Shown piece by piece: positions 1 through 64,000 of a DNA stretch of 64,000 nucleotides. The notes under the pieces are model-generated. The model was not told the origin of the DNA. It searched no databases and saw only the letters and a program-made list of their open reading frames with translations. Made by a program: the position numbers and the translations under genes. The DNA is taken from positions 34,069-98,068 of the IMG/VR virus record IMGVR_UViG_3300007735_000794; one strand, written 5' to 3'. Each line of letters starts with the position of its first letter. Position 1 is the stretch's first letter. Source of the DNA: a virus.

Positions 1-516
1 GTCGGTGCAAAATATTATTATGATATTGAAAATGAGACTGCACTCGACATTATGTATGGGTATGATATGCAGTCATCATATAGCTTTCCAAATCAAGATC
101 CTGACGCAATTCATGAGGCTTTAGGAATGAACACAATCAAATCAAAATCATTAAGACACATACGCGAATCATTGAGCGACATGTATAAACGTGTAAGTGA
201 TGTAGAAACAAATGGATATTTTGCTAATTTCGCGCGCGAGTTTTTAGCGAAATATGATGATATGTTTAATGATTATGAACAATTTACAGAAGAAGACAAA
301 TTACAGCTACGTATATACTTGAGTGTATTTGCGCAAGAAATTAAAGATGCAGAGAGCAATTGGGACAGATTAGAACAAATAAATGCACTCATACAGATTT
401 TTATCGACGCAAATTTTAAGACGCCTGCTGCATTCGCACACATGGTCATGGGTGTTAAGCGAAAAGATTACACAGAATTTGATGATTTTGTTAATCTATC
501 GGATAAAGTTAAATGA
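1..516 (+). CDS. Hypothetical protein, 5' end outside window
   Basis: The frame is open from the first base of the window, so the true start probably lies upstream; the first in-frame ATG inside is at 52. The visible part is acidic and mostly helical, with no family I recognise. It holds two matches to the prohead-protease pattern, I-H-E-A and I-R-E-S, in its first third, like the proteins downstream, so it may be the tail of another packaged protein (inference). Its TGA overlaps the next ATG (ATGA at 513), so the two are translationally coupled and likely form one late operon with 513-2609 and 2602-4140. Confidence 0.6.
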   Translation, partial: VGAKYYYDIENETALDIMYGYDMQSSYSFPNQDPDAIHEALGMNTIKSKSLRHIRESLSDMYKRVSDVETNGYFANFAREFLAKYDDMFNDYEQFTEEDKLQLRIYLSVFAQEIKDAESNWDRLEQINALIQIFIDANFKTPAAFAHMVMGVKRKDYTEFDDFVNLSDKVK

Positions 517-2609
517 GCCTAAATCTTCAACAAGCGATTCGCGAGATTTTGTCAAACAAAAATCATTTGTATGAAAGTACATTAGAAGCGAAAAAAGAAA
601 TCGCAGCGTATATCAACGACTCAGTCATTTTTGACATTATGAAAAAAAATAAAGATGCAAATTACGATGATTTACTTCGCGTTACGTCATCAGAAAAAGA
701 AGATTTATTTGTTACATGCAAAATTATAGCAGCGCTTATAAAAGAGTTTTTTGAAGAAAAATCTCTTCTTGATGATGGAAATTCTATATTTGTCTTTGTT
801 GAGTCTGTATTCTACCTTACAGGTATCGAACAGAATTATTCGATATCAGCTTTTTATTATCTTATCGTAGATTTTTACGATGAATTAAAATTGGGCAAGA
901 CGCGTTTTGTTGATAGAGAAAATAAAGTAAGCGCAGTGGAATATACGTTTGATTGTTACTTTGTAATAGAGAATGCTATGCTAAACGAGTCAGAAGATCT
1001 CGATGAAAAAGAACAGCTTACGACAGCAGAGGCATTGGATTTTATTAATGATTCAATCATAGCTGTCATTGCGTCAAGAGAAGACACGCGAGCAGGCGTA
1101 GATATTGATATTGATAACGAAATAGGCGATAATGATTTTGACATTAACAAATTAATCAAAGTAACAAGCGCCGAAAAAGATGATTTATTTATAACTTGCA
1201 AAATTGCTTCACGTGTTTTCGATAAAAAGCTGTTTTTAAACAATTGTTGGGGTCTAGCTGCACTTTTTGGTAGAACACGTTACGCAACAACAGACCCGTT
1301 TATTTTGCTAATTTATGCATTTCATAAAGAAGAAGTGCACAAAAAACCATTTGTAGAAAAAACATTCAATGATTGGTTTGAAGTCGATGATGTCAACATT
1401 TTAACAGAATCGGTAGAAAATGATATTCGCGACGAAGAAGAAATAAGAACAGAAATAGAAACTATTATTAACAACTCAATAATCAGAGACTTCGGAGAAT
1501 ATTCGAATGCAATTGAATGCGGTGTAGATACTGATTTTTTAACGCAACAAGAACAAGACGAAGTATTGATTACATGTAAGATTCTAGAACGAACGTTTAA
1601 TGAACTCACAAGAATGAATGGTAAGTATTTCTGGGCTTGTGTGCATGATACGCTTAAAAATTTGGAAATTTTGAATTTAAGAAAAATACTTGACTGCATT
1701 CACTTGATACATCAGGGAAGGATTACAGAAGCCGAACACGATCTTTCATTTGATCTATTTGACAGATGTAGAAAAGAAAAATTAGATGAATCAAATGAAA
1801 TGTTAAACACTAATGCAGAAGAGCTTACGCATGAGATTGCTGAATTTATAAATTATTCTATCATTAAACAACTTTATGATGGGACAGTATACGAGATTAC
1901 GCGCCGCAAACTTACAAATGACGAAGCTAGTGAATTGTTTGTTACTTGCAAGATTCTTTCAAAATTGTATAACGATTTGTATAACTTGGAACCAAAAAAT
2001 TCTCACCGTGATTTCTGGGATGTTTCGTATTCATCGCTTGCTTGTCTTGATTCGATTGCAAATAGACGAGAAATTTGTGAAGTTATTTATAAATGTTGGA
2101 ATGGACATGAAGATTTTGCGAAAGAGTATATCAAGACGACAATTTTTGAAGTTCAAGTAGCACAAAAACTTGATGAAAGTGTAGATTACACTGAGCTTCG
2201 CAATAAATATGATGATGTAATAGACGAATGTGTAGCATTTATGAAAGACAGCGATCTTGATGTTCTCATGCACGAAATAACAAAAGGTGTAGATGAATTC
2301 CAAGAAAGATATGAAAGAATTAAGATTTCAAGAGCAAATGCATCAAAACTATACATCATATGCAAAATAATTTATTCATTTGCAAAAGACGCGTATATTC
2401 TACTTTATATGTTAGATCCCGACTTGGCAACATCTGGCGGTTGCATCAAAGGAATGATTAATGCATATGTTTATAGAGAAAAAAAGTTCTTAGGTGATTC
2501 GACGCATCAAAGAAGTCTTAGTTATGATTTGCTTTTGAATCTCATCAATAAAATAGAAAGTTATAAATCACTCGAAGAATCAGAACTTTTTGAGGTAAAA
2601 GATGAGTAA
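513..2609 (+). CDS. Five-module putative internal head polyprotein
   Basis: This 698-residue acidic helical protein contains five diverged copies of one module. Each copy has a helix with a D/N-Y/D-S-x-I core and a motif of the form L-F-V-T-C-K-I (residues 65-71, 225-231, 351-357, 475-481, 613-619). L-x-E-S tetrapeptides lie at 19-22, 157-160, 297-300, 424-427, 553-556 and 687-690, giving units of 138, 140, 127, 129 and 134 residues. The T4 prohead protease gp21 cuts after (L/I)-x-E, so the modules may be released as separate internal head proteins (inference). The first 21 residues, an amphipathic helix with an A-I-R-E-I-L core, would be the capsid-targeting peptide. The gene is coupled to both neighbours by short overlaps. 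No known enzyme motif is seen. Confidence 0.8.
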   Translation: MSLNLQQAIREILSNKNHLYESTLEAKKEIAAYINDSVIFDIMKKNKDANYDDLLRVTSSEKEDLFVTCKIIAALIKEFFEEKSLLDDGNSIFVFVESVFYLTGIEQNYSISAFYYLIVDFYDELKLGKTRFVDRENKVSAVEYTFDCYFVIENAMLNESEDLDEKEQLTTAEALDFINDSIIAVIASREDTRAGVDIDIDNEIGDNDFDINKLIKVTSAEKDDLFITCKIASRVFDKKLFLNNCWGLAALFGRTRYATTDPFILLIYAFHKEEVHKKPFVEKTFNDWFEVDDVNILTESVENDIRDEEEIRTEIETIINNSIIRDFGEYSNAIECGVDTDFLTQQEQDEVLITCKILERTFNELTRMNGKYFWACVHDTLKNLEILNLRKILDCIHLIHQGRITEAEHDLSFDLFDRCRKEKLDESNEMLNTNAEELTHEIAEFINYSIIKQLYDGTVYEITRRKLTNDEASELFVTCKILSKLYNDLYNLEPKNSHRDFWDVSYSSLACLDSIANRREICEVIYKCWNGHEDFAKEYIKTTIFEVQVAQKLDESVDYTELRNKYDDVIDECVAFMKDSDLDVLMHEITKGVDEFQERYERIKISRANASKLYIICKIIYSFAKDAYILLYMLDPDLATSGGCIKGMINAYVYREKKFLGDSTHQRSLSYDLLLNLINKIESYKSLEESELFEVKDE

Positions 2610-4100
2610 ATATATCGAAAGCGCATCTGAACGATATTTCGATCCAATTTTTGAAGAGCTCACAGAATTCGTTGAAGAGCTTGATTTAAAATCATTTGAT
2701 AATGCGACTAAAATTACACGAAAGCAAGCAGAAGAGCTTGATTTTGCAATCAAAGTGATTGCAAAATTGACTCGTGAATTTTGGGAACATACTGTGGATA
2801 AAACTCCTGATTTATTTCCACCAATCGAGAGTTACTATTGGGCTTCTAAAACATCGTCTTATTATGCAAATTTGAGAATATTTTTTAGATTTTGCGGAAT
2901 TGCAAATTCATCAGTTTTTGCTGGTTTAGTGTCATATTATCAAATGGGATATGACCACGACATCATTAAACATACTTGGAAGATCAAGGACGATACGAAT
3001 CTTAATGAATCTCATGATAAAAATTTATTAGAACAACAATATAATGATCTTGTAGATGAGCTTGTAACATACATAAGCTATTCATCTTTGGCAGAAATTA
3101 TTCCATATGAAAATTTGCAACAAAATAAAATTACACATGAACAAGCAAATGAAATATTTTATGTTTGCAAAGTAATTGCATATTACATGAATAAGATTTC
3201 TAGCGCTTTAAAAGATAGAAATCATTTAGAAAAAGTTGAAGTAGCTTCGCGCATAAGGAACATTTTACGTCAATGCGGGATAACAGATTTGCGACTCTTG
3301 ACAATTTTTTCACGTGTTGTCGTAGCTGTCATGAATAATCAAGATGCAGATTTAAAAACTGCATTTAATAACAATATTACACAAATCATTAATGAAGCTA
3401 TACAGAAAAATAGCGGAGAATGCTGCCCAATATGTGGTGCAGAAGAAAATGTGTCGTGTGAACATTATCCAACAACGAATGAGCAAGATGAGATTTTAAG
3501 CGCTGCATTTTATGCTTATCTAGAAGACGAAACATCGACTGCTTGGGCAATAAAAATCGCAGCGTCTGTTGTTGATTTAAATTTGTATAGGCGCTATATA
3601 GATGAGCTATTCAAAGGTTACACAGAAATGACGCCAGAAAAGCGAATGCTTCATTTTGTCGCAGGTGTAATTCGTGATGCAGTTGAATTTCATGATGAAA
3701 ATGCATCATTTGCATATTCAACTTACATTAAGTTTGCAGATCGCATTATTGATTATTTGCAAAACAAAGGCACATTACATGAATTCATTTCTGAAGCGTT
3801 AATGATTGATGACATTGGTCAACATTCTGAATTTATGTTGGCACAGCGTGCATTCATAAATGAAATCAAAGAAGTCATTGAGCAACTTGATCCATTTATA
3901 TTTGCAAATGCACGTCATACTTCAAGAATCGAATTAAGAAATGATTTTGATTTTGCGTTAAAACTTATCAATGCGATGTTTATAAAATTTTGTCAAGAAA
4001 CATCAACAAAGTATGACTACAGTTTAATCTATCGTGTTATAAGTTCGACGCAACTTTATTCTAGTAATTATGATGTGATAGAAGTAGCAGACAATATAGA
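567..4100 (+). repeat. Array of about nine diverged ~130-residue protein modules
   Basis: The modules run across two overlapping genes. They share a Phi-x-Phi-[T/C/A]-x-K-Phi-Phi motif and are mostly bounded by (L/I)-x-E-(S/A) tetrapeptides spaced 127-140 residues apart. Similarity is visible only at protein level, so the array is old rather than a recent DNA duplication. The break between the genes falls between modules, not inside one. Confidence 0.75.
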
Positions 4101-4140
4101 CGAAACGCGTCGCGGCACATTTAAATGGAATAATACATAA
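2602..4140 (+). CDS. Four-module putative internal head polyprotein
   Basis: This 512-residue protein continues the module family of the gene before it, overlapping it by 8 bases. Module cores resembling L-F-V-T-C-K-I appear near residues 46-52, 185-191, 314-320 and 450-456. Candidate prohead-protease sites are L-N-E-S at 134-137, I-N-E-A at 263-266 and I-S-E-A at 396-399, giving units of 136, 129, 133 and 114 residues. The third unit begins with a likely zinc-binding insert (C274, C275, C278, C286, H288). The first unit has no clear leading site. The stop codon sits inside a 10-bp inverted repeat that may end transcription. Function is unknown; a packaged structural or ejected role is inferred from the sites. 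Confidence 0.8.
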   Translation: MSKYIESASERYFDPIFEELTEFVEELDLKSFDNATKITRKQAEELDFAIKVIAKLTREFWEHTVDKTPDLFPPIESYYWASKTSSYYANLRIFFRFCGIANSSVFAGLVSYYQMGYDHDIIKHTWKIKDDTNLNESHDKNLLEQQYNDLVDELVTYISYSSLAEIIPYENLQQNKITHEQANEIFYVCKVIAYYMNKISSALKDRNHLEKVEVASRIRNILRQCGITDLRLLTIFSRVVVAVMNNQDADLKTAFNNNITQIINEAIQKNSGECCPICGAEENVSCEHYPTTNEQDEILSAAFYAYLEDETSTAWAIKIAASVVDLNLYRRYIDELFKGYTEMTPEKRMLHFVAGVIRDAVEFHDENASFAYSTYIKFADRIIDYLQNKGTLHEFISEALMIDDIGQHSEFMLAQRAFINEIKEVIEQLDPFIFANARHTSRIELRNDFDFALKLINAMFIKFCQETSTKYDYSLIYRVISSTQLYSSNYDVIEVADNIDETRRGTFKWNNT

Positions 4141-4147
4141 ATGTGCC
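4114..4147. terminator. 10-bp inverted repeat between convergent genes
   Basis: GGCACATTTA at 4114-4123 is perfectly complementary to TAAATGTGCC at 4138-4147, with a 14-base loop. The right arm contains the TAA of the 512-residue gene, and the converging minus-strand gene ends at 4164. A T-rich stretch follows on the plus strand. A bidirectional terminator is the simplest reading. Confidence 0.5.
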
Positions 4148-4163
4148 ACGAAAATTTATTTAA

Positions 4164-5114
4164 TTAACGTCTCATACCTAATTTAGCAGGTCCGCCCAAG
4201 AATTGGCCAAATGCTTGATCTTCTACATCGCGCGTTTCGCTGAGTGCATCGAAGAATCCTTGTTCGAAAACTTCGCGACTTTGTGACGTATTTTCAATTT
4301 CCATAAGTAAAGTAACAAGATTTTCGGAATTTCTTGCAGCTTCTTTTAAAACTGCGTCGTAATACTTAGAAAGCACATCGCGAATTCTTTCTGCCATTGG
4401 CGCATTTTCTTGTTGCGCTTGCGCATAATTTACTTGTGGCGTTAATCCAAGCAAATTTGCAAACCAGCCGTCCTCAGTTGCTCTAATCATATTAAGCGCA
4501 ATTTGAAAATTGCTTATGAATGCTCGAGGATCGCTCTTCATAAGTCTACCAAGCTCTGCCCATACAAGCGGCAAAATTCTCATTCCAACACTCATTGCAG
4601 GAGCAACAAACTCTTCCATCAAAACTTTTGAAACAGCTATTTTGACTTGTATTCTGTTCTTTTTTCCTGCAAGATCACGAACAGGGAAGTATTTTTGTTT
4701 TGTTTCTGGCGGCGGGTCTATTCCTGGCTCATCTTCTGGAGCATTGCCCACAACACCCTTGTGTTTTTGTTTCGTTCGATTTGCAAGCGCATCATCGAAC
4801 GCTTGATCAAAATCAAAATCATCATCTACGTCAGAGCTGTCTAATGCATTTAATATACTCTCGGGAGTTGCACCCTTAAATTGATCAAGTGTAACACCTC
4901 CCCGGGCTACCGGAGGAAGATTTACATTTTTTTGTCTTGTGCCAAGGTCGCCACCTTTTGGAAGCACTTCAACTTCTCCGCCGCCAGCGGGAGCATTAAG
5001 CAAATCTTCAAGTTCTTGCTCTTCTTTTGATAAAACTTTTGTTTTAAGCGGAGGATTATCAAAAGCTTCTTTTATAACTGCACGTATTGTTTTTCTTAGA
5101 TTTCTAATTGACAT
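4164..5114 (-). CDS. Putative packaged head protein with targeting peptide
   Basis: This 316-residue protein starts with an amphipathic basic peptide (N-L-R-K-T-I-R-A-V) followed by I-K-E-A at 14-17, the form of a T4 capsid-targeting sequence with its protease site. Residues 20-155 are Gly/Pro/Asp-rich and probably disordered; the C-terminal half is helical. No enzyme motif is seen. The ATG is preceded by GAGG. It is the last gene of a minus-strand group whose members share this kind of N-terminus. An internal virion or scaffold-associated role is inferred; the family is not recognised. Confidence 0.65.
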   Translation of the reverse strand: MSIRNLRKTIRAVIKEAFDNPPLKTKVLSKEEQELEDLLNAPAGGGEVEVLPKGGDLGTRQKNVNLPPVARGGVTLDQFKGATPESILNALDSSDVDDDFDFDQAFDDALANRTKQKHKGVVGNAPEDEPGIDPPPETKQKYFPVRDLAGKKNRIQVKIAVSKVLMEEFVAPAMSVGMRILPLVWAELGRLMKSDPRAFISNFQIALNMIRATEDGWFANLLGLTPQVNYAQAQQENAPMAERIRDVLSKYYDAVLKEAARNSENLVTLLMEIENTSQSREVFEQGFFDALSETRDVEDQAFGQFLGGPAKLGMRR

Positions 5115-5121
5115 ATTGAAT

Positions 5122-5856
5122 TTAGCCTCTTAAGCGTGTATAGTCTACGCTATGTCTAGAATATTGGTTCCAAATATCGTTATCAAATTCATGACGACCG
5201 CGATCGTCGCCTGCAGCGCCCAGACGTTCTGCTTCGTAATGAATAAATGAGAACCACCAACCAAATTGTTTCATGATTGTATCAAATAAGACAGTATGCG
5301 CAAAGTCAAATTTTGATTCGTCAGTTATTCGACAGACGACATCTGTCGAATTAAAGAGCTTTTCTAATAGTGACTCATCATCGTCTTCTATAATTTCATC
5401 ACCAATTTCATTATAAAATGTAAATGGACATTTTGAAATATCATATTGAAATCCTGCTACAAGTTCAGTTGTAATAATCTCGAATGCATGCACGATCATT
5501 TTCACTAATTCTTTAGTGAGCGCCTTGCCAAGTTTTTTTGTTACGTCATCAGTACTTTCTGCATTTTTTAAGAATTCATTAGAAAGCTCTTTTGCAAATG
5601 AAATAATTATGCTTTTGATACTTGCGTCTGATTTTAATGTCTCATTTGATATTCCAAAGCTTTTTGCTAGTTGCATGTATTTTGTAGTTAGACCTGACGC
5701 ATATTTTTCTGCAATGTCATAAAATACTTCGCTTTTTGCAATTGTTGTTATGCTATTGAGAAAATTTGTAATTTCTTCATCTGACACGTCGTCGATGCCT
5801 TCGAGCATGAGGTGTCTGCGTATGAGCGATCTAAGAATTGTGTTTTTTATTTCCAT
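5122..5856 (-). CDS. Putative packaged protein, paralogue of 7879-8550
   Basis: This 244-residue helical protein begins K-N-T-I-L-R-S-L-I-R-R followed by M-L-E-G at residues 17-20, a targeting peptide with a likely cleavage site. It resembles the 223-residue protein at 7879-8550 at three places: the N-terminus, a central E-L-V-K-M-I-V helix and a C-terminal W-W-F or C-W-F helix. The two are therefore paralogues that flank the 644-residue gene. Gaps to its neighbours are only 4-7 bases, so it is co-transcribed with 5861-7795. Function unknown. Confidence 0.65.
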   Translation of the reverse strand: MEIKNTILRSLIRRHLMLEGIDDVSDEEITNFLNSITTIAKSEVFYDIAEKYASGLTTKYMQLAKSFGISNETLKSDASIKSIIISFAKELSNEFLKNAESTDDVTKKLGKALTKELVKMIVHAFEIITTELVAGFQYDISKCPFTFYNEIGDEIIEDDDESLLEKLFNSTDVVCRITDESKFDFAHTVLFDTIMKQFGWWFSFIHYEAERLGAAGDDRGRHEFDNDIWNQYSRHSVDYTRLRG

Positions 5857-5860
5857 TATT

Positions 5861-7795
5861 TTAACCGATGATTTTTTGCCATGATTTAAGTAATTTGTTT
5901 TCTTTAAACAAATCGTTTAAATCATTATCAATTTCTTGATCATTTGCACTTTGAACATTATCATTTAGCCCTAATATGCGTTTAGACTCGTCAGGAACAA
6001 TACCGAGGAATTTGTTAACAGTGATTGCGTGTGTTAGCATTTGTCTAATTTTGCTATTTTTTGCAGATATGCCTATCGCGTCCATAAAAAGTTTAATTTT
6101 ATATGGGAGTGTTCCGTAATTAAATATCAATTCTAGCATATGAGGTAACTTTTTATTTTCTGGCGCTTTGTCTGGATTTATGATATACAAGTTCGCAATC
6201 TTAAGCGAAACGTCGCGAGGCCATGATTTAACAAATGCAGGATTGCTCAATGCTGCTTGGAATGATTCATTTGTTAAAACAAAATCCCAAAAGTTTCCGT
6301 TAAGTCCTGTTCCCATCGCGCTTGTGAATGATTTTGAACACATGTCAAGCACGATTTCAACGGGTGTATTTGGGTTTGTAGAAATATTTTTTGCGAGCGA
6401 TTGATAGTTTTTTTCTTTTGCATACTCATATGCAGCTTTAATTTCTTCAACATTGTCAGAAATTGACATATCGTATGCTTTTTGAACTTTTGCGTATGGA
6501 CTTCCTAAGCTTATCATTAATGATTTTGTTTCTTCATCTTGATTATCTACTAATTTATTCCACGAAGATAACATCTTAAATATTGCATCTCCCGATGCTT
6601 TAACATTTTGAAAAAGTAAAAACACATTTTTTGCATTTTCTGGCCAGATTTTTATATCTGAGTTATCATTGAATATCGCAGCAAGCGTATAATCATTCAA
6701 CTCTTCTTTGTCTGCATTAATTTTGATAAGTTCATTCAATACATTTGAATCTTGATTTGTAACTTGATAAGTGAGACGAGAAAGCGTCATAAATTTAGCA
6801 ATGAATGCAGCACATTCTCTAGAGAATTTTACATTTGCAGATGTTGCATCTTTATAAATTCGAATAGCTTCCTCAGTTCTTTGCTGAGCGCTGAGTGTGA
6901 CAAGCATTTCTTTCATTGCACCGAGATTATTTGCAGCCTTGATAGCATAATCTGCGGCGGGCGCAACGCCACCAATCGATTCAACTTTTTCGAAGATAAT
7001 CTTCATAATCTCAGAATAATATTGACCCAAGACGCGTTTGTGGTCTTCAGCTGTCATTCCTTTATTGTCTCTGTCAATCGTTGTTCCGCCATTACGTCCA
7101 TCTATAAGCTTGCCGTCTTTAAAACCAATTGACATATAATCAAATTTTCCGGCGGGGTCTGGATAAGGACGCGCGCCATCTTTGATAATATAGATTAATA
7201 GCTTGTCACCAGAGTTGTATGTGTAGAAAAGATTTGATTGAGATGTATAGTTTGTACACCACGTTGTGTTAGGTGCCATTGTTATCGGATCATAGCCTGC
7301 AATTTCCATACTGTCTGCCATGTTGTGAGGCAGCCAAATGTTCCAAGGACCGACTTTTCCTATCAATTCTTTTGGGCCACCCTGCGAACCTGTCAGTGCA
7401 AGCCTTTGTTTTTTCTTTGATGCCAACGCCATGATTGTAGTCATTTCATCGACTGTCATCTTTTGAAAATCTGCAGGATTATCCCACGATTTTTCTTTAT
7501 TGAGCCCAGCATAGTATGCTGCGATATCTGTCTTAAACTGTTCGTTTGTTGCCCATTTTTGGCTAAGACCTGATGCTAATCCTTTGTATGATTTAACAAT
7601 TCCAATGCAGTCCTCAATTGGATGAGTTTCTTTGATTGATTTTTCTTTTCCAAATCTCTTAATCAACCAAGAAATGCAAGGCGGATCAAGTTGCATAATC
7701 TGTGGCGCTTGAGCGCTGTATTTATCTGCCAGCTCTTTTTGGTCATCTTTAAATCCTTCAAGCAGCAATTCGGCAATAAATTGTTTTATATGCAT
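5861..7795 (-). CDS. Large putative packaged protein with W-C-T motif domain
   Basis: This 644-residue protein opens with F-I-A-E at residues 6-9, identical to the end of the T4 internal-protein targeting peptide, and a second site L-L-E-G at 11-14. Around residues 150-235 there is a compact domain with W-N-I-W-L-P, T-T-W-C-T-N, L-L-I-Y-I-I-K-D-G and M-S-I-G-F-K-D-G-K. I have an impression that similar T-x-W-C-T domains occur in other large phages, but could not check it. The remaining 400 residues look like helical repeats. A TATAAATA box lies 25 bases before the ATG. A protein delivered with the DNA is a reasonable guess; no catalytic residues can be assigned. Confidence 0.7.
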   Translation of the reverse strand: MHIKQFIAELLLEGFKDDQKELADKYSAQAPQIMQLDPPCISWLIKRFGKEKSIKETHPIEDCIGIVKSYKGLASGLSQKWATNEQFKTDIAAYYAGLNKEKSWDNPADFQKMTVDEMTTIMALASKKKQRLALTGSQGGPKELIGKVGPWNIWLPHNMADSMEIAGYDPITMAPNTTWCTNYTSQSNLFYTYNSGDKLLIYIIKDGARPYPDPAGKFDYMSIGFKDGKLIDGRNGGTTIDRDNKGMTAEDHKRVLGQYYSEIMKIIFEKVESIGGVAPAADYAIKAANNLGAMKEMLVTLSAQQRTEEAIRIYKDATSANVKFSRECAAFIAKFMTLSRLTYQVTNQDSNVLNELIKINADKEELNDYTLAAIFNDNSDIKIWPENAKNVFLLFQNVKASGDAIFKMLSSWNKLVDNQDEETKSLMISLGSPYAKVQKAYDMSISDNVEEIKAAYEYAKEKNYQSLAKNISTNPNTPVEIVLDMCSKSFTSAMGTGLNGNFWDFVLTNESFQAALSNPAFVKSWPRDVSLKIANLYIINPDKAPENKKLPHMLELIFNYGTLPYKIKLFMDAIGISAKNSKIRQMLTHAITVNKFLGIVPDESKRILGLNDNVQSANDQEIDNDLNDLFKENKLLKSWQKIIG

Positions 7796-7820
7796 TTAAT
7801 TCTCACAAGACAGAACAAGT

Positions 7821-7828
7821 TATTTATA
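7821..7828 (-). promoter_or_regulatory. Candidate T4-type late promoter
   Basis: The minus strand reads TATAAATA here, the exact T4 late promoter box, 25 bases upstream of the ATG of the 644-residue gene and within an 83-base gap. A gp55-like sigma factor is encoded at 33754-34476. Such octamers also occur by chance inside genes of this AT-rich sequence, so placement is the main support. Confidence 0.45.
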
Positions 7829-7862
7829 ACTATACAAATGAGTGTCTAGAAAATAATCTTTT

Positions 7863-7894
7863 AGCAAAAATGTTATAGCTATGCTATTTTTGCT
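7863..7894 (-). terminator. 9-bp inverted repeat at the end of a minus-strand gene
   Basis: AGCAAAAAT at 7863-7871 pairs perfectly with ATTTTTGCT at 7886-7894 across a 14-base loop. It spans the stop codon of the gene at 7879-8550 and lies before the late-type promoter of the next gene, so it may separate two transcription units. The stem is AT-rich and no strong T tract follows on the minus strand. Confidence 0.4.
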
Positions 7895-8550
7895 TTAATG
7901 CTTGCACACTCTTTAAAATCAAAATTATAAAACCAGCATGAGATCCTGTAGATCAACATCTCATACAGCGCTTTTTGATCATCATCAAGTGATATTATAG
8001 TTATGAGTTCGCCTCTCTCGCGAAGGTCAATAAGTTCTTCATAATCTGTAATTAGTTTTCCTGAGCCATCATGGACGAAGACGTCTTCGTCGTGCGTTTG
8101 ATAAAGCGCTTCGAATGCGAATTCACTTGGTAGCTCACTAATGACGCCGACAAGCATCTTTACTATTTCGTAGACAAAGATTTTTACGATTTTTTCGTCA
8201 TTAATAATTTCTGAGTATTCTTCGATGTCTGCCTCAGATTCTGCTAAGAGTTGCAGTATATTAAGATATAGATTATTTGCATTAAGAATTAACAGCTGCT
8301 TTATTTGATTATTCTGCTTCAGCGTAACACGATTCATTCCGCTAGGTGAATGCGCCATTTCGTAGAGGACTTTTCCAATTTTGTTGTCTATTGCGCTCTT
8401 AACAAAATCTTCATCAAACTTATCAGCATGATGAAGTTCTATGATTAGATCGACTAATTGAAGTGCTTTTTCTTTTTTATTGTCATCAAGCCCTTCTTCA
8501 ATGATCCTTCGTTTAATTAGCGATCGAAGAACAGAATTTTTAACAAACAT
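7879..8550 (-). CDS. Putative packaged protein, paralogue of 5122-5856
   Basis: This is a 223-residue acidic helical protein. The frame extends to a TTG at 8568, but the ATG at 8550 gives the N-terminus that matches its paralogue (K-N-S-V-L-R-S-L-I-K-R-R) followed by I-E-E-G, a candidate prohead-protease site. Shared features with the 244-residue protein include an E-I-V-K-M-L-V helix and a C-terminal W-F segment. It lies downstream of the polymerase-beta-like gene in the same minus-strand group. No known domain is recognised. Packaging in the head is inferred from the N-terminus only. Confidence 0.62.
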   Translation of the reverse strand: MFVKNSVLRSLIKRRIIEEGLDDNKKEKALQLVDLIIELHHADKFDEDFVKSAIDNKIGKVLYEMAHSPSGMNRVTLKQNNQIKQLLILNANNLYLNILQLLAESEADIEEYSEIINDEKIVKIFVYEIVKMLVGVISELPSEFAFEALYQTHDEDVFVHDGSGKLITDYEELIDLRERGELITIISLDDDQKALYEMLIYRISCWFYNFDFKECASIKAKIA

Positions 8551-8587
8551 TAGTAACGCCACGAACAATTATTAAATATACAAACAG

Positions 8588-9097
8588 TTAGAAAAATGTT
8601 TGCCTATTTTGGGGTTCAACATAGTCAAGCTTCAAAAATTCAAATACGGCATAATCGTCATAAAAATCAGAAATACATTCTTTCTTATCGTTTAAAATTT
8701 GATTTTTTGTATAACAATATCCCATTTCGCTACACATACTTGCAATAAAAATATTGAATCCAGCCGGACCTGTGTAATTCATTGTCATTATTCCAAAATT
8801 TTCTTTTGTTGCAATAAAAATATCAATTTGAACATCATCAATTGAAACGTAGTATGCAATTTTCCCAACTTGTTTTTTCAATTGAACGTTATCAAACCAT
8901 GATTTAAAATCATCAAGATTTTTTGGCACTATAACAATATCAACATCACCGCATGTTTGTCTTTGTCTGCGATATGACCCACATATTTCTAATTTTTCAC
9001 ATTGAGCATGAAGTCCCAACACTTTTAATTCTTCAACAATTTTTTCAACTTCTTTTCTTGATATTCTTCTGCTCTCACCAAAGACTTTGCCGCTCAT
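8588..9097 (-). CDS. DNA polymerase beta-like nucleotidyltransferase domain
   Basis: This 169-residue protein has the family X nucleotidyltransferase signature: G-S-Y-R-R at 40-44, G-D-V-D at 50-53 (metal ligands D51 and D53), and the third acid D92 in V-Q-I-D-I-F. A T-G-P motif follows where polymerase beta has its Y-F-T-G segment. It lacks the 8-kDa lyase and helix-hairpin-helix domains, so it is a minimal palm/thumb protein. It could act in gap filling or end repair, or transfer nucleotides to another substrate (inference). It is the first gene of the minus-strand group and, unlike its neighbours, has no clear targeting peptide. A late-type promoter box lies upstream. Confidence 0.8.
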   Translation of the reverse strand: MSGKVFGESRRISRKEVEKIVEELKVLGLHAQCEKLEICGSYRRQRQTCGDVDIVIVPKNLDDFKSWFDNVQLKKQVGKIAYYVSIDDVQIDIFIATKENFGIMTMNYTGPAGFNIFIASMCSEMGYCYTKNQILNDKKECISDFYDDYAVFEFLKLDYVEPQNRQTFF

Positions 9098-9146
9098 AAA
9101 TCACACGTAATAAACAAAATATAATTCGTGTCATGATATTTACACA

Positions 9147-9154
9147 TATTTATA
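9147..9154 (-). promoter_or_regulatory. Candidate T4-type late promoter in divergent gap
   Basis: The minus strand reads TATAAATA in the 61-base gap between the divergent genes starting at 9097 and 9159, 49 bases before the minus-strand ATG. It would drive the minus-strand group 9097 to 7879. Confidence 0.45.
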
Positions 9155-9158
9155 GAAT

Positions 9159-9962
9159 ATGACGAAAATATTGCAAGAATCAATACGATGTATACTGAAT
9201 GAAACAGTAGGCTGGTCTGATAGCTTAGAATCAATCTCTTTGAGGTTAGAAGAATTGATTGGGAAAGAATTTTCAATGTTCAAGCATTTAGAAAAAATGG
9301 GCTGGAAATTGGGAAGATTTTTACCTGACACTATACCACACGATTTTGTTTATTTGGGTAGTGGCATGTATCGTGTTGTGTTTGCACCCAAATCAGACAA
9401 AGATTTAGTTATCAAAATAGCAAAAACAGAAGACGGTTGCGCTATGAATAGTGACGATGCTCTAGTTGGGAAAAATGGATATTGGGCGAAAGCGTTCCCG
9501 AAATGTTACAACGTTGCAGATGATTATAGATGGATTATTCAAGAGCGATGTGATGTTGCAAGAAATAGAAGTTCGCATGGCTATGCTGACCTTTCTAGTT
9601 ACTTTGTAAATACATACTTTTATTATTTTTCAGATGACGATGAGTGGTCTGTGCTAATTTGTTCACTTGCTATCGGCGCTGGAATGTCATTTGATGAATT
9701 AAAGAAATCATGCAGAAATGCATATCTTACTGCTGCCAATGAAATAAATAATTCTTTCGAAGAAGACCCAGATGAAATCATTCAATCTATGAATGACGAA
9801 CTTATGAATACATCTGCAACATATAAATTGTGGTGTGGCGCGATCAAGCGATTTGGAATTGCACCAGACGATTTATATTCAAACAATCTTGGATTTTCTA
9901 GAGAAGACTGCAGACCTGTTATTATTGATTCAAGCTTTATAAATACATTAGAGAGAACATAA
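9159..9962 (+). CDS. Protein kinase-like protein with targeting peptide
   Basis: This 267-residue protein shows a minimal kinase-like fold. L-G-S-G-M-Y-R-V-V-F (66-75) looks like the glycine loop, K86 in V-I-K-I-A-K like the ATP-binding lysine, and W-I-I-Q-E-R (125-130) like the hinge. D-D-L-Y-S-N-N-L-G (237-245) resembles the catalytic loop, and I-I-D-S-S (255-259) replaces DFG. The N-terminus ends in L-N-E-T at 13-16, so it may be packaged, cut and delivered with the DNA. T4 also injects modifying enzymes (Alt), so a host-modifying kinase is plausible, but the weak catalytic motifs allow a pseudokinase. It starts the plus-strand group 9159-11092. Confidence 0.6.
   Translation: MTKILQESIRCILNETVGWSDSLESISLRLEELIGKEFSMFKHLEKMGWKLGRFLPDTIPHDFVYLGSGMYRVVFAPKSDKDLVIKIAKTEDGCAMNSDDALVGKNGYWAKAFPKCYNVADDYRWIIQERCDVARNRSSHGYADLSSYFVNTYFYYFSDDDEWSVLICSLAIGAGMSFDELKKSCRNAYLTAANEINNSFEEDPDEIIQSMNDELMNTSATYKLWCGAIKRFGIAPDDLYSNNLGFSREDCRPVIIDSSFINTLERT
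9938..9945 (+). promoter_or_regulatory. Candidate T4-type late promoter
   Basis: TATAAATA occurs 18 bases before the ATG at 9964, inside the last codons of the kinase-like gene. It could give separate late expression of the 240-residue protein and the gene after it. Confidence 0.4.
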
Positions 9963-9963
9963 A

Positions 9964-10686
9964 ATGAACGAACAATTCAAAAAGTTGCTAAGAGAATTCA
10001 TAAATGAAACTGTTATAAGACGTCGCGGCGGTGAAGAAGTAAAAATAGCATCTTCTGCCGATAGGATTTCTTCGTTTTCTGGCGCTACGCGCGGCAATAT
10101 TACATCGATTGGCGACATAAAAATATCACCAAAAGAAGCAAAAAACTTGTCGTTAGAAATGAATTCGCCATTTATGCAAGGGCCCGCATTTCATGCAATT
10201 TACAATGGAGGTGTGGGAGAAGAAAATAAATTTGTAAAGATAAAATCAAAAGAGCAAAAGCGTGCATCTATTTGGGGTGAAGATGACAATGAAGAGAACG
10301 TTAAAAAAGTTCCAACTCTTGCGAATTATAGAATCGGCGAAAAGGGCTCATATGTTTATATTCCTGAGCTTTTTTTGATGGTGCATAATCCTGCTACAGT
10401 TGATCGTGCATTTGGCGTCGGTTTTGTTAAAAATATAGAAAATTTCCCAACATCAACACCGGGCTATGATGCACCGCTTGCTCAAATAGAATTTGCTGAC
10501 GATCAAAAGCCACCAGGTCATATGAATACACAAAACATGGTTGGTTTAGCATTCGTATGTAAGTTATCAGAAGCAGATGCGCTTGTTAAAGCAGAACAAT
10601 TTTCAACGATTAAGAAACGAACACTTTCAAAGGGCGCGTCAGTCAAAGATCCAATAGTTGCAGCTCAAGAAGAAGATGATGACTAA
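9964..10686 (+). CDS. Putative packaged protein, unknown family
   Basis: This 240-residue protein begins with F-K-K-L-L-R-E-F-I-N-E-T; the I-N-E-T at 14-17 is a candidate prohead-protease site after an amphipathic helix. The mature part has a basic, Gly-rich start and a mixed alpha/beta body, ending in an acidic tail (E-E-D-D-D). I recognise no domain. A TATAAATA box lies 18 bases upstream. Its end overlaps the next gene by about 11 bases. Confidence 0.6.
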   Translation: MNEQFKKLLREFINETVIRRRGGEEVKIASSADRISSFSGATRGNITSIGDIKISPKEAKNLSLEMNSPFMQGPAFHAIYNGGVGEENKFVKIKSKEQKRASIWGEDDNEENVKKVPTLANYRIGEKGSYVYIPELFLMVHNPATVDRAFGVGFVKNIENFPTSTPGYDAPLAQIEFADDQKPPGHMNTQNMVGLAFVCKLSEADALVKAEQFSTIKKRTLSKGASVKDPIVAAQEEDDD

Positions 10687-11092
10687 ATCATGTGAAACAG
10701 TTATAAGAGCATTAATACGTGAATTTAATTCGCCGGTGGGTGATTCTGTTCTTGAAATGATGTCAGATGTCGAGGGTGTTGTCGAAGGAATTAGCAAATT
10801 ATCAGACGAGCTAATTGAAATAGAACCGCAGGTAGGAATTCAATTGAAAACATTTGCAAAGAGTTTAAAATCTTCACCAAAAAAAGGGCCCAAAGAAGTC
10901 GCAATTCAAATGCAAAAAATTTTAACATTTCTAGAAGATGAATTGCATGATGAAACGCTTGGTCTTCAAATGAGAATTGCGACATTGCTTCGAAGCTCGT
11001 TACCAATGACTGGAATATTTCAATCGCCACAAGCAGGTTTAAATCCCGCATATGATCCCACAAAAGGCAGCATGTTTAACAAAGCGGGATAA
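10676..11092 (+). CDS. Small helical protein, putative packaged
   Basis: The frame is open from a TTG at 10658, but the adjacent ATGs at 10676 and 10679 give the N-terminus typical of this locus, T-V-I-R-A-L-I-R-E. The 138-residue product is helical, with a Pro/Gly-rich end. The predicted cut would be I-R-E|F, a poorer fit at the following residue. It overlaps the end of the gene before it, implying coupled translation. Function unknown. Confidence 0.55.
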   Translation: MMTKSCETVIRALIREFNSPVGDSVLEMMSDVEGVVEGISKLSDELIEIEPQVGIQLKTFAKSLKSSPKKGPKEVAIQMQKILTFLEDELHDETLGLQMRIATLLRSSLPMTGIFQSPQAGLNPAYDPTKGSMFNKAG

Positions 11093-11096
11093 ATGA

Positions 11097-11102
11097 TATA
11101 AT
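11097..11102 (+). promoter_or_regulatory. TATAAT box 6 bases before a start codon
   Basis: TATAAT at 11097-11102 precedes the ATG at 11109. No Shine-Dalgarno sequence lies between, so the message could be leaderless. The same layout recurs at 11894, 30198 and 59730. Confidence 0.4.
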
Positions 11103-11108
11103 TGAAGC

Positions 11109-11357
11109 ATGGAAACATTTAATGTACCTGATGGTTTTTCACCTCAATTTTGTAATGCAGTGTATGGATTTTTTACTGGCAGAAGAGATAAGCACATATT
11201 TGACGAGCTAAAGACCCGTTTCGGCACTGAGCGGTATTATCTTGAGTCGATTGAAGAAATTTATAATGAAAATGGTTGGCGTCTCGATATTAAATCTCGA
11301 AAAGCATACAGAGAAATATTTAGAGGCACGCTGAGTTTTGATTCTTTTAAGTTATAG
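11109..11357 (+). CDS. Hypothetical 82-residue protein
   Basis: This small, mixed-charge protein has many aromatic residues (F-N-A-V-Y-G-F-F) and no recognised motif. It is the only gene of a short unit: a TATAAT box sits 6 bases before its ATG, and its end overlaps the end of the converging metalloprotease gene by 6 bases. It does not carry the targeting peptide of the preceding genes. Confidence 0.6.
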   Translation: METFNVPDGFSPQFCNAVYGFFTGRRDKHIFDELKTRFGTERYYLESIEEIYNENGWRLDIKSRKAYREIFRGTLSFDSFKL

Positions 11358-11735
11358 ATTTTTGTCATAGATAAATTTCTTGACTAAGACGCCTGCTTTA
11401 GCGTTTGCTTGATCTTCATGAAAACCTCCAATGTCTTTTATTGGTCGTGTGATTAGACCTCTGTCGTGTTGTTGCATGTGAACCATTTCGTGAGCGATAG
11501 ATCGACAAATATCAAGAACATTTCTATTATGACCCCATACACACACCTCATTTGTCTGAGGATCAAAGTATGCAGTTGTCTTTATATTGTTTTGAGCACG
11601 ATCTAATACTACTTTTATTTTAAAGTCACAACTAAGCTTTAGTTCTTCTTGCGCAAATTTACAAAAATCAGCTACTAAATTTGTATCTTCACCGGGCATA
11701 TTTAAAGCAGAGTCTACTAATAGTTTTTGTTCCAT
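11352..11735 (-). CDS. Small HExxH zinc metallopeptidase
   Basis: This 127-residue protein has a zinc peptidase motif, A-H-E-M-V-H, with H82, E83 and H86. About 20 residues on, G-G-F-H-E-D-Q-A-N-A offers E107 as the third, gluzincin-type ligand. The preceding strand, Y-F-D-P-Q-T-N-E-V-C-V-W, fits the edge strand of a minimal metzincin or SprT-like core. It has no signal peptide or membrane segment, so it is cytoplasmic. Its substrate cannot be told: it could process a phage or host protein, or repair protein-DNA crosslinks as SprT-type enzymes do. It is encoded alone on the minus strand. Confidence 0.75.
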   Translation of the reverse strand: MEQKLLVDSALNMPGEDTNLVADFCKFAQEELKLSCDFKIKVVLDRAQNNIKTTAYFDPQTNEVCVWGHNRNVLDICRSIAHEMVHMQQHDRGLITRPIKDIGGFHEDQANAKAGVLVKKFIYDKNL

Positions 11736-11888
11736 TTAAACCATAACATCTATGTATAAGTATTACAATTTCAATATTTAGTCTTGTAGATTTTAGTAAA
11801 TGCAGTTCTTATATATGAACTGTATAGCGTTGTCGTAAATCTTTACAAAATATAAAAATAAAAGTTTGTTGTAATCATGCACGGCTAG

Positions 11889-11905
11889 TGAGTTATAATA
11901 ACTCA
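11889..11905 (+). promoter_or_regulatory. Palindrome over a TATAAT box before the chaperonin gene
   Basis: TGAGTTA (11889-11895) and TAACTCA (11899-11905) form a perfect 7-bp inverted repeat around a 3-base centre. A TATAAT hexamer (11894-11899) lies inside it, 8 bases before the ATG at 11908. It could be an operator over a promoter or a 5'-end hairpin. The 172-base gap upstream (11736-11907) shows nothing else I can name. Confidence 0.45.
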
Positions 11906-11907
11906 TT

Positions 11908-13215
11908 ATGAACTCAGCTACCATAAACGAACTAGAATTCAGATCTCAATTGAATTCTAGACTACTAAATATTAAGCAATTATCAAACTCTGGCGCTTTA
12001 ATCTTACATAAACATTTAGTAAATGACTCATTACAGAAAGTTCTTATATCATCAAAAAGAAAATCATGGTTCGACAATACTATTCTTCCAATGATTGAAT
12101 CTGCATCAATCGACGCAGAAAAATCTGCACCTGGCGCGGGATTAATTGTATTGAAGTTAATTACAAGTCAATTAACAGAAGATCTAAAAGAAATTAGCAA
12201 TTCGAATCTTGAAATAGAACTTCTAAAAGAACATACATCCTCAGCACAAAAAATATGCACGAAAGAAGAATTTGAAGAATTTAGAAAAAAGACACTTTCA
12301 AAACATGCTTATGCTTTGATGACAGAAATATTAGAAAAATACAATCTTGGTGACGATCTAGAAACAAAAAAATCTTATTTGAGAGACACAACAATTGAAA
12401 AAATTGAAGGATACACACTTGACAATATTATTTTTAATCAGCTCTTCCTCAAAAGTGGAACGTGGACAAGGTCAGATGTAAATGTGTTAATAATTGATGG
12501 TCTAATAGAATCAGTCGGAGAAATTTATCATCTTCTAGAAAAAGCAAATAAGACAAGCGAATCGTATCTTGTAATTTGTGCTGGTATTTTACAAGAACCA
12601 TTGAATGTTATCTTACAAAATTTTGCAAGAGAAACAATAGATGTAGTTGTTGGAACTATTAAATCAAGTGATCAAAGCATCAATACAATAGCAGATCTTG
12701 GCACAATTTGTATGACGTCACCCATCTCAGCAATGAAGGGAGAGACAATATCACAAGCAACGTTACATGACTTTCAAAAACTCGATAAAGTCAGTATTAC
12801 ACAAAATCGTATACAAATAAAAAATAGCAAAGCAAAAATTGCAACTACAAATTTACTTCGTGAACTTATAAAAAAGTCACAGCAAGATATTGACGTTGAT
12901 TATCTTTTGCAAAAAAGAATAAAATGTCTATCTTCGTCTAGACTTTCAATATCAATTGGGCGAGACGATGTAGATAAACAAAAAAATATCATTGAAGAAA
13001 TTGATACATTCTTACGAAGTTGCCCAATGATTTTATCAAATGGATTTTTACATAAAAATGAATTAAAGAATTTTTCTGATAACATAATCGAATTATTATT
13101 TGGTGAAACAGATGCACAACCCGTTGTCAGAATTGAAAAAGCTATTTCAATATATAAATCATTCTTTAATCAAATCAAGCAAACCGGCACAATTATCACA
13201 GAAGACAGGAGTTAA
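11908..13215 (+). CDS. Diverged, shortened GroEL-like chaperonin
   Basis: This 435-residue protein follows GroEL (about 548 residues) from end to end by eye. The intermediate segment K-I-E-G-Y-T-L-D-N matches the V-V-E-G-M-Q-F-D-R-G region. The apical segment around 191-290 matches the I-S-N-I-R-E-x-L-P / L-L-I-I-A-E-D region and ends in Q-A-T-L-H-D-F, as in K-A-T-L-E-D-L. D-Y-L-L-Q-K-R-I-K-C-L-S-S-S (331-344) matches the D-Y-D-R-E-K-L-Q-E-R segment. The ATPase motif G-D-G-T-T-T is replaced by A-P-G-A-G-L near 74-79, and most of the C-terminal equatorial domain is missing, so ATP cycling may be lost. It may help fold phage proteins or cap a host ring (inference). No GroES-like gene is present in the window. 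Confidence 0.75.
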   Translation: MNSATINELEFRSQLNSRLLNIKQLSNSGALILHKHLVNDSLQKVLISSKRKSWFDNTILPMIESASIDAEKSAPGAGLIVLKLITSQLTEDLKEISNSNLEIELLKEHTSSAQKICTKEEFEEFRKKTLSKHAYALMTEILEKYNLGDDLETKKSYLRDTTIEKIEGYTLDNIIFNQLFLKSGTWTRSDVNVLIIDGLIESVGEIYHLLEKANKTSESYLVICAGILQEPLNVILQNFARETIDVVVGTIKSSDQSINTIADLGTICMTSPISAMKGETISQATLHDFQKLDKVSITQNRIQIKNSKAKIATTNLLRELIKKSQQDIDVDYLLQKRIKCLSSSRLSISIGRDDVDKQKNIIEEIDTFLRSCPMILSNGFLHKNELKNFSDNIIELLFGETDAQPVVRIEKAISIYKSFFNQIKQTGTIITEDRS

Positions 13216-13219
13216 AAAG

Positions 13220-13453
13220 ATGTCACTAGAGTTAAAAGTAAGCACTACATTCAAGAATTCAATCGACGTTGTTAAAGATAAAGTCATATCAAATCTCATT
13301 GAAGCAAGAGGTCAAGGAAAAATCAAGATAGAGAAAAAAGAATTCGATGCAATATGCAACATGATAATAATGTCATTTGATCAAGGCTCACTTAACTCGT
13401 TCTCTCAAATCGACACACTTGTAAAGGAAATAAGAAAAGAATATGGCAATTGA
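13220..13453 (+). CDS. Hypothetical 77-residue protein
   Basis: The open frame begins at 13100 inside the chaperonin gene, but an AGGAG at 13207-13211 points to the ATG at 13220. The product is a small basic helical protein (E-L-K-V-S-T-T-F-K-N at the start) with no recognised family. It follows the chaperonin gene by 4 bases and overlaps the next gene by 11, so it is in the same operon. Confidence 0.6.
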   Translation: MSLELKVSTTFKNSIDVVKDKVISNLIEARGQGKIKIEKKEFDAICNMIIMSFDQGSLNSFSQIDTLVKEIRKEYGN

Positions 13454-13913
13454 TGGTCTAAGACATTTAATCGAATGTCATTGCATATTACCACAATTTA
13501 GAAACAGGAAAGAACCTGTTTATCATAAATTCGTAGTATTTTCAATTACAAACGATGATGTATTTCAGCAGAAGCTAGTTCAATGCAATAATTGCGGAAT
13601 CGTTCACAAAGTCATTGATTTTTGTAAATCTGAGATTGTTCATGGAATTGAAGAAAACAAATCATTGAGAACAATTGAAGATATCAAGCTGGGAATTCCA
13701 AAAACAATTTGTGAGTTTCTAACACAACAAAATGCAGATTTATCTATCTGGGAATTCGTTGAGTTTGTTCTTGAAAACAATCTTGAAAAAGATGTCGTAA
13801 TAAAGAAAGATGACTCTGGCGGAATAACACAAGTAAAAATCTTGCAAATTAAACAAGATGGTACTTTTAAAGTAAGAAATCATACAAGACAAGACATCGT
13901 GGAAATACAATGA
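13443..13913 (+). CDS. Zinc-ribbon-like conserved phage protein
   Basis: This 156-residue protein has an N-terminal E-C-H-C (C12, C14) and, after a beta segment H-K-F-V-V-F-S, a C-N-N-C-G-I-V-H (C48, C51), together a plausible zinc ribbon. The second half is helical and ends in a small beta segment. It seems familiar from other large phage genomes as an unknown protein, but I could not verify this. Its TGA overlaps the next ATG (ATGA at 13910). Confidence 0.6.
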   Translation: MAIDGLRHLIECHCILPQFRNRKEPVYHKFVVFSITNDDVFQQKLVQCNNCGIVHKVIDFCKSEIVHGIEENKSLRTIEDIKLGIPKTICEFLTQQNADLSIWEFVEFVLENNLEKDVVIKKDDSGGITQVKILQIKQDGTFKVRNHTRQDIVEIQ

Positions 13914-14152
13914 AAGTAGGAAAATCTGAAACAGAAAAGAAAGCAGAAGAATTGCTTAAATGCAGACAAATCGTAACTGAGGTTCTTAGATTTGGTGTTT
14001 CGCAAGATCAAATTATGCAAATCATAAATCTGCTAGCATTAGAACTTGAAAATAACGCAGCTATGATTGATATAGTCGCAGCAGTAAAAGCACACAAAGT
14101 GTCAATCATTGATGAAAATACAACAGCAATTAAAACAAAACTTTTGGATTAG
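13910..14152 (+). CDS. Hypothetical 80-residue helical protein
   Basis: This small helical protein (E-K-K-A-E-E-L-L-K near the start) has a hydrophobic C-terminal half without a membrane segment. It is coupled to the zinc-ribbon gene by ATGA and followed after 2 bases by the histone-like gene. Its family is not recognised; it may be a small DNA- or protein-binding accessory factor. Confidence 0.5.
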   Translation: MKVGKSETEKKAEELLKCRQIVTEVLRFGVSQDQIMQIINLLALELENNAAMIDIVAAVKAHKVSIIDENTTAIKTKLLD

Positions 14153-14154
14153 CA

Positions 14155-14421
14155 ATGGCAAAAAATGAAATGCAGCAACTTTGGGAAGAGATTAACTTAA
14201 TTGTTGCAAGTATGGAAAAAGATGCAATTAAAACAGATGGAGGAAATATTCGTTCTGGCGTTGTTTTACGCAAAGGATTGCGTCTCTTAAAAGAAAGAGC
14301 TGCTAATATGCTTCGAGAATCAATAGAACGAAAAGAGCAGTTTGCAGAAAACAAACGTGTTCGTCTTAAAGCACGTCGCGATAGAGATGCTGCTAGACAA
14401 ACAAAAAAATCAATTAACTAG
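14155..14421 (+). CDS. Hc1-like histone/nucleoid protein
   Basis: This 88-residue basic protein has a helical hairpin with D-G-G-N-I-R-S-G and V-L-R-K-G-L-R-L-L-K-E. It resembles the K-G-N-K-A-A-G-T-R-x-R-K core of bacterial histone H1-like Hc1 proteins. The tail (residues 58-88) is rich in Arg and Lys. It probably binds DNA and could compact phage DNA or alter the host nucleoid. It ends the chaperonin operon and overlaps the end of a converging gene by 12 bases. A generic basic coiled-coil protein remains possible. Confidence 0.5.
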   Translation: MAKNEMQQLWEEINLIVASMEKDAIKTDGGNIRSGVVLRKGLRLLKERAANMLRESIERKEQFAENKRVRLKARRDRDAARQTKKSIN

Positions 14422-14631
14422 TGAAGAAAGTTTTTCAATTATTCGTTTTTCAATTTGACAAACGCGCATGCGTGATATAGATAATATGTCACCTATTTCT
14501 TGCAGTAATAATGTGCCACGCTTAGCAGCAACAATTGTGCAATTTTGATGCTGTTTGCAATTTATCCATTGTCTGCAAGCTTTATTATTGCATTGTACCT
14601 TGTGCTCATCGTGCAATTGATAACATTTCAT
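14410..14631 (-). CDS. Mini sigma-region-4-like regulator with Cys cluster
   Basis: This 73-residue protein has an N-terminal cysteine cluster (C3, C14, C19, C25, C31) that may bind zinc. The rest is close to the sigma-70 region 4 helix-turn-helix: L-Q-E-I-G-D-I-L-S-I-S-R (43-54), then R-V-C-Q-I-E-K-R (56-63). The canonical form is L-x-E-I-G-x-x-L-x-V-T-R-x-R-V-R-Q-I-E. It has no region 2, so it cannot be a full sigma factor. It could bind the -35 element or the polymerase flap as an anti-sigma or co-activator. An AGAGG lies before its ATG. Confidence 0.7.
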   Translation of the reverse strand: MKCYQLHDEHKVQCNNKACRQWINCKQHQNCTIVAAKRGTLLLQEIGDILSISRMRVCQIEKRIIEKLSSLVN

Positions 14632-14691
14632 TGTAATACCTCTAATTCAATAATAGAGTTGAATGTATGATTTTACCACACAGAGAGTTTA

Positions 14692-15993
14692 ATGTCCTCA
14701 AATAATGATAAAAGAAAAACGTTTGTAGTAGATACTTCTGTTTTGCTATATGATAAATGTGCAATTCACTCATTTACTGGAAATGACGTTGTAATTCCAT
14801 TGATCGTTTTAGATGAGCTTGATCGAAACAAAGACAAGCCCGGTCTTGTTGGTGAAAACGCAAGATACGTCAATCGTTTTCTAGACGATCTCAGAAAAGA
14901 GAATAAATTATTTGAAACTATCAATCTGAAAAATGATCAAACTATTCGTGTAGAAATTGAATCACATCAAGTGCCACAAGGACTTGATCCAAGCTTTGGT
15001 GATAACAAGATCATTGCAACTGCGTATTATCTTACAAAATCAATGCTCAATACAAAAGTTGTTATGGTGACAAAAGATATCAACTTTAGAATTAAATGTG
15101 ATGCATTAGGAATCGAAGCTGACGATTACTACAAAGATAGAGTTATACAGAACAAAGACGCAATCTATTCGGGTATGCAAGAAATAGAAACTCAAGATGA
15201 TTTCTTGATTGACAATTTTTATAAACAAGGATTTGTTAGCACAAATCTAATTGAAAATGATTTCTATAAGAATCAATATATCTCGCTAAAGTCTGGAAGC
15301 AAATCATTGCTTGGCATAAACAATGACGGAAGAATCATCCCGCTTATCAATAAAATTGATTCTGCAGCAAAAATAAAAGCAAGAAATAAAGAACAGCTAT
15401 TCGCAATAGACCTTCTTTCACGTGAAGAAATAAAACTCGTTTCAATGACAGGAATTGCAGGATCAGGAAAAACTTTCTTAACACTCCTCGCAGGGCTTGC
15501 AGGAATTCAAGACAAAAAATATGAAAGAATCATTATCACAAGATCATTACAGACTGTCGGAAAAGATATTGGTTTTTTGCCAGGCGATATCAATGAAAAA
15601 ATGTCGCCTTGGCTCTCACCAATTTTAGATAACTTTAGACATGTATTCAAAGATCTTTCATATTTTGAAATAATGCGACAAAAAGGTCAAATTGAAATTA
15701 CGCCGCTCGCATTTATTCGTGGTAGAACATTTAACAATACATTTTTGATCGTAGACGAAGCTCAAAATTCTACAATACACGAACTAAAGACTGTAATTAC
15801 ACGCGTCGGCGAAAATTCAAAAGTCGTATTGTTGGGCGATACAGACCAAATTGATACGCCATATCTCGATAGTCTATCAAATGGTTTGACAATCGTCGTA
15901 GAAAAATTTAAAAATCACGATATTACAGGACATATCACATTAACTAAGGGCGAACGTTCACAGCTTGCAACTTTAGCATCTAAAATAATTTAG
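14692..15993 (+). CDS. phoH: PIN-PhoH ATPase
   Basis: This 433-residue protein fuses an N-terminal PIN nuclease domain (T-F-V-V-D-T-S-V-L with D14, D-E-L-D at 41-44, and G-D-N-K-I-I near 104) to a PhoH ATPase. The Walker A is G-I-A-G-S-G-K-T (254-261) and the Walker B is V-D-E-A-Q (354-358). The layout matches the PhoH2/YlaK type, which acts on RNA as helicase plus nuclease. Phage PhoH is common, often linked to phosphate stress or RNA turnover, but its role in infection is not settled. It is a single-gene unit with a GAGAG ribosome site before the ATG. Confidence 0.9.
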   Translation: MSSNNDKRKTFVVDTSVLLYDKCAIHSFTGNDVVIPLIVLDELDRNKDKPGLVGENARYVNRFLDDLRKENKLFETINLKNDQTIRVEIESHQVPQGLDPSFGDNKIIATAYYLTKSMLNTKVVMVTKDINFRIKCDALGIEADDYYKDRVIQNKDAIYSGMQEIETQDDFLIDNFYKQGFVSTNLIENDFYKNQYISLKSGSKSLLGINNDGRIIPLINKIDSAAKIKARNKEQLFAIDLLSREEIKLVSMTGIAGSGKTFLTLLAGLAGIQDKKYERIIITRSLQTVGKDIGFLPGDINEKMSPWLSPILDNFRHVFKDLSYFEIMRQKGQIEITPLAFIRGRTFNNTFLIVDEAQNSTIHELKTVITRVGENSKVVLLGDTDQIDTPYLDSLSNGLTIVVEKFKNHDITGHITLTKGERSQLATLASKII

Positions 15994-16001
15994 AATGAAT
16001 A

Positions 16002-16022
16002 GTTACTCTATATCAGAGTAGC
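16002..16022 (+). promoter_or_regulatory. Small hairpin before a TTG-start gene
   Basis: TACTCT (16004-16009) pairs with AGAGTA (16015-16020) over a 5-base loop, and flanking bases extend the stem by a G-U and a G-C pair. The right arm holds the only purine-rich ribosome-site-like sequence before the TTG at 16026, so folding might restrain translation. No T tract follows. Confidence 0.35.
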
Positions 16023-16025
16023 AAA

Positions 16026-16370
16026 TTGGCAGGCATAACATATAAACGACTTGACAAAAATAGATTTGTAAAAGTCTATCCATACAATAGAACTCCGCCT
16101 AGTTATGTATATGTTTATGAACAAGCACAAGGTGGATCATCTGTGGAAGCAGGAAAAATAACATTCGCAAACTCAGACTCTGAGACATATTCTTTTACAA
16201 ATGGACCTTACACTTCAGTACCGTCCATTACTATTTCTACAGTTGATTCATTAAGTAACAGTAATACAAACATTACAATTACTGTTGCAGCAGCGAGCAC
16301 GACATCTGCAACTATTAAATCATCTGCAAAATTTTCTGGTCAAGTTCATATTCATGTTGTTCCAGTCTAA
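16026..16370 (+). CDS. Small beta-rich virion or fibre protein
   Basis: This 114-residue protein starts at TTG; there is no internal Met. It is Ser/Thr-rich and predicted all-beta, with P-S-I-T-I-S-T, N-I-T-I-T-V and a C-terminal F-S-G-Q-V-H-I-H-V-V-P-V strand. This resembles the compact binding or trimerisation modules at the ends of phage fibre proteins. It is followed 9 bases later by a tail-fibre-like gene. Receptor binding or head decoration is inferred from the fold style alone. Confidence 0.5.
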   Translation: MAGITYKRLDKNRFVKVYPYNRTPPSYVYVYEQAQGGSSVEAGKITFANSDSETYSFTNGPYTSVPSITISTVDSLSNSNTNITITVAAASTTSATIKSSAKFSGQVHIHVVPV

Positions 16371-16379
16371 GAGGATAGA

Positions 16380-16928
16380 ATGTCATTAGACCAAAGATCA
16401 AATCAAATACGAACTACACAAATCATAGCAACGGGCACGAATAGCACGAACGCTTCAATTTTGATTTATGGAAATGAAGCAGCAACTAACTATGAGGGCG
16501 GAATTTCTGCATTATTAGGAACTAACATTGGAACAGACGTTTTCTTATATGTCAGCGGTTCTTCTACAAAAAAGACAGTTTTTGGTGGTGATCTTGTAGC
16601 ATCTGGAACAATACTTTTTAAAGGACAGCTCACAGGCTCTGACTTAAACATTTCAAATACACTTGTTGTTAGTGGAAATTCAACATTTGGTGACGCATCG
16701 ACAGACACAGTAAAGTTCAATGGAAAATTAATATCAGACGTCTTACCAAGCACAGATAGTGCATATGATCTTGGGTCACCAACAGCACGTTGGAAGAACA
16801 TCTACACGGGTGACTTGCATTTAAGAAACGATAGGGGTGATTGGACAATCATTGAAGAAGAAGATTTTCTTACAATCACAAATAATCGATCAGGCAAAAG
16901 ATACAAGTTTGTTGTAGAAGAAATATAG
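16380..16928 (+). CDS. Tail-fibre-like structural protein
   Basis: This 182-residue beta-rich protein carries the segment S-A-Y-D-L-G-S-P-T-A-R-W-K-N-I-Y (about 125-140), a motif typical of phage tail-fibre shafts just before the end domain. It finishes with a short charged region and a strand pair. Repeated V-x-G-x-S/T-F-G-like steps in the middle fit a beta-helical shaft. It is short for a complete fibre, so it may assemble with another subunit. A GAGG ribosome site precedes the ATG. Confidence 0.6.
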   Translation: MSLDQRSNQIRTTQIIATGTNSTNASILIYGNEAATNYEGGISALLGTNIGTDVFLYVSGSSTKKTVFGGDLVASGTILFKGQLTGSDLNISNTLVVSGNSTFGDASTDTVKFNGKLISDVLPSTDSAYDLGSPTARWKNIYTGDLHLRNDRGDWTIIEEEDFLTITNNRSGKRYKFVVEEI

Positions 16929-16949
16929 TTTATTTTTCATTTGCAATGT

Positions 16950-16955
16950 TAGTAT
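16950..16955 (+). promoter_or_regulatory. TAGTAT box 6 bases before the first glycan gene
   Basis: TAGTAT lies 6 bases before the ATG at 16962, with no Shine-Dalgarno sequence between. It is a weaker version of the TATAAT-before-ATG layout and would start the long glycan operon. Confidence 0.3.
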
Positions 16956-16961
16956 TGCTGT

Positions 16962-18839
16962 ATGAAATCTATGAATATCATTTTTGTTGCCGATTTGTTT
17001 TCAAATGACTATGCTGGTGGCGCCGAATTAACGACAGACGCCTTAATAAGCTACGGTCCACAAAACATAATTAAAGTTCATTCTAAAGATGTTGATGTTA
17101 AATTTTTGCAAGATCATCAACACGATTATTGGGTTTTTTGCAACTTTTCATCTCTCAATTTCAACTTAATACCTTTGTTAATTGGTAACATAAATTACAG
17201 CGTCATCGAATACGATTATAAGTTCTGTCAATACAGGTCAATCGAAAAACACAAAGCTGCAACAGGATATGATTGCGACTGTGCAAACAAAGATATTGGT
17301 AAATATGTTTCTGCATTCTTTTATGGAGCAGACTATATTTTCTGGATGTCAAAAGGTCAAATGGATCGATACCATTCATTTTTCCCGTCATTAAAGAATC
17401 GAAAGCAAATGATTCTTTCTTCGGTATTTGACAATAACTTTTTTAATGTAATTGATGTAATGAAAAATTACAATGATAACCGAGACGGCTGGATAGTTCT
17501 CGGTTCTAATTCGTGGATTAAGGGCAAAGACAACGCAATCAAGTGGTGTGAAGAAAATAACAAAAAGTACGAAGTTATTTGGGACATTCCATATGAAGAA
17601 ACACTTGCAAAGTTGGCATCTGCTGAGGGATTTGTGTATCTACCAGCCGGCGGCGACACATGTCCTCGCATGGTAATTGAAGCAAAATTATTGGGTTGTG
17701 AAGTTGTAACAAATGAAAACGTTCAACACGAAAGCGAAAGCTGGTGGCAGAATGAACAAGAGATAACACGGGAGTACTTAGAAGAACAGCCATATGTCTT
17801 CTGGTCAATCATCGAAAAGTATTCCCAGCGTAATCTAGATATCTCTGGCTATACTACAACTTATAACTGTGTGAATCAAAATTACCCGTTTATTGAGTCT
17901 GTGACTTCGATGCTAAATTGTCTTGATGAAGTCATTGTTGTCGATGGTGGGTCAACAGACGGAACGCTTGAAAAGCTTCAACAGCTCTCAAATGAGAACA
18001 ATAAATTAAAAGTAGTGTCAAATCCACGTGACTGGAGTGATTCAAGATCCGCAGTTTTTGATGGTGATCAAAAAGCAGTCGCTAGAAGATATTGCACAGG
18101 AGATTTGTGCTGGCAAATGGATGTTGACGAAATCATTCATGAAAATGATTATCAAAAAATAAGAGAGCTTGTTAAGCATGTGCATAAAAGCAATCAAGTA
18201 ATTGCATTGCCAGTAATCGAATTCTGGGGTGCTAATAAGAAAGTAAGAATAGACATTAATCCATGGAAGTGGAGATTAAGTAGAAATTACCCGCATATTA
18301 CACATGGAATTCCAGCACAACTGCGACGTTATGACAAAGAAGGCAAATTGTATTCTGCACAAGGAACAGATGGATGTGATTATATACACGCAGATACATG
18401 TGAATTGATTCCATTTGTAAACTTTCATACACAAGAAACAGAAACTATGCGTCAAAATGCTGCATTTAGCGAAGAGTTTAGAATGAAATATGTTGATTGG
18501 TTTACGCAAGTAACAAATTCATTGCCAGGCGTTTATCATTATTCTTGGTATGATCTTGAAAGAAAAATAAAGACATACAAACATTTTTGGTCAAGGCATT
18601 GGCAAAGTTTGTTCGACATAAAACAAGAAGACACAGCACAAAACAATATGTTCTTTGATAAGCCGTGGGCAGAAGTTACAGACAAAGATATTAAAGAACT
18701 TGCAGAAAAGTTAGAAAAAGAAATGTGCGGCTGGATATTCCATAGAAAAATAAATTGGAAAACCCCCACGCCAGATGTTAAAATAAAAGAGTTAACGCAC
18801 CCAAGTGTGATGTCTAACTGGATTAAATGTGAACAATAA
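16962..18839 (+). CDS. Two-domain glycosyltransferase (GT4-like plus GT2)
   Basis: This 625-residue protein joins a GT-B, GT4-like half (about 1-285, with Y-A-G-G-A-E-L-T near the start and R-M-V-I-E-A-K-L-L-G-C in the donor domain) to a GT-A, GT2 half (about 290-625). The second half has D-E-V-I-V-V-D-G-G-S-T-D-G-T (322-335) and the metal-binding D-V-D-E (387-390). Two linked transferases imply addition of two sugars in sequence. It is soluble and starts the glycan operon; the next gene overlaps by 11 bases. A second Met follows three residues after the first. Confidence 0.85.
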   Translation: MKSMNIIFVADLFSNDYAGGAELTTDALISYGPQNIIKVHSKDVDVKFLQDHQHDYWVFCNFSSLNFNLIPLLIGNINYSVIEYDYKFCQYRSIEKHKAATGYDCDCANKDIGKYVSAFFYGADYIFWMSKGQMDRYHSFFPSLKNRKQMILSSVFDNNFFNVIDVMKNYNDNRDGWIVLGSNSWIKGKDNAIKWCEENNKKYEVIWDIPYEETLAKLASAEGFVYLPAGGDTCPRMVIEAKLLGCEVVTNENVQHESESWWQNEQEITREYLEEQPYVFWSIIEKYSQRNLDISGYTTTYNCVNQNYPFIESVTSMLNCLDEVIVVDGGSTDGTLEKLQQLSNENNKLKVVSNPRDWSDSRSAVFDGDQKAVARRYCTGDLCWQMDVDEIIHENDYQKIRELVKHVHKSNQVIALPVIEFWGANKKVRIDINPWKWRLSRNYPHITHGIPAQLRRYDKEGKLYSAQGTDGCDYIHADTCELIPFVNFHTQETETMRQNAAFSEEFRMKYVDWFTQVTNSLPGVYHYSWYDLERKIKTYKHFWSRHWQSLFDIKQEDTAQNNMFFDKPWAEVTDKDIKELAEKLEKEMCGWIFHRKINWKTPTPDVKIKELTHPSVMSNWIKCEQ

Positions 18840-19569
18840 ATTTGTTTTTGTAACGCCTGTTTTTAATTGTCAAGATAAGATTGCTCAAACATTAATGACG
18901 ATGATGTCACAATCGTATAATGATTGGCGTGCAATCATTATAAACGATATGTCGACAGACAAAACATTACGAACAATAAAAAAGACAATTGCAAATTGTA
19001 CATTTAAAGACAAGTTTACAATCGTTGATAACAAAGAAAAAATGGGTGAAGTAAGAAATACGCTTAATGCTTCGTCAATGATAGACGACGATGAGATTGT
19101 AGTTCGTCTCGACGGTGGCGACTGGCTAACAGAGAATGACACACTTTGGCTTTTAAATCAAACTTATCAAGATTCTAAAGTAGACGTTGCATGGACATCA
19201 CATCGATGGGAGTATACTACACAAAATATTTCTGCACCACTTGTGTTGTCACATGGACAAACCGTTTATGACCATCCATGGGTTTCTAGTCACCTAAAGA
19301 CATTTAGAAATTCTGCACTAAAGAAGGTGCCGATTGCAAATTTCAAAGATGAGAATGGAAACTTTATAATGATTGCTTGCGATCAAGCAGTATTTCTACC
19401 AATGATGCACATGTCAATAATGGAAAACAGACTAGTCGGTCATATTCCTGTAATTTGCTATCACTACAGCATTAATTTGAAGGATAAAGAACTTTTTACA
19501 TCTGAAAGATCAATTAAACAAAAAAACTCTGCAGAGTGGATTAGATCACGTGGCTTTATCAAATGTTAA
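18829..19569 (+). CDS. Family 2 glycosyltransferase
   Basis: This 246-residue GT-A enzyme starts at GTG (18829). It has the opening F-V-T-P-V-F-N-C, I-I-I-N-D-M-S-T-D-K-T as the nucleotide-binding part, and L-D-G-G-D-W-L where GT2 enzymes carry the D-x-D metal site. The changed D-G-G-D motif is still compatible with metal binding. It overlaps its neighbours at both ends (11 and 7 bases), in a tightly packed operon. Donor and acceptor are unknown. Confidence 0.8.
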   Translation: MNNKFVFVTPVFNCQDKIAQTLMTMMSQSYNDWRAIIINDMSTDKTLRTIKKTIANCTFKDKFTIVDNKEKMGEVRNTLNASSMIDDDEIVVRLDGGDWLTENDTLWLLNQTYQDSKVDVAWTSHRWEYTTQNISAPLVLSHGQTVYDHPWVSSHLKTFRNSALKKVPIANFKDENGNFIMIACDQAVFLPMMHMSIMENRLVGHIPVICYHYSINLKDKELFTSERSIKQKNSAEWIRSRGFIKC

Positions 19570-20453
19570 TAAACATAAATAATGTAGATTTTTCATCGAA
19601 CTCTGGCCCAAATTCATTTGCAAGCAGGCTTGCCACACAGCTCAGCGCTGCTGGTCATACAATAACAAAAGAAAAAAATGCAGACGTTCAACTTTCTTTT
19701 ATCACGATAACAGAAAATACGACGAAAAAAATATTCTTGCGTCTTGATGGCATTTATTTTAATACACAACAAGACTTTATTAGTATGAATGCGCCCATCA
19801 GAGAATCATTTAAAAATGCGTATGGTGTAATTTATCAAACACAATTTAATCACGATTTGATTGAAAAATATTTTGGTCGTCATATTAACACAGCCATTAT
19901 ACGAAATGGTACAGACTTAAAGACAATTGAAAAAATTCCCGCGATAAAACACGAAATCATAGACAAATATGAAAGTGTGTGGTCATGTGCTTCTTCTTGG
20001 CGCCCACACAAACGATTATCTGAAAATATTCGTTATTTTCAAGAACATGCAGGCAGAGATGATTGCTTAATAGTCGCTGGAAAAAATGCAAATTTCGATG
20101 GAATTAATGATAAAAGAATTTTGTATGTTGGCGACGTTAATTGGGAGACGCTGATTAGCATATATAAGCGTTCAAAATTTTTTATACATCTTGCGTGGTT
20201 AGATCATTGCCCAAATGTTGTAGTTGATGCAAGAGCAGCAGGATGTAAAATTATTTGTACAGACTCAGGTGGAACAAAAGAAATAGCAGGTTTAGACGCA
20301 AAATTAATTAATGATGAAAAATGGGATTTTGAGCCACATGATCTTTATAAACCTTCAAAATTAGACTTTTCAAAATTTAACAACAACACATATGATTCTA
20401 ATATTGATATCGTAGACGTTGCAAATAAATACATACACTTTTTAAAGAGCTAA
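19563..20453 (+). CDS. GT4-type glycosyltransferase
   Basis: This 296-residue GT-B enzyme has a C-terminal donor-binding half with S-W-R-P-H-K-R-L-S (about 140-148), I-L-Y-V-G-D-V-N-W, and H-C-P-N-V-V-V-D-A-R-A-A-G-C, the GT4 E-x-x-A-x-G region with D in place of the first Glu. It is shorter than typical GT4 enzymes (350-400), mainly in the N-terminal half. It probably extends the glycan made by the neighbouring enzymes. Confidence 0.8.
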   Translation: MLININNVDFSSNSGPNSFASRLATQLSAAGHTITKEKNADVQLSFITITENTTKKIFLRLDGIYFNTQQDFISMNAPIRESFKNAYGVIYQTQFNHDLIEKYFGRHINTAIIRNGTDLKTIEKIPAIKHEIIDKYESVWSCASSWRPHKRLSENIRYFQEHAGRDDCLIVAGKNANFDGINDKRILYVGDVNWETLISIYKRSKFFIHLAWLDHCPNVVVDARAAGCKIICTDSGGTKEIAGLDAKLINDEKWDFEPHDLYKPSKLDFSKFNNNTYDSNIDIVDVANKYIHFLKS

Positions 20454-20455
20454 AA

Positions 20456-21703
20456 ATGATTAAAAAAGCACATCACGAATCTTATGATAAATATGTTGAA
20501 AAACAAAAAGAGAAAACACTCGATCCTGACAAGCGAGAAAAATGGCTTACTGTCGAATGGCAATCTAAAATCGATGGATTCAAAAACGAATTTAAAAAAT
20601 TCGGAAACATTTTAAATCAAAATTCAAAAGTTTTGTGTATTGGTGCAAGAACAGGTCAAGAGGTCGAAGCATTCATCCAGTTAGGAATTAAAAATGTCAT
20701 GGGTATCGACCTTGTTGCATGTCCGCCTCATGTGATAGAAGGTGATATGCATAAACTCTCATTTGCAGATGAGACATTTGATATTGTGTACTCAAATATT
20801 TTTGATCATTCAACAAACCCAGCAAAATTTGTAAGTGAAATTGAAAGAGTTTTGAAAATCAATGGATTTGCATTTATGCAATTCCAACTTGGCATTGATC
20901 AAGATGAATATACAGAATACATTATTGAGAATCCATTTCATGACATCTTGACACTATTCAATGTTTCATATTGTCATCATATCAATTCAATAGAGCGAAA
21001 TTTTGCTGGAATGAATTTTGAGATTCTAACAAGAAAAGATGCTGAGCTTGTAAAGCTGTTTAATGAGGTAGGGACTGTAGAAACGTTAAAATTGCCAGAC
21101 GAATACAGACAATTGTGGGATGATATCAATCTAGACACACAAAAGCGTAAGCTTGATTCTGCATTTATTGTTGATGAGAACGAAAGGAACACAATTCTTG
21201 ATACGCTTTCAAAGCGTGCATATTATCTAACTAAAATCGCAGACACATACGGAGTAAAACAAATAGCAGAAGTTGGAACTGCTGAAGGATGGCAGTTTTA
21301 TTCATTCTGCAAATCAAATTCTGGCAACGTCTGGTCTTGTGACTTAAGAGATGTAAGATCTTCAAAATATGTAAATACATTTGAGAACGAAAAGTTCGTT
21401 GTAGGAAATAGCGATGCAATGAGAGATTCAATAAAAGAAGCAAATGAAAAAATCGATATGTTCTATATTGATGGTGGACATGATCAAGGAAATGTCGTAG
21501 CAGACGTAAAGAGCTTAATTCCTGTACAAAGCGACCAGTGCATTTGGGTATTTGATGACTTTGATACAAGATTTGGTTGCGTTAATGATATTGCTCAAAT
21601 TCTTGTAGCAAGCACGCAATTTAAAGTCTATTCTGTTGGAAAGACAGCAAGCGGTCAACCGAATCATCAAGCATTTTGCAGAGTTAAGTTCACAGATGGA
21701 TAA
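20456..21703 (+). CDS. Two-domain SAM-dependent methyltransferase
   Basis: This 415-residue protein holds two class I methyltransferase domains. The first (about 40-155) has V-L-C-I-G-A-R-T-G-Q-E as motif I and F-D-I-V-Y-S-N-I as motif IV, as in small Methyltransf_11 enzymes. The second (about 250-415) has I-A-E-V-G-T-A-E-G-W as motif I and I-D-M-F-Y-I-D-G-G-H-D, as in the Methyltransf_24 group common in glycan clusters. It probably O-methylates sugars at two positions or termini. It starts 2 bases after the glycosyltransferase gene before it. Confidence 0.8.
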   Translation: MIKKAHHESYDKYVEKQKEKTLDPDKREKWLTVEWQSKIDGFKNEFKKFGNILNQNSKVLCIGARTGQEVEAFIQLGIKNVMGIDLVACPPHVIEGDMHKLSFADETFDIVYSNIFDHSTNPAKFVSEIERVLKINGFAFMQFQLGIDQDEYTEYIIENPFHDILTLFNVSYCHHINSIERNFAGMNFEILTRKDAELVKLFNEVGTVETLKLPDEYRQLWDDINLDTQKRKLDSAFIVDENERNTILDTLSKRAYYLTKIADTYGVKQIAEVGTAEGWQFYSFCKSNSGNVWSCDLRDVRSSKYVNTFENEKFVVGNSDAMRDSIKEANEKIDMFYIDGGHDQGNVVADVKSLIPVQSDQCIWVFDDFDTRFGCVNDIAQILVASTQFKVYSVGKTASGQPNHQAFCRVKFTDG

Positions 21704-22559
21704 AGTTTTTCTTACATCTTGCATTGGTCTAGATTATGATTTATGTTTACTTGAGCATTTTATAAATCATTATCTAGACATGGGAATAAGGCATCAAAAC
21801 TTTTTGCTTGTTTTAAACACTTTCAAAGATCAAGACAATAAAATTAAAGAAAGCGAAGAAATATTGTTGAAATATGGAATAAAACCTGTAGATATTTGGC
21901 GCGGCGAATATGAAAGTGAAGAAAAATGGGCAAGAATAAATGCTGTCTTAACAAAACGAGTAACAAAAAATGACTGGGTTGTTCATCCAGATGCTGATGA
22001 ATTTCAAGTGTACCCAAAGAATCTCAATACACTCATCACAGACTTTGAAAGTTTAGGAATAAATGCAACACAAGGTTTTCTTATAGACAGAATATCTGCA
22101 GATCTAACTGTGAAAGACGTAGATAGAGATATAACAAATAAAATTTGGCATCAATACCCAGTTAATGCGAATCTTGCACCTTTGATTGGTCTAAAAGGCG
22201 TAAAGCTCATGATCTATCGTGGAAATATGCGTGCAAATAACGGCTCGGGTGAAATTAATGATTCATGCAAACATTTTGTTAATTACCCATACGGCTCGAC
22301 AGGACTTCAAAATTTTGAAATTACGAAAAGAATTATGAATATTGACAATAAAGATGAATTCATGAAGTTCGATGATAATTCTATGAATGAACTCCGATCA
22401 TTTCATAACTTCTTTACATATCACTTCAAATGGAATGGTGATGTAATGCCTAAACTTGAACAACGAATTGAAACATACAAGCGTTTAAATAGACCACAAT
22501 TGTTTCAATCAGTAAAATTTATTGAACACTATAAAAAGTACGGTAAGATATTAGTATAA
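21696..22559 (+). CDS. GT2/GT92-like glycosyltransferase with D-A-D-E
   Basis: The frame is open from 21636, but the ATG at 21696 (M-D-K-V-F-L-T-S) gives a normal start overlapping the gene before it by 8 bases; the product is 287 residues. It has L-L-E-H-F-I-N-H-Y near the N-terminus, typical of enzymes that begin with a Y/H-x-x-x-G helix, and W-V-V-H-P-D-A-D-E-F as the metal-binding motif. It resembles the 304-residue protein at 27682-28596 in layout, with a D-x-D-E motif and a C-terminal H-F-K-W/Y segment. Its stop overlaps the next start (TAATG). Confidence 0.75.
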   Translation: MDKVFLTSCIGLDYDLCLLEHFINHYLDMGIRHQNFLLVLNTFKDQDNKIKESEEILLKYGIKPVDIWRGEYESEEKWARINAVLTKRVTKNDWVVHPDADEFQVYPKNLNTLITDFESLGINATQGFLIDRISADLTVKDVDRDITNKIWHQYPVNANLAPLIGLKGVKLMIYRGNMRANNGSGEINDSCKHFVNYPYGSTGLQNFEITKRIMNIDNKDEFMKFDDNSMNELRSFHNFFTYHFKWNGDVMPKLEQRIETYKRLNRPQLFQSVKFIEHYKKYGKILV

Positions 22560-23911
22560 TGTGTAGCTTTTTAGTAACATCAAAAAAATATAATCAAAAG
22601 CTTTTTCACTTTGCAAATGAAAAGCAACAACGCCGAGGCCCAGATTCAACTAGTATTGTTGAATTTGAGAATTATGTCTTTGTGCATAATTTGCTCTCAA
22701 TAACGGGCGAATATACTCAACAACCTTTCTTTAATAAAGAAAGGTCAAAAGTCGCAATATTCAATGGCGAAATATACAATGCAAATGAATTTGGAGATTA
22801 CCCGTCTGACGGGTATTCTTTAATTCCTGCATATGAACAACACGGCGAAAAATTTGCTGGTAAACTTGATGGTGAATTTGCATTTTGTATCATTGACAAA
22901 ACAAAAAATGAATTAATCATATCAACAGATACGTTTGGCACAAAACCTATCTGGTTTTCGATTGAAGGTGACAATTTTGCAGTCTCTTCTTACAGAAGTG
23001 CAATACAACACTTAGGGTTTAAAGAACAACACAAAATTCCACCAAACACAACAATAATTGTCTCATTGAGCGAAATGAGAGCAATCAAAAGAATAAAATT
23101 CACAGATTTTAGCTTGATTCAATATAAGAAAAATTTTGACGATTGGTGCATTGCATTTGAAAATTCAATATCAAAGCGTGCAAAAAATACAAGAGAGAAT
23201 TTGTTTATAGGACTTTCAAGTGGTTATGATTCTGGTGCTATTGCATGTGAATTAAAAAAGCAAAATATTAAATTTAATTCATATAGCATAATTGCTGCAG
23301 AAGACATAAACGTGCTAAATAGTCGCAGAGCGTTATTAGAAAACAATAAAATAATCTCGTTGAGAGCAACAGACTATGCTGCACAACAAGCATACATTTC
23401 GCAAAATGCCGAAGCATTCAAGTCACAACCAAGAAAAAACAGACCAAATGGTTATGACGTTTTTGCAGACAAAGGTGCAATAGGCACAGGAATAATTTGT
23501 AGTGAAGCTCGACAAGACAATTGCAAAATTTACTTATCTGGCCAAGGGTCTGATGAAATAATGTCTGATTATGGCTTTAAAGGTCGACCCGCACCCGGAT
23601 TTTTACATTGTACAATCGCAGGTCACTATCCAGAAGATCTTAATATGATTTTTCCATGGGAAAACTTTTATACAGGCACACAAGAAGAGTTCCTGTATAA
23701 AGATGAATCAATTGCAGGATTATACGGAATAGAATCACGTTACCCATTTTTAGATAAAGCACTTGTACAAGAATTTTTATGGCTTGACAATACACTAAAA
23801 AACGCAGAGTACAAGAGCCCACTTGATTATTACTTGACTAAAAACAATTTCCCATTTGCAAAAGGCGTACACACAAAAGTAGGCTTTAGAGCAAACTCAA
23901 ACTTGGTATAA
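22559..23911 (+). CDS. Asparagine-synthase-type amidotransferase
   Basis: This 450-residue protein has a class II glutaminase domain with the nucleophile Cys2 right after Met, R-R-G-P-D-S-T and I-F-N-G-E-I-Y-N. The synthetase domain carries the pyrophosphate loop L-S-S-G-Y-D-S-G (219-226) and L-S-G-Q-G-S-D-E. It is about 100 residues shorter than E. coli AsnB. In glycan clusters this family (for example WbpS) amidates uronic acids rather than Asp. The UDP-glucose dehydrogenase at 29202 would supply uronic acid, so uronamide formation is the better guess; plain asparagine synthesis remains possible. Confidence 0.85.
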   Translation: MCSFLVTSKKYNQKLFHFANEKQQRRGPDSTSIVEFENYVFVHNLLSITGEYTQQPFFNKERSKVAIFNGEIYNANEFGDYPSDGYSLIPAYEQHGEKFAGKLDGEFAFCIIDKTKNELIISTDTFGTKPIWFSIEGDNFAVSSYRSAIQHLGFKEQHKIPPNTTIIVSLSEMRAIKRIKFTDFSLIQYKKNFDDWCIAFENSISKRAKNTRENLFIGLSSGYDSGAIACELKKQNIKFNSYSIIAAEDINVLNSRRALLENNKIISLRATDYAAQQAYISQNAEAFKSQPRKNRPNGYDVFADKGAIGTGIICSEARQDNCKIYLSGQGSDEIMSDYGFKGRPAPGFLHCTIAGHYPEDLNMIFPWENFYTGTQEEFLYKDESIAGLYGIESRYPFLDKALVQEFLWLDNTLKNAEYKSPLDYYLTKNNFPFAKGVHTKVGFRANSNLV

Positions 23912-23912
23912 A

Positions 23913-24689
23913 ATGCAAATTCTACAATTAGTAAACTCACAGCCCACAATTGATCGCGGTGTATTATACATCGTCTTTAATGAGTCATTTGTTAAAGAAA
24001 TGTTAAACTCAGCAAAATCTGTGAAGATGTACAATCCTGATATGAAAATTTGTGTAATGTCAAATTTCGATTTTGAGTCAAACGACATTGACTTTTACAT
24101 AAAGATAAAGCCTAATCATATCAGAGCAAAAGTTGATTTTATCTGTCACTCACCATTTAAAGAAACACTGTACCTCGACTCTGACACGATCATCAATCAA
24201 AATATTGAAGACATATTTGATGTATTAAAAAAGAACGATATCGCAGGAATACATGATTTTGCAAGAAAACGGGAAAAATATGCAAAACAAATTCAAGAAT
24301 ATGACGCAATACCGTACTCTTTCTCAGAAATAAATGGTGGCGTGATGTGTTGGAAGCACAATGATGCAACAAGAAAATTTTTTAGTATGTGGCAAGCATA
24401 TTTTTATAAATATTTTCATATCACAAATGGCTGGGATCAAGTTTCGTTAAGAATTTCCTTGTGGGAAAGTGATGTTAGATTAATTCATTTGCCTATTGAA
24501 TACAATGTAAGAGGCAAAGAAAACAGAGATAAAGTCGATTTCCCACACGTCAGGCTAGAAAATGGAAAAGAACATATGCAACCGCGCATTTTTCATATGC
24601 ATGTAGATAAGAAAGTGCACAACGGTGTGTATGATGTATCATATGATGATGCAGTCGAACATTGCAAGCTTAATCACTACAAGTACTAA
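23913..24689 (+). CDS. GT8-like glycosyltransferase
   Basis: This 258-residue GT-A enzyme has T-L-Y-L-D-S-D-T-I-I (about 87-96), the metal-binding D-x-D of family 8 and related transferases. Further on are E-I-N-G-G-V-M-C-W and N-G-W-D-Q-V-S-L, matching the N-S-G-V and D-Q-x-x-L positions of the acceptor and donor site. The chain ends in an H-M-H segment where family 8 has its H-x-G-x-x-K-P. It is soluble and sits mid-operon. Confidence 0.8.
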   Translation: MQILQLVNSQPTIDRGVLYIVFNESFVKEMLNSAKSVKMYNPDMKICVMSNFDFESNDIDFYIKIKPNHIRAKVDFICHSPFKETLYLDSDTIINQNIEDIFDVLKKNDIAGIHDFARKREKYAKQIQEYDAIPYSFSEINGGVMCWKHNDATRKFFSMWQAYFYKYFHITNGWDQVSLRISLWESDVRLIHLPIEYNVRGKENRDKVDFPHVRLENGKEHMQPRIFHMHVDKKVHNGVYDVSYDDAVEHCKLNHYKY

Positions 24690-24690
24690 C

Positions 24691-25449
24691 ATGAAACAAC
24701 TTTATTTTATTGGCTCACCAAGAACTGGATCTACTCTTCTTGGTCAAATTATCAATTATCATCCTAATTGTCTTATTTCTAATGAATCAAGATTTTTACA
24801 AAAAGTAATTGAGAAAGGGCAAGACAAAATCTCAGCAACGCAAGAGATGATGATCGATGCATGTTATCAATTTAATGAAAGCTTAGAAAAAACAGACAGG
24901 TTTTCAAAAACAATAAAAACATATCAGCCGAAATGGCAGTCATTTGAGCAATTTAAAGGAAATCCACTTTTTGATAAAAAAGAAATATTGATTATTGGCG
25001 ACAAAAAAGCAGGTGGAAACATCCACGTTTACAGAAACAACAAAGAAAAATTCAATACATTTGTTGCAGAAGAAAAACCGCTATTTCTAATGATAACAAG
25101 AAATCCCGCAGAAACTGCGCTTTCATATTTAAAATCACATGGCAGTGGTTCGTATGAAGAAGCATTGCGAAAAGTGCTTATTGATACACGTGATGCATAC
25201 ATGTTTGGAATAAATTGCGGTTTGAAAATTGTTCGCTATGAAGAGCTTGTCAATTCAACAGACAATTTTTTAATTGATTTGTTTTCATTTTTATCACTTG
25301 AAACAAGTAAAGAATGGCGAAAAGCAATATCACAGATAGTGAGCCATGAGAAAGTGCAAGTTTCAAATGAAATGCTAACAACGACAAAAAACATACTCAG
25401 TAATGAGTTTCATCAAATTGAATTTTTGTTTGATGTGTTCAATGATTAA
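24691..25449 (+). CDS. Sulfotransferase-family protein
   Basis: The frame is open from 24625, but the ATG at 24691, one base past the previous stop, gives the canonical start. The 252-residue product begins with the PAPS-binding loop F-I-G-S-P-R-T-G-S-T-L-L (5-16). It has a later 3'-phosphate-type segment, I-T-R-N-P-A-E-T-A-L-S (about 140-150), where the family has R-N-P-x-D. A sulfate group on the glycan is the likely product. No phage PAPS synthesis gene is in the window, so the donor would come from the host. Confidence 0.8.
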   Translation: MKQLYFIGSPRTGSTLLGQIINYHPNCLISNESRFLQKVIEKGQDKISATQEMMIDACYQFNESLEKTDRFSKTIKTYQPKWQSFEQFKGNPLFDKKEILIIGDKKAGGNIHVYRNNKEKFNTFVAEEKPLFLMITRNPAETALSYLKSHGSGSYEEALRKVLIDTRDAYMFGINCGLKIVRYEELVNSTDNFLIDLFSFLSLETSKEWRKAISQIVSHEKVQVSNEMLTTTKNILSNEFHQIEFLFDVFND

Positions 25450-26419
25450 AAATGCCTTATTTGTTCATTTTCCAATAGAAAATGAACAAATTGAAAGTTT
25501 GTCACTACCGCGCCACTTTGCAAAAAAAGGAATCAATACATACGTTACATTCCACAAGGGCAATCGGCATTATGATTATAAACTTGACGTAAATGGAAAT
25601 GTAATAAATGTCAACAATGCAGAAACATTTTCATTAGAGTTTGACATCTTGATTGCAAAAAGTTCATCAAAACAATCATATGACGCAAGGTATTTTAAAA
25701 ATTCAAAATACAAAATAAACATAACGCCTATGGGTATGCAGTGCAATAAAGAAGGTTATGACTATGCTTATGAAGATAATCAGCTTACAAAGCCACCAGT
25801 CCCATCAATGTTTAATAAACTTATGTCTGAATATGACATTGGAAAAAAAGAAAATATTATTATTGTTCCAGCATCTCTCGGCACAGACAAAAATCAACTT
25901 GAGCTGTTGAATCTTGTCGATGCACATCTAGTTAAAGATTGGAAAATAATATTCTGCGGCAAATCAGAATCTGTTTCGTATACGAATAAGATGAAAAATG
26001 TCGCATTGTCAAAAAATATAAATATTGAAATACACAACTTCTTAAATAAAGAAGAACTTGCAAACTTAATCTTAAAATCAAAATTGTTAGCGCTTACGAC
26101 AGACCCGAGACCAGCACAGCCATATGATCCCGGACCACGTGTTATTCCAGAGGGATTGTGTGGTGGCACACCATTCTTTATTAACGATTTGGTTCTTGTT
26201 GAAGATTCTGTAAAAAGTTTTGGAACGATATACAGACAAGGTAATGCTGCTGACATGAATGATAAATTGAAAGATGCAATGTTTACATGGAATCAAAAAT
26301 CGCTAGATGTAATAAATTTTGCTAAAGTTCATTATAACATGGAAAACGCATGCGAATGCGTGTATAGTAATGTAATACAACAAATAGAAAATGAAAGAAA
26401 ATCTAAAGTATCTTGTTGA
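25442..26419 (+). CDS. GT4-like glycosyltransferase
   Basis: The ATG at 25442 (M-I-K-N-A-L-F-V) is preferred over 25403 because it gives a clean Rossmann-type start and an 8-base overlap with the sulfotransferase gene; the product is 325 residues. The C-terminal half has P-A-S-L-G-T-D-K-N-Q, W-K-I-I-F-C-G-K and G-P-R-V-I-P-E-G-L-C-G-G-T-P, the GT4 E-x-x-x-x-G-x-P signature with E-G-L-C-G-G. The N-terminal domain is short. It overlaps the next gene by 29 bases. Confidence 0.75.
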   Translation: MIKNALFVHFPIENEQIESLSLPRHFAKKGINTYVTFHKGNRHYDYKLDVNGNVINVNNAETFSLEFDILIAKSSSKQSYDARYFKNSKYKINITPMGMQCNKEGYDYAYEDNQLTKPPVPSMFNKLMSEYDIGKKENIIIVPASLGTDKNQLELLNLVDAHLVKDWKIIFCGKSESVSYTNKMKNVALSKNINIEIHNFLNKEELANLILKSKLLALTTDPRPAQPYDPGPRVIPEGLCGGTPFFINDLVLVEDSVKSFGTIYRQGNAADMNDKLKDAMFTWNQKSLDVINFAKVHYNMENACECVYSNVIQQIENERKSKVSC

Positions 26420-27041
26420 AGCATTTTACATTAATGAATCTTTGCTTCCTAAAAATCCCATATTTTTACATATCGGTACCTTTACAGGTAAGCTAGAAAA
26501 GCTTCTTACAAAGCTATATCCGTCTTGTTCAATTTACTCAATTGAACCTCATCCTGATAACTTTGCAAAGCTTAGAGAAAATGTCAAAGAATTGACTAAT
26601 GTTTACTTGACAAACAAAGCGATAGTGAGCACAAATGATAACAAGGTTTTGCTAGCAGGAGTTGGATCTTGCGCATCTACTTATAAAGCGACAAATGGAA
26701 TTGAAGTAGATGCTATTACATTAGAGAAATTTGTATTAGAAAACAATATTTCAAATATTGATTGCATCTTTTATAATGCAGAAGGGTCTGAGATGGAGTT
26801 TCTTCCTTATCTTGTAGAAAATAAAATGTGCAGCATGATTACACAAATTTGCTTGAATTTCCATACCCACGTTCAAGGATTTGGAATTTCATATGAAAAT
26901 GCTTTTGAAATGATGGATCGAATAAAAATTCACGATCATTATGTAATAAATGATGATAGATCGACACGTGTCGCATCAATTGCATCTGGTGGAAGATTAA
27001 GTGAACTTTATCCGTGTTTCTTATTCTACAAGAGAAAATAA
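26391..27041 (+). CDS. FkbM-family methyltransferase
   Basis: This 216-residue protein has the FkbM methyltransferase layout: F-L-H-I-G-T-F-T-G-K (motif I with the first Gly kept), S-I-E-P-H-P-D-N-F (motif II acid E followed by P-x-P-x-N-F), and V-D-A-I-T-L-E-K-F followed by I-D-C-I-F-Y-N-A-E-G. It would O-methylate a sugar. It starts within the end of the glycosyltransferase gene and is followed with no gap by the deacetylase gene. Confidence 0.8.
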   Translation: MKENLKYLVEAFYINESLLPKNPIFLHIGTFTGKLEKLLTKLYPSCSIYSIEPHPDNFAKLRENVKELTNVYLTNKAIVSTNDNKVLLAGVGSCASTYKATNGIEVDAITLEKFVLENNISNIDCIFYNAEGSEMEFLPYLVENKMCSMITQICLNFHTHVQGFGISYENAFEMMDRIKIHDHYVINDDRSTRVASIASGGRLSELYPCFLFYKRK

Positions 27042-27680
27042 ATGAAAAATTTATACATATTTTTAGCGCATATTGACGATTTAGAATGTGCAACTATTGG
27101 CTATCTTTCAAAGAATTACAAATCATATGACAAAATTCACGTTGTCATTGCTACGTACTGGAAAGAAAAAGCAGGAATTTTTGAAGAAAACTTAAGGCTT
27201 CTAAATGAAAAATTTGAATCAAAAATTGTATACACAAATTTGTTAAACAAACAGCGACAAATGATGTCATCAATTGACTTTGTCAAAGATCAATTTTATA
27301 AGTTGCTTGATTTCAAAACAAGCTTTGATATTTTAACACATGATGAAAACGATGCACACACTGACCATCGTGCAGTAAGCATGATCTCAATGGGAATGGT
27401 AAAGTATGCGAATACATACGTCACTGTTTATTCTCCAAGCACTTATAACTTTCAACCCAACTTATTCATCAGCATGAACGAAGATGAATTCAAAATTAAA
27501 AAAGCATGTCTTGATAAATACAATATTTCTAATGAACAATCATATACGGGTTTAGGATATTATCTACAGAGTGATGATCATTACAATATTGGCGAAGCAT
27601 ACTTCTTAGAAAGCTATGCAAATAAACACAAAACAAAGTATGCAGAAGTATACAGAATATTAAAAATGTCTTTGGTGTAA
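27042..27680 (+). CDS. PIG-L/LmbE-type de-N-acetylase
   Basis: This 212-residue protein carries A-H-I-D-D-L-E at 9-15, the family's A-H-P-D-D-E zinc motif with Ile for Pro. It also has D-A-H-T-D-H-R (105-110-area), where H106 and H109 complete the zinc site. Such enzymes remove acetyl groups from N-acetylglucosamine in glycolipids and sugars. In this operon it would expose an amine for further change or alter an acetylated host sugar. Start and previous stop abut exactly. Confidence 0.85.
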   Translation: MKNLYIFLAHIDDLECATIGYLSKNYKSYDKIHVVIATYWKEKAGIFEENLRLLNEKFESKIVYTNLLNKQRQMMSSIDFVKDQFYKLLDFKTSFDILTHDENDAHTDHRAVSMISMGMVKYANTYVTVYSPSTYNFQPNLFISMNEDEFKIKKACLDKYNISNEQSYTGLGYYLQSDDHYNIGEAYFLESYANKHKTKYAEVYRILKMSLV

Positions 27681-27681
27681 A

Positions 27682-28596
27682 ATGAAAAGAGAAAATGTAT
27701 TTGCATTAGCTGTTGTTGGAGGCCCGCAAACAGAAGTGTTGTATCACTGGTTTAAGCACGCAGCAGAAAATTTCAAAATTCCAGAGCAGAATATTTTGAT
27801 TGGTTTTCATGAAAATGAAATGTATCCTGAGAAGAATAAAAGATGGAAAGAAATTTTTAATGACTTAAACATTACTCCAATAAAAACAATAACATCTACG
27901 GGTTGGTCTGCAGAAGTTCAAACATCATTATTTTCAAGCTTGCATGATGTCGCAAATAGAGTCGACGGTTGGACAGTTCGGGCAGATTGTGATGAATTGC
28001 TTGAATTTCATAAAGGAAATCATGATATTCTTGAATTGATTGATGATCTTGAATCAAGAAAAGAAACGTTTATTCGTGGGATAACTTGCGATAGAATAGC
28101 AGCAGATGGTGAATTGATAGAAATTAAAAGAGACACAACACTTTTTGAACAATTTCCAATTGCATTGTATGAATACGCTAGATTAAAAACGCTTGCAAGA
28201 AAAGCACGTGGGCTGAGCAATCCAAATATTCGCGCAGATCGTCCTGAGGGATCTGGGATTGCTATTCATAAAAATAGAATTCCAATTACAAAATCAGTTC
28301 ATAACTTTGATAATCCATACGATCCGCGCCTTAAAGAATGTCACAAATATGCAATTTTGCATCATTTTAAATATGACAAAGAATTTTATGACAAGCACAA
28401 AGAATTTGGAAAAGAAGTAGGAAAAATGTACGGTCATCCAGATATCTCAGCAATAATCGAAAAATTTTATGATTTTGACACAAACAGGCTTGATATAAAG
28501 AAAATTAACGAAGAATTCACAAAACAGTCAGAACCAAAAAGATTTGAATTTAACAGTAGTTTTCCAACAAACCAACAACCACCGCGGTGGGTATAA
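27682..28596 (+). CDS. Glycosyltransferase-like protein with D-C-D-E
   Basis: This 304-residue protein has W-T-V-R-A-D-C-D-E-L-L, a D-x-D-E metal motif like the D-A-D-E of the enzyme at 21696-22559. It also shares a distal H-H-F-K-Y-D segment with it. The opening V-F-A-L-A-V-V-G-G fits the first strand of a GT-A fold. The two are probably diverged paralogues with different sugars. It starts one base after the deacetylase gene. Confidence 0.7.
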   Translation: MKRENVFALAVVGGPQTEVLYHWFKHAAENFKIPEQNILIGFHENEMYPEKNKRWKEIFNDLNITPIKTITSTGWSAEVQTSLFSSLHDVANRVDGWTVRADCDELLEFHKGNHDILELIDDLESRKETFIRGITCDRIAADGELIEIKRDTTLFEQFPIALYEYARLKTLARKARGLSNPNIRADRPEGSGIAIHKNRIPITKSVHNFDNPYDPRLKECHKYAILHHFKYDKEFYDKHKEFGKEVGKMYGHPDISAIIEKFYDFDTNRLDIKKINEEFTKQSEPKRFEFNSSFPTNQQPPRWV

Positions 28597-28597
28597 A

Positions 28598-29194
28598 ATG
28601 AAAGTAACAATTCATCAACCAGAACATTTTCCGTATATCGGTTTTTTTAAAAAAATGAATGAAGCAGATTTGTTTATTGTTCTTGACAATGTGAAATTCA
28701 AAAAGAATGATTTTCAAAATAGAAATCGTTTTGTGAATAGATCGGGCAATGAAGAATGGTTTACAGTACCTGTTGAAAAAGACGCAAATTCAAAACTAAT
28801 CAATGAAGTGAAAGTATCAAAAGATCCTATCTGGCGTTCAAAGCTGATAAAACAGCATCTACATAACAAACTAAATGTATCAAGCGTTTATGAAGACAGC
28901 GAATTATTGATTGATATAAATATGAAAAGTATCGTCTGGTGTAGAGATAAATGGAAAATTACTACACCAATGATAATGGCATCATCACTTGCAGCATCGG
29001 GATCAAAATCCGAATTGCTTTTAAACATTTGCAAAGAAGTCGGTGCAACAACGTATCTATCAGGCAAAGGTGGCTTTGACTATCTTGACAAGACAATCTT
29101 TGATGAAGCAAAAATAAATGTTGAATTTTTTGACCCGAAAATTGATAATATGATGTCTTCGCTTTATAATCAAACAACAACAATCAATTATTGA
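28598..29194 (+). CDS. WbqC-like family protein
   Basis: The frame is open from 28544, but the ATG at 28598 gives the family start M-K-V-T-I-H-Q-P-E-H-F-P-Y-I-G-F-F. Further family features are F-I-V-L-D-N-V-K-F and N-R-N-R. The 198-residue product is a little shorter than usual. WbqC-like proteins sit in O-antigen and other glycan clusters; some appear to attach acyl or amino-acid groups to sugars, but the reaction here is not certain. It follows the preceding gene by one base. Confidence 0.8.
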   Translation: MKVTIHQPEHFPYIGFFKKMNEADLFIVLDNVKFKKNDFQNRNRFVNRSGNEEWFTVPVEKDANSKLINEVKVSKDPIWRSKLIKQHLHNKLNVSSVYEDSELLIDINMKSIVWCRDKWKITTPMIMASSLAASGSKSELLLNICKEVGATTYLSGKGGFDYLDKTIFDEAKINVEFFDPKIDNMMSSLYNQTTTINY

Positions 29195-29201
29195 GAGAAA
29201 T

Positions 29202-30188
29202 ATGACATCTATCGGTGTAATTGGTCAAGGCTTCGTAGGTGGAAGTTTGACGACTGTTTTTAGTCGTAAGCATCAAACAACTGTCTACGCTTACGATAAG
29301 ACAGGTAAACTTGCGCAAGGAGCAACTGAGATATTTATGCCAGATGTAGTAAGAAAACCTGCGTCTGTTTACGAATTTGCAAAAGCGTGCGTTTTACTCA
29401 ACAAAAACGAATACGATGAAAAATTTTCAAATGTATTTTTTGTCTGTGTTCCCACGCCAATGTATGCAGACGGTTCTGCAGATATTTCAATCGTTGAAAA
29501 TGTATTAGATGATATTTCTGATGTTTCTTTTGAGACAAAAAACGACGTCATCGCAGTAATAAAATCAACTGTTCCGCCGGGTTCTACACACAAATGGAAT
29601 GAAAAATATAAAGATAAATTTCTTCATGTTATATTCAATCCAGAGTTCTTAACAGAAGCCAACGCATTGCAAGATATGGAAAATCAAGATCGTATCATTC
29701 TTGGCGGACCGAGACCGTGGATTAATGAAGTCAAGAGCATTTTTGAAAATGCATTTATTGGCGTCCCAGTAATCAAAACGGGATCGACAACGGCAGAAAT
29801 GGTAAAATACACGACAAACTGTTTTCTTGCAGTTAAAGTTTCATTTGCAAACGAGCTTGCACAAATATGTGAAGCGCTAGATGATGAAGGTCTTAACATT
29901 GACTATGACAAAGTTGTAGAATATGCAAAATTAGATAAACGATTGGGTAATTCACACTGGTCAGTTCCTGGCCCCATGGCAACACATGACGGCAGGTATG
30001 TAAAAGGTTGGGGAGGCAGTTGCTTTGTAAAAGATCTCAATGCGCTAATGTTTGAAGCAACTTCACTTGGCGTTGATACAAAAGTAATGCGCGCTGCGTG
30101 GGAAAAGAACTTAGAAGTAAGAAAACCAGAAGATAGAGACTGGGAGCACTTGCAAGGTAGAGCGGTAAGCGTTAATGTAAAATCATAA
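29202..30188 (+). CDS. UDP-glucose/GDP-mannose 6-dehydrogenase, short form
   Basis: This 328-residue NAD-dependent enzyme oxidises a nucleotide sugar to its uronic acid. It has the Rossmann motif G-V-I-G-Q-G-F-V-G (5-13), S-T-V-P-P-G-S-T, N-P-E-F-L-T-E and E-M-V-K-Y-T-T-N. The catalytic Cys is C274 in G-G-S-C-F-V-K-D (271-278). It stops soon after the central helix domain, so most of the usual C-terminal UDP-binding domain (about 100 residues) is missing. It may still work as a short phage form or use a separate partner. The product would feed the glycan operon. Confidence 0.85.
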   Translation: MTSIGVIGQGFVGGSLTTVFSRKHQTTVYAYDKTGKLAQGATEIFMPDVVRKPASVYEFAKACVLLNKNEYDEKFSNVFFVCVPTPMYADGSADISIVENVLDDISDVSFETKNDVIAVIKSTVPPGSTHKWNEKYKDKFLHVIFNPEFLTEANALQDMENQDRIILGGPRPWINEVKSIFENAFIGVPVIKTGSTTAEMVKYTTNCFLAVKVSFANELAQICEALDDEGLNIDYDKVVEYAKLDKRLGNSHWSVPGPMATHDGRYVKGWGGSCFVKDLNALMFEATSLGVDTKVMRAAWEKNLEVRKPEDRDWEHLQGRAVSVNVKS

Positions 30189-30197
30189 TTTGCTCAT

Positions 30198-30203
30198 TAT
30201 AAT
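30198..30203 (+). promoter_or_regulatory. TATAAT box 5 bases before a start codon
   Basis: TATAAT at 30198-30203 lies 5 bases before the ATG at 30209, with no Shine-Dalgarno sequence between. It would give separate, possibly leaderless, transcription of the nuclease gene. Confidence 0.4.
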
Positions 30204-30208
30204 AAATA

Positions 30209-31039
30209 ATGAAAACTATAAATGAAGACAAAATTACGTTCCCGACTGGCAAACAACACATTTCTTACTCTGAAGTAAAAATATGGACAGAATGTCCATG
30301 GAAGCATAAGCTGCTTTATATTGACAAAGTTGGAACATTTGAAACAAATGAGAATCTTTCATTTGGCACAACACTTCACACTGAGTGTGAAAGCTATTTA
30401 AAAACAAAAACATTTAGTCTTGAAAGAATGCGTGGAAGCATAGACAGAGTTTGGGATACGCATAATTTACAAAACAAAGAGCAGTGGAAAAAAGAGGGCG
30501 CAGCAATTTTAGATGATATGCCAAAATTTCTTGATGAGACTTTTCCAAATTGGTCATGTATAAAAGCAGAATATCCCCTTTTCGAAGCAATAGAAAACTC
30601 TGATATAAAATTCAAAGGATTTGTTGATGGTCTAATAAAGGCTAAAAACAAAAGAGGCAATGACGTATTATGGGTAGTAGATTGGAAAACGTGTGGCCCG
30701 AGAGGGTGGGCAGCAGATAAAAAACAAGATCCCCTAGTTCAAGCACAAATTGTCTTGTATAAATCATACATTTCAGAAAAATTTTCAATAGATCCAAAAG
30801 ACATAAAATGCGGTTTTGTTTTGCTAAAGCGCGGAGTAAAGCCAGGAAAATCATGTGAGCTTGTTGAAATTTCTGCAGGTCCAAAAACATTAGAAAAATC
30901 AAATAAACTTGTATCGTCGATGATATCGGGCGTTAAATCGGGTACTTGCATAAAGAATAGAATGTCGTGCACATATTGCGAATTTAAAGAAACAAAACAC
31001 TGCCCTGGATCAAGCACATTTAAACCTTTTACTGCATGA
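30209..31039 (+). CDS. Cas4/RecB-like PD-(D/E)XK nuclease with Cys cluster
   Basis: This 276-residue exonuclease-like protein has H57 in F-G-T-T-L-H-T-E, D140 in F-V-D-G-L, D158 and K160 in V-V-D-W-K-T (the D-x-K active site), and Q178/Q180 of the RecB motif. C29 (in T-E-C-P-W) together with C254, C257 and C265 near the C-terminus match the split iron-sulfur cluster of Cas4/AddB-type nucleases. It is probably for recombination or host DNA degradation, not CRISPR: there are no cas genes or repeats in the window. It sits inside the glycan island but as its own unit. Confidence 0.85.
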   Translation: MKTINEDKITFPTGKQHISYSEVKIWTECPWKHKLLYIDKVGTFETNENLSFGTTLHTECESYLKTKTFSLERMRGSIDRVWDTHNLQNKEQWKKEGAAILDDMPKFLDETFPNWSCIKAEYPLFEAIENSDIKFKGFVDGLIKAKNKRGNDVLWVVDWKTCGPRGWAADKKQDPLVQAQIVLYKSYISEKFSIDPKDIKCGFVLLKRGVKPGKSCELVEISAGPKTLEKSNKLVSSMISGVKSGTCIKNRMSCTYCEFKETKHCPGSSTFKPFTA

Positions 31040-31048
31040 TTATATGAG

Positions 31049-31054
31049 TATTAT
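31049..31054 (+). promoter_or_regulatory. TATTAT box 6 bases before a start codon
   Basis: TATTAT at 31049-31054 precedes the ATG at 31061 by 6 bases, a near match to the layout seen at 30198 and 59730. It would restart transcription of the last two glycosyltransferase genes. Confidence 0.3.
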
Positions 31055-31060
31055 TGTAAC

Positions 31061-32308
31061 ATGCAAAAAAAGTATAAAGTTTTAGTTCTTTCTGATCACG
31101 CGCTTTCAACATCGGGCGTTGGTACACAAACATTCCATTTACTAAATGGTTTGATTAAAAAGGGTGAATGGACATTTCGCCAATTTGGCGCTGCTATAAA
31201 ACATGCAGATTATAGAACTGTCGTAGTGAATGAAGATCTTATTATAAAGCCAATTGATGGTTTTGGAAATAGAGACCTTATTAGAATTACTCTCGCTGCA
31301 GAAAAGCCAGATTTGCTTCTTATCTTTACAGATCCACGATTTTTTACGTGGTTATTTGAAATGGAAGACGAAATCCATCAAATTTGTCCAATTGCTTGGT
31401 GGCACGTATGGGATAATGGACCGTATCCAAAATTTAATGAAGTCTTTTATAGATCAACAGACTTGATAAATTGTCATTCTCACATGACCTACGACCTTAT
31501 AAAAGAGCAGTTTGCAAATAAAACAAACTTTATCCCGCATGCAATTCCTGAGAATATGTTTTTCCCAATCGATCAATCGCAAAAGACAAATCTTAAACAG
31601 ACTATTTTAGGACAATCACGTCTTGATCATTTTGTTGGAATATGGGTTAATAGAAATGCAAAGAGAAAGCGCCCAAGTGATGTTTTGATGTCATGGAAGA
31701 TTTTTTGTGACAACTTACAAAAAGAAAAAGGTCATAAAAATGCAACATTGATAATGCACACTGACCCATTAGATCAAGAAGGCCCGAATCTTTTTGAAGT
31801 TGCAGATGCATTAGGCATCGTAAATAATATTATGTTTTCTAAAGACAGACTTGAATTTAAAAACATGAACATGCTATATAACATATCAGATTTTTGTATG
31901 AACATATCATACGCAGAAGGGTTTGGTTTGAGTACGCTTGAAGCAATGAATGCAGGCACACCAATTATTGCAGCAAAAACGGGTGGCCTTACAAGACAAG
32001 TAGTCGATCATCGTGACGGGTCAGAAAATGGTGTCGCATTAGAAGTTGATTGTAAAACTCTTGTAGGCAGTCAAGTTGTGCCCTATATTTACGAAGATTA
32101 CGTTAATTGTGACAATGTCGCCCGCGGAATAATGAAGCTGTATAACATGTCAAATGAAGAAAAAATAAATCTAAAAAAGAAAGTTCGTGAATACGCGCTA
32201 TCAGAATTTAATTACCAGAAGACAATTGATGATTGGCACACAACTGCAAAAAATCTAATTGAAACTTGGCGTGATAATAGAATTAATTGGGAAATGAGGA
32301 CATTTTAA
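31061..32308 (+). CDS. GT4-family glycosyltransferase
   Basis: This 415-residue enzyme is a full-length GT-B type. It starts V-L-V-L-S-D-H-A-L-S-T-S-G-V-G-T, has the donor-domain segment I-W-V-N-R-N-A-K-R-K-R-P, and ends the site with S-Y-A-E-G-F-G-L-S-T-L-E-A-M-N-A-G-T-P. That is the classical GT4 E-G-F-G-x-x-x-x-E-A-M-x-x-G-x-P signature. It is the best-preserved transferase of the island. Its TAA overlaps the next ATG (TAATG). Confidence 0.9.
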   Translation: MQKKYKVLVLSDHALSTSGVGTQTFHLLNGLIKKGEWTFRQFGAAIKHADYRTVVVNEDLIIKPIDGFGNRDLIRITLAAEKPDLLLIFTDPRFFTWLFEMEDEIHQICPIAWWHVWDNGPYPKFNEVFYRSTDLINCHSHMTYDLIKEQFANKTNFIPHAIPENMFFPIDQSQKTNLKQTILGQSRLDHFVGIWVNRNAKRKRPSDVLMSWKIFCDNLQKEKGHKNATLIMHTDPLDQEGPNLFEVADALGIVNNIMFSKDRLEFKNMNMLYNISDFCMNISYAEGFGLSTLEAMNAGTPIIAAKTGGLTRQVVDHRDGSENGVALEVDCKTLVGSQVVPYIYEDYVNCDNVARGIMKLYNMSNEEKINLKKKVREYALSEFNYQKTIDDWHTTAKNLIETWRDNRINWEMRTF

Positions 32309-33471
32309 TGAAAAGTGTAGTAATTCGCGCACCACTACTATCAGTGTCTGGGTACGGTGAGCATTCTCGTCAAGTATATAAATATTTGTGTACAAAAAAA
32401 AATATAATCTTAAAAACGCAAGTCGTTCAATGGGGTAATACTTCATGGAACATTGACAAGAATGCATGCAACGGTCTAATTGCAAAAATCATGGAAGAAT
32501 CTGCATCTGAAGACAAACGTTATGATGTTTCTGTGCAAATACAACTTCCTGATGAATGGTCAAATTCGCTGGCCGTTTTTAATATCGGAATCACAGCAGG
32601 CGTCGAAACAACAATTTGCAATCCAAAGTGGATCGAAGCAATAAATAAGATGAACCTTGTTATTGTTCCAAGTACACATGTTAAAACAACGTTTGAAAAG
32701 TCAGGCAATATTACGACGCCTATCGTAGTCATTGGTGAGTGGTATCAAGAAGAGCTAGACAAAGATCCGCTACAACATATTCTTGATCTTGAATTTGATA
32801 CAAAGGATAATTTTTTAATCGTATCACAGCTGACAGCGCTAGATGACGTCAGTGATAGAAAAAACATACTTAACACACTAAAGTGGTTTTGTGAAGCATT
32901 TTCAAATAACAAAGATGTAGGTCTCATTTTAAAGACGAACTTAGGCAGAGGAACTCATATTGATAGAGCAGGCGTTCATAATGTGATAGCGCAAGCACTT
33001 CAGAAATTTAGAAAAGGAAGTTTTCCAAGAGTTCACGTAATTCATGGTAATATGACAGATCATGAAATTGCATCTTTGTATCAACATAAATCGCTTGTCG
33101 GTTTTATCAACATTACACGTGGTGAAGGGTTTGGAATTCCAATCTTAGATGCAACAATTGCATGCTTGCCCGTTGTTACGACAGCATGGTCAGGTCACTT
33201 GGACTTTATGAATTTAGGCAAATATATACCAATTGAGTGTGATTTAATCGACATTCCAGCATCAAAAATTGATGAAAGAATATTTGTTGCAGGTGCAAAA
33301 TGGGCAAACCCGCGAGAAACAGACTTTAAGAAAAAATTAGTCAAGCTTTATGAAAATAACAAGATACCAAAAGAATGGGCAAAAGAATTATCGACAAAAT
33401 GCAAGAACAAATACTCAAGAACTGCTATAATTGATTCATATGATAAAATCTTAACAAAAGTATTAGAATAA
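32308..33471 (+). CDS. GT4-like glycosyltransferase
   Basis: The ATG at 32308, sharing a base with the previous stop, is chosen over 32287. The 387-residue product begins K-S-V-V-I-R-A-P-L-L-S-V-S-G-Y-G. Its C-terminal half contains T-R-G-E-G-F-G-I-P-I-L-D-A-T, matching the E-G-F-G-x-P-x-x-E-A site with D for the second acid. It pairs with the gene before it and ends the glycan island. The next gene also starts with a TAATG overlap. Confidence 0.85.
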   Translation: MKSVVIRAPLLSVSGYGEHSRQVYKYLCTKKNIILKTQVVQWGNTSWNIDKNACNGLIAKIMEESASEDKRYDVSVQIQLPDEWSNSLAVFNIGITAGVETTICNPKWIEAINKMNLVIVPSTHVKTTFEKSGNITTPIVVIGEWYQEELDKDPLQHILDLEFDTKDNFLIVSQLTALDDVSDRKNILNTLKWFCEAFSNNKDVGLILKTNLGRGTHIDRAGVHNVIAQALQKFRKGSFPRVHVIHGNMTDHEIASLYQHKSLVGFINITRGEGFGIPILDATIACLPVVTTAWSGHLDFMNLGKYIPIECDLIDIPASKIDERIFVAGAKWANPRETDFKKKLVKLYENNKIPKEWAKELSTKCKNKYSRTAIIDSYDKILTKVLE

Positions 33472-33776
33472 TGATTTACTCAATAATTTTTAATGTTGTA
33501 TTGCTTATTGCATTAGTAACATCGCTTCGTAAGCTCTATTCGTTTGGATTAACAATGCTGAAAATGCAAGATACAATAGAAGAGAGCCTTGATATTTTAG
33601 ATGAAAGATACAAGAGCATCTCTTTAATTCTTCAAAAACCCGTATTCTTTGATTCTTTAGAAGTACGTCAAGTTTTAGATGATATTGATGCAGCTCGTCA
33701 AGCAATACTCTATATTGCAAACAAATTAAACATCGTTCAAGAGACTGACGTAGATGTTAAAAAAGAAAACAATTAA
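33471..33776 (+). CDS. Small single-span membrane protein
   Basis: This 101-residue protein has one hydrophobic segment (about 4-22, I-I-F-N-V-V-L-L-I-A-L-V) at the N-terminus, followed by a charged helical body likely to form a coiled coil in the cytoplasm. It has no signal-peptidase site. Its gene links the glycan island to the sigma-factor gene: it shares a base with the previous stop and overlaps the next gene by 23. Function unknown. Confidence 0.6.
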   Translation: MIYSIIFNVVLLIALVTSLRKLYSFGLTMLKMQDTIEESLDILDERYKSISLILQKPVFFDSLEVRQVLDDIDAARQAILYIANKLNIVQETDVDVKKENN

Positions 33777-34476
33777 AACAGCGACAAAGAAAGTCAATAC
33801 ATTGAAGTATTACTTTCATGAAGGTACGCAGACTTCTATCGTAAATTTTCAAACAGAAACAGATTCATCTGTCAAAAGTAACATTTATTTAAACGAAATT
33901 TTACCTGCATTTACAAAGTTAGTAGAAAATTTAATTTTCATTCACAGCAATGAAGAGTTAAAATATTCTGATGATTTTAAAAATGATTGTATTTCATTTT
34001 TATATGAAACACTGAAAAAATTTGATGCGTCAAGAGGAACAAAAGCATTTAGCTATTTCAATGTTGTAGCAAAAAATTGGATTATTGTAAAAAGTAGACA
34101 ATATCAAAAACGAACGAATAGAAATATGTCAATTGACGAGCACAGTCATTTAAGAAAAACAATAGAAACGGGTCAATGTAACATTTTTGACATTGACCCT
34201 TTGTCAAACAAAGAAACAATTCATAACGAAACTGTCAAAAATATTGATATTGTTTTGAAGAAGATAAATTCAAAACTTTCATGCGAAAATGATAAAGTTT
34301 GCATGGAAAGCATTATCAAACTATTTGAAAATATAGATAATCTAGAGAGCTTAAATAAGCGTGCAATTTTTGTTTATGTGAGAGATATGACGAATTTAAC
34401 GCCAAAGCAACTTTCATCGTCGATGTCTGCAATACGTAAACACTACAGAGACATTAGCAAAAATCAAATTTTTTAG
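33754..34476 (+). CDS. gp55-like late sigma factor
   Basis: This 240-residue protein has a sigma region 2-like core at about 88-118: K-K-F-D-A-S-R-G-T-K-A-F-S-Y-F followed by A-K-N-W-I-I. T4-type gp55 proteins and other minimal sigma factors have F-D-x-x-R-G-x-K-F-x-T/S-Y at this place. The C-terminal third could hold a short region 4-like or clamp-binding part. In T4, gp55 directs host polymerase to TATAAATA late promoters, and exact boxes occur before units at 9097, 7795 and 9964. The gene leads directly into the baseplate block. Confidence 0.7.
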   Translation: MLKKKTIKTATKKVNTLKYYFHEGTQTSIVNFQTETDSSVKSNIYLNEILPAFTKLVENLIFIHSNEELKYSDDFKNDCISFLYETLKKFDASRGTKAFSYFNVVAKNWIIVKSRQYQKRTNRNMSIDEHSHLRKTIETGQCNIFDIDPLSNKETIHNETVKNIDIVLKKINSKLSCENDKVCMESIIKLFENIDNLESLNKRAIFVYVRDMTNLTPKQLSSSMSAIRKHYRDISKNQIF

Positions 34477-34484
34477 AGAGACAA

Positions 34485-34871
34485 ATGTCACAAAAAGATT
34501 ATCAAGACACAATAGAAAAAATCAATCTAAAAGAAAAAAAGATCAAAGCATTTGGTGATCTTCTCAATGCGATTAAAGACTTAGATTCTAAAAAGAAACT
34601 TCTATGGCTTGACATTTACAATAATGCAGTAGATGATAGAGAAAATGCTGCTGTGTTGTTTATGGATACACTTATGCAAGTAAAAGGAAATGTCGCAAAT
34701 CACAACATTCTTGGGCCTGTTGTAGCAAAATATCTTGAAAGAATGTCAAAAGCAAATGACCAGATACTAAAATTAGCAGAGCTCATTGCAAATGAGACGA
34801 CAGAGACGCCGGTTGATGACAATTCAATTTACGATAGCATTGGAAAATTTGATGATATGGCAGGAAGATGA
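34485..34871 (+). CDS. Hypothetical 128-residue helical protein
   Basis: The N-terminus is lysine-rich and coiled-coil-like; the C-terminus is short and acidic (Y-D-S-I-G-K-F-D-D-M). A GAGAG ribosome site precedes the ATG. It lies between the sigma factor and the baseplate spike gene, and its TGA overlaps the next ATG (ATGA). This position suggests a late role, but no family is recognised. Confidence 0.55.
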   Translation: MSQKDYQDTIEKINLKEKKIKAFGDLLNAIKDLDSKKKLLWLDIYNNAVDDRENAAVLFMDTLMQVKGNVANHNILGPVVAKYLERMSKANDQILKLAELIANETTETPVDDNSIYDSIGKFDDMAGR

Positions 34872-36025
34872 TAGACTTAATGTCAAAAGTGTATACTGCA
34901 GTTGTTGTAGAATACTTTAAGAGCCCAATAACAACTACGTCAAAACTTGCTGATGTAGTGCAAAAATATGCAGATTTAAAGATGACAATTTCATCTCCAC
35001 AAAAACTGCTTAATATGCCACGAGGCGCGATACTCGGAAAATACATTGATATGCCAGATTTTGCAGATTTGCAAATATTTTATCCATTTTTTTCTCATTT
35101 AAAAATGCCTATCAAGCCCGGCGAACAAATTTTTGTGTTAAATAATGGAAAAATTGGGTATTGGATGTCAAGAAAAGTATCAGATGTTATTGCAGAAGAT
35201 CCCAACTATACACACAATGATCGTTCAATTTTTTCTTCAACATCGATTTCGACAACACAGACCAGCCCAGGTACGAAAGTTCCTGCAAACGAATTTCCAG
35301 ATCTTGGAAATACGCTGTCATATAAAAAAATAGTAGAAAACTCTGACGCAATCAAAGAAGACTTTCAAGGCGAATCTGTCCCGAGACATAATTCATTAAG
35401 CACAGACTTTGTAATGCAAGGATCGAATAATACAATCATCGTTATGGGAAGCGCAGCAACAATAGGTGAAAAACAAAAAGACGCAGCATTTGTTGGTATA
35501 ACAGCAGGCCGTGGGTCAACACCTGCAACAGCACCGACGACAAAAATTCAAAATTCAAGAAATTACGAAGAAACAAACAAAGCAGTTGCTGCTAATGAAA
35601 ATGAAGGCGCGCTAGATCCAATAAACGATAAATCTACTATTATCTTGACAATGAAAATTGATCCTGATGTTTTGATGAATTCAAACATCGGAAATATAAC
35701 TGGCGAAGGCGCGTCAATAATTGAGAAAAGTGACAAGATAAGAATTATTGCTAGAAATGATATAAAAATAACTGTGGGTGACGATCCAAATGCAGCAGGA
35801 ATAATCATAAAGAATGGGGATATTATTCTTATACCCTCGCCCACTGGTGTTATCAAGCTTGGGAGTGAGGACGCTTCCGGCGCAATATTAGCATCACCCG
35901 CAGCAATAAATGTTGGCGGAATCATAACAGCACCTCCGCTTGTTGACACTAACGGTGGCACTATGGGCGTGCCAGGAGTTCCTGCGACAGGTGTGTTTTC
36001 TTCTAAAGTGTTAGTAAAAGTATAA
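34868..36025 (+). CDS. Putative baseplate spike (gp5-like, no lysozyme)
   Basis: This 385-residue protein starts with a helix, then an OB-fold-like segment (about 50-105, P-R-G-A-I-L-G-K-Y and G-E-Q-I-F-V-L). A Ser/Thr/Gly-rich linker follows. The C-terminal third is strand-rich, with I-R-I-I-A-R-N-D-I-K-I-T-V and I-I-I-K-N-G-D-I-I-L-I, the style of a trimeric beta-helical spike. This is the T4 gp5 or gpV layout without the lysozyme domain. It is followed by gp25 and gp6 homologues, which supports a baseplate place. Confidence 0.6.
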   Translation: MIDLMSKVYTAVVVEYFKSPITTTSKLADVVQKYADLKMTISSPQKLLNMPRGAILGKYIDMPDFADLQIFYPFFSHLKMPIKPGEQIFVLNNGKIGYWMSRKVSDVIAEDPNYTHNDRSIFSSTSISTTQTSPGTKVPANEFPDLGNTLSYKKIVENSDAIKEDFQGESVPRHNSLSTDFVMQGSNNTIIVMGSAATIGEKQKDAAFVGITAGRGSTPATAPTTKIQNSRNYEETNKAVAANENEGALDPINDKSTIILTMKIDPDVLMNSNIGNITGEGASIIEKSDKIRIIARNDIKITVGDDPNAAGIIIKNGDIILIPSPTGVIKLGSEDASGAILASPAAINVGGIITAPPLVDTNGGTMGVPGVPATGVFSSKVLVKV

Positions 36026-36067
36026 CATTGAAGAATGACGACATTAAAATAGGAATAGTTATTTTAT

Positions 36068-36565
36068 ATGTCAAATTCAACAACATCGCAGCAGACTGCA
36101 CGCAGATTCAAGGGCGGTACTAGCGTTATAACACAAAGAATAGAAGAAGTTCCAATTGTTTCATCGCCTCCAATTGGAATAAAAACACCGCTCAGAAAAG
36201 CGACAAAACAAGGCCAGCTTTTTGATCAACATTTTGACATAGAATCAGACGTAATTGACAATTTTAAAAATATGTTAATGACAAATTACGGCGAAAGATT
36301 GATGTATCCTGATTTTGGCGCAAACTTAATATCGCTTCTAAATGAAAGAGTCTCAAGCGATGAATGGGATCAACAAGCATCACGCCTGATAACAAATACA
36401 GTCCAAAAATATATGCCTCAAATTTCTCTCGGTGGAATCACAACAAAAATAATGCAATCAAAAAATGATGGGTTTTCTCATTTAAATTTGATTGTGTTAT
36501 TTTCGATTCCAAGACTTGGAATACAAAATCGACAACTAGAAATTAACATTACAAGCGCGAGCTAA
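36068..36565 (+). CDS. 25: Baseplate wedge protein gp25
   Basis: This 165-residue protein matches the gp25/GPW lysozyme-like baseplate family. The core is N-Y-G-E-R-L-M-Y-P-D-F-G-A-N-L (73-87), the family's G-E-R-x-x-x-P-x-F-G signature, after a helix that begins I-E-S-D-V-I-D-N. In T4, gp25 joins the wedge and starts the sheath. The N-terminal 45 residues are an extra, probably disordered arm. It lies directly before the gp6 gene, a common pairing. Confidence 0.9.
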   Translation: MSNSTTSQQTARRFKGGTSVITQRIEEVPIVSSPPIGIKTPLRKATKQGQLFDQHFDIESDVIDNFKNMLMTNYGERLMYPDFGANLISLLNERVSSDEWDQQASRLITNTVQKYMPQISLGGITTKIMQSKNDGFSHLNLIVLFSIPRLGIQNRQLEINITSAS

Positions 36566-36566
36566 A

Positions 36567-38417
36567 ATGACATCACACAATATTAAGAAGAATCTATTGC
36601 AAAAGAAAGATAGATCATACTTGAATAAAGACTTTAATGCATTTAAAGCAGAGCTGCTTCGTTATGCAAAAACTTATTTTCCCGACCAGATACAAGATTT
36701 TAGCGATGGTTCACTCGGCGGTATGTTTAATGATTTGACTTCGTATGTTGGCGATGTAATGTCATTTTATCTTGATCACCAGTTTAACGAATTGAATCTT
36801 GAAACTGCAGTTGAGCCAACAAATATTGAACGTCAAATAAGGCTTGCAGGCGTAAAGATAACTGGCGCTGCACCATCGATCTGCGAAGTTAACTTCTATA
36901 TCAAAGTTGAAGCAGAATTATCATCAGGCGTTTATCAACCAAAATCATCATATCTTCCAATCATCAAAACAAGAACAAAATTACAGTCTAATAACGGGAC
37001 AGTATTTGAATTGTTAGATGATATTGATTTTTCAGAAACAGATACATCAGGAAAGCTGCTAGCATCAATAAGCGTTCTAACGCAAGACGCCTCAGGAAAT
37101 CCAACAACATACTCACTTATGCGTAAAGGATTGTGCACGTCTGGTGAAACAATAGAAGAAAAAGTAGTTATTCCAAACACATTTCTACCATTTAGAACAA
37201 TAACATTAGCAAAAAGCAACGTGTCAGAAATCTTAAGCGTCGTTGACACTGATTTAAACGAGTATTATGAAGTTGCATCATTAATCAATGATGTCGTTTT
37301 TAAAAAGATAGAAAACACAACAAAAGATGCATCAACTGTGCCAGAAAAGTTAATCATTGTTCCTGCACCATATAGGTATGTTACAAAAACGACAGCGAAT
37401 ACAGCAATTACATCGCTTGTATTCGGCTCTGGAAGAGCAGATTCACTTGACGATGATATAATTCCAGATCCAAGCGAACTTGCATTGCCACTTTACGGAG
37501 ACAGAAAGACATTTAGAAGAGTTGCGATAGATCCAAATTCATTGTTACAAACAAAAAGTTTGGGTGTTTCACCCGTTAATACAACATTAACAATCAATTA
37601 CCGCGCTGGCGGTGGTCTGACACACAATGTTTCATCAAACTCGATACGATCAATCATTTCATTGAACACAAAATTCAATCAATCAGTTCCGTCGTCAAAG
37701 ATTGCGCAAATTAGAGCTTCGTTAGAAGTCAAAAATGAAAAAAGTGCACAAGGTGGAGAAAATATTCCATCGCTCAATGAGTTAAGAGCAATTGCATTAA
37801 ATTACAAAAATGCACAATCAAGAATTGTGACGAAGTCAGATCTTATTTCTCGAATCTATTCAATGCCGCCAAACTTTGGGCGTGTCTATCGAGTCGGGAC
37901 AGCGCCCAATCCAACAAATCCACTATCAACAATTTTATACATCATAAGCAGAGATATCGATGGCTATTTGACAATTTCACCTGACACATTGAAAATCAAT
38001 CTTGCAAAATACCTAAACGAATTTAGGCTCACATCAGACGCATATGACATACTTGACGCGCCCATAGTCAATTACAAATTTACGTATAGCGTTGCTTTAT
38101 CAGACAATGTTGACAAAACAACGACATTACAAACAATAAATAAAAAAATCGCTGAGTATCTCGACACAAAGAATTTTCAAATAGATCAACCCATAGTCGT
38201 AAGTGATATATTGAATATCATACTTAATCAATATGGCGTCATATCTTTAGAAAAGACAAAATTTACAAATTTATCGGGAACTGTTAGTGATAGAATATAT
38301 TCAAATACAACATATAATCTTGAAACAAACACACAAAAAGGGATAGTACGACCTCCAGTCGGCGGCATATTCGAATTAAAATATCAAGATTATGATATAA
38401 TAGGAAGTGCAGTCTAA
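36567..38417 (+). CDS. 6: Baseplate wedge protein gp6 (J-like)
   Basis: This 616-residue protein has the gp6/gpJ opening: L-N-K-D-F-N-A-F-K-A-E-L-L-R-Y-A-K, D-F-S-D-G-S-L-G-G-M-F, then S-F-Y-L-D-H-Q-F-N-E (about 18-75) and I-E-R-Q-I-R-L-A-G. In T4, gp6 dimers form the baseplate inner ring. The middle is beta-rich and the C-terminal part mixed, as usual. It is close to T4 gp6 in length (660). The start lies one base after the gp25 stop and the end overlaps the next start (TAATG). Confidence 0.9.
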   Translation: MTSHNIKKNLLQKKDRSYLNKDFNAFKAELLRYAKTYFPDQIQDFSDGSLGGMFNDLTSYVGDVMSFYLDHQFNELNLETAVEPTNIERQIRLAGVKITGAAPSICEVNFYIKVEAELSSGVYQPKSSYLPIIKTRTKLQSNNGTVFELLDDIDFSETDTSGKLLASISVLTQDASGNPTTYSLMRKGLCTSGETIEEKVVIPNTFLPFRTITLAKSNVSEILSVVDTDLNEYYEVASLINDVVFKKIENTTKDASTVPEKLIIVPAPYRYVTKTTANTAITSLVFGSGRADSLDDDIIPDPSELALPLYGDRKTFRRVAIDPNSLLQTKSLGVSPVNTTLTINYRAGGGLTHNVSSNSIRSIISLNTKFNQSVPSSKIAQIRASLEVKNEKSAQGGENIPSLNELRAIALNYKNAQSRIVTKSDLISRIYSMPPNFGRVYRVGTAPNPTNPLSTILYIISRDIDGYLTISPDTLKINLAKYLNEFRLTSDAYDILDAPIVNYKFTYSVALSDNVDKTTTLQTINKKIAEYLDTKNFQIDQPIVVSDILNIILNQYGVISLEKTKFTNLSGTVSDRIYSNTTYNLETNTQKGIVRPPVGGIFELKYQDYDIIGSAV

Positions 38418-39919
38418 TGTATAAAATCCTACAAGCTGATAAAGACTCTTACATTACAAACAAAATCGTAGGACGCTTGCGATCAACTGACGCGAATGTT
38501 GGGCAAGCAGGCACTATTGATATTTTTAAGCTTTATGATGAAAATGTAATTTCTGGTGAAACATACCCAATTGAATTGTCGAGAGGATTAATTCATTTTA
38601 ATCTTGACGGGATTAAAAATATGACGTCGTCAATTCTCGATATTAACAACTCATCATTTAAATGTATTTTAAAACTTCATGACGTTTATGGCGGTGAAAC
38701 AACGCCCACAAATTTTACAATCGCAGTATACCCGTTATCAAAATCATTTGATGAAGGCGGCGGAAAAGACGTTATAAAATTTGAAGATCTTGATGTCACA
38801 AACTTTGTAACTGCTTCATCGATAATAACGCCCATTACGTGGTCTGCAACAGGCGCTAACGCAGCAGGGTTACTAGGAAGCAGCGACATAGATATCATCG
38901 CATCAGGAAATCTAAACGATGGATACGGACTTGTCAATTTGTTTGTTACACAGTCATTTTCTACAGGAATAGAAGATTTAGAAGTTGATGTGACAAAAAT
39001 AATATCAGGCACACTAACAAATCAAATACCTGACTGCGGATTTAGAATTTCATTTATAGATTCACAAGAAACAGATTCAAAAACACGATTTGTCAAAAGA
39101 TTTGCGTCAAAAAATACGACAAATACATCAAAGCGACCAAAGCTAATTGTATCATTTGATGATACAATACAAGACGATCACAGACGAGTAATTTTTAACA
39201 ACACGGGTTCGTTATTTCTTAACAATTATGCAAGAGGTTATGCATCAAATATACTTTCTGGTGCTGCAGCGACTCAATTGTCAGGTGCAAATTGCATGAT
39301 TGTTAATGTATTCTCGGGAGCTTTTAATAAAACATTCTATGCATCGCAACATAGAATAGGACAAAATTATCAAACGGGTGTTTACTCATCATCGTTTGCA
39401 ATAAGCTCATTTGAAAATACATTGACAGCTTCTATCGGGACGACGGGCTCAATAAAGTTCAATGAAGTATGGAAATCTGCAGATCAGACCGTTGCATTTT
39501 ATTCTGGCACATTTATTGCTGCATTAAGTGAAATGACAGCATTCAGTCAAACACCTGAGCGATATTTTGTCACATTGACAAATATGAAGACAGAATATCA
39601 CCAGACAGACAAATATCGTTTTAGAATGTTTATTGAGAACTTTAACTCAAATGTAACATTTACAAAGCTGCCAATTGAAAACACAGGTGTAATAGTCGAT
39701 GAATGTTATTATAGAGTAAGAGACTTTGAAAGCAATGAAGTCATCATACCATTTCATACGCCGGGCACATTAACATCGAATGATTCAACATCACATTATT
39801 TTGATCTTTATATGTCGTCATTGCCGTTAGGAAGAACATATACATTTGACTTTAAGATAGTTAACAAAGGGCTCGAAATCATTATCAATGATGTCGCAGC
39901 AAAATTCAGAGTTGAATAA
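38417..39919 (+). CDS. DNRLRE-like tail/baseplate protein
   Basis: This is a 500-residue beta-rich protein. Its N-terminal half (about 1-250) looks like a DNRLRE/CBM-type domain, with D-S-Y-I-T-N-K, an L-I-H-F-N-L-D strand and the closing F-A-S-K-N-T-T-N-T-S-K-R-P-K-L-I-V-S-F. The C-terminal half holds more beta sandwiches. In T4-like phages the gene after gp6 encodes a wedge arm protein (gp7), but no direct similarity is visible. Fold-based assignment only; it could bind host glycans. Confidence 0.55.
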   Translation: MYKILQADKDSYITNKIVGRLRSTDANVGQAGTIDIFKLYDENVISGETYPIELSRGLIHFNLDGIKNMTSSILDINNSSFKCILKLHDVYGGETTPTNFTIAVYPLSKSFDEGGGKDVIKFEDLDVTNFVTASSIITPITWSATGANAAGLLGSSDIDIIASGNLNDGYGLVNLFVTQSFSTGIEDLEVDVTKIISGTLTNQIPDCGFRISFIDSQETDSKTRFVKRFASKNTTNTSKRPKLIVSFDDTIQDDHRRVIFNNTGSLFLNNYARGYASNILSGAAATQLSGANCMIVNVFSGAFNKTFYASQHRIGQNYQTGVYSSSFAISSFENTLTASIGTTGSIKFNEVWKSADQTVAFYSGTFIAALSEMTAFSQTPERYFVTLTNMKTEYHQTDKYRFRMFIENFNSNVTFTKLPIENTGVIVDECYYRVRDFESNEVIIPFHTPGTLTSNDSTSHYFDLYMSSLPLGRTYTFDFKIVNKGLEIIINDVAAKFRVE

Positions 39920-42900
39920 TGCGATCAAAGACAGGTAAAAGACCCAGCTTCGGTTCAAGCGATAGTGCTATAACTAAGGGCGCAGTTTTCAAGAATATAA
40001 AAAACGCAGACATAAGTCATATCAATACGATTAACACGTCGTCATTTAGATATGATCCTGCAGGGACAGGAATAAAATCAACGCAAGAAATTCCAGTTGA
40101 TTATTCTGATTTTGCAAATCATGTATTCTTTAATTCAGCAAGATCAAAAGTTGATGTTGCATTTGACACAATCATAAACAACTTTCCATACGATTCAAAG
40201 CGCTCAGAAATAGAAGATTTTTTAGATGGATTGACGGGATTTGAAAGATATGTGTATGATTCATTTCCAAAAAATGTTGGATATTTGAATTTTAGCGGTA
40301 GCACACAAACATTGCCCGCAGAAGGAACTTACATCATTGTTAATGACGCAAAGTCAATTAATTTTCCGCAACTAAATAGCGTAGACTGCGGCGTCGCTGT
40401 GCTTGATCCGCTTACTTCTTCATTTTCATTTGACACATTTGTTAAGATACCTGCGCAAATAAATGATAACCAAGTTATAACACAAAGAAATTCAACAAGC
40501 GCAGCAGTTACATTAGCAATTTCATCATCAAATTCAACAACCGCATGCAATGTATTAATGCTCGTGTCATCTGCATCAGACGCATATGTTGTAGCATCTG
40601 GATCAATTCTAAAAGATTCATGGGTTCATATTACAGCGCAGATTGAAGAAGAGAATGGTGCAAAAAGAGCTGCAATATATTTGAATGGCAGCTGTTCGTA
40701 TGTATCAAGTGATAAACAAGATTTTGGTACACTTAATTTCAATGGTCAACCTCTATTAATCGGCTCTGGAACGACGCATACAATTCTTGATTATTCATTC
40801 GCGCCAAAAACAACTTACTCTGGATCAATAGATGAATTCAGATACTTTAACACACAAAGAACATTACAGCAAATAAATTCGTACGACACAAGAGAGATTT
40901 ATTCAAATAGCGGATCGTTAGTCGCTTATTTCAAATTTAATGAACCTTCTGGATCATACAGAGGAAACAATGTTGTTTTAGATAGCTCGGGAAATAAGCT
41001 ACATTCTTATATCACGTTCTTTTCTTCGTCGCTTAGAGTTACAGGTTCATCGCCGCTTGTCAATGAAGATGTTTCATTGAATCCTATTCTTTTTGCAAAT
41101 CATAGCGATATAACTACGCTGAATGAAACACTCTTAGACGACGCATCAGCATATGACAATGATAATCCAAACTTTATCATAAAATTAATCCCGCAACATT
41201 ACCTAACACAGGGAGCGCAAGCCTCAGGATTCAAAAATATTGATCAAAATATTGGAAATCCTTATACAGCAACGTCAATACCTGGGACTGGCGTCTTACA
41301 AAAGCCACAAACAATCATCTCATTTTTGTTATTATACGCAAAATTCTTCGATGAAATAAAAATGTTGCTTGATTACTTTACGCATGTAAATTACGTGGAA
41401 CTCGATGATGCTGAATCAGCAATAGATAAATTTTTGCCATTTGTTGCAGATTATTACGGTATTGATTTACCCAATTTCTTTTCAAACACGACACCAGAAC
41501 AATTTTTTTACGGCAAAAATTTATCAAACGATTACAGCATTAGCACGCAGTCGTTAAAAGAAGTTCGTTATCAAATTTGGCGTCGAATTCTTGGCAATTT
41601 TACAGAATTAGTTCAATCAAAAGGAACAAGATCGTCAATCAAAGGCGCGATTCTAGCAACTGGCATAATACCAGAAAACTTCTTTAATATTCGTGAATAC
41701 GGTGGCCCAACAACACGAAATTTGTCAACATTGCGTCAACAAACTCAAGAAACATCTCAAATGCTAGATATGTCTGGATCTAGCGCTGTTATAGTACCTG
41801 TCATAAATGGTAGATTCTTTGCACGATTCCCACATATTATTTCACCATTCTTGTCATCGTCAAGAACAGAGCCGGGATACCCAATAATCTCAGGCACTTT
41901 TATTCAAACTGGAAGCAATTACATCTCAAATTGTAAATCTGACGGATTGCTAACATCGGGATCATTCACAATTGAGAATACTGTTAAGTTTAATACAACA
42001 ACGCAGCATAGCAATACGCAAAGTATTGTTAGACTTAACACGACAGGATCACAAATGCCGTGTAGAACGATGTCTTGCATATTAAATTTAACATACAATC
42101 ATGATTCTACTGTTGAAAGTGGAAGCATAAATTTGAAAGTCAGACCTAGCAAGTCAACAGTCTCACCTATTCTTGATCTAAACCTGACGGGTGTTAATTT
42201 GTTCAATGGCGAAAAGTGGTATGTTTCTTGCGGTCGTGTAAGAAATGATTTAACTTCTTCGCTTTCTTCATCGTATTTTATTCATGCAGGTTATAACGAA
42301 GATCAAACGTCATTTACATATTTTACTACGTCATCATTTTTTAATGAAAACGTCGGCGCTTCGGGTGAGAACATGTTTGAAGCACTCGATGATGATTACA
42401 ACGCATCAGGATCATTCATAACAATCGGATCACAAAGCTATACTGTTACGGGTTCATTATTCTTAAACGTAAGCGAATCATTTACACAAACACATTTTGA
42501 CGGTTTAATGTCGCAATTTAGATTTTGGTCAAAAGCAACAAACGAAGATGAAGCAAAAGAACATATAAGAAACTTCAGATCGCTCGGCGTAATCAATCCA
42601 CAAGATAATTTCAATTTTATCAAAAATACATCGGGATCATTTGAGCGATTAAGAATCGATGCAAATATCGATCAAGCAACAACAAGCTCAGATGCGCTCG
42701 GTAACATAACAATATTCGATTTTTCACAGAACAATATGCATTTGTCAGGGTCTGGTTTTGAATTCAGTAAGAAGATATTAAAAAATGAATTGTTCGTGAT
42801 TAATAGAATTTCACCAAATTTCGATTTACTACAGACAGATGACAAAGTAAGAGTTCGTAGCTTACTTGATACAAGCAATTCAAGTACATATACAGCGCAG

Positions 42901-43368
42901 GCGCCACTTAATACTTTAGGACAAGACGTAGAAATAAATGACGATACAAGATTTTCAATAGAATATTCTGTAGTCAAAGCATTAAATGAAGACATGATTG
43001 GCATGTTTGGGAATACACAAACTCTAGACGAAGCGCTGGGTCAGCAATCATTCTTGTTTGACAGCGAGTATAATGAATTACAAAATCTATCTTACATTTA
43101 TTTTAATAGATTGACAGACAAGATTGACATTAGACGCTATTTAGAATTATTCAAGTGGTTTGACAATTCATTGACAGCGCTTTTAAATCAATTCATTCCA
43201 AGAAAAGTGAATTTTTTGGGTGTCAATTATGTAGTTGAATCGCATATGTTAGAAAGACACAAACACAGATACTTGTATGACAAGCAATATCTTGGAACGC
43301 AAAGAACAAAAGCTGATTTGACAAGCAAACATATTGACGTGCTTACAGGCAGCTTGAGGCGATTTTAA
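39919..43368 (+). CDS. Large tail protein with two LamG-like domains
   Basis: This 1149-residue protein has two concanavalin/LamG-like domains. One at about 165-340 has F-S-F-D-T-F-V-K, S-W-V-H-I-T-A-Q-I and S-G-S-I-D-E-F-R-Y-F. The other at about 670-890 has G-S-F-T-I-E-N-T-V-K-F and D-G-L-M-S-Q-F-R-F-W. The helical stretch between them (about 460-580) includes an F-Y-G-K-N-L segment. Such domains bind sugars, so it may form part of the baseplate rim or fibre attachment. It starts by TAATG overlap. Confidence 0.65.
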   Translation: MRSKTGKRPSFGSSDSAITKGAVFKNIKNADISHINTINTSSFRYDPAGTGIKSTQEIPVDYSDFANHVFFNSARSKVDVAFDTIINNFPYDSKRSEIEDFLDGLTGFERYVYDSFPKNVGYLNFSGSTQTLPAEGTYIIVNDAKSINFPQLNSVDCGVAVLDPLTSSFSFDTFVKIPAQINDNQVITQRNSTSAAVTLAISSSNSTTACNVLMLVSSASDAYVVASGSILKDSWVHITAQIEEENGAKRAAIYLNGSCSYVSSDKQDFGTLNFNGQPLLIGSGTTHTILDYSFAPKTTYSGSIDEFRYFNTQRTLQQINSYDTREIYSNSGSLVAYFKFNEPSGSYRGNNVVLDSSGNKLHSYITFFSSSLRVTGSSPLVNEDVSLNPILFANHSDITTLNETLLDDASAYDNDNPNFIIKLIPQHYLTQGAQASGFKNIDQNIGNPYTATSIPGTGVLQKPQTIISFLLLYAKFFDEIKMLLDYFTHVNYVELDDAESAIDKFLPFVADYYGIDLPNFFSNTTPEQFFYGKNLSNDYSISTQSLKEVRYQIWRRILGNFTELVQSKGTRSSIKGAILATGIIPENFFNIREYGGPTTRNLSTLRQQTQETSQMLDMSGSSAVIVPVINGRFFARFPHIISPFLSSSRTEPGYPIISGTFIQTGSNYISNCKSDGLLTSGSFTIENTVKFNTTTQHSNTQSIVRLNTTGSQMPCRTMSCILNLTYNHDSTVESGSINLKVRPSKSTVSPILDLNLTGVNLFNGEKWYVSCGRVRNDLTSSLSSSYFIHAGYNEDQTSFTYFTTSSFFNENVGASGENMFEALDDDYNASGSFITIGSQSYTVTGSLFLNVSESFTQTHFDGLMSQFRFWSKATNEDEAKEHIRNFRSLGVINPQDNFNFIKNTSGSFERLRIDANIDQATTSSDALGNITIFDFSQNNMHLSGSGFEFSKKILKNELFVINRISPNFDLLQTDDKVRVRSLLDTSNSSTYTAQAPLNTLGQDVEINDDTRFSIEYSVVKALNEDMIGMFGNTQTLDEALGQQSFLFDSEYNELQNLSYIYFNRLTDKIDIRRYLELFKWFDNSLTALLNQFIPRKVNFLGVNYVVESHMLERHKHRYLYDKQYLGTQRTKADLTSKHIDVLTGSLRRF

Positions 43369-44091
43369 ATGACACCTTTCAAAGACACAAGCATTTCTCT
43401 AATTGATGGCGAAGAGCAACAAATCTTGGTCGCGCCAAAAGCTGACACTGTCGCATTTGATTCATATCGACAGGGTAGTGAAGTCACTCTCGTAAATTAT
43501 TTTATGAGATCGACGCTACCTTATATGTCATCAAAAGGTCTAAAAAATAGCACACTCAACACAAGAGTAGTTCCAGAGCTTGAAGCAAATGATCTCGGAC
43601 AAAATATCTTAACAACGCAACAAGTGCCCTTTGAAGATGCATCTGATAGATTGACTGCTGCAGAAATATTAAGCGCAAATGCAACACAAAACTATGATGA
43701 TGAAAGAAATGATGCATTCTCAAATGATGGAAAGATAACTGTTTTTTCTGATGATGGAAAAGTTGAATTGTTTTTGCTTCCTCGATCGCTAAATTCAAAA
43801 GGCTTCAAAGCATCACTAATAGAAATAAGCAGCGAAACATTCAAAAATAGCACAGTACAATCACAATTATTCTATGATTGTGTTGATCAAATAAACACAA
43901 TACCAGTGCAGGGTTATACTGTTAACAATCAAACAACTGACCCATTCAAAGAAAAAGATTTGACAAATGATTTTTATCAAAAAATAGAATATTCATATAT
44001 CGGACAAGATGAAAGAACATATTCACGTGGATGGTCATATGGCACATCAGCAGGAACAGACTCTATTGCATTTGGTGGTTTGTTAAGATGA
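43369..44091 (+). CDS. Putative tail structural protein
   Basis: This 240-residue acidic protein has no recognised domain. It is probably extended at the N-terminus, and the C-terminus is Tyr/Gly-rich (Y-S-R-G-W-S-Y-G). It lies without gap after the LamG protein gene and is coupled by ATGA (44088) to the next tail gene, so a virion role is inferred from the operon. Confidence 0.55.
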   Translation: MTPFKDTSISLIDGEEQQILVAPKADTVAFDSYRQGSEVTLVNYFMRSTLPYMSSKGLKNSTLNTRVVPELEANDLGQNILTTQQVPFEDASDRLTAAEILSANATQNYDDERNDAFSNDGKITVFSDDGKVELFLLPRSLNSKGFKASLIEISSETFKNSTVQSQLFYDCVDQINTIPVQGYTVNNQTTDPFKEKDLTNDFYQKIEYSYIGQDERTYSRGWSYGTSAGTDSIAFGGLLR

Positions 44092-46508
44092 AATCAAGAA
44101 TTTTAAACATATCACCAAGAACACAATTGCGCGCAGATGACGCAAAAACAGGATCGTATCCTACGATTGATAGATTTTGTGACAATAGAACGACATTTAA
44201 TAACGACAACAAAGTGTTCGATGACGGATCTACGACGCTGTTCAATACACAAACTGTTCTAATGCCGTATAACACGCCGCTAGCGAAAGCAATCACAACA
44301 AACTTCAAGACAGGGTCGATTCAGATTTCGAAGCCTATTACAAAAGGTACACAATTCTTAAAGCAATTTCAAGAAACTGTAATATCTCCATTCGATGAGT
44401 CGCGCAATCCTGCATGGCAATTAACAAGCAGAGAAATAACAGGTTTGAATGAATCTATCTGGCCTGGATTTTCATCATCTATTGCTGACAAACTAGTCAT
44501 ACCAATCGATATCACAGCAGCATCTGAAAGGAAAATTTACAAGATGTCGTCTGCAAGATCAACAAATTCGCAGTTTCCAGAAGGATCGGGATTTGTCTAC
44601 TATAACTTTCAAAGAAAAATGTGGGAAGACATAGGATTAAGGGACCCAATAACAAACACGGCGACAACATATGATTATGTTTTTAATCACGCAGGCGGCT
44701 ACATGCTTCGTGATGTCAATATAAAGAGCTATATGTGTCAATTTACACCTTCGCCATGCGTATCGATATCAACATCCTTATCGTCGACATCTTCGCTTCA
44801 ATCGCTCGGATATGATAAAATTGGTATTCCCACATCATATTTTGATGCACCAAATGCTTCAAGATACCATGCAACATCAAGTCAAACATTAAAATTGTCT
44901 AATTTTATTTCAAAGCCATTCGTATTGGAAAAAATATACGTAGAATTGCCAGTGATTGGAACAAGAACACAAGATGCACAAACGTCTGGACCGCTAAAAT
45001 CGGGTGCTGTTAAAGACATAACAAATCATGTCTTTTTTATGTATCGTCAAAATAGAACAACACCATACAAAGATACGTTAACAGACATATCGTCAAGCAT
45101 TAGATCGCTTGTAGCGAATGAATCATTTTGCTTTTTTAATTCATCATCGATCAATGGCGGAAACAACCCAATTCACTCGGCAATTCAGCGATTTGAACAT
45201 GGGCAAGACTTAAATACTGCATCAGTATCATCTGTGACGGGTAGCTTGAAATTTACATTCAGACCGCGTGTTTACAATCAGTTGATAAACGCAGTATCGA
45301 TGTATCCTGCTGAGAGTTCATTTGGAACAAATCAAAAAATGATCGGCATACAGCACTATTGGGCCGGAGGCTCAAAAGGAACGATGATAGAAAACGGAAA
45401 AGCAAACTATAGCGTTTCAAGTGATACAGACATTGTAAATTACAACACACAAGTAAAAAATGATGTAACATCATCAGAAAATCCGAGAATTCTTGCGACT
45501 GCAGTTGCAGACCCACGTCCATTTAAATCTTCGTTCTGGAAAGCAAATAATCAAGTAAAGACAAATACATTCTTTACGGGCTCTGGCACATTCAATGTTG
45601 GAGTAACAACAGACACTATAGATTATTATAGAGAAACGCCCTACATTTTGTTTCCAGATGACGAGTTGATCTTTGGACTTGACTGTGGGTTTATGACGCT
45701 TATATCGTCATCATATGATACAGCATCATTTGCAAGTACACATGCTATTCGTGGGCAAGATAATTCATTTTTGAATATAACTGGCTCGTATTTGACAATT
45801 CCCGCTACAAATGCAAGAATCTTGTTGTATGGCTCAACTATAAAAATGGGTGCAGAAAAACTCCCAATCTTAAACCAAAAATTAACGTCAAATGCAATTC
45901 ATGAAACAATCCACGAAGAAATTACAGATACATATGACACACATGAAAGAATACTAAATTCGGGCTCATATCTTGATAATTGGATGAGAGGATCGATTCT
46001 TGAAGGAAATGCAAGAAGAATAAAATGTGATGTAAGCAGTTCAGCATATCCATTTCGTAGATTCAATAGATTCGTAACAATGAGATGTTTTTCTGAGCGC
46101 GCAGTTTCATTGACATATACGCATTTTACGTCTGTCTTCAATAGAAATCATTTCGGGCATTCGAGAGATATGCTAGAGCAACGAAAAGATTCGAAATCAA
46201 TCAACTACAGTTATGTTGAGAAAGGAACAAATCAAATCAACTTTAACAAAATTACGTCAACAGTGGCAGTGTCAAGTCCCGCAGTTTGTAAATTTGTTTC
46301 ACAATCATCTGATCTTGTTATTTCTGCAAGTGATACAAGATCTTGTAATCTAAGCACAGAGTTCACATGCTCATTACCATTCTTTGATGGCATTGCAATG
46401 AACAGATCAGAAATTTCATTCAATGCAAATTCACCATTCGCGCCTCAGACTGCAGTTCTTAATAAAGCATCTTCACTTTTGTCTTCGACACAAAATAACA
46501 ATAGATAA
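44088..46508 (+). CDS. Large beta-rich tail structural protein
   Basis: The frame is open from 44031, but the ATG at 44088 gives the usual overlap with the previous stop (ATGA) and an 806-residue product. It is Ser/Thr-rich, strand-rich and without a recognised enzyme motif; stretches such as Y-Y-N-F-Q-R-K-M-W-E-D-I suggest a binding sandwich. Its position in the baseplate block makes it a virion component, perhaps a peripheral baseplate or fibre-linking protein. Confidence 0.6.
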   Translation: MKSRILNISPRTQLRADDAKTGSYPTIDRFCDNRTTFNNDNKVFDDGSTTLFNTQTVLMPYNTPLAKAITTNFKTGSIQISKPITKGTQFLKQFQETVISPFDESRNPAWQLTSREITGLNESIWPGFSSSIADKLVIPIDITAASERKIYKMSSARSTNSQFPEGSGFVYYNFQRKMWEDIGLRDPITNTATTYDYVFNHAGGYMLRDVNIKSYMCQFTPSPCVSISTSLSSTSSLQSLGYDKIGIPTSYFDAPNASRYHATSSQTLKLSNFISKPFVLEKIYVELPVIGTRTQDAQTSGPLKSGAVKDITNHVFFMYRQNRTTPYKDTLTDISSSIRSLVANESFCFFNSSSINGGNNPIHSAIQRFEHGQDLNTASVSSVTGSLKFTFRPRVYNQLINAVSMYPAESSFGTNQKMIGIQHYWAGGSKGTMIENGKANYSVSSDTDIVNYNTQVKNDVTSSENPRILATAVADPRPFKSSFWKANNQVKTNTFFTGSGTFNVGVTTDTIDYYRETPYILFPDDELIFGLDCGFMTLISSSYDTASFASTHAIRGQDNSFLNITGSYLTIPATNARILLYGSTIKMGAEKLPILNQKLTSNAIHETIHEEITDTYDTHERILNSGSYLDNWMRGSILEGNARRIKCDVSSSAYPFRRFNRFVTMRCFSERAVSLTYTHFTSVFNRNHFGHSRDMLEQRKDSKSINYSYVEKGTNQINFNKITSTVAVSSPAVCKFVSQSSDLVISASDTRSCNLSTEFTCSLPFFDGIAMNRSEISFNANSPFAPQTAVLNKASSLLSSTQNNNR

Positions 46509-46516
46509 TTAAAGAT

Positions 46517-46783
46517 ATGCTGCTTTCACATTCAAAATTGTCTCGATTGATTCGCGAAGTTCTCACATTAAACAATGAAATGTTATCTGCGATTATTGCA
46601 AATTTGTATGAGATCGCAGGTTATCACAACACAAAAAAAGATTTACTAGAAGATAAAGATTTCATTGCGCAACTAGCACAATCATCAAAAATAGCTTCGC
46701 AAATGAGCGAAAGCGAATTTGGCAATCTTATCAACAGCACATTCGAACAATACGATCTAAAAGAGCCAAATGATGCTGAGTGA
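46517..46783 (+). CDS. Small protein with targeting-like N-terminus
   Basis: This 88-residue helical protein starts L-S-R-L-I-R-E-V-L, like the packaged proteins at 4164-11092, with I-R-E as a possible cut. The rest is a short acidic helical domain. It interrupts the tail genes, which suggests a minor virion protein. No family is recognised. Confidence 0.5.
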   Translation: MLLSHSKLSRLIREVLTLNNEMLSAIIANLYEIAGYHNTKKDLLEDKDFIAQLAQSSKIASQMSESEFGNLINSTFEQYDLKEPNDAE

Positions 46784-46803
46784 GCTAGCGATGATGACTA
46801 GCT
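46783..46803 (+). other. Small inverted repeat after a stop codon
   Basis: AGCTAG (46783-46788) pairs with CTAGCT (46798-46803) across 9 bases, just after the stop of the 88-residue gene. No T tract follows, so it may be a message-processing or weak termination hairpin, or chance. Confidence 0.3.
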
Positions 46804-46826
46804 TAAACGAGAAATAAGAGGGATAA

Positions 46827-47792
46827 ATGTCTGGTATATTAAACAAAAAGACAAGAATCATGGACGTCATAATGACGCAAGAAGGTAAGCGCCAACTTGC
46901 AGCAGGTGATTTTCAAGTAAAATATGCTTCATTTACAGATGGCGGAACATTTTATGACAAAACCTCAATTTCGGGCTCATATGACGAAGCACAAGATAGA
47001 TTGTATTTTGAGGCATGCAGCTATCCATTCGATTCGATAACAATAGAAGCGAATGATCACGGAAATGTTCTATCACAGAACATAAGCGTCAATAACGACG
47101 GATCAAGAATAATCGTAGCAGATGGAAAAATTCTAATTGCAAGTAGCAGCAGAAATCCCATCATTAATAACGCTGCATCAGACTCATCTTATGCGTCATT
47201 TGTCAATGAAATCATTAAAAGTACAACATCAAACTTCAAAAAACAAAGAATCATTGCATCACGAGATCCGCTTGATGACTCAGATGAGTTTTTATTGTCA
47301 ACAGGCTCAATTAGCTTAACATATGGAAATAGTGGGCCAATCGTGGGAGAAGAACTTATACCTCGTCTTGATCAAGCACCCTCGCTTTTCACACACAAAC
47401 GCTTTTCAAATTCGTTAAATTTTCAATATTTGCCACCTATTGTGAATACACGCACGGGATCAATACAGCTGGGCAAGTACACAGATATAAAAACAACTGA
47501 AAGTTACACATTTGAAGATTTGATGACTGATCTTAGCGGGTCGACTACGGGAATTAAAAAACCACACAAGACAATAAACTTTGATATAACAACTACAACG
47601 AATGATATTACAATTCAAGCATTTGAAACAAACAGCGAGTATCTTAAAAAGCTTGACGTTGTTGACTTTGGCGAATTTAAATCTAATAGCAATACATCTT
47701 CAAATTCAAGAGTTCTTTTTTTGGGAAAGGTTTTTGTAGATAAGTATAAAACGCCAACGTTTGCAAATATATTCACAATTGTTTTGGAGTAA
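46827..47792 (+). CDS. Tail structural protein, paralogue of 54945-55637 at N-terminus
   Basis: This 321-residue protein begins I-M-D-V-I-M-T-Q-E-G-K-R-Q-L-A-A-G-D-F, then Y-A-S-F-T-D-G. The 230-residue protein at 54945 has I-D-A-V-L-T-D-I-G-R-A-K-L-A-Q-G-N-F followed by F-A-F-G-D-D, so the two share a conserved N-terminal domain of about 55 residues that looks like an assembly module. The remainder is beta-rich. A GAGGG ribosome site precedes the ATG. Confidence 0.6.
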   Translation: MSGILNKKTRIMDVIMTQEGKRQLAAGDFQVKYASFTDGGTFYDKTSISGSYDEAQDRLYFEACSYPFDSITIEANDHGNVLSQNISVNNDGSRIIVADGKILIASSSRNPIINNAASDSSYASFVNEIIKSTTSNFKKQRIIASRDPLDDSDEFLLSTGSISLTYGNSGPIVGEELIPRLDQAPSLFTHKRFSNSLNFQYLPPIVNTRTGSIQLGKYTDIKTTESYTFEDLMTDLSGSTTGIKKPHKTINFDITTTTNDITIQAFETNSEYLKKLDVVDFGEFKSNSNTSSNSRVLFLGKVFVDKYKTPTFANIFTIVLE

Positions 47793-47794
47793 AG

Positions 47795-49735
47795 ATGCCA
47801 AAAATTCTAATTCAAAACAATCAAAAAATTGAGTTCATAAAAAACAGCGCAAGAATAATCAATCATTATGAAAATAGCAACGGGAAAATATACTTTACGT
47901 ATGAAATAAAATTCAATACATCAGAAAGCAAGCTAAATGAGCAGTTGTTCGTGGGTGCATCATTCACAAATCCAATAGAAAAGCAACAAAGCATGTTTTC
48001 AAAAAACAAAAATCAAGCAACTAAGACTGCATTAGACGAAATCAAAGACTTTGATAGCAAGCGTTTTGCGTCGCTAAATTCAAAAGAAAAGTCATACGTT
48101 ATGAAAAAATCGATTGATTCAAATGCACTAAAACAAAAAATAATTCAATTTGATATTGAGTACACAAATTCATCATATCGAAATATGTTCATATTTGTCT
48201 ACGTTCAACATGGTAATGTGCAAGAGATACTCGCTTCTATAACAATAGACACATCAGAGCTTATAAAATGGTATGAATTACCATACAGCGATTTCAATAT
48301 ACACACAGACATTGTAAAGAATCATATGCGAAGAATTATTGTGAAATCAAATGACAAGAGAATCAAAAAATTTATCATTTTTACAAACGAATATTATGGT
48401 GCAAATGATTCGCAAAAAGACACATCATTGAAAACGCAAGAAATGATTGTCAAAAATAACATTGCATCAATTGACTTATTTGAAAAATCTAGCACTGCAA
48501 AACAGTACAGAATCGTACCTGTATCGTTTTTAAATGATACAATGCTAAGTCAATATAATGCAGTAGATGTTAATCAAACTGAGCTAAATAATGCAGATTG
48601 TATCATTTACCCAATTAACGTTTCTTCTAACAATGCAATAATTTGTATTACGTCACTGCCAAAAAATTGTATAACAGCATATCTTGTAAGAAAGAATCTA
48701 ACACAAAAAGAGTTATTGTATTCAATTATAAATTTTGCAACAACAAGAAGTGCAGAAACGATTCAATTTGAAGACATGACAATCAATGCATATAATTCAT
48801 ATGATTATCGCGTCATTTTTGAGATGTATGATGGATCAAAAATGACGTCAACAGCAAACTGCGTTATAAGACCGCAGTTGTTAAACGAAATTGCAATACT
48901 CACAGTCGATCAGACAAATGAAACAATTGAGAATAATAATATTGCGAGAACATTCTCAGTAAGCGTTGAATACACACAATCATCAAGCACAAGTAAAATT
49001 GTTAATGATTTGAAAAAGTTAGGAATTGATAATTTATTTCAAAATGAAATTAAAAATCTTTCAACGCAGCTTGATCCACTAATCGGAATCTTTGTTACGA
49101 AGACAAATATCACATTGGGCACAGAAGAAAGAATTGGTATATTCGAAAAAGGTGAAATTAAATTAACAGACTCTACAAATTATGATATTGTTTATAGATT
49201 TGAGATTTGCCTGAAAACAGTTCCAGACATGATAGAAGAAATTGGTACGTCATCAGACTTTGTTAATTACAATGATAGCAATCGATTGACTGTTTCGTCA
49301 AATGTTCTTACAATGCGAGCATTTGATAATAAAGAAAACTTTACACAGAAATTTTATAGCAAAAAAATGCAAGAGACGGGTGCATTACAATACGGAAAGA
49401 CAAAGAATTCAAATACGACCGGTGTTGAATCAGGTAGAACAAATATTTTTCAAACTCTATTTTATAAAAATAGAAAAAAACAGCCTACGATTGTTTCAAC
49501 AAGAATATTAGACAAGGGAAATGGTACGATTTTATCGTGGAATGCATCAAACCTTGACAGCGTTGACAAATTTGAAATTCACAATAGCAAAGGGAGAATT
49601 GCAAATTGCATAGCAGATACTAATATTGATACGTACTACGCAACGACTAGAGAAAGCATCAATGAAAAATACTTAGTTAAAGCAGTCTTAAAATCGGGCG
49701 GAACGATCATAAAGGAATTTGAAAATGAAACCTAA
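47795..49735 (+). CDS. Tail structural protein with Fn3-like C-terminus
   Basis: This 646-residue protein is mixed alpha/beta. Its last 85 or so residues (G-T-I-L-S-W-N-A-S-N-L-D, then K-F-E-I-H and Y-L-V-K-A-V-L) look like a fibronectin type III domain. Internal segments such as A-Y-L-V-R-K-N and Y-D-Y-R-V-I-F may be further Fn3-like sandwiches. It overlaps the next gene by 11 bases, which suggests coupled translation of two interacting subunits. Confidence 0.55.
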   Translation: MPKILIQNNQKIEFIKNSARIINHYENSNGKIYFTYEIKFNTSESKLNEQLFVGASFTNPIEKQQSMFSKNKNQATKTALDEIKDFDSKRFASLNSKEKSYVMKKSIDSNALKQKIIQFDIEYTNSSYRNMFIFVYVQHGNVQEILASITIDTSELIKWYELPYSDFNIHTDIVKNHMRRIIVKSNDKRIKKFIIFTNEYYGANDSQKDTSLKTQEMIVKNNIASIDLFEKSSTAKQYRIVPVSFLNDTMLSQYNAVDVNQTELNNADCIIYPINVSSNNAIICITSLPKNCITAYLVRKNLTQKELLYSIINFATTRSAETIQFEDMTINAYNSYDYRVIFEMYDGSKMTSTANCVIRPQLLNEIAILTVDQTNETIENNNIARTFSVSVEYTQSSSTSKIVNDLKKLGIDNLFQNEIKNLSTQLDPLIGIFVTKTNITLGTEERIGIFEKGEIKLTDSTNYDIVYRFEICLKTVPDMIEEIGTSSDFVNYNDSNRLTVSSNVLTMRAFDNKENFTQKFYSKKMQETGALQYGKTKNSNTTGVESGRTNIFQTLFYKNRKKQPTIVSTRILDKGNGTILSWNASNLDSVDKFEIHNSKGRIANCIADTNIDTYYATTRESINEKYLVKAVLKSGGTIIKEFENET

Positions 49736-52700
49736 TTTGTCATTTACAACTGGCAAAGAATCAATCGCGAGTCCTGTTGACATATCGACAGGAAAAAGCT
49801 TCACTGTAAAAAGAGACTTGCGCACAAAAAGTGCATCGTCAACAGCGGCAAACGATGCATTGACAATAAACAAATCAGGATATGATGAGTTTATATCAAA
49901 AAAAGGCGTGAATTCAGCAGTGCCAACTGTATTATCAATAGTTCCGCTTAAACAGCGTGAAGTAGAAAAATCAATTATAAACATACAACACACGCTAAAC
50001 AAGACGACATTGACTGACGTTCAAAATATCATTATGAACACAACGTCTTCATTTTCACAAAATGAACTTGCAGAATTTGACGCTGGTTTTACTGATAATT
50101 TTAAGGGAACTGTTGAAAAAATATCTGCTGTTTATAAAGCTAAAGCAGACTATCTTTCATTTATTTCTAATTTAACAACGCTTGCAACATCTGATGTTGA
50201 AACATGGATTTTGCTAAACCCTGTAATAGAATCAAAAAATTCTTCTTATACAATTGATTTTTCTGTTAAAAATACAAGTGGAATCAAATCGTCTCTTACG
50301 CTTGACACGTGGCTCAAAGATGAGTTGCATGTCAATGACATCGCTGGGCGATTTAATATCACAAAAATGCTGCAAGCGCTTAGAAATAGCTACGCAATGC
50401 TAAGGATGGGCGATATTAGTTCAGTTCAGTCAACAGATTCTACATTTAAGCTTGAAAAAGTAAAAAATGATGTATACGAGCAGTCAGTCAATTTTTTGAA
50501 TTCAATATACGATAAGTCAATTACATTGTCAAATTCAAGTCTAGAACAGATGATTGATAATTCATTATCAATACTCAGCAAAGATGTAAGTTTACAATTT
50601 TCAAGTGGATTTTCAGGCGAAGGCGAAAATGTCAAAAGTCAATTCGCATCATTGCTGGGAAATGTTGCAAAGCACAACTATGAACAAGACCTCACATCAG
50701 ACAAAAACTCAGGCGTATTTTTTGATCTTTTGAATCAAAAAAGCAACAATAAATTTGTGTTAAGCATTGACAACAACCTTACATCGCAAGATTCTCTTAG
50801 CAAGTATATTAATGCAGATCAACATTATCTGATTGGACCTCTTTCGACAAATTTGAAATTGATGAATGAACGTCTTACAGAATTTCAAGGGAATTATCAA
50901 AAGATTTATGATGGTTTGAATTCATTAAAATCAAAAATGCAACTCAATAATGACGCAAGAGTATTTTTTGCATTTTTCAAAAGTCTTTCTTCATATTGCG
51001 ATAAGACTTTTATGACAGAAATTCCTGCACATGAAATGTTAAATAGCATGACACGATTTTTAATTTTTCAACAATCAATAACAAATTTTGACTTATTACG
51101 ATCAGTTTTAAGAATAATGATGTTTAGAGACAGACTGCGAAATGCGCAAGACTACGAGCAAGATGAAACGAAAGCAGACGTCTTGCGTGCAAAGTCAAAA
51201 GCACAAATAAAGGGATTGTGCAAAAAAATTGCTTTATCCCAATTTGGGCTTAAAGAAGGCGCAAAAGCAAACACATATTCGCCCGATGATTTATGCATTT
51301 CAAATGCATCAAAAATATTTACTTCAAAAATAGGCGGAACATCATCAACATTGGACGATTCGCCACAAACAATCGAATTAACTGATACACAAATTCGTGA
51401 TGCATATCAAGACTTATTTGATGCACTAATTGTTGAAGATTACACACAATTTGACATTTTTTATGATGCTGCAAAATCACTTGAAGGTACAGGTTACAGC
51501 ATTACGTCTACGCAAATGACAAATGATGACCCACTCACAGCAAAAGTAGGAATAGTCGATCAATTCATTAACTCAAATAGAGACCACAGAGCTATTACTT
51601 TCTTTATTAAAGCGATGTTGTGGTTTAAGAATTTGCAAACTATTGATGGCAATGCATCATTTTACTGTGCTAATTCATTGTCAAACAATGCTTATTCGTC
51701 GACAGATAGCGGAGCGTCTTCTGTCGTTTCTACGTTAACTGTTCAATTTAACTATGATGTAACATTTTTTGCAAGAATGCAAGCAATAATTGACACATTA
51801 ATTTCATTGCCAAATGTTATGACAAGTCAAGATCTAGAACTAGCAAGAAAAACTGCTACATTCAAGTCTGTCATTGATTCAAACAAGTCAATCAAGTCTG
51901 ATATCGAAAAAGAGGCAACTACTCTTGCAACAACACTCGGATTCACTAATTATGAGAATGTTACAATAAGCGACAAAGGCACGCTTGAATTGATCGAAAC
52001 GTTAACAGACGAAATTTGGACATTGTATGATAAAAATATCGCTGTATTGCTTGATTCAATCTTAAAACCTGTAATAAAGAAGTCACAATACGTTTATGAA
52101 ACATTTGAATATATGACAAATTACTTGTCAAAAACAATATCATTGTTAGAAATCGCATCTAGCGCTGCAAGTAGCTATATTTCATCATATGGCGAAAATA
52201 TTTCAACACTTTACACAAACAATGCTTTGTCATTATTGAAAAATATAGAAGAAAACGGGCTTAACACAACGAAAGATTTGAATCTTTACACGCGCAGCAT
52301 GTTTCAAGATGACACATACTTGAAGGGTATGTTGACATATGCTAATAACGCGCTACCAAACACCGAAGACAGTTTTGTTGTGATTGTAGGAATTCCATAT
52401 GGAATGCTTGAAAGAATGGGTTCATACAGGCAAAACATTGAAAGAAATGTAAATGTAAAATTGACATTCAGAGACATAAATCTAGGAACAAAGACAATTT
52501 ATGAATTAACAACAACTTATCCAGCGTCATCTTTTATTAATGAATATACACAGAAGTATAGCACAAATGATTATGCAAGCAATAATGCATTAATTGATGC
52601 AACAAATTTATTTTATCTTGATATCAATGAATCAATCATAATTGATGATTTCACATCAAATGAAGCAAAAACAAATGAGTTAAAATCAAAATCAGTAATT

Positions 52701-53096
52701 GAATATTTGAAAATTCTGTACGGCATTGATTTTAGTCAGCAGTCATTTGTGCAAAATGATAACGTGAATGTTGATAGCGACTATATTAATACAAAAAATT
52801 CAATTGAAAAAGTGACGACAACTCTTAAGAAGTTGAATCTCGATGATTTAATCTTGTCAAGATATACAAATGCTGTAAGTAATTCTGCAGGATTTAAAAA
52901 ATCAACATTGCAAAAACAAGCTTTACAAGGTCCTGTTTTTGATAAAATAATTGCGATTCCAATTGATGGCGATTTGTTGCGTGCTTCAAATATCGAATAC
53001 TTAAATGATATGATAACAACAATCGACATGTCATTTGGTAATGAAATTACGCAAAATACAATCGATATTCAACGCACAATAAGTGTAAGGGGTTAG
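49725..53096 (+). CDS. Very large helical tail/baseplate protein
   Basis: The ATG at 49725 is preferred to the TTG at 49719; the product is 1123 residues. It is largely helical, with coiled-coil stretches (about 330-420 and 690-800) and no recognised enzyme motif. Length and helicity recall a tape-measure protein, but hydrophobic segments typical of one are not obvious and it lies among baseplate genes, so a baseplate or fibre scaffold is as likely. Confidence 0.55.
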   Translation: MKPNLSFTTGKESIASPVDISTGKSFTVKRDLRTKSASSTAANDALTINKSGYDEFISKKGVNSAVPTVLSIVPLKQREVEKSIINIQHTLNKTTLTDVQNIIMNTTSSFSQNELAEFDAGFTDNFKGTVEKISAVYKAKADYLSFISNLTTLATSDVETWILLNPVIESKNSSYTIDFSVKNTSGIKSSLTLDTWLKDELHVNDIAGRFNITKMLQALRNSYAMLRMGDISSVQSTDSTFKLEKVKNDVYEQSVNFLNSIYDKSITLSNSSLEQMIDNSLSILSKDVSLQFSSGFSGEGENVKSQFASLLGNVAKHNYEQDLTSDKNSGVFFDLLNQKSNNKFVLSIDNNLTSQDSLSKYINADQHYLIGPLSTNLKLMNERLTEFQGNYQKIYDGLNSLKSKMQLNNDARVFFAFFKSLSSYCDKTFMTEIPAHEMLNSMTRFLIFQQSITNFDLLRSVLRIMMFRDRLRNAQDYEQDETKADVLRAKSKAQIKGLCKKIALSQFGLKEGAKANTYSPDDLCISNASKIFTSKIGGTSSTLDDSPQTIELTDTQIRDAYQDLFDALIVEDYTQFDIFYDAAKSLEGTGYSITSTQMTNDDPLTAKVGIVDQFINSNRDHRAITFFIKAMLWFKNLQTIDGNASFYCANSLSNNAYSSTDSGASSVVSTLTVQFNYDVTFFARMQAIIDTLISLPNVMTSQDLELARKTATFKSVIDSNKSIKSDIEKEATTLATTLGFTNYENVTISDKGTLELIETLTDEIWTLYDKNIAVLLDSILKPVIKKSQYVYETFEYMTNYLSKTISLLEIASSAASSYISSYGENISTLYTNNALSLLKNIEENGLNTTKDLNLYTRSMFQDDTYLKGMLTYANNALPNTEDSFVVIVGIPYGMLERMGSYRQNIERNVNVKLTFRDINLGTKTIYELTTTYPASSFINEYTQKYSTNDYASNNALIDATNLFYLDINESIIIDDFTSNEAKTNELKSKSVIEYLKILYGIDFSQQSFVQNDNVNVDSDYINTKNSIEKVTTTLKKLNLDDLILSRYTNAVSNSAGFKKSTLQKQALQGPVFDKIIAIPIDGDLLRASNIEYLNDMITTIDMSFGNEITQNTIDIQRTISVRG

Positions 53097-53097
53097 A

Positions 53098-54894
53098 TTG
53101 TCAAATTTTACATATCCAGCACTTCCAGCCGTTGTTGCAGGTCTAAAAAATCCAGAAATAGTCGATGCAAAATTTGTATACAATTATTTTATGTCTGACG
53201 AGCGCGTTAATGAAAAATCACTAATCCAACAAGCCGATGGTGTAACTGATCAAGCGTATTTTGTCTCGAGACAAAAACAACAACCTCGATTCGTCAAATT
53301 AACATTCAAACAAGCAGCATACAACGCAGAAAATATCAATATCAACAATGTGATATCTGCGGGCGCGCAAATAATGTATGAAGATGCGCCATTTAATCAA
53401 AATACATCTGCAATAAAAGTTGCAGATACAGTTGCAGATCAAAGAGCATATTTAGTTGCTTCTGCATCAAATAGCGACCTTTTCTTCGACAACAAATCAC
53501 TATTTGATTCTACAATGCTAGATGAATCTCATATGGCTGCAATAGACACATCAAATTCAAAATCATTTATCTTTAATGCCCTAAAAAATATACAGTCAGC
53601 AGGCTATCAATACGCGAAGACAGATGCAAGTGACATTGTAAGAAGCGACTTTTTAAATGACATAAAAGGATTCTCTGCTAGCATTTCATTAAGCAATTTA
53701 TTCATTTCTGACATAGTAGAGAATATCATTTCGAATGAGACGACAATATTCGCAGATGAATTTGCATCTACAAAATCAAAAGCAAAACAGATTCAAAAAA
53801 AATCAAGAATTTCAACAAATACATTTGTACTTTCCGCAGAAGATTATGATCTTACAATTCCGTATTATGAATATGAACTTCTTGATGCTGTAAGCGTCGA
53901 ATCAACAGACGTTGTCGTCACGCATGTTGGATTTGCAATAGAAAAATACGGACAAAATATTGATGGCTCGCTAAAGATTTATGACACATTCTATCTTGAT
54001 GCAGGAAGTAATGACTTATACGACTATGAAGTGAGATATGGCGGGTTGTACACGTACGTAGTGAGATCAATTTTTCAAATAACAATATACGCTGCAGTCG
54101 TAACAAATTCAGGAACTTCTACACAAATTGCAAAAACAAAAATGTTGTTTGGAACATCAGGCAAGAACAACGATGTCTTTTGCATTGAAGAAACGCCTCC
54201 ACCTGCGCCCGATGATGTATACTTTAGACTGTTACCTACAGGTGACTTGTTTATTGGTTGGAAATTTCCATTTAACAAACAGCGTGATATTAAAAAATTT
54301 CAAGTATTCAGGCGCAAGACTTTACAAGAGTCATTTGAGCTTATAAAGCAACTTGATTTTGATGATTCAATCGTGAAATCACCTAATATCGAAAATGTTC
54401 CATCAATTTTGATAGAAAAGCATTCACAACCAACATGCTTGTTTGTTGATAAGACATTCAATGTAAATTCAAAATTTATTTATGCAATTGCAAGTATTGA
54501 TGCCCACGGATATTCATCGAACTATTCAACGCAGTACGAAGTCAATGTTAATCTCTACACAGAATCGTTGATCATCAAAGCAGTAGTTAGAAAAGATTGC
54601 CCAAAACCATATCCAAATCTTTATATCAATCAAGACTTTTTTGTTGATTTAGTAAAAGATTCTAATCATACAAAAATGTCAATTTTTCTAGATCCCGATT
54701 ATTCTGATATGTATAATAATGCAGGTAAAAAATTAGGGATTATGGCATTCAATAATAAGCGCGCATCTTATAAACTTCATATTCTTGAAACAAATCTTGC
54801 GCAAGATCAAATATTAGACATTACATTGAAAAATGAAAAACTCCCTGTTGAAATTCCGGCGAGTGAAGCAAAAGTTTACACACAAGTAAGATAA
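53098..54894 (+). CDS. Tail structural protein with Fn3-like domain
   Basis: This 598-residue protein starts at TTG (53098); a good AAGGGG ribosome site precedes it and the next Met is some 90 residues in. P-P-P-A-P-D-D-V-Y-F-R, G-D-L-F-I-G-W-K and K-F-Q-V-F-R-R-K (about 368-465) form a typical Fn3 domain. The N-terminal 350 residues are mixed and unrecognised. It starts one base after the 1123-residue gene. Confidence 0.6.
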   Translation: MSNFTYPALPAVVAGLKNPEIVDAKFVYNYFMSDERVNEKSLIQQADGVTDQAYFVSRQKQQPRFVKLTFKQAAYNAENININNVISAGAQIMYEDAPFNQNTSAIKVADTVADQRAYLVASASNSDLFFDNKSLFDSTMLDESHMAAIDTSNSKSFIFNALKNIQSAGYQYAKTDASDIVRSDFLNDIKGFSASISLSNLFISDIVENIISNETTIFADEFASTKSKAKQIQKKSRISTNTFVLSAEDYDLTIPYYEYELLDAVSVESTDVVVTHVGFAIEKYGQNIDGSLKIYDTFYLDAGSNDLYDYEVRYGGLYTYVVRSIFQITIYAAVVTNSGTSTQIAKTKMLFGTSGKNNDVFCIEETPPPAPDDVYFRLLPTGDLFIGWKFPFNKQRDIKKFQVFRRKTLQESFELIKQLDFDDSIVKSPNIENVPSILIEKHSQPTCLFVDKTFNVNSKFIYAIASIDAHGYSSNYSTQYEVNVNLYTESLIIKAVVRKDCPKPYPNLYINQDFFVDLVKDSNHTKMSIFLDPDYSDMYNNAGKKLGIMAFNNKRASYKLHILETNLAQDQILDITLKNEKLPVEIPASEAKVYTQVR

Positions 54895-54944
54895 TTTTTA
54901 ACGTGATATTTTTATGCAAATAATTAAAAAAGAGGAAGTCGACA

Positions 54945-55637
54945 ATGGCATTTCTTAGACAAGACACAGGCAACATTGTTATTGACGCAGTATTGACTGA
55001 TATCGGCCGCGCAAAACTTGCGCAAGGCAATTTTTCAATTTTTTCTTTTGCTTTTGGCGACGACGAAATCGACTACAGCGTTATTGAAAAATACGGACAA
55101 ACAGTCGGAAAAGAAAAAATTGAAAAGAATACACCGATTTTCGAAGCCTTGACGAACACGAACTTAGCAATTAAAAGTACGCTAACTTCATTGTCAAAGC
55201 CAAATCAGCTATATATGCCACAAATGACAATTAATGGTTTGTCTTCTGGCATTTTGACAATTAACGAAGGTAGCTCATCAAAAGGCGTGTCAATTAGCGT
55301 TGCAATGAGTTCAACGATTGGTGGATCAGTTCCAGCAGAATTAGTTGACAACGTGTTCATTGTTTACGTCAATCGTTTGTTCTTGTCTGTATCGGGTCAA
55401 GTTCCAATAAATTCGCAAGCGCTATCAAACAATCCTGCAATGAATACAGCACGTTATGAGATTGCATCGACTACAAGCACAACACCAATAACATTAAATG
55501 CAAAAAGTATTCCGCAAGCAACGTATAATACATACTCAGCATTTTCCGGCGGATCATACATAAAAACATTTGTAAGAGTTGTAGGAAGAAATTCAGGAAT
55601 AAGCAAAGACTTTGAAGTAAGAATCGCAGGAACCTAA
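54945..55637 (+). CDS. Tail structural protein, paralogue of 46827-47792 at N-terminus
   Basis: This 230-residue protein has the N-terminal module G-R-A-K-L-A-Q-G-N-F followed by F-A-F-G-D-D-E-I-D-Y, shared with the 321-residue tail protein. A beta-sandwich rich in Ser/Thr follows (about 85-230). A strong ribosome site (AAGAGGAAG) lies before the ATG, fitting an abundant virion protein. The 50-base gap upstream shows no clear promoter. It may be a repeated ring or fibre subunit. Confidence 0.6.
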   Translation: MAFLRQDTGNIVIDAVLTDIGRAKLAQGNFSIFSFAFGDDEIDYSVIEKYGQTVGKEKIEKNTPIFEALTNTNLAIKSTLTSLSKPNQLYMPQMTINGLSSGILTINEGSSSKGVSISVAMSSTIGGSVPAELVDNVFIVYVNRLFLSVSGQVPINSQALSNNPAMNTARYEIASTTSTTPITLNAKSIPQATYNTYSAFSGGSYIKTFVRVVGRNSGISKDFEVRIAGT

Positions 55638-55646
55638 GAGGATTAA

Positions 55647-56870
55647 ATGATCAAACTACTTTCGCCAGACGACATCAAAACAAGCACGTCATATCTTAAT
55701 CAATTAGTCGATATTCTCCCAGAAAATATTAGCGGTTCTGCGTCTCGTAGAACATATGATGTATTTGTTACATCTTCTGCTGGATCAACTATTTCTTCAA
55801 TCACTTCATCGTTATTTGAAACAGTGTACGATCAAGATTACACAACAGTTACAGCAAATGAAATTCTTGATATGACAGTAGGCTTATATGTTTCATCAAG
55901 CACTGTGACTGGCTCATCTTACGTCGGTCTTGATTCTGTGGGCAAATTGTTATTTACATCTCAGTCTGTTATGATGCGTGAAAAAGTTGGAATTTATCAA
56001 GAATACGCGCAAGTTTTGTTAGGTGACAAAGATCAACAATTCACATCACCATTTACAATTACAACAGAAGACAATACAGCAAAAATAGACGAAGCGTTGT
56101 TTATCAACTTTAAGCGATTGTTTACAAGAGACAAAATTAAACCAGAAACTTTTGCAATGCGTTTCTATACAACAGCAGCAATTGATGATACAACACCAAC
56201 ATATCCAAGCTATGCAAATCTTGCAATCACTTCACTTTCTGGTTCCAAAGTATTCTCAGATGTTGGAGCTGCAACATCCGTTCAATATTCGTATGGCGGT
56301 CAAGTCGGTAATATCGTTGATGCTGCAAGCACAACATCAAATGTCGGTCTAATTTTCTATGATCAGGGCATTGCCGTACTTGATCTTAAAAAGATAACAT
56401 CAGGATCGCAGCATATGTCGGGTACAATTAGTGCTGTAGGGACATCTACGTCTACAATCACAATGGGCAAAGTTGGTGCAGGTAACGCATCTGCGAAGTT
56501 TATTCCCGACTTTCTCGTATCAGGCTCGATTAATGACATTGTGAAACACATTGCGCAATGTAGATTCAATTCAGGCTCAGACACGGCAATCACATTCCAA
56601 AATATTACGAATATAAATTCGACGCTAGTTTTCTGCAGAGCAACTGCAGATGAGTTTAATTACTCAACAAATCCGACTGCAACAGACACAAATGGAAGAA
56701 TCGTTGTAATTGATGAAGGTCAAGAAGACACACAACGCACATTCTCGTTTATAACCTCAGTGGGTTTGTATGACACTGCAGGTGATTTGCTTGCAGTTGC
56801 AAAACTTAGCAGACCAATAGAAAAGAATGATGAAAAGGATCTCACAATTAGAGCAAGGCTTGACTTCTAG
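55647..56870 (+). CDS. Tail structural protein sharing a C-terminal module
   Basis: This 407-residue beta-rich, Ser/Thr-rich protein ends in a module (about 365-407) with F-S-F-I-T-S-V-G-L-Y-D, L-L-A-V-A-K-L-S-R-P-I and R-A-R-L-D-F. The same pattern closes the 764-residue protein downstream. This suggests that both dock to the same partner by their C-termini. A GAGGA ribosome site precedes the ATG. No catalytic motif is seen. Confidence 0.6.
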   Translation: MIKLLSPDDIKTSTSYLNQLVDILPENISGSASRRTYDVFVTSSAGSTISSITSSLFETVYDQDYTTVTANEILDMTVGLYVSSSTVTGSSYVGLDSVGKLLFTSQSVMMREKVGIYQEYAQVLLGDKDQQFTSPFTITTEDNTAKIDEALFINFKRLFTRDKIKPETFAMRFYTTAAIDDTTPTYPSYANLAITSLSGSKVFSDVGAATSVQYSYGGQVGNIVDAASTTSNVGLIFYDQGIAVLDLKKITSGSQHMSGTISAVGTSTSTITMGKVGAGNASAKFIPDFLVSGSINDIVKHIAQCRFNSGSDTAITFQNITNINSTLVFCRATADEFNYSTNPTATDTNGRIVVIDEGQEDTQRTFSFITSVGLYDTAGDLLAVAKLSRPIEKNDEKDLTIRARLDF

Positions 56871-56885
56871 TCAAAGAATCGATGA

Positions 56886-59180
56886 ATGTCATTTATACCG
56901 ATAACACAACAAAATATTGAAAATGTAACGCTTGTATTGCATCCACAATATAATTTTGTTTCATCTTCTTTGGGCATCACAGGCTCGATAAATCTTGTAG
57001 CAAAACCCACAAATACAATACGTGATATCACAGAAGAAACACAGAGTGGTATAGGATGGACTCAAGGGCAAATTTTGAATATACCTATGGTGGCCTCGTC
57101 AGAAGTTAACAGAGGTACTACAGATGTATCGGGTTTAATGATAAAGTACATGCAGAACGTGCATAGTCAATCAAATCCGCTGAGAAACGACATAACATTT
57201 GCGCCCGCAAGATATTCGATGCCGTACAAGTTCAATGATGACTATTCAGGCTCACCCTATATTATGAAGAGAGTCATGACAGAAACGCTGATGCCGTTTT
57301 ACAAGCACAGTTTTAGTCATAGCGATTTTTCATGTGTAAATTATAACTCATTAAATTTCTTTTCATCGTCACATATTCCTAACAATACAGCAATAATTTA
57401 TGCAAATACATCAGACACTACATCGTATCCATACACACCACAAAGTGAATTTACAATAGATTTTTATATTAATCCTCGCTATAAATCACAAAAGAATAGT
57501 GCATATACAGCAGGGACGATTATGCATTTATCGTCAACATTTGCTGTTTCTCTTGTGACTGGTTCTAGCAAAGATGAAAATCAAAATATTGATGGATTTA
57601 GGCTGTTATTGCAATTAAGCCAAAGCGCAGATCAACCACCCACGACAATAAATATTGCTAATGTTGCATCAGGTCTTTCATATCCAAAAAACCTGACATA
57701 TATCACACAAGACAATGCGCTAAAGTGGAATAATTGGCATCATGTAACAATACGATGGGGCAGTCTTTCAAGAAGCTACGGTTCAGGAAGCATAACTGTT
57801 GATAATTTAGAAACAACATTTAATATTCCATCTTCGTCTATATCAACAAACTCTGATGCGCTCGTATTGGGAAACTATTACGCAGGACCGTCAGCGATGT
57901 ATGATTTTTTCAATACAAACGCTGCATCAAATGAAGGGATACCGCATCTCACACAATCGACAGGAACAACAGACCCACATCTTTTTAGATTTGATAATCC
58001 TTTACGTGCAGAAGTTCATGATTTAAAAATCTTCAAGCGCTATTTGTCAAATTTTGATATAAAAAGGTACGCAACAAAATCAAATAGTAAAGACAAAGAT
58101 TTGTTATTTTATGTTCCACCCACATTTAGCACAGAAACAGATAATCACATTGTTTTGACAACACCATTTAGCACAAAAACAAAAACGACGACCACTCCCT
58201 TTAACGCAGATTTGGCATATTCAGTTAACGGATTTTATGTTAATCTTGAAAATTATACAAAAGACTTCGTCACAAAACAGCACCCACGCTTATACAATTT
58301 GACTGCATCTGCAATTATTGCTGCAGGACCCAATTTATCTGCAAATGAAATTTTGTATTCAAATTATAGAACTTCAAAAAGAAATTTATCAATTTTGCCA
58401 AATGATAACGGTCTGCTTTACCCTGATTTTTCGATTCTTGAAAATGAAACTAGCAATATTTTCAAGAATGACTTGGGAAATACAGACACAAGCATTATTT
58501 CTATGAGAGCAATAGCATCATCTTCATCTGTTTTCCCCGGGTTAGCGCCTGACTATGATGAAATTTGTGGCGCAACACCTACCAACATGTCTGGCGCTTT
58601 GGGTGCTGCTTTGTCAATTGCACAAATGTTTAAAGATCAAAGCTCAAATATGGTTTCAATTTTTGATATGTCAACACTTGACTACGGAAGATCTATACAG
58701 CAAGGCACATTCACTCTAAAAGATTCGCTGTTATACGGATCATATGGTGAAATGTCATTGACATTAAAAGACAATGAAGCAGGATCGTTGTACAGAAGTG
58801 ATTGTCTAACAACGCCCGCGACGTGGAATTCTGTTGGGAACATATTTTATGCAGAAGGTTCGTCGATCATTGTCAATCCGCTTTTAGCGATGCTTGGATC
58901 AACTAATTATGAGATTGCGTACAAGGGTGAAAAGCATACAAATGTCTTCATTGTAAATGCACCAGCTCCTGCGTCATTAATAAACTCTTCTTCTAATACG
59001 ACATACGAAACATTTTCAGTAACAGATAACGCGAATGAAAGAGAAGATAGATTTGTCTATATCACTGGAATAAATTTGCACGATGAAAATTTGAATGTTA
59101 TTATGCGTTCAAATTTAGCGCAGCCGATAGCAAAGCGCGACTCAGACGAGTTTGTTTTTAGAGTGAAATACGATTTCTAA
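56886..59180 (+). CDS. Tail protein with LamG-like domain and shared C-terminus
   Basis: This 764-residue protein has a LamG/concanavalin-like domain at about 185-395, with S-E-F-T-I-D-F-Y-I-N, N-W-H-H-V-T-I-R-W and E-V-H-D-L-K-I-F-K-R. Its C-terminal module has R-F-V-Y-I-T-G-I-N-L-H-D and ends F-R-V-K-Y-D-F, as in the 407-residue protein. It is the last tail gene of the block. A glycan-binding role at the baseplate edge is plausible; the polysaccharide bound is unknown. Confidence 0.65.
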   Translation: MSFIPITQQNIENVTLVLHPQYNFVSSSLGITGSINLVAKPTNTIRDITEETQSGIGWTQGQILNIPMVASSEVNRGTTDVSGLMIKYMQNVHSQSNPLRNDITFAPARYSMPYKFNDDYSGSPYIMKRVMTETLMPFYKHSFSHSDFSCVNYNSLNFFSSSHIPNNTAIIYANTSDTTSYPYTPQSEFTIDFYINPRYKSQKNSAYTAGTIMHLSSTFAVSLVTGSSKDENQNIDGFRLLLQLSQSADQPPTTINIANVASGLSYPKNLTYITQDNALKWNNWHHVTIRWGSLSRSYGSGSITVDNLETTFNIPSSSISTNSDALVLGNYYAGPSAMYDFFNTNAASNEGIPHLTQSTGTTDPHLFRFDNPLRAEVHDLKIFKRYLSNFDIKRYATKSNSKDKDLLFYVPPTFSTETDNHIVLTTPFSTKTKTTTTPFNADLAYSVNGFYVNLENYTKDFVTKQHPRLYNLTASAIIAAGPNLSANEILYSNYRTSKRNLSILPNDNGLLYPDFSILENETSNIFKNDLGNTDTSIISMRAIASSSSVFPGLAPDYDEICGATPTNMSGALGAALSIAQMFKDQSSNMVSIFDMSTLDYGRSIQQGTFTLKDSLLYGSYGEMSLTLKDNEAGSLYRSDCLTTPATWNSVGNIFYAEGSSIIVNPLLAMLGSTNYEIAYKGEKHTNVFIVNAPAPASLINSSSNTTYETFSVTDNANEREDRFVYITGINLHDENLNVIMRSNLAQPIAKRDSDEFVFRVKYDF

Positions 59181-59188
59181 GAGACAAA

Positions 59189-59719
59189 ATGGGACTTTCG
59201 CTAGGACTTGATATATCAACATCATGCACGGGTTTTTGTATACTTGATGACGACTGCAAGTTGATTAAAATCGACTTTATTAGGCTTGATAATATCGACA
59301 ATTTTTTTGAAAAAAGTGACAAAGTTGAAGAAGTTTTCAATGAAATAAAAAAAGAATTTAATATCGCAAATGTGTTTATTGAACAAAACTTGCAAGCATT
59401 CCGCCCAGGACTCTCATCAGCGTCAACGATAGACACGCTTGCAAGGTTCAACGGAACAGTTACATACATTGCTTATAAAGTATTTGGTGTTAAGCCAACT
59501 GCAATTAATGTAATCGCAGCAAGATCAGCCGTTGGACTAAAGATCGATCATAAAGACAAATCAAGAACAACAAAAGAAAAAGTTTTTGCATGGGTTTTTG
59601 CATCAATTCCTGTAAATTGGCCCACAAACAAAAAAGGCGGATTTAAACCTTCATGTTTTGATATGGCAGATTCATATGTGATAACAAAAGCTGGCATTTT
59701 ATTAAATGTAAAGAGATAG
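59189..59719 (+). CDS. RuvC-like Holliday junction resolvase
   Basis: This 176-residue protein has the RNase H-like resolvase core: G-L-D-I-S-T (D8) in the first strand, V-F-I-E-Q (E65), and F-D-M-A-D-S-Y (D158, D161) in the last helix. These four acids match the RuvC metal site. It would cut branched DNA before packaging, the job done in T4 by the unrelated endonuclease VII. It follows the last tail gene by 8 bases but belongs by function to the replication genes after it. Confidence 0.8.
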   Translation: MGLSLGLDISTSCTGFCILDDDCKLIKIDFIRLDNIDNFFEKSDKVEEVFNEIKKEFNIANVFIEQNLQAFRPGLSSASTIDTLARFNGTVTYIAYKVFGVKPTAINVIAARSAVGLKIDHKDKSRTTKEKVFAWVFASIPVNWPTNKKGGFKPSCFDMADSYVITKAGILLNVKR

Positions 59720-59729
59720 CTACAAAGCT

Positions 59730-59735
59730 TATAAT
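59730..59735 (+). promoter_or_regulatory. TATAAT box 5 bases before the primase GTG
   Basis: TATAAT lies 5 bases before the GTG at 59741 in a 21-base gap, with no Shine-Dalgarno sequence between. It fits the layout seen at 11097, 11894 and 30198. Confidence 0.4.
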
Positions 59736-59740
59736 TTAAT

Positions 59741-60706
59741 GTGTCATCTACATATACAGAAAGAATTAATTTCATTCAAAAATCACTTGGTAAGGGTCAA
59801 GTTTCACGTGATGGAAATGATATTTCTATTTCGTGCCCGCATTGCAAAGAACATCTAAAAAAGAAACTTGCAATTAATCTTGAAAATTGGAAATTTCATT
59901 GTTGGGTTTGCGATGCAAAAGGTAATTCACTTGTTCCTCTGCTACGAAAGTTTAGTTCAAATGAAAATTTAGCTTATTACAGAGCACATTTTCTAAATGA
60001 CAAAATTTTCGCTGCTGATTTAGAATTCGTCGAAGAGCAAGCAGTTAAATTGCCAGATGGATTTTTACCAATTGTTCTTGCAAATTTAAAACATCCAGAT
60101 GTAAAAGCAGCAATGCGTTATCTTTGTGCAAGAAACATCACAGAACATGAAATGTGGAAATTCAAGATTGGAATCACAGTAAGCGATGAAAAATTTGCAA
60201 GAAGAATAATTTTTCCATCACTTAACGCTGATTATGAAGAAAACTATTTTGTTGGAAGAAGCATCGATAAAAATGCAAGAATTCGATACATGAATGCAAT
60301 TAATGACAAAACTAGCATCATTTTTAATGATTATGCGATAGATTGGGATAAAAAAATATATTTGACAGAAGGTATTTTTGATTTTATTGCGCTAAAAGAG
60401 AATGGAACGTGTATGCTTGGTTCGTCCTTGAGCGAATCATCGCTTCTCTTTAAAAAGCTAGTAGCAAATGAATCAGATATTGTTCTTTGCTTAGACAATG
60501 ACATGGTAAAAAAGACAGCAAGAACAGCAGATTTATTAACTTCATATGGCTGCAAAGTCGAAGTGATGGATACATCATCAGCAAAAGACATAGCAGAAAT
60601 GACAAATGAACAGCTTGATATTGCAAAAGAAACAATCAAGGAATGGTCACCCAAAACTTCATTCTTATACAAGATTTCTACAATTAAAAGCGGATCAATG
60701 TTTTAA
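59741..60706 (+). CDS. DnaG-type DNA primase
   Basis: This 321-residue protein starts at GTG. It has a zinc ribbon with C32, C35, C54 and C57 (C-P-H-C and C-W-V-C) and a TOPRIM core with E210 in L-T-E-G-I-F-D and D252/D254 in C-L-D-N-D. It is as short as T4 gp61 (342 residues) and lacks a helicase-interaction tail like that of DnaG. It lays down RNA primers for the lagging strand. Its stop overlaps the stop of the converging cupin gene by 4 bases. Confidence 0.9.
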   Translation: MSSTYTERINFIQKSLGKGQVSRDGNDISISCPHCKEHLKKKLAINLENWKFHCWVCDAKGNSLVPLLRKFSSNENLAYYRAHFLNDKIFAADLEFVEEQAVKLPDGFLPIVLANLKHPDVKAAMRYLCARNITEHEMWKFKIGITVSDEKFARRIIFPSLNADYEENYFVGRSIDKNARIRYMNAINDKTSIIFNDYAIDWDKKIYLTEGIFDFIALKENGTCMLGSSLSESSLLFKKLVANESDIVLCLDNDMVKKTARTADLLTSYGCKVEVMDTSSAKDIAEMTNEQLDIAKETIKEWSPKTSFLYKISTIKSGSMF

Positions 60707-60969
60707 AATTCTGTTATCTCAATTATAAGATCGCCTTTTCCTTTGACTGCTCTGTGCCATGTTTTTGCAGGAATAAAATACGTTTCGCCAATTACAAGCT
60801 GCGCAGGCAATGAAGCATCAAATTGAACACACCAATCACGTCCTTCAAGGATACGAACGTGACGATTCATCTTGTCTTGATGCCATTCAAGTTCATACTG
60901 CGCAGTGTCAGCGCTAAATTTTCGAATTATTTTTCCATCTACAATTGTTTGTGTGTATGGTTTGCTCAT
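60703..60969 (-). CDS. Small cupin-like protein
   Basis: This 88-residue protein is a single beta-barrel by pattern. L-E-W-H-Q-D-K and H-V-R-I-L-E-G occur near the start; Y-F-I-P-A-K-T-W-H-R and G-D-L-I-I-E-I-T near the end match the second cupin motif G-x-x-x-x-P-x-x-x-x-H. H74 and nearby residues could bind metal. It is probably cytoplasmic, with unknown substrate. It follows the gene at 60970-61587 directly on the minus strand. Confidence 0.6.
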   Translation of the reverse strand: MSKPYTQTIVDGKIIRKFSADTAQYELEWHQDKMNRHVRILEGRDWCVQFDASLPAQLVIGETYFIPAKTWHRAVKGKGDLIIEITEF

Positions 60970-61587
60970 TTACCACCAGCCTGGAACGTTCCTTCCAAAC
61001 ATTTTTGTTGCTCTACAAGCCCAATAACCCGCCGATGTTTTGTCTTTATTCTTTGCGCACTTATGACGTGCAGCGAATGATTTTCTACGTGCTTTGTGCT
61101 TTGGTGAATCACCCATTGCATCGGGCAAGCTTGATCCAAATGATACTTTTTTAACTTTGCCCGTCTTTGGATCTCTTACGTAAACATGAGCTCTGCCACC
61201 TGATCTTGATGCACCTTTCACGCCTAAAGTAACTTCTCTATTTTTGTATTTTGCTTCGTTTATGTCTTCATCCCACATTGGAAAGTCGAGAGGAACTGAT
61301 TCTCCATCAAATTCGCCGTAGCTTCCAATGTCTGAATTGAATAACTCTACTTCGTCTTCTGTAGCATTATAAAGACCTCGTTCATACAACTTTCTTGCTT
61401 TGTTCAAAACACCAAAAAACTCGTCAGTCCCAGGGCGATATACGTTATCGTCAAATCTAATTTGATTATCAAGATGATAAGAAACACCTTCATTAATAGC
61501 TTTTTCAAGAGTGTTTTTGCGCGGTTTATGAATTGTCTCACTTAGCGTAATCTCATGAACAAATGACTCTAATAGTTTCTTAAACAT
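60970..61587 (-). CDS. Putative packaged protein with basic Cys-containing C-terminus
   Basis: ATGs exist at 61614, 61599 and 61587; the last gives an 8-base overlap with the previous stop and a targeting peptide of normal length (M-F-K-K-L-L-E-S-F-V). L-S-E-T follows after about 17 residues and I-N-E-G some 20 further on, two candidate prohead-protease sites. The C-terminal 70 residues are basic, with K-V-K-K-V-S-F-G-S, A-R-R-K-S-F-A-A-R-H-K-C and G-Y-W-A-C-R, a pattern I associate with conserved virion proteins of marine T4-like phages (from memory). It may bind DNA inside the head. Confidence 0.65.
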   Translation of the reverse strand: MFKKLLESFVHEITLSETIHKPRKNTLEKAINEGVSYHLDNQIRFDDNVYRPGTDEFFGVLNKARKLYERGLYNATEDEVELFNSDIGSYGEFDGESVPLDFPMWDEDINEAKYKNREVTLGVKGASRSGGRAHVYVRDPKTGKVKKVSFGSSLPDAMGDSPKHKARRKSFAARHKCAKNKDKTSAGYWACRATKMFGRNVPGWW

Positions 61588-61843
61588 CGACTTTCTCATA
61601 CTGAATGTAGTCATTTATAACATCAATATACTCATCGCAAATTGCGATTTTCTCTTTTATCCACTCAGGCAAAGATTCACCATCATTAATGATATCGTGC
61701 AATTGCATTGATTTTTTTGAAATAGAATGCAAATTTGATTTAACCATATCAATTGATTCGTAATCTGCTTTTTGGTCAAATGATATATGAGTTTCTAGCT
61801 CTTCTTTGATTATTTTTCTTATGTACTCATTTGTTAATTTCAT
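61580..61843 (-). CDS. Small putative packaged protein
   Basis: The ATG at 61843 is preferred to the GTG at 61852. The 87-residue product starts M-K-L-T-N-E-Y-I-R-K-I-I-K-E-E-L, an amphipathic targeting-like helix with an I-K-E site. The C-terminus has L-P-E-W-I-K-E-K-I, then Y-I-D-V-I-N-D-Y-I, a helical hairpin that I recall from short head-associated phage proteins, unverified. A TATAAT hexamer on the minus strand lies about 19 bases upstream. The next gene overlaps by 8 bases. Confidence 0.6.
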   Translation of the reverse strand: MKLTNEYIRKIIKEELETHISFDQKADYESIDMVKSNLHSISKKSMQLHDIINDGESLPEWIKEKIAICDEYIDVINDYIQYEKVDV

Positions 61844-61904
61844 TTTGCACACAAATATGTTGATTATAGTATATATCGAGCATATTGTTGAAATAATTAA
61901 TCAT

Positions 61905-62168
61905 ATGCAACAAGAACAATTGCGTCAAGAAATAAGAGAAATCATTCAACTACTGAATGATGAAGCACTTTTTCATAAACGAAATGCAAAAGATGAATTT
62001 GAAACAACAAAAGAAGCATCGCCCGCTGAGCTTCGTCATTCATTGTATGAAACAATTTGTTCATTAATTGATGTTTATGATGAGCTTAGCGAAGAAAATA
62101 TGTCACCTACGATGTCAAGCAATATAAAAAAATTGTCATCAATAGTAAAAAAAATAACATCTAATTAG
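61905..62168 (+). CDS. Small protein with targeting-like N-terminus
   Basis: The frame is open from 61806, but the ATG at 61905 gives M-Q-Q-E-Q-L-R-Q-E-I-R-E-I-I, the amphipathic start seen in the packaged set, and avoids reading into the divergent gene. The 87-residue product is helical and acidic with a Lys-rich end. I-R-E could be the cut. Function unknown; it precedes the recombination nuclease gene by 32 bases. Confidence 0.5.
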   Translation: MQQEQLRQEIREIIQLLNDEALFHKRNAKDEFETTKEASPAELRHSLYETICSLIDVYDELSEENMSPTMSSNIKKLSSIVKKITSN

Positions 62169-62200
62169 TAAAATTTCATTTTTCGTATTAAAATATAGAT

Positions 62201-64000
62201 ATGAAAATTGCACACTTTGCTGACGTTCACTTTAGGGGCCTTTCGCGACACGATGAGTATCGTGAAGTATTTACGTTAGCATTTGAAAAGTTAAAACAAG
62301 AAAAGCCAGATGTTATTTACATTGGTGGTGACATAGTTCATTCAAAAACGCAAGGTATCACACCTGAGCTTATTGAAATATTAACGTGGTGGTTATCTGA
62401 ACTTGCAAAGATTGCGCCAGTTGATATGATATTGGGAAATCATGACGGCTTAATCTTGAATAAGGATAGGCAAGATGCAATAACACCAATTGTGCAAGCA
62501 CTCGATAATAACAGAATCAGACTGTTCAAACAATCTGACGTGTATGAATCACCTTGCGCAGGATTTTCATGGGTTGTCTATTCACCTTTTGATGAAGACG
62601 GGTGGAAATCGCTAGATGATAAAATCAATAAATGCAACGTAAATATCGCATTTTATCACGGCGCAATTGCAGGCTCAAAATCAGACTTGGGCATGGTGCT
62701 TGCAGGTGAAAATGAAATTTCACTATTCAAAAATTCAGATTTTGCTTTGTTGGGTGACATTCATAAACGACAATTTTTAAATGATTCATCCACAATTGCA
62801 TATTGTGGATCAACAATACAACAAAATTATGGTGAAGATACTGATAAGGGATTTTTGGTATGGGACATCAAATCAAAAACAGAATTTGATGTAAAATTTG
62901 TCAAAGTAGACAATAAATACTCATTCAATACGATAAAATTCAAGAAAAACATTGAAAATACGCTAGCAGAAGCGGCGCTGTTGAGTGAAAAAGCAAGAAT
63001 AAGATATGAACTCGAAGACGACATCTCAGATGTGACAATTCACGAGCTAACAGAGCGAACACACAGACTGAAAAACTACACAGAAGTAACATTAAAGATT
63101 GACAAGTCATCGTCATCAACGCCCGCTACAAGCAAAATCGAACATGTCGCGTCAACAAACTTCAGAGACAAAGCAACTATTATTCGTGTATTAGATGAAT
63201 ATCTTTCTGATCGAAAAGCTGATGTTCGGCAAAAACAGCTTGCATTAAAGAAATTTGAAAAGTATTATGATGACTCAATTTTTGAAGATGACATAGCAAG
63301 AAGCGTGTCGTGGTCAATTAATAGTCTTGAATTCAATAATCTTTATTCGTACGGCGTCAACAATAAAATAAACTTTGACAAGCTTAATGGCATCACTGGC
63401 ATTTTTGGACAAAATCGTGTCGGAAAATCTTCAATTATTGGCACGATAGCATACGCATTATTCAATACAACAGACCGCGGTCCAATGAAAAATGCGCACA
63501 TTGTTCATATTGATGAAGAAATTGGAAACGCAAAAGTTTCATTAACTGTGAACAATGAAAAATATGACATCGTAAGAGAAACAATAAAAACTTACAATAA
63601 AAAGGGCGACATCTTTGCACCGACGACATTGTCACTTAAAAAAGTTTGTGATGATGGTGCTGTACAAAATTTAAATGATGAACAGCGAAGAGAAACAGAA
63701 AAAGAGCTTAGAAAACTGCTTGGAACAAGTGAAGATTTTTCATATACGACTCTTGCTTCGCAAGGTCAAATGAATGCATTCATTGATGAAAAATCAACAA
63801 GTAGAAAGCAGATACTAAATCGATTTCTTGATATTGATGTCTTTGACACATATCTTGAAAAAGTCAAAAAAGACATCTTGCCCTTAAAAGCAGTAATAAA
63901 ATCAACTTCAACTATTGCCTCGTTTGAAGCACAAATAATTGAGTACGCAAGCGAACTTCGTGATTTAAATAGCACGCTCGATGAAAAACAACACACGCTT
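62201..64000 (+). CDS. Fused SbcD-SbcC (gp47-gp46) nuclease, 3' end outside window
   Basis: The frame is open from the ATG at 62201 to the window end (600 residues seen). The N-terminal part is an Mre11/SbcD/gp47 phosphoesterase: A-H-F-A-D-V-H at 4-10, G-G-D-I-V-H, G-N-H-D, then F-Y-H-G-A and G-D-I-H. After a linker (about 340-370) the SbcC/Rad50/gp46 ATPase starts with S-L-E-F-N-N-L and the Walker A G-Q-N-R-V-G-K-S (403-410). A-S-Q-G-Q-M-N-A-F follows, then coiled coil. In T4 and bacteria these are two genes; here they form one chain. It would resect DNA ends for recombination-dependent replication. The Walker B and second coiled-coil arm lie beyond the window. Confidence 0.9.
   Translation, partial: MKIAHFADVHFRGLSRHDEYREVFTLAFEKLKQEKPDVIYIGGDIVHSKTQGITPELIEILTWWLSELAKIAPVDMILGNHDGLILNKDRQDAITPIVQALDNNRIRLFKQSDVYESPCAGFSWVVYSPFDEDGWKSLDDKINKCNVNIAFYHGAIAGSKSDLGMVLAGENEISLFKNSDFALLGDIHKRQFLNDSSTIAYCGSTIQQNYGEDTDKGFLVWDIKSKTEFDVKFVKVDNKYSFNTIKFKKNIENTLAEAALLSEKARIRYELEDDISDVTIHELTERTHRLKNYTEVTLKIDKSSSSTPATSKIEHVASTNFRDKATIIRVLDEYLSDRKADVRQKQLALKKFEKYYDDSIFEDDIARSVSWSINSLEFNNLYSYGVNNKINFDKLNGITGIFGQNRVGKSSIIGTIAYALFNTTDRGPMKNAHIVHIDEEIGNAKVSLTVNNEKYDIVRETIKTYNKKGDIFAPTTLSLKKVCDDGAVQNLNDEQRRETEKELRKLLGTSEDFSYTTLASQGQMNAFIDEKSTSRKQILNRFLDIDVFDTYLEKVKKDILPLKAVIKSTSTIASFEAQIIEYASELRDLNSTLDEKQHTL

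Follow-up and report, generated by a model that had tools for sequence, protein, structure and literature searches.

Is the reading frame at the 3' end of this viral sequence, which stays open from an Mre11-type phosphoesterase into a Rad50-type ATPase, a genuine single-chain form of a complex, and how common is such a gene among related phages? The stretch of 64,000 nucleotides that we analysed (the window) is taken from a virus record of 98,068 bases (IMGVR_UViG_3300007735_000794), of which it covers bases 34069-98068, so the end of the window is the end of the contig and the 3' end of the gene is lost. Judged by its relatives, which are mostly 1,020-1,080 aa, the fusion in the window lacks ~440 residues. 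The relevant features are given below in window coordinates; the model named there is an AlphaFold model made of a full-length relative, L015 (L015:8001-11114), that is 58% identical to the window protein.

59189-59719, plus strand: RuvC-like Holliday junction resolvase (phrog_159), upstream neighbour in 80 of 112 related loci searched
59741-60706, plus strand: DnaG-type primase (phrog_47, E 2.6e-42; Toprim_2, DNAG_N), in 94 of 112 related loci searched
62201-64000, plus strand: Mre11/SbcD-Rad50/SbcC fusion gene, ATG start, 600 codons, stop-free to the contig end
62201-62935, plus strand: Mre11-type phosphoesterase core (Pfam Metallophos; catalytic columns; profile match to 3qg5_C)
62936-63169 (approximate), plus strand: capping domain of Mre11, with a low-complexity stretch (SSSSTPATS), from the secondary structure of the L015 model and the alignment
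63170-63274 (approximate), plus strand: helix-loop-helix (L015 model helices; 3qg5_C match reaching position 353; alignment across the junction)
63308-64000, plus strand: N-terminal ATPase lobe of Rad50/SbcC and the beginning of the first coiled-coil helix, truncated by the contig end (AAA_23, phrog_77, model)
63407-63430, plus strand: Walker A GQNRVGKS, residues 403-410 (from the sequence)

We found that residues 1-~360 of the window protein make up a whole Mre11/SbcD nuclease, with catalytic core, capping domain and Rad50-binding helix-loop-helix, and that residues ~370-600 are the start of a Rad50/SbcC ATPase. Two Pfam domains score above their curated cut-offs, Metallophos (residues 1-115, E 3.7e-11) and AAA_23 (residues 375-596, E 1.4e-12), and the protein has an SbcC-like match in PHROGs (phrog_77) as well as profile matches to archaeal Rad50 and E. 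coli SbcC. The preliminary description had read SbcD and SbcC in one open chain and had placed a Walker A motif at residues 403-410; both observations hold, the motif lying exactly there and the phosphoesterase being followed by the ATPase in one frame, as in Mre11/Rad50 (SbcDC) fusion proteins. The Walker A columns N405, G408 and K409 are present in 92/92 aligned sequences among the matches listed. Since the two parts share one chain, the ratio of SbcD to SbcC is fixed at 1:1.

The nuclease half retains the metal site, with two departures. Its residues in the window (D8, H10, D44, H47, N80, H81, D82, H153, D186 and H188) occupy columns that are nearly invariant over 92 aligned sequences among the matches listed, and the motifs DxH, GDxx(D/H), GNHD and the C-terminal histidines are all found, with Asp186 standing for the first His of GHxH. 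Relative to T4 gp47, two of these motifs are non-canonical: GDxxH, and GDIH in place of GHxH. A profile match to the T. maritima Mre11 chain 3qg5_C extends over residues 1-353 and includes the helix-loop-helix; this match and the L015 model, aligned to the window, indicate that the capping domain and the Rad50-binding helix-loop-helix are both kept.

In the window's own gene, the signature, Walker B, D-loop, second coiled coil and hook would fall past the contig end. In its relatives, where this half can be read, it contains a coiled coil, the hook cysteines and a second coiled coil, as well as the signature (SGMEK), Walker B (IIDEGFG) and the D-loop (LD). In the alignment, among the matches listed, Walker A and B, signature, D-loop and catalytic residues are kept in nearly all of 91 fusions. 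The L015 model (mean pLDDT 78.8; global confidence modest, pTM 0.49) is composed of nuclease, capping region (beta-alpha-beta-alpha-beta at 240-299), helix-loop-helix (helices at 321-334 and 339-355), ATPase lobe, two long helical arms and a second lobe, and its best PDB fold matches in Foldseek include chains of Mre11-Rad50 and SbcCD complexes.

At the level of sequence, then, both catalytic parts, the Mre11 helix-loop-helix and a linker are present, with Mre11 before Rad50, and the rest of the Rad50 half is seen in near relatives. We consider it highly probable that the product of the gene is a phage Mre11-Rad50 (SbcDC) enzyme for DNA-end processing, synthesised as a single polypeptide. Two chains would dimerise through their Mre11 cores and ATP-bound Rad50 heads, with the helix-loop-helix of each chain docking on the root of a coiled coil, its own or its partner's. 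Such an enzyme would resect or trim double-strand DNA ends for recombination-dependent phage replication, like T4 gp46/gp47, and might also, like them, take part in degrading host DNA. The fusion would guarantee equal amounts and co-assembly of the two parts; the chemistry need not change.

One alternative, which we judge improbable, is that the chain is cleaved after translation, or that internal re-initiation adds a separate Rad50, such that the enzyme works as the ordinary M2R2 complex of two subunits. A low-complexity stretch does precede the helix-loop-helix in some fusions (pLDDT is about 40 at residues 300-313 of the L015 model), but this disordered stretch lies inside the Mre11 half, ahead of the helix-loop-helix, rather than between the two proteins, and the linker from the helix-loop-helix to Rad50 is short and aligned across the family.

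The surroundings of the gene bear on a second alternative. The RuvC-like resolvase and the DnaG-type primase lie directly upstream of the fusion in most relatives, and in one related locus (L013) terminase large subunit-like and portal-like ORFs, read by eye, lie downstream. Thus, the gene order RuvC, primase, fusion, terminase, portal is that of a T4-like replication/packaging region. Elsewhere in the window we noted a PhoH-like gene (14692-15993; strong match to phrog_2765) and a baseplate wedge subunit-like protein (36567-38417; phrog_219) amid many long structural-type ORFs without PHROG matches. We regard it as very improbable that, instead of a recombination nuclease, the gene encodes an SMC protein of a defence or structural type with a phosphoesterase as its accessory: Lamassu and Jet SMC proteins are also among the Foldseek matches, but Rad50/SbcC match best by sequence and by fold, the match to Mre11 is a full-length one that takes in the helix-loop-helix, and the neighbours are RuvC and primase.

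We examined how far the single-chain enzyme extends beyond this contig. Searching by tblastn, we obtained full-length matches from uncultured megaphages as well as from Microcystis phage Mel-JY01, and deposited genes spanning both halves occur in Mel-JY01 (1,066 aa), in Tenacibaculum phage pT24 (1,310 aa) and in PTm1 (1,318 aa). All relatives in a first IMG/VR scan (22/22) were fused and closed, and with a second scan both halves were found in at least 111 loci (at least 91 distinct sequences), Mel-JY01 among them; the fusion is present in other phages, a point that the preliminary description had left to a wider search. Because whole-protein scans favour fused genes, the query carrying both halves, we also searched with the nuclease half alone. 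Its best 80 loci comprised 65 complete fusions, 12 fusions ended by the contig end and 3 loci cut too early to judge; there were no split pairs among these 80, and 77/77 judgeable loci were fused. An error of assembly or sequencing that removed a stop or start between two genes is a scarcely credible explanation: the fusion is seen here on a single contig in a gene running into the contig end, but in more than 90 distinct relatives the junction is likewise open and its residues align, and all judgeable loci of the nuclease-only search are fused. In particular, relatives at 48-60% identity are open in the same register through 63200-63350, where a missing base had been a concern, and sequencing error was rejected on the evidence of the relatives.

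Outside phage records, we found no fusion relative in plasmids that spanned most of the protein. One scan of bacterial genomes gave six matches: three fusions on MAG contigs (L038, L039 and L040), which are probably misbinned phage, one split pair (L041), and two that match the nuclease part only (L042 and L043). The first two of these MAG contigs, assigned to Halobacteriovorax and Methylococcaceae (109 and 306 kb), keep the phage order RuvC-primase-fusion, and their assignments possibly hint at hosts. No second full gp46-type gene was found in seven longer related records, with two weak partial matches in Mel-JY01.

Two further loci show variations on the gene. In Listeria phage LMTA-57 (L005) the two genes are fused (1,009 aa), and in the related phage WIL-1 (L204) they are annotated as two separate genes. 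In a 484 kb phage (LR756508; L003:3944-8169) a separate ORF of 305 aa, which has a Cys-rich start and a TnsA-like endonuclease domain (Pfam), interrupts the nuclease half of the fusion gene after GDIHKRQ. The interruption resembles a mobile intron that carries a homing endonuclease; an Rfam search around this copy gave no intron.

The apex of the coiled coil differs among these fusions. A C-X6-C pattern, PC-GDxFPT-C-x-F-I-K-D-A-H, with a conserved K-D-A/S-H after the second Cys, was found at the apex in 81 of the 91 distinct full fusions among the matches listed (the window's own apex lies past the contig end), and in the L015 model the conserved cysteines 714 and 721 are at the turn between the two arms. 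More distant fusions have C-X2-C, which by a rough pattern test is found in the apex region of 65/65 complete fusions among the best 80 loci of the nuclease-only search, a set centred on Mel-JY01. A first scan for CxxC had suggested a "hook-less" clade, an idea that was dropped when reading of the apex gave two conserved cysteines. A tree places the window within the C-X6-C group; its own 20-sequence clade has a support of 1.0, and support for the whole group is only 0.50-0.96, varying with the deepest members. We suggest tentatively, from sequence comparison, that the clade of the window may have an apex of another kind, in which an expanded hook, C-X6-C with conserved K-D-A/S-H residues nearby, is fused to a GDIH nuclease, such that single-chain dimers might be joined at the tip otherwise than in all characterised Rad50 hooks. 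If so, the tip contact would have another metal geometry, or would be a disulphide or metal-free contact. With GDIH for GHxH and C-X6-C for C-X2-C, activity could differ from that of classic Mre11-Rad50. We found no paper on a C-X6-C hook in a limited literature search.

We conclude that the fusion is real and conserved and that it is common among the phages of its family. These aquatic T4-like phages form a large family in which a single chain is the usual form of Mre11-Rad50 and no rarity, and their fusions, compact and natural, lend themselves to structural work on Mre11/Rad50 coupling.

Contrary to what the preliminary description had implied, the fusion as such is not new: thirteen fusions of Mre11 and Rad50 have been described, from eukaryotes and plasmids as well as from Mimivirus and a Bacillus phage, their order and linker were shown to suit the known structure of the complex, and abundant homologues in aquatic (ocean) metagenomes were argued to belong to phages (Yoshida, Claverie and Ogata 2011; PMC3175470). 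The phage fusion in the window is what that study predicted, and our limited literature search found no later paper on phage fusions. Mimivirus R555 carries the same two substitutions, a His for the third Asp of the SbcD motif (GDxxH) and an Asp at the position of P. furiosus His206 (PMC3175470), and resembles the window protein also in having Mre11 before Rad50, a retained helix-loop-helix and a short linker. It differs in belonging to a giant virus, not to a Caudoviricetes-type phage, and in length (1,351 aa, compared to about 1,040 aa). The clade of the window has C-X6-C at its apex; the hook is not discussed in PMC3175470.

Another close comparison is T4 gp47/gp46, likewise an Mre11-like nuclease and a Rad50-like ATPase for recombination, encoded next to replication genes. 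In contrast to the fusion, and as the preliminary description had it, the T4 proteins are separate, with 46.2 and 46.1 between genes 47 and 46; gp46 (560 aa) has a CPTC hook, and gp47 has GDIFD and GHFH. The E. coli SbcCD and the archaeal and T. maritima Mre11-Rad50 complexes share fold and motifs with the window protein, T. maritima Mre11 aligning over the whole nuclease half, but they consist of separate polypeptides and have a C-X2-C hook. In Microcystis phage Mel-JY01 (WWT39521.1), the same fusion adjoins a primase gene, as it does here, but the protein is only ~30% identical and its hook is C-X2-C.
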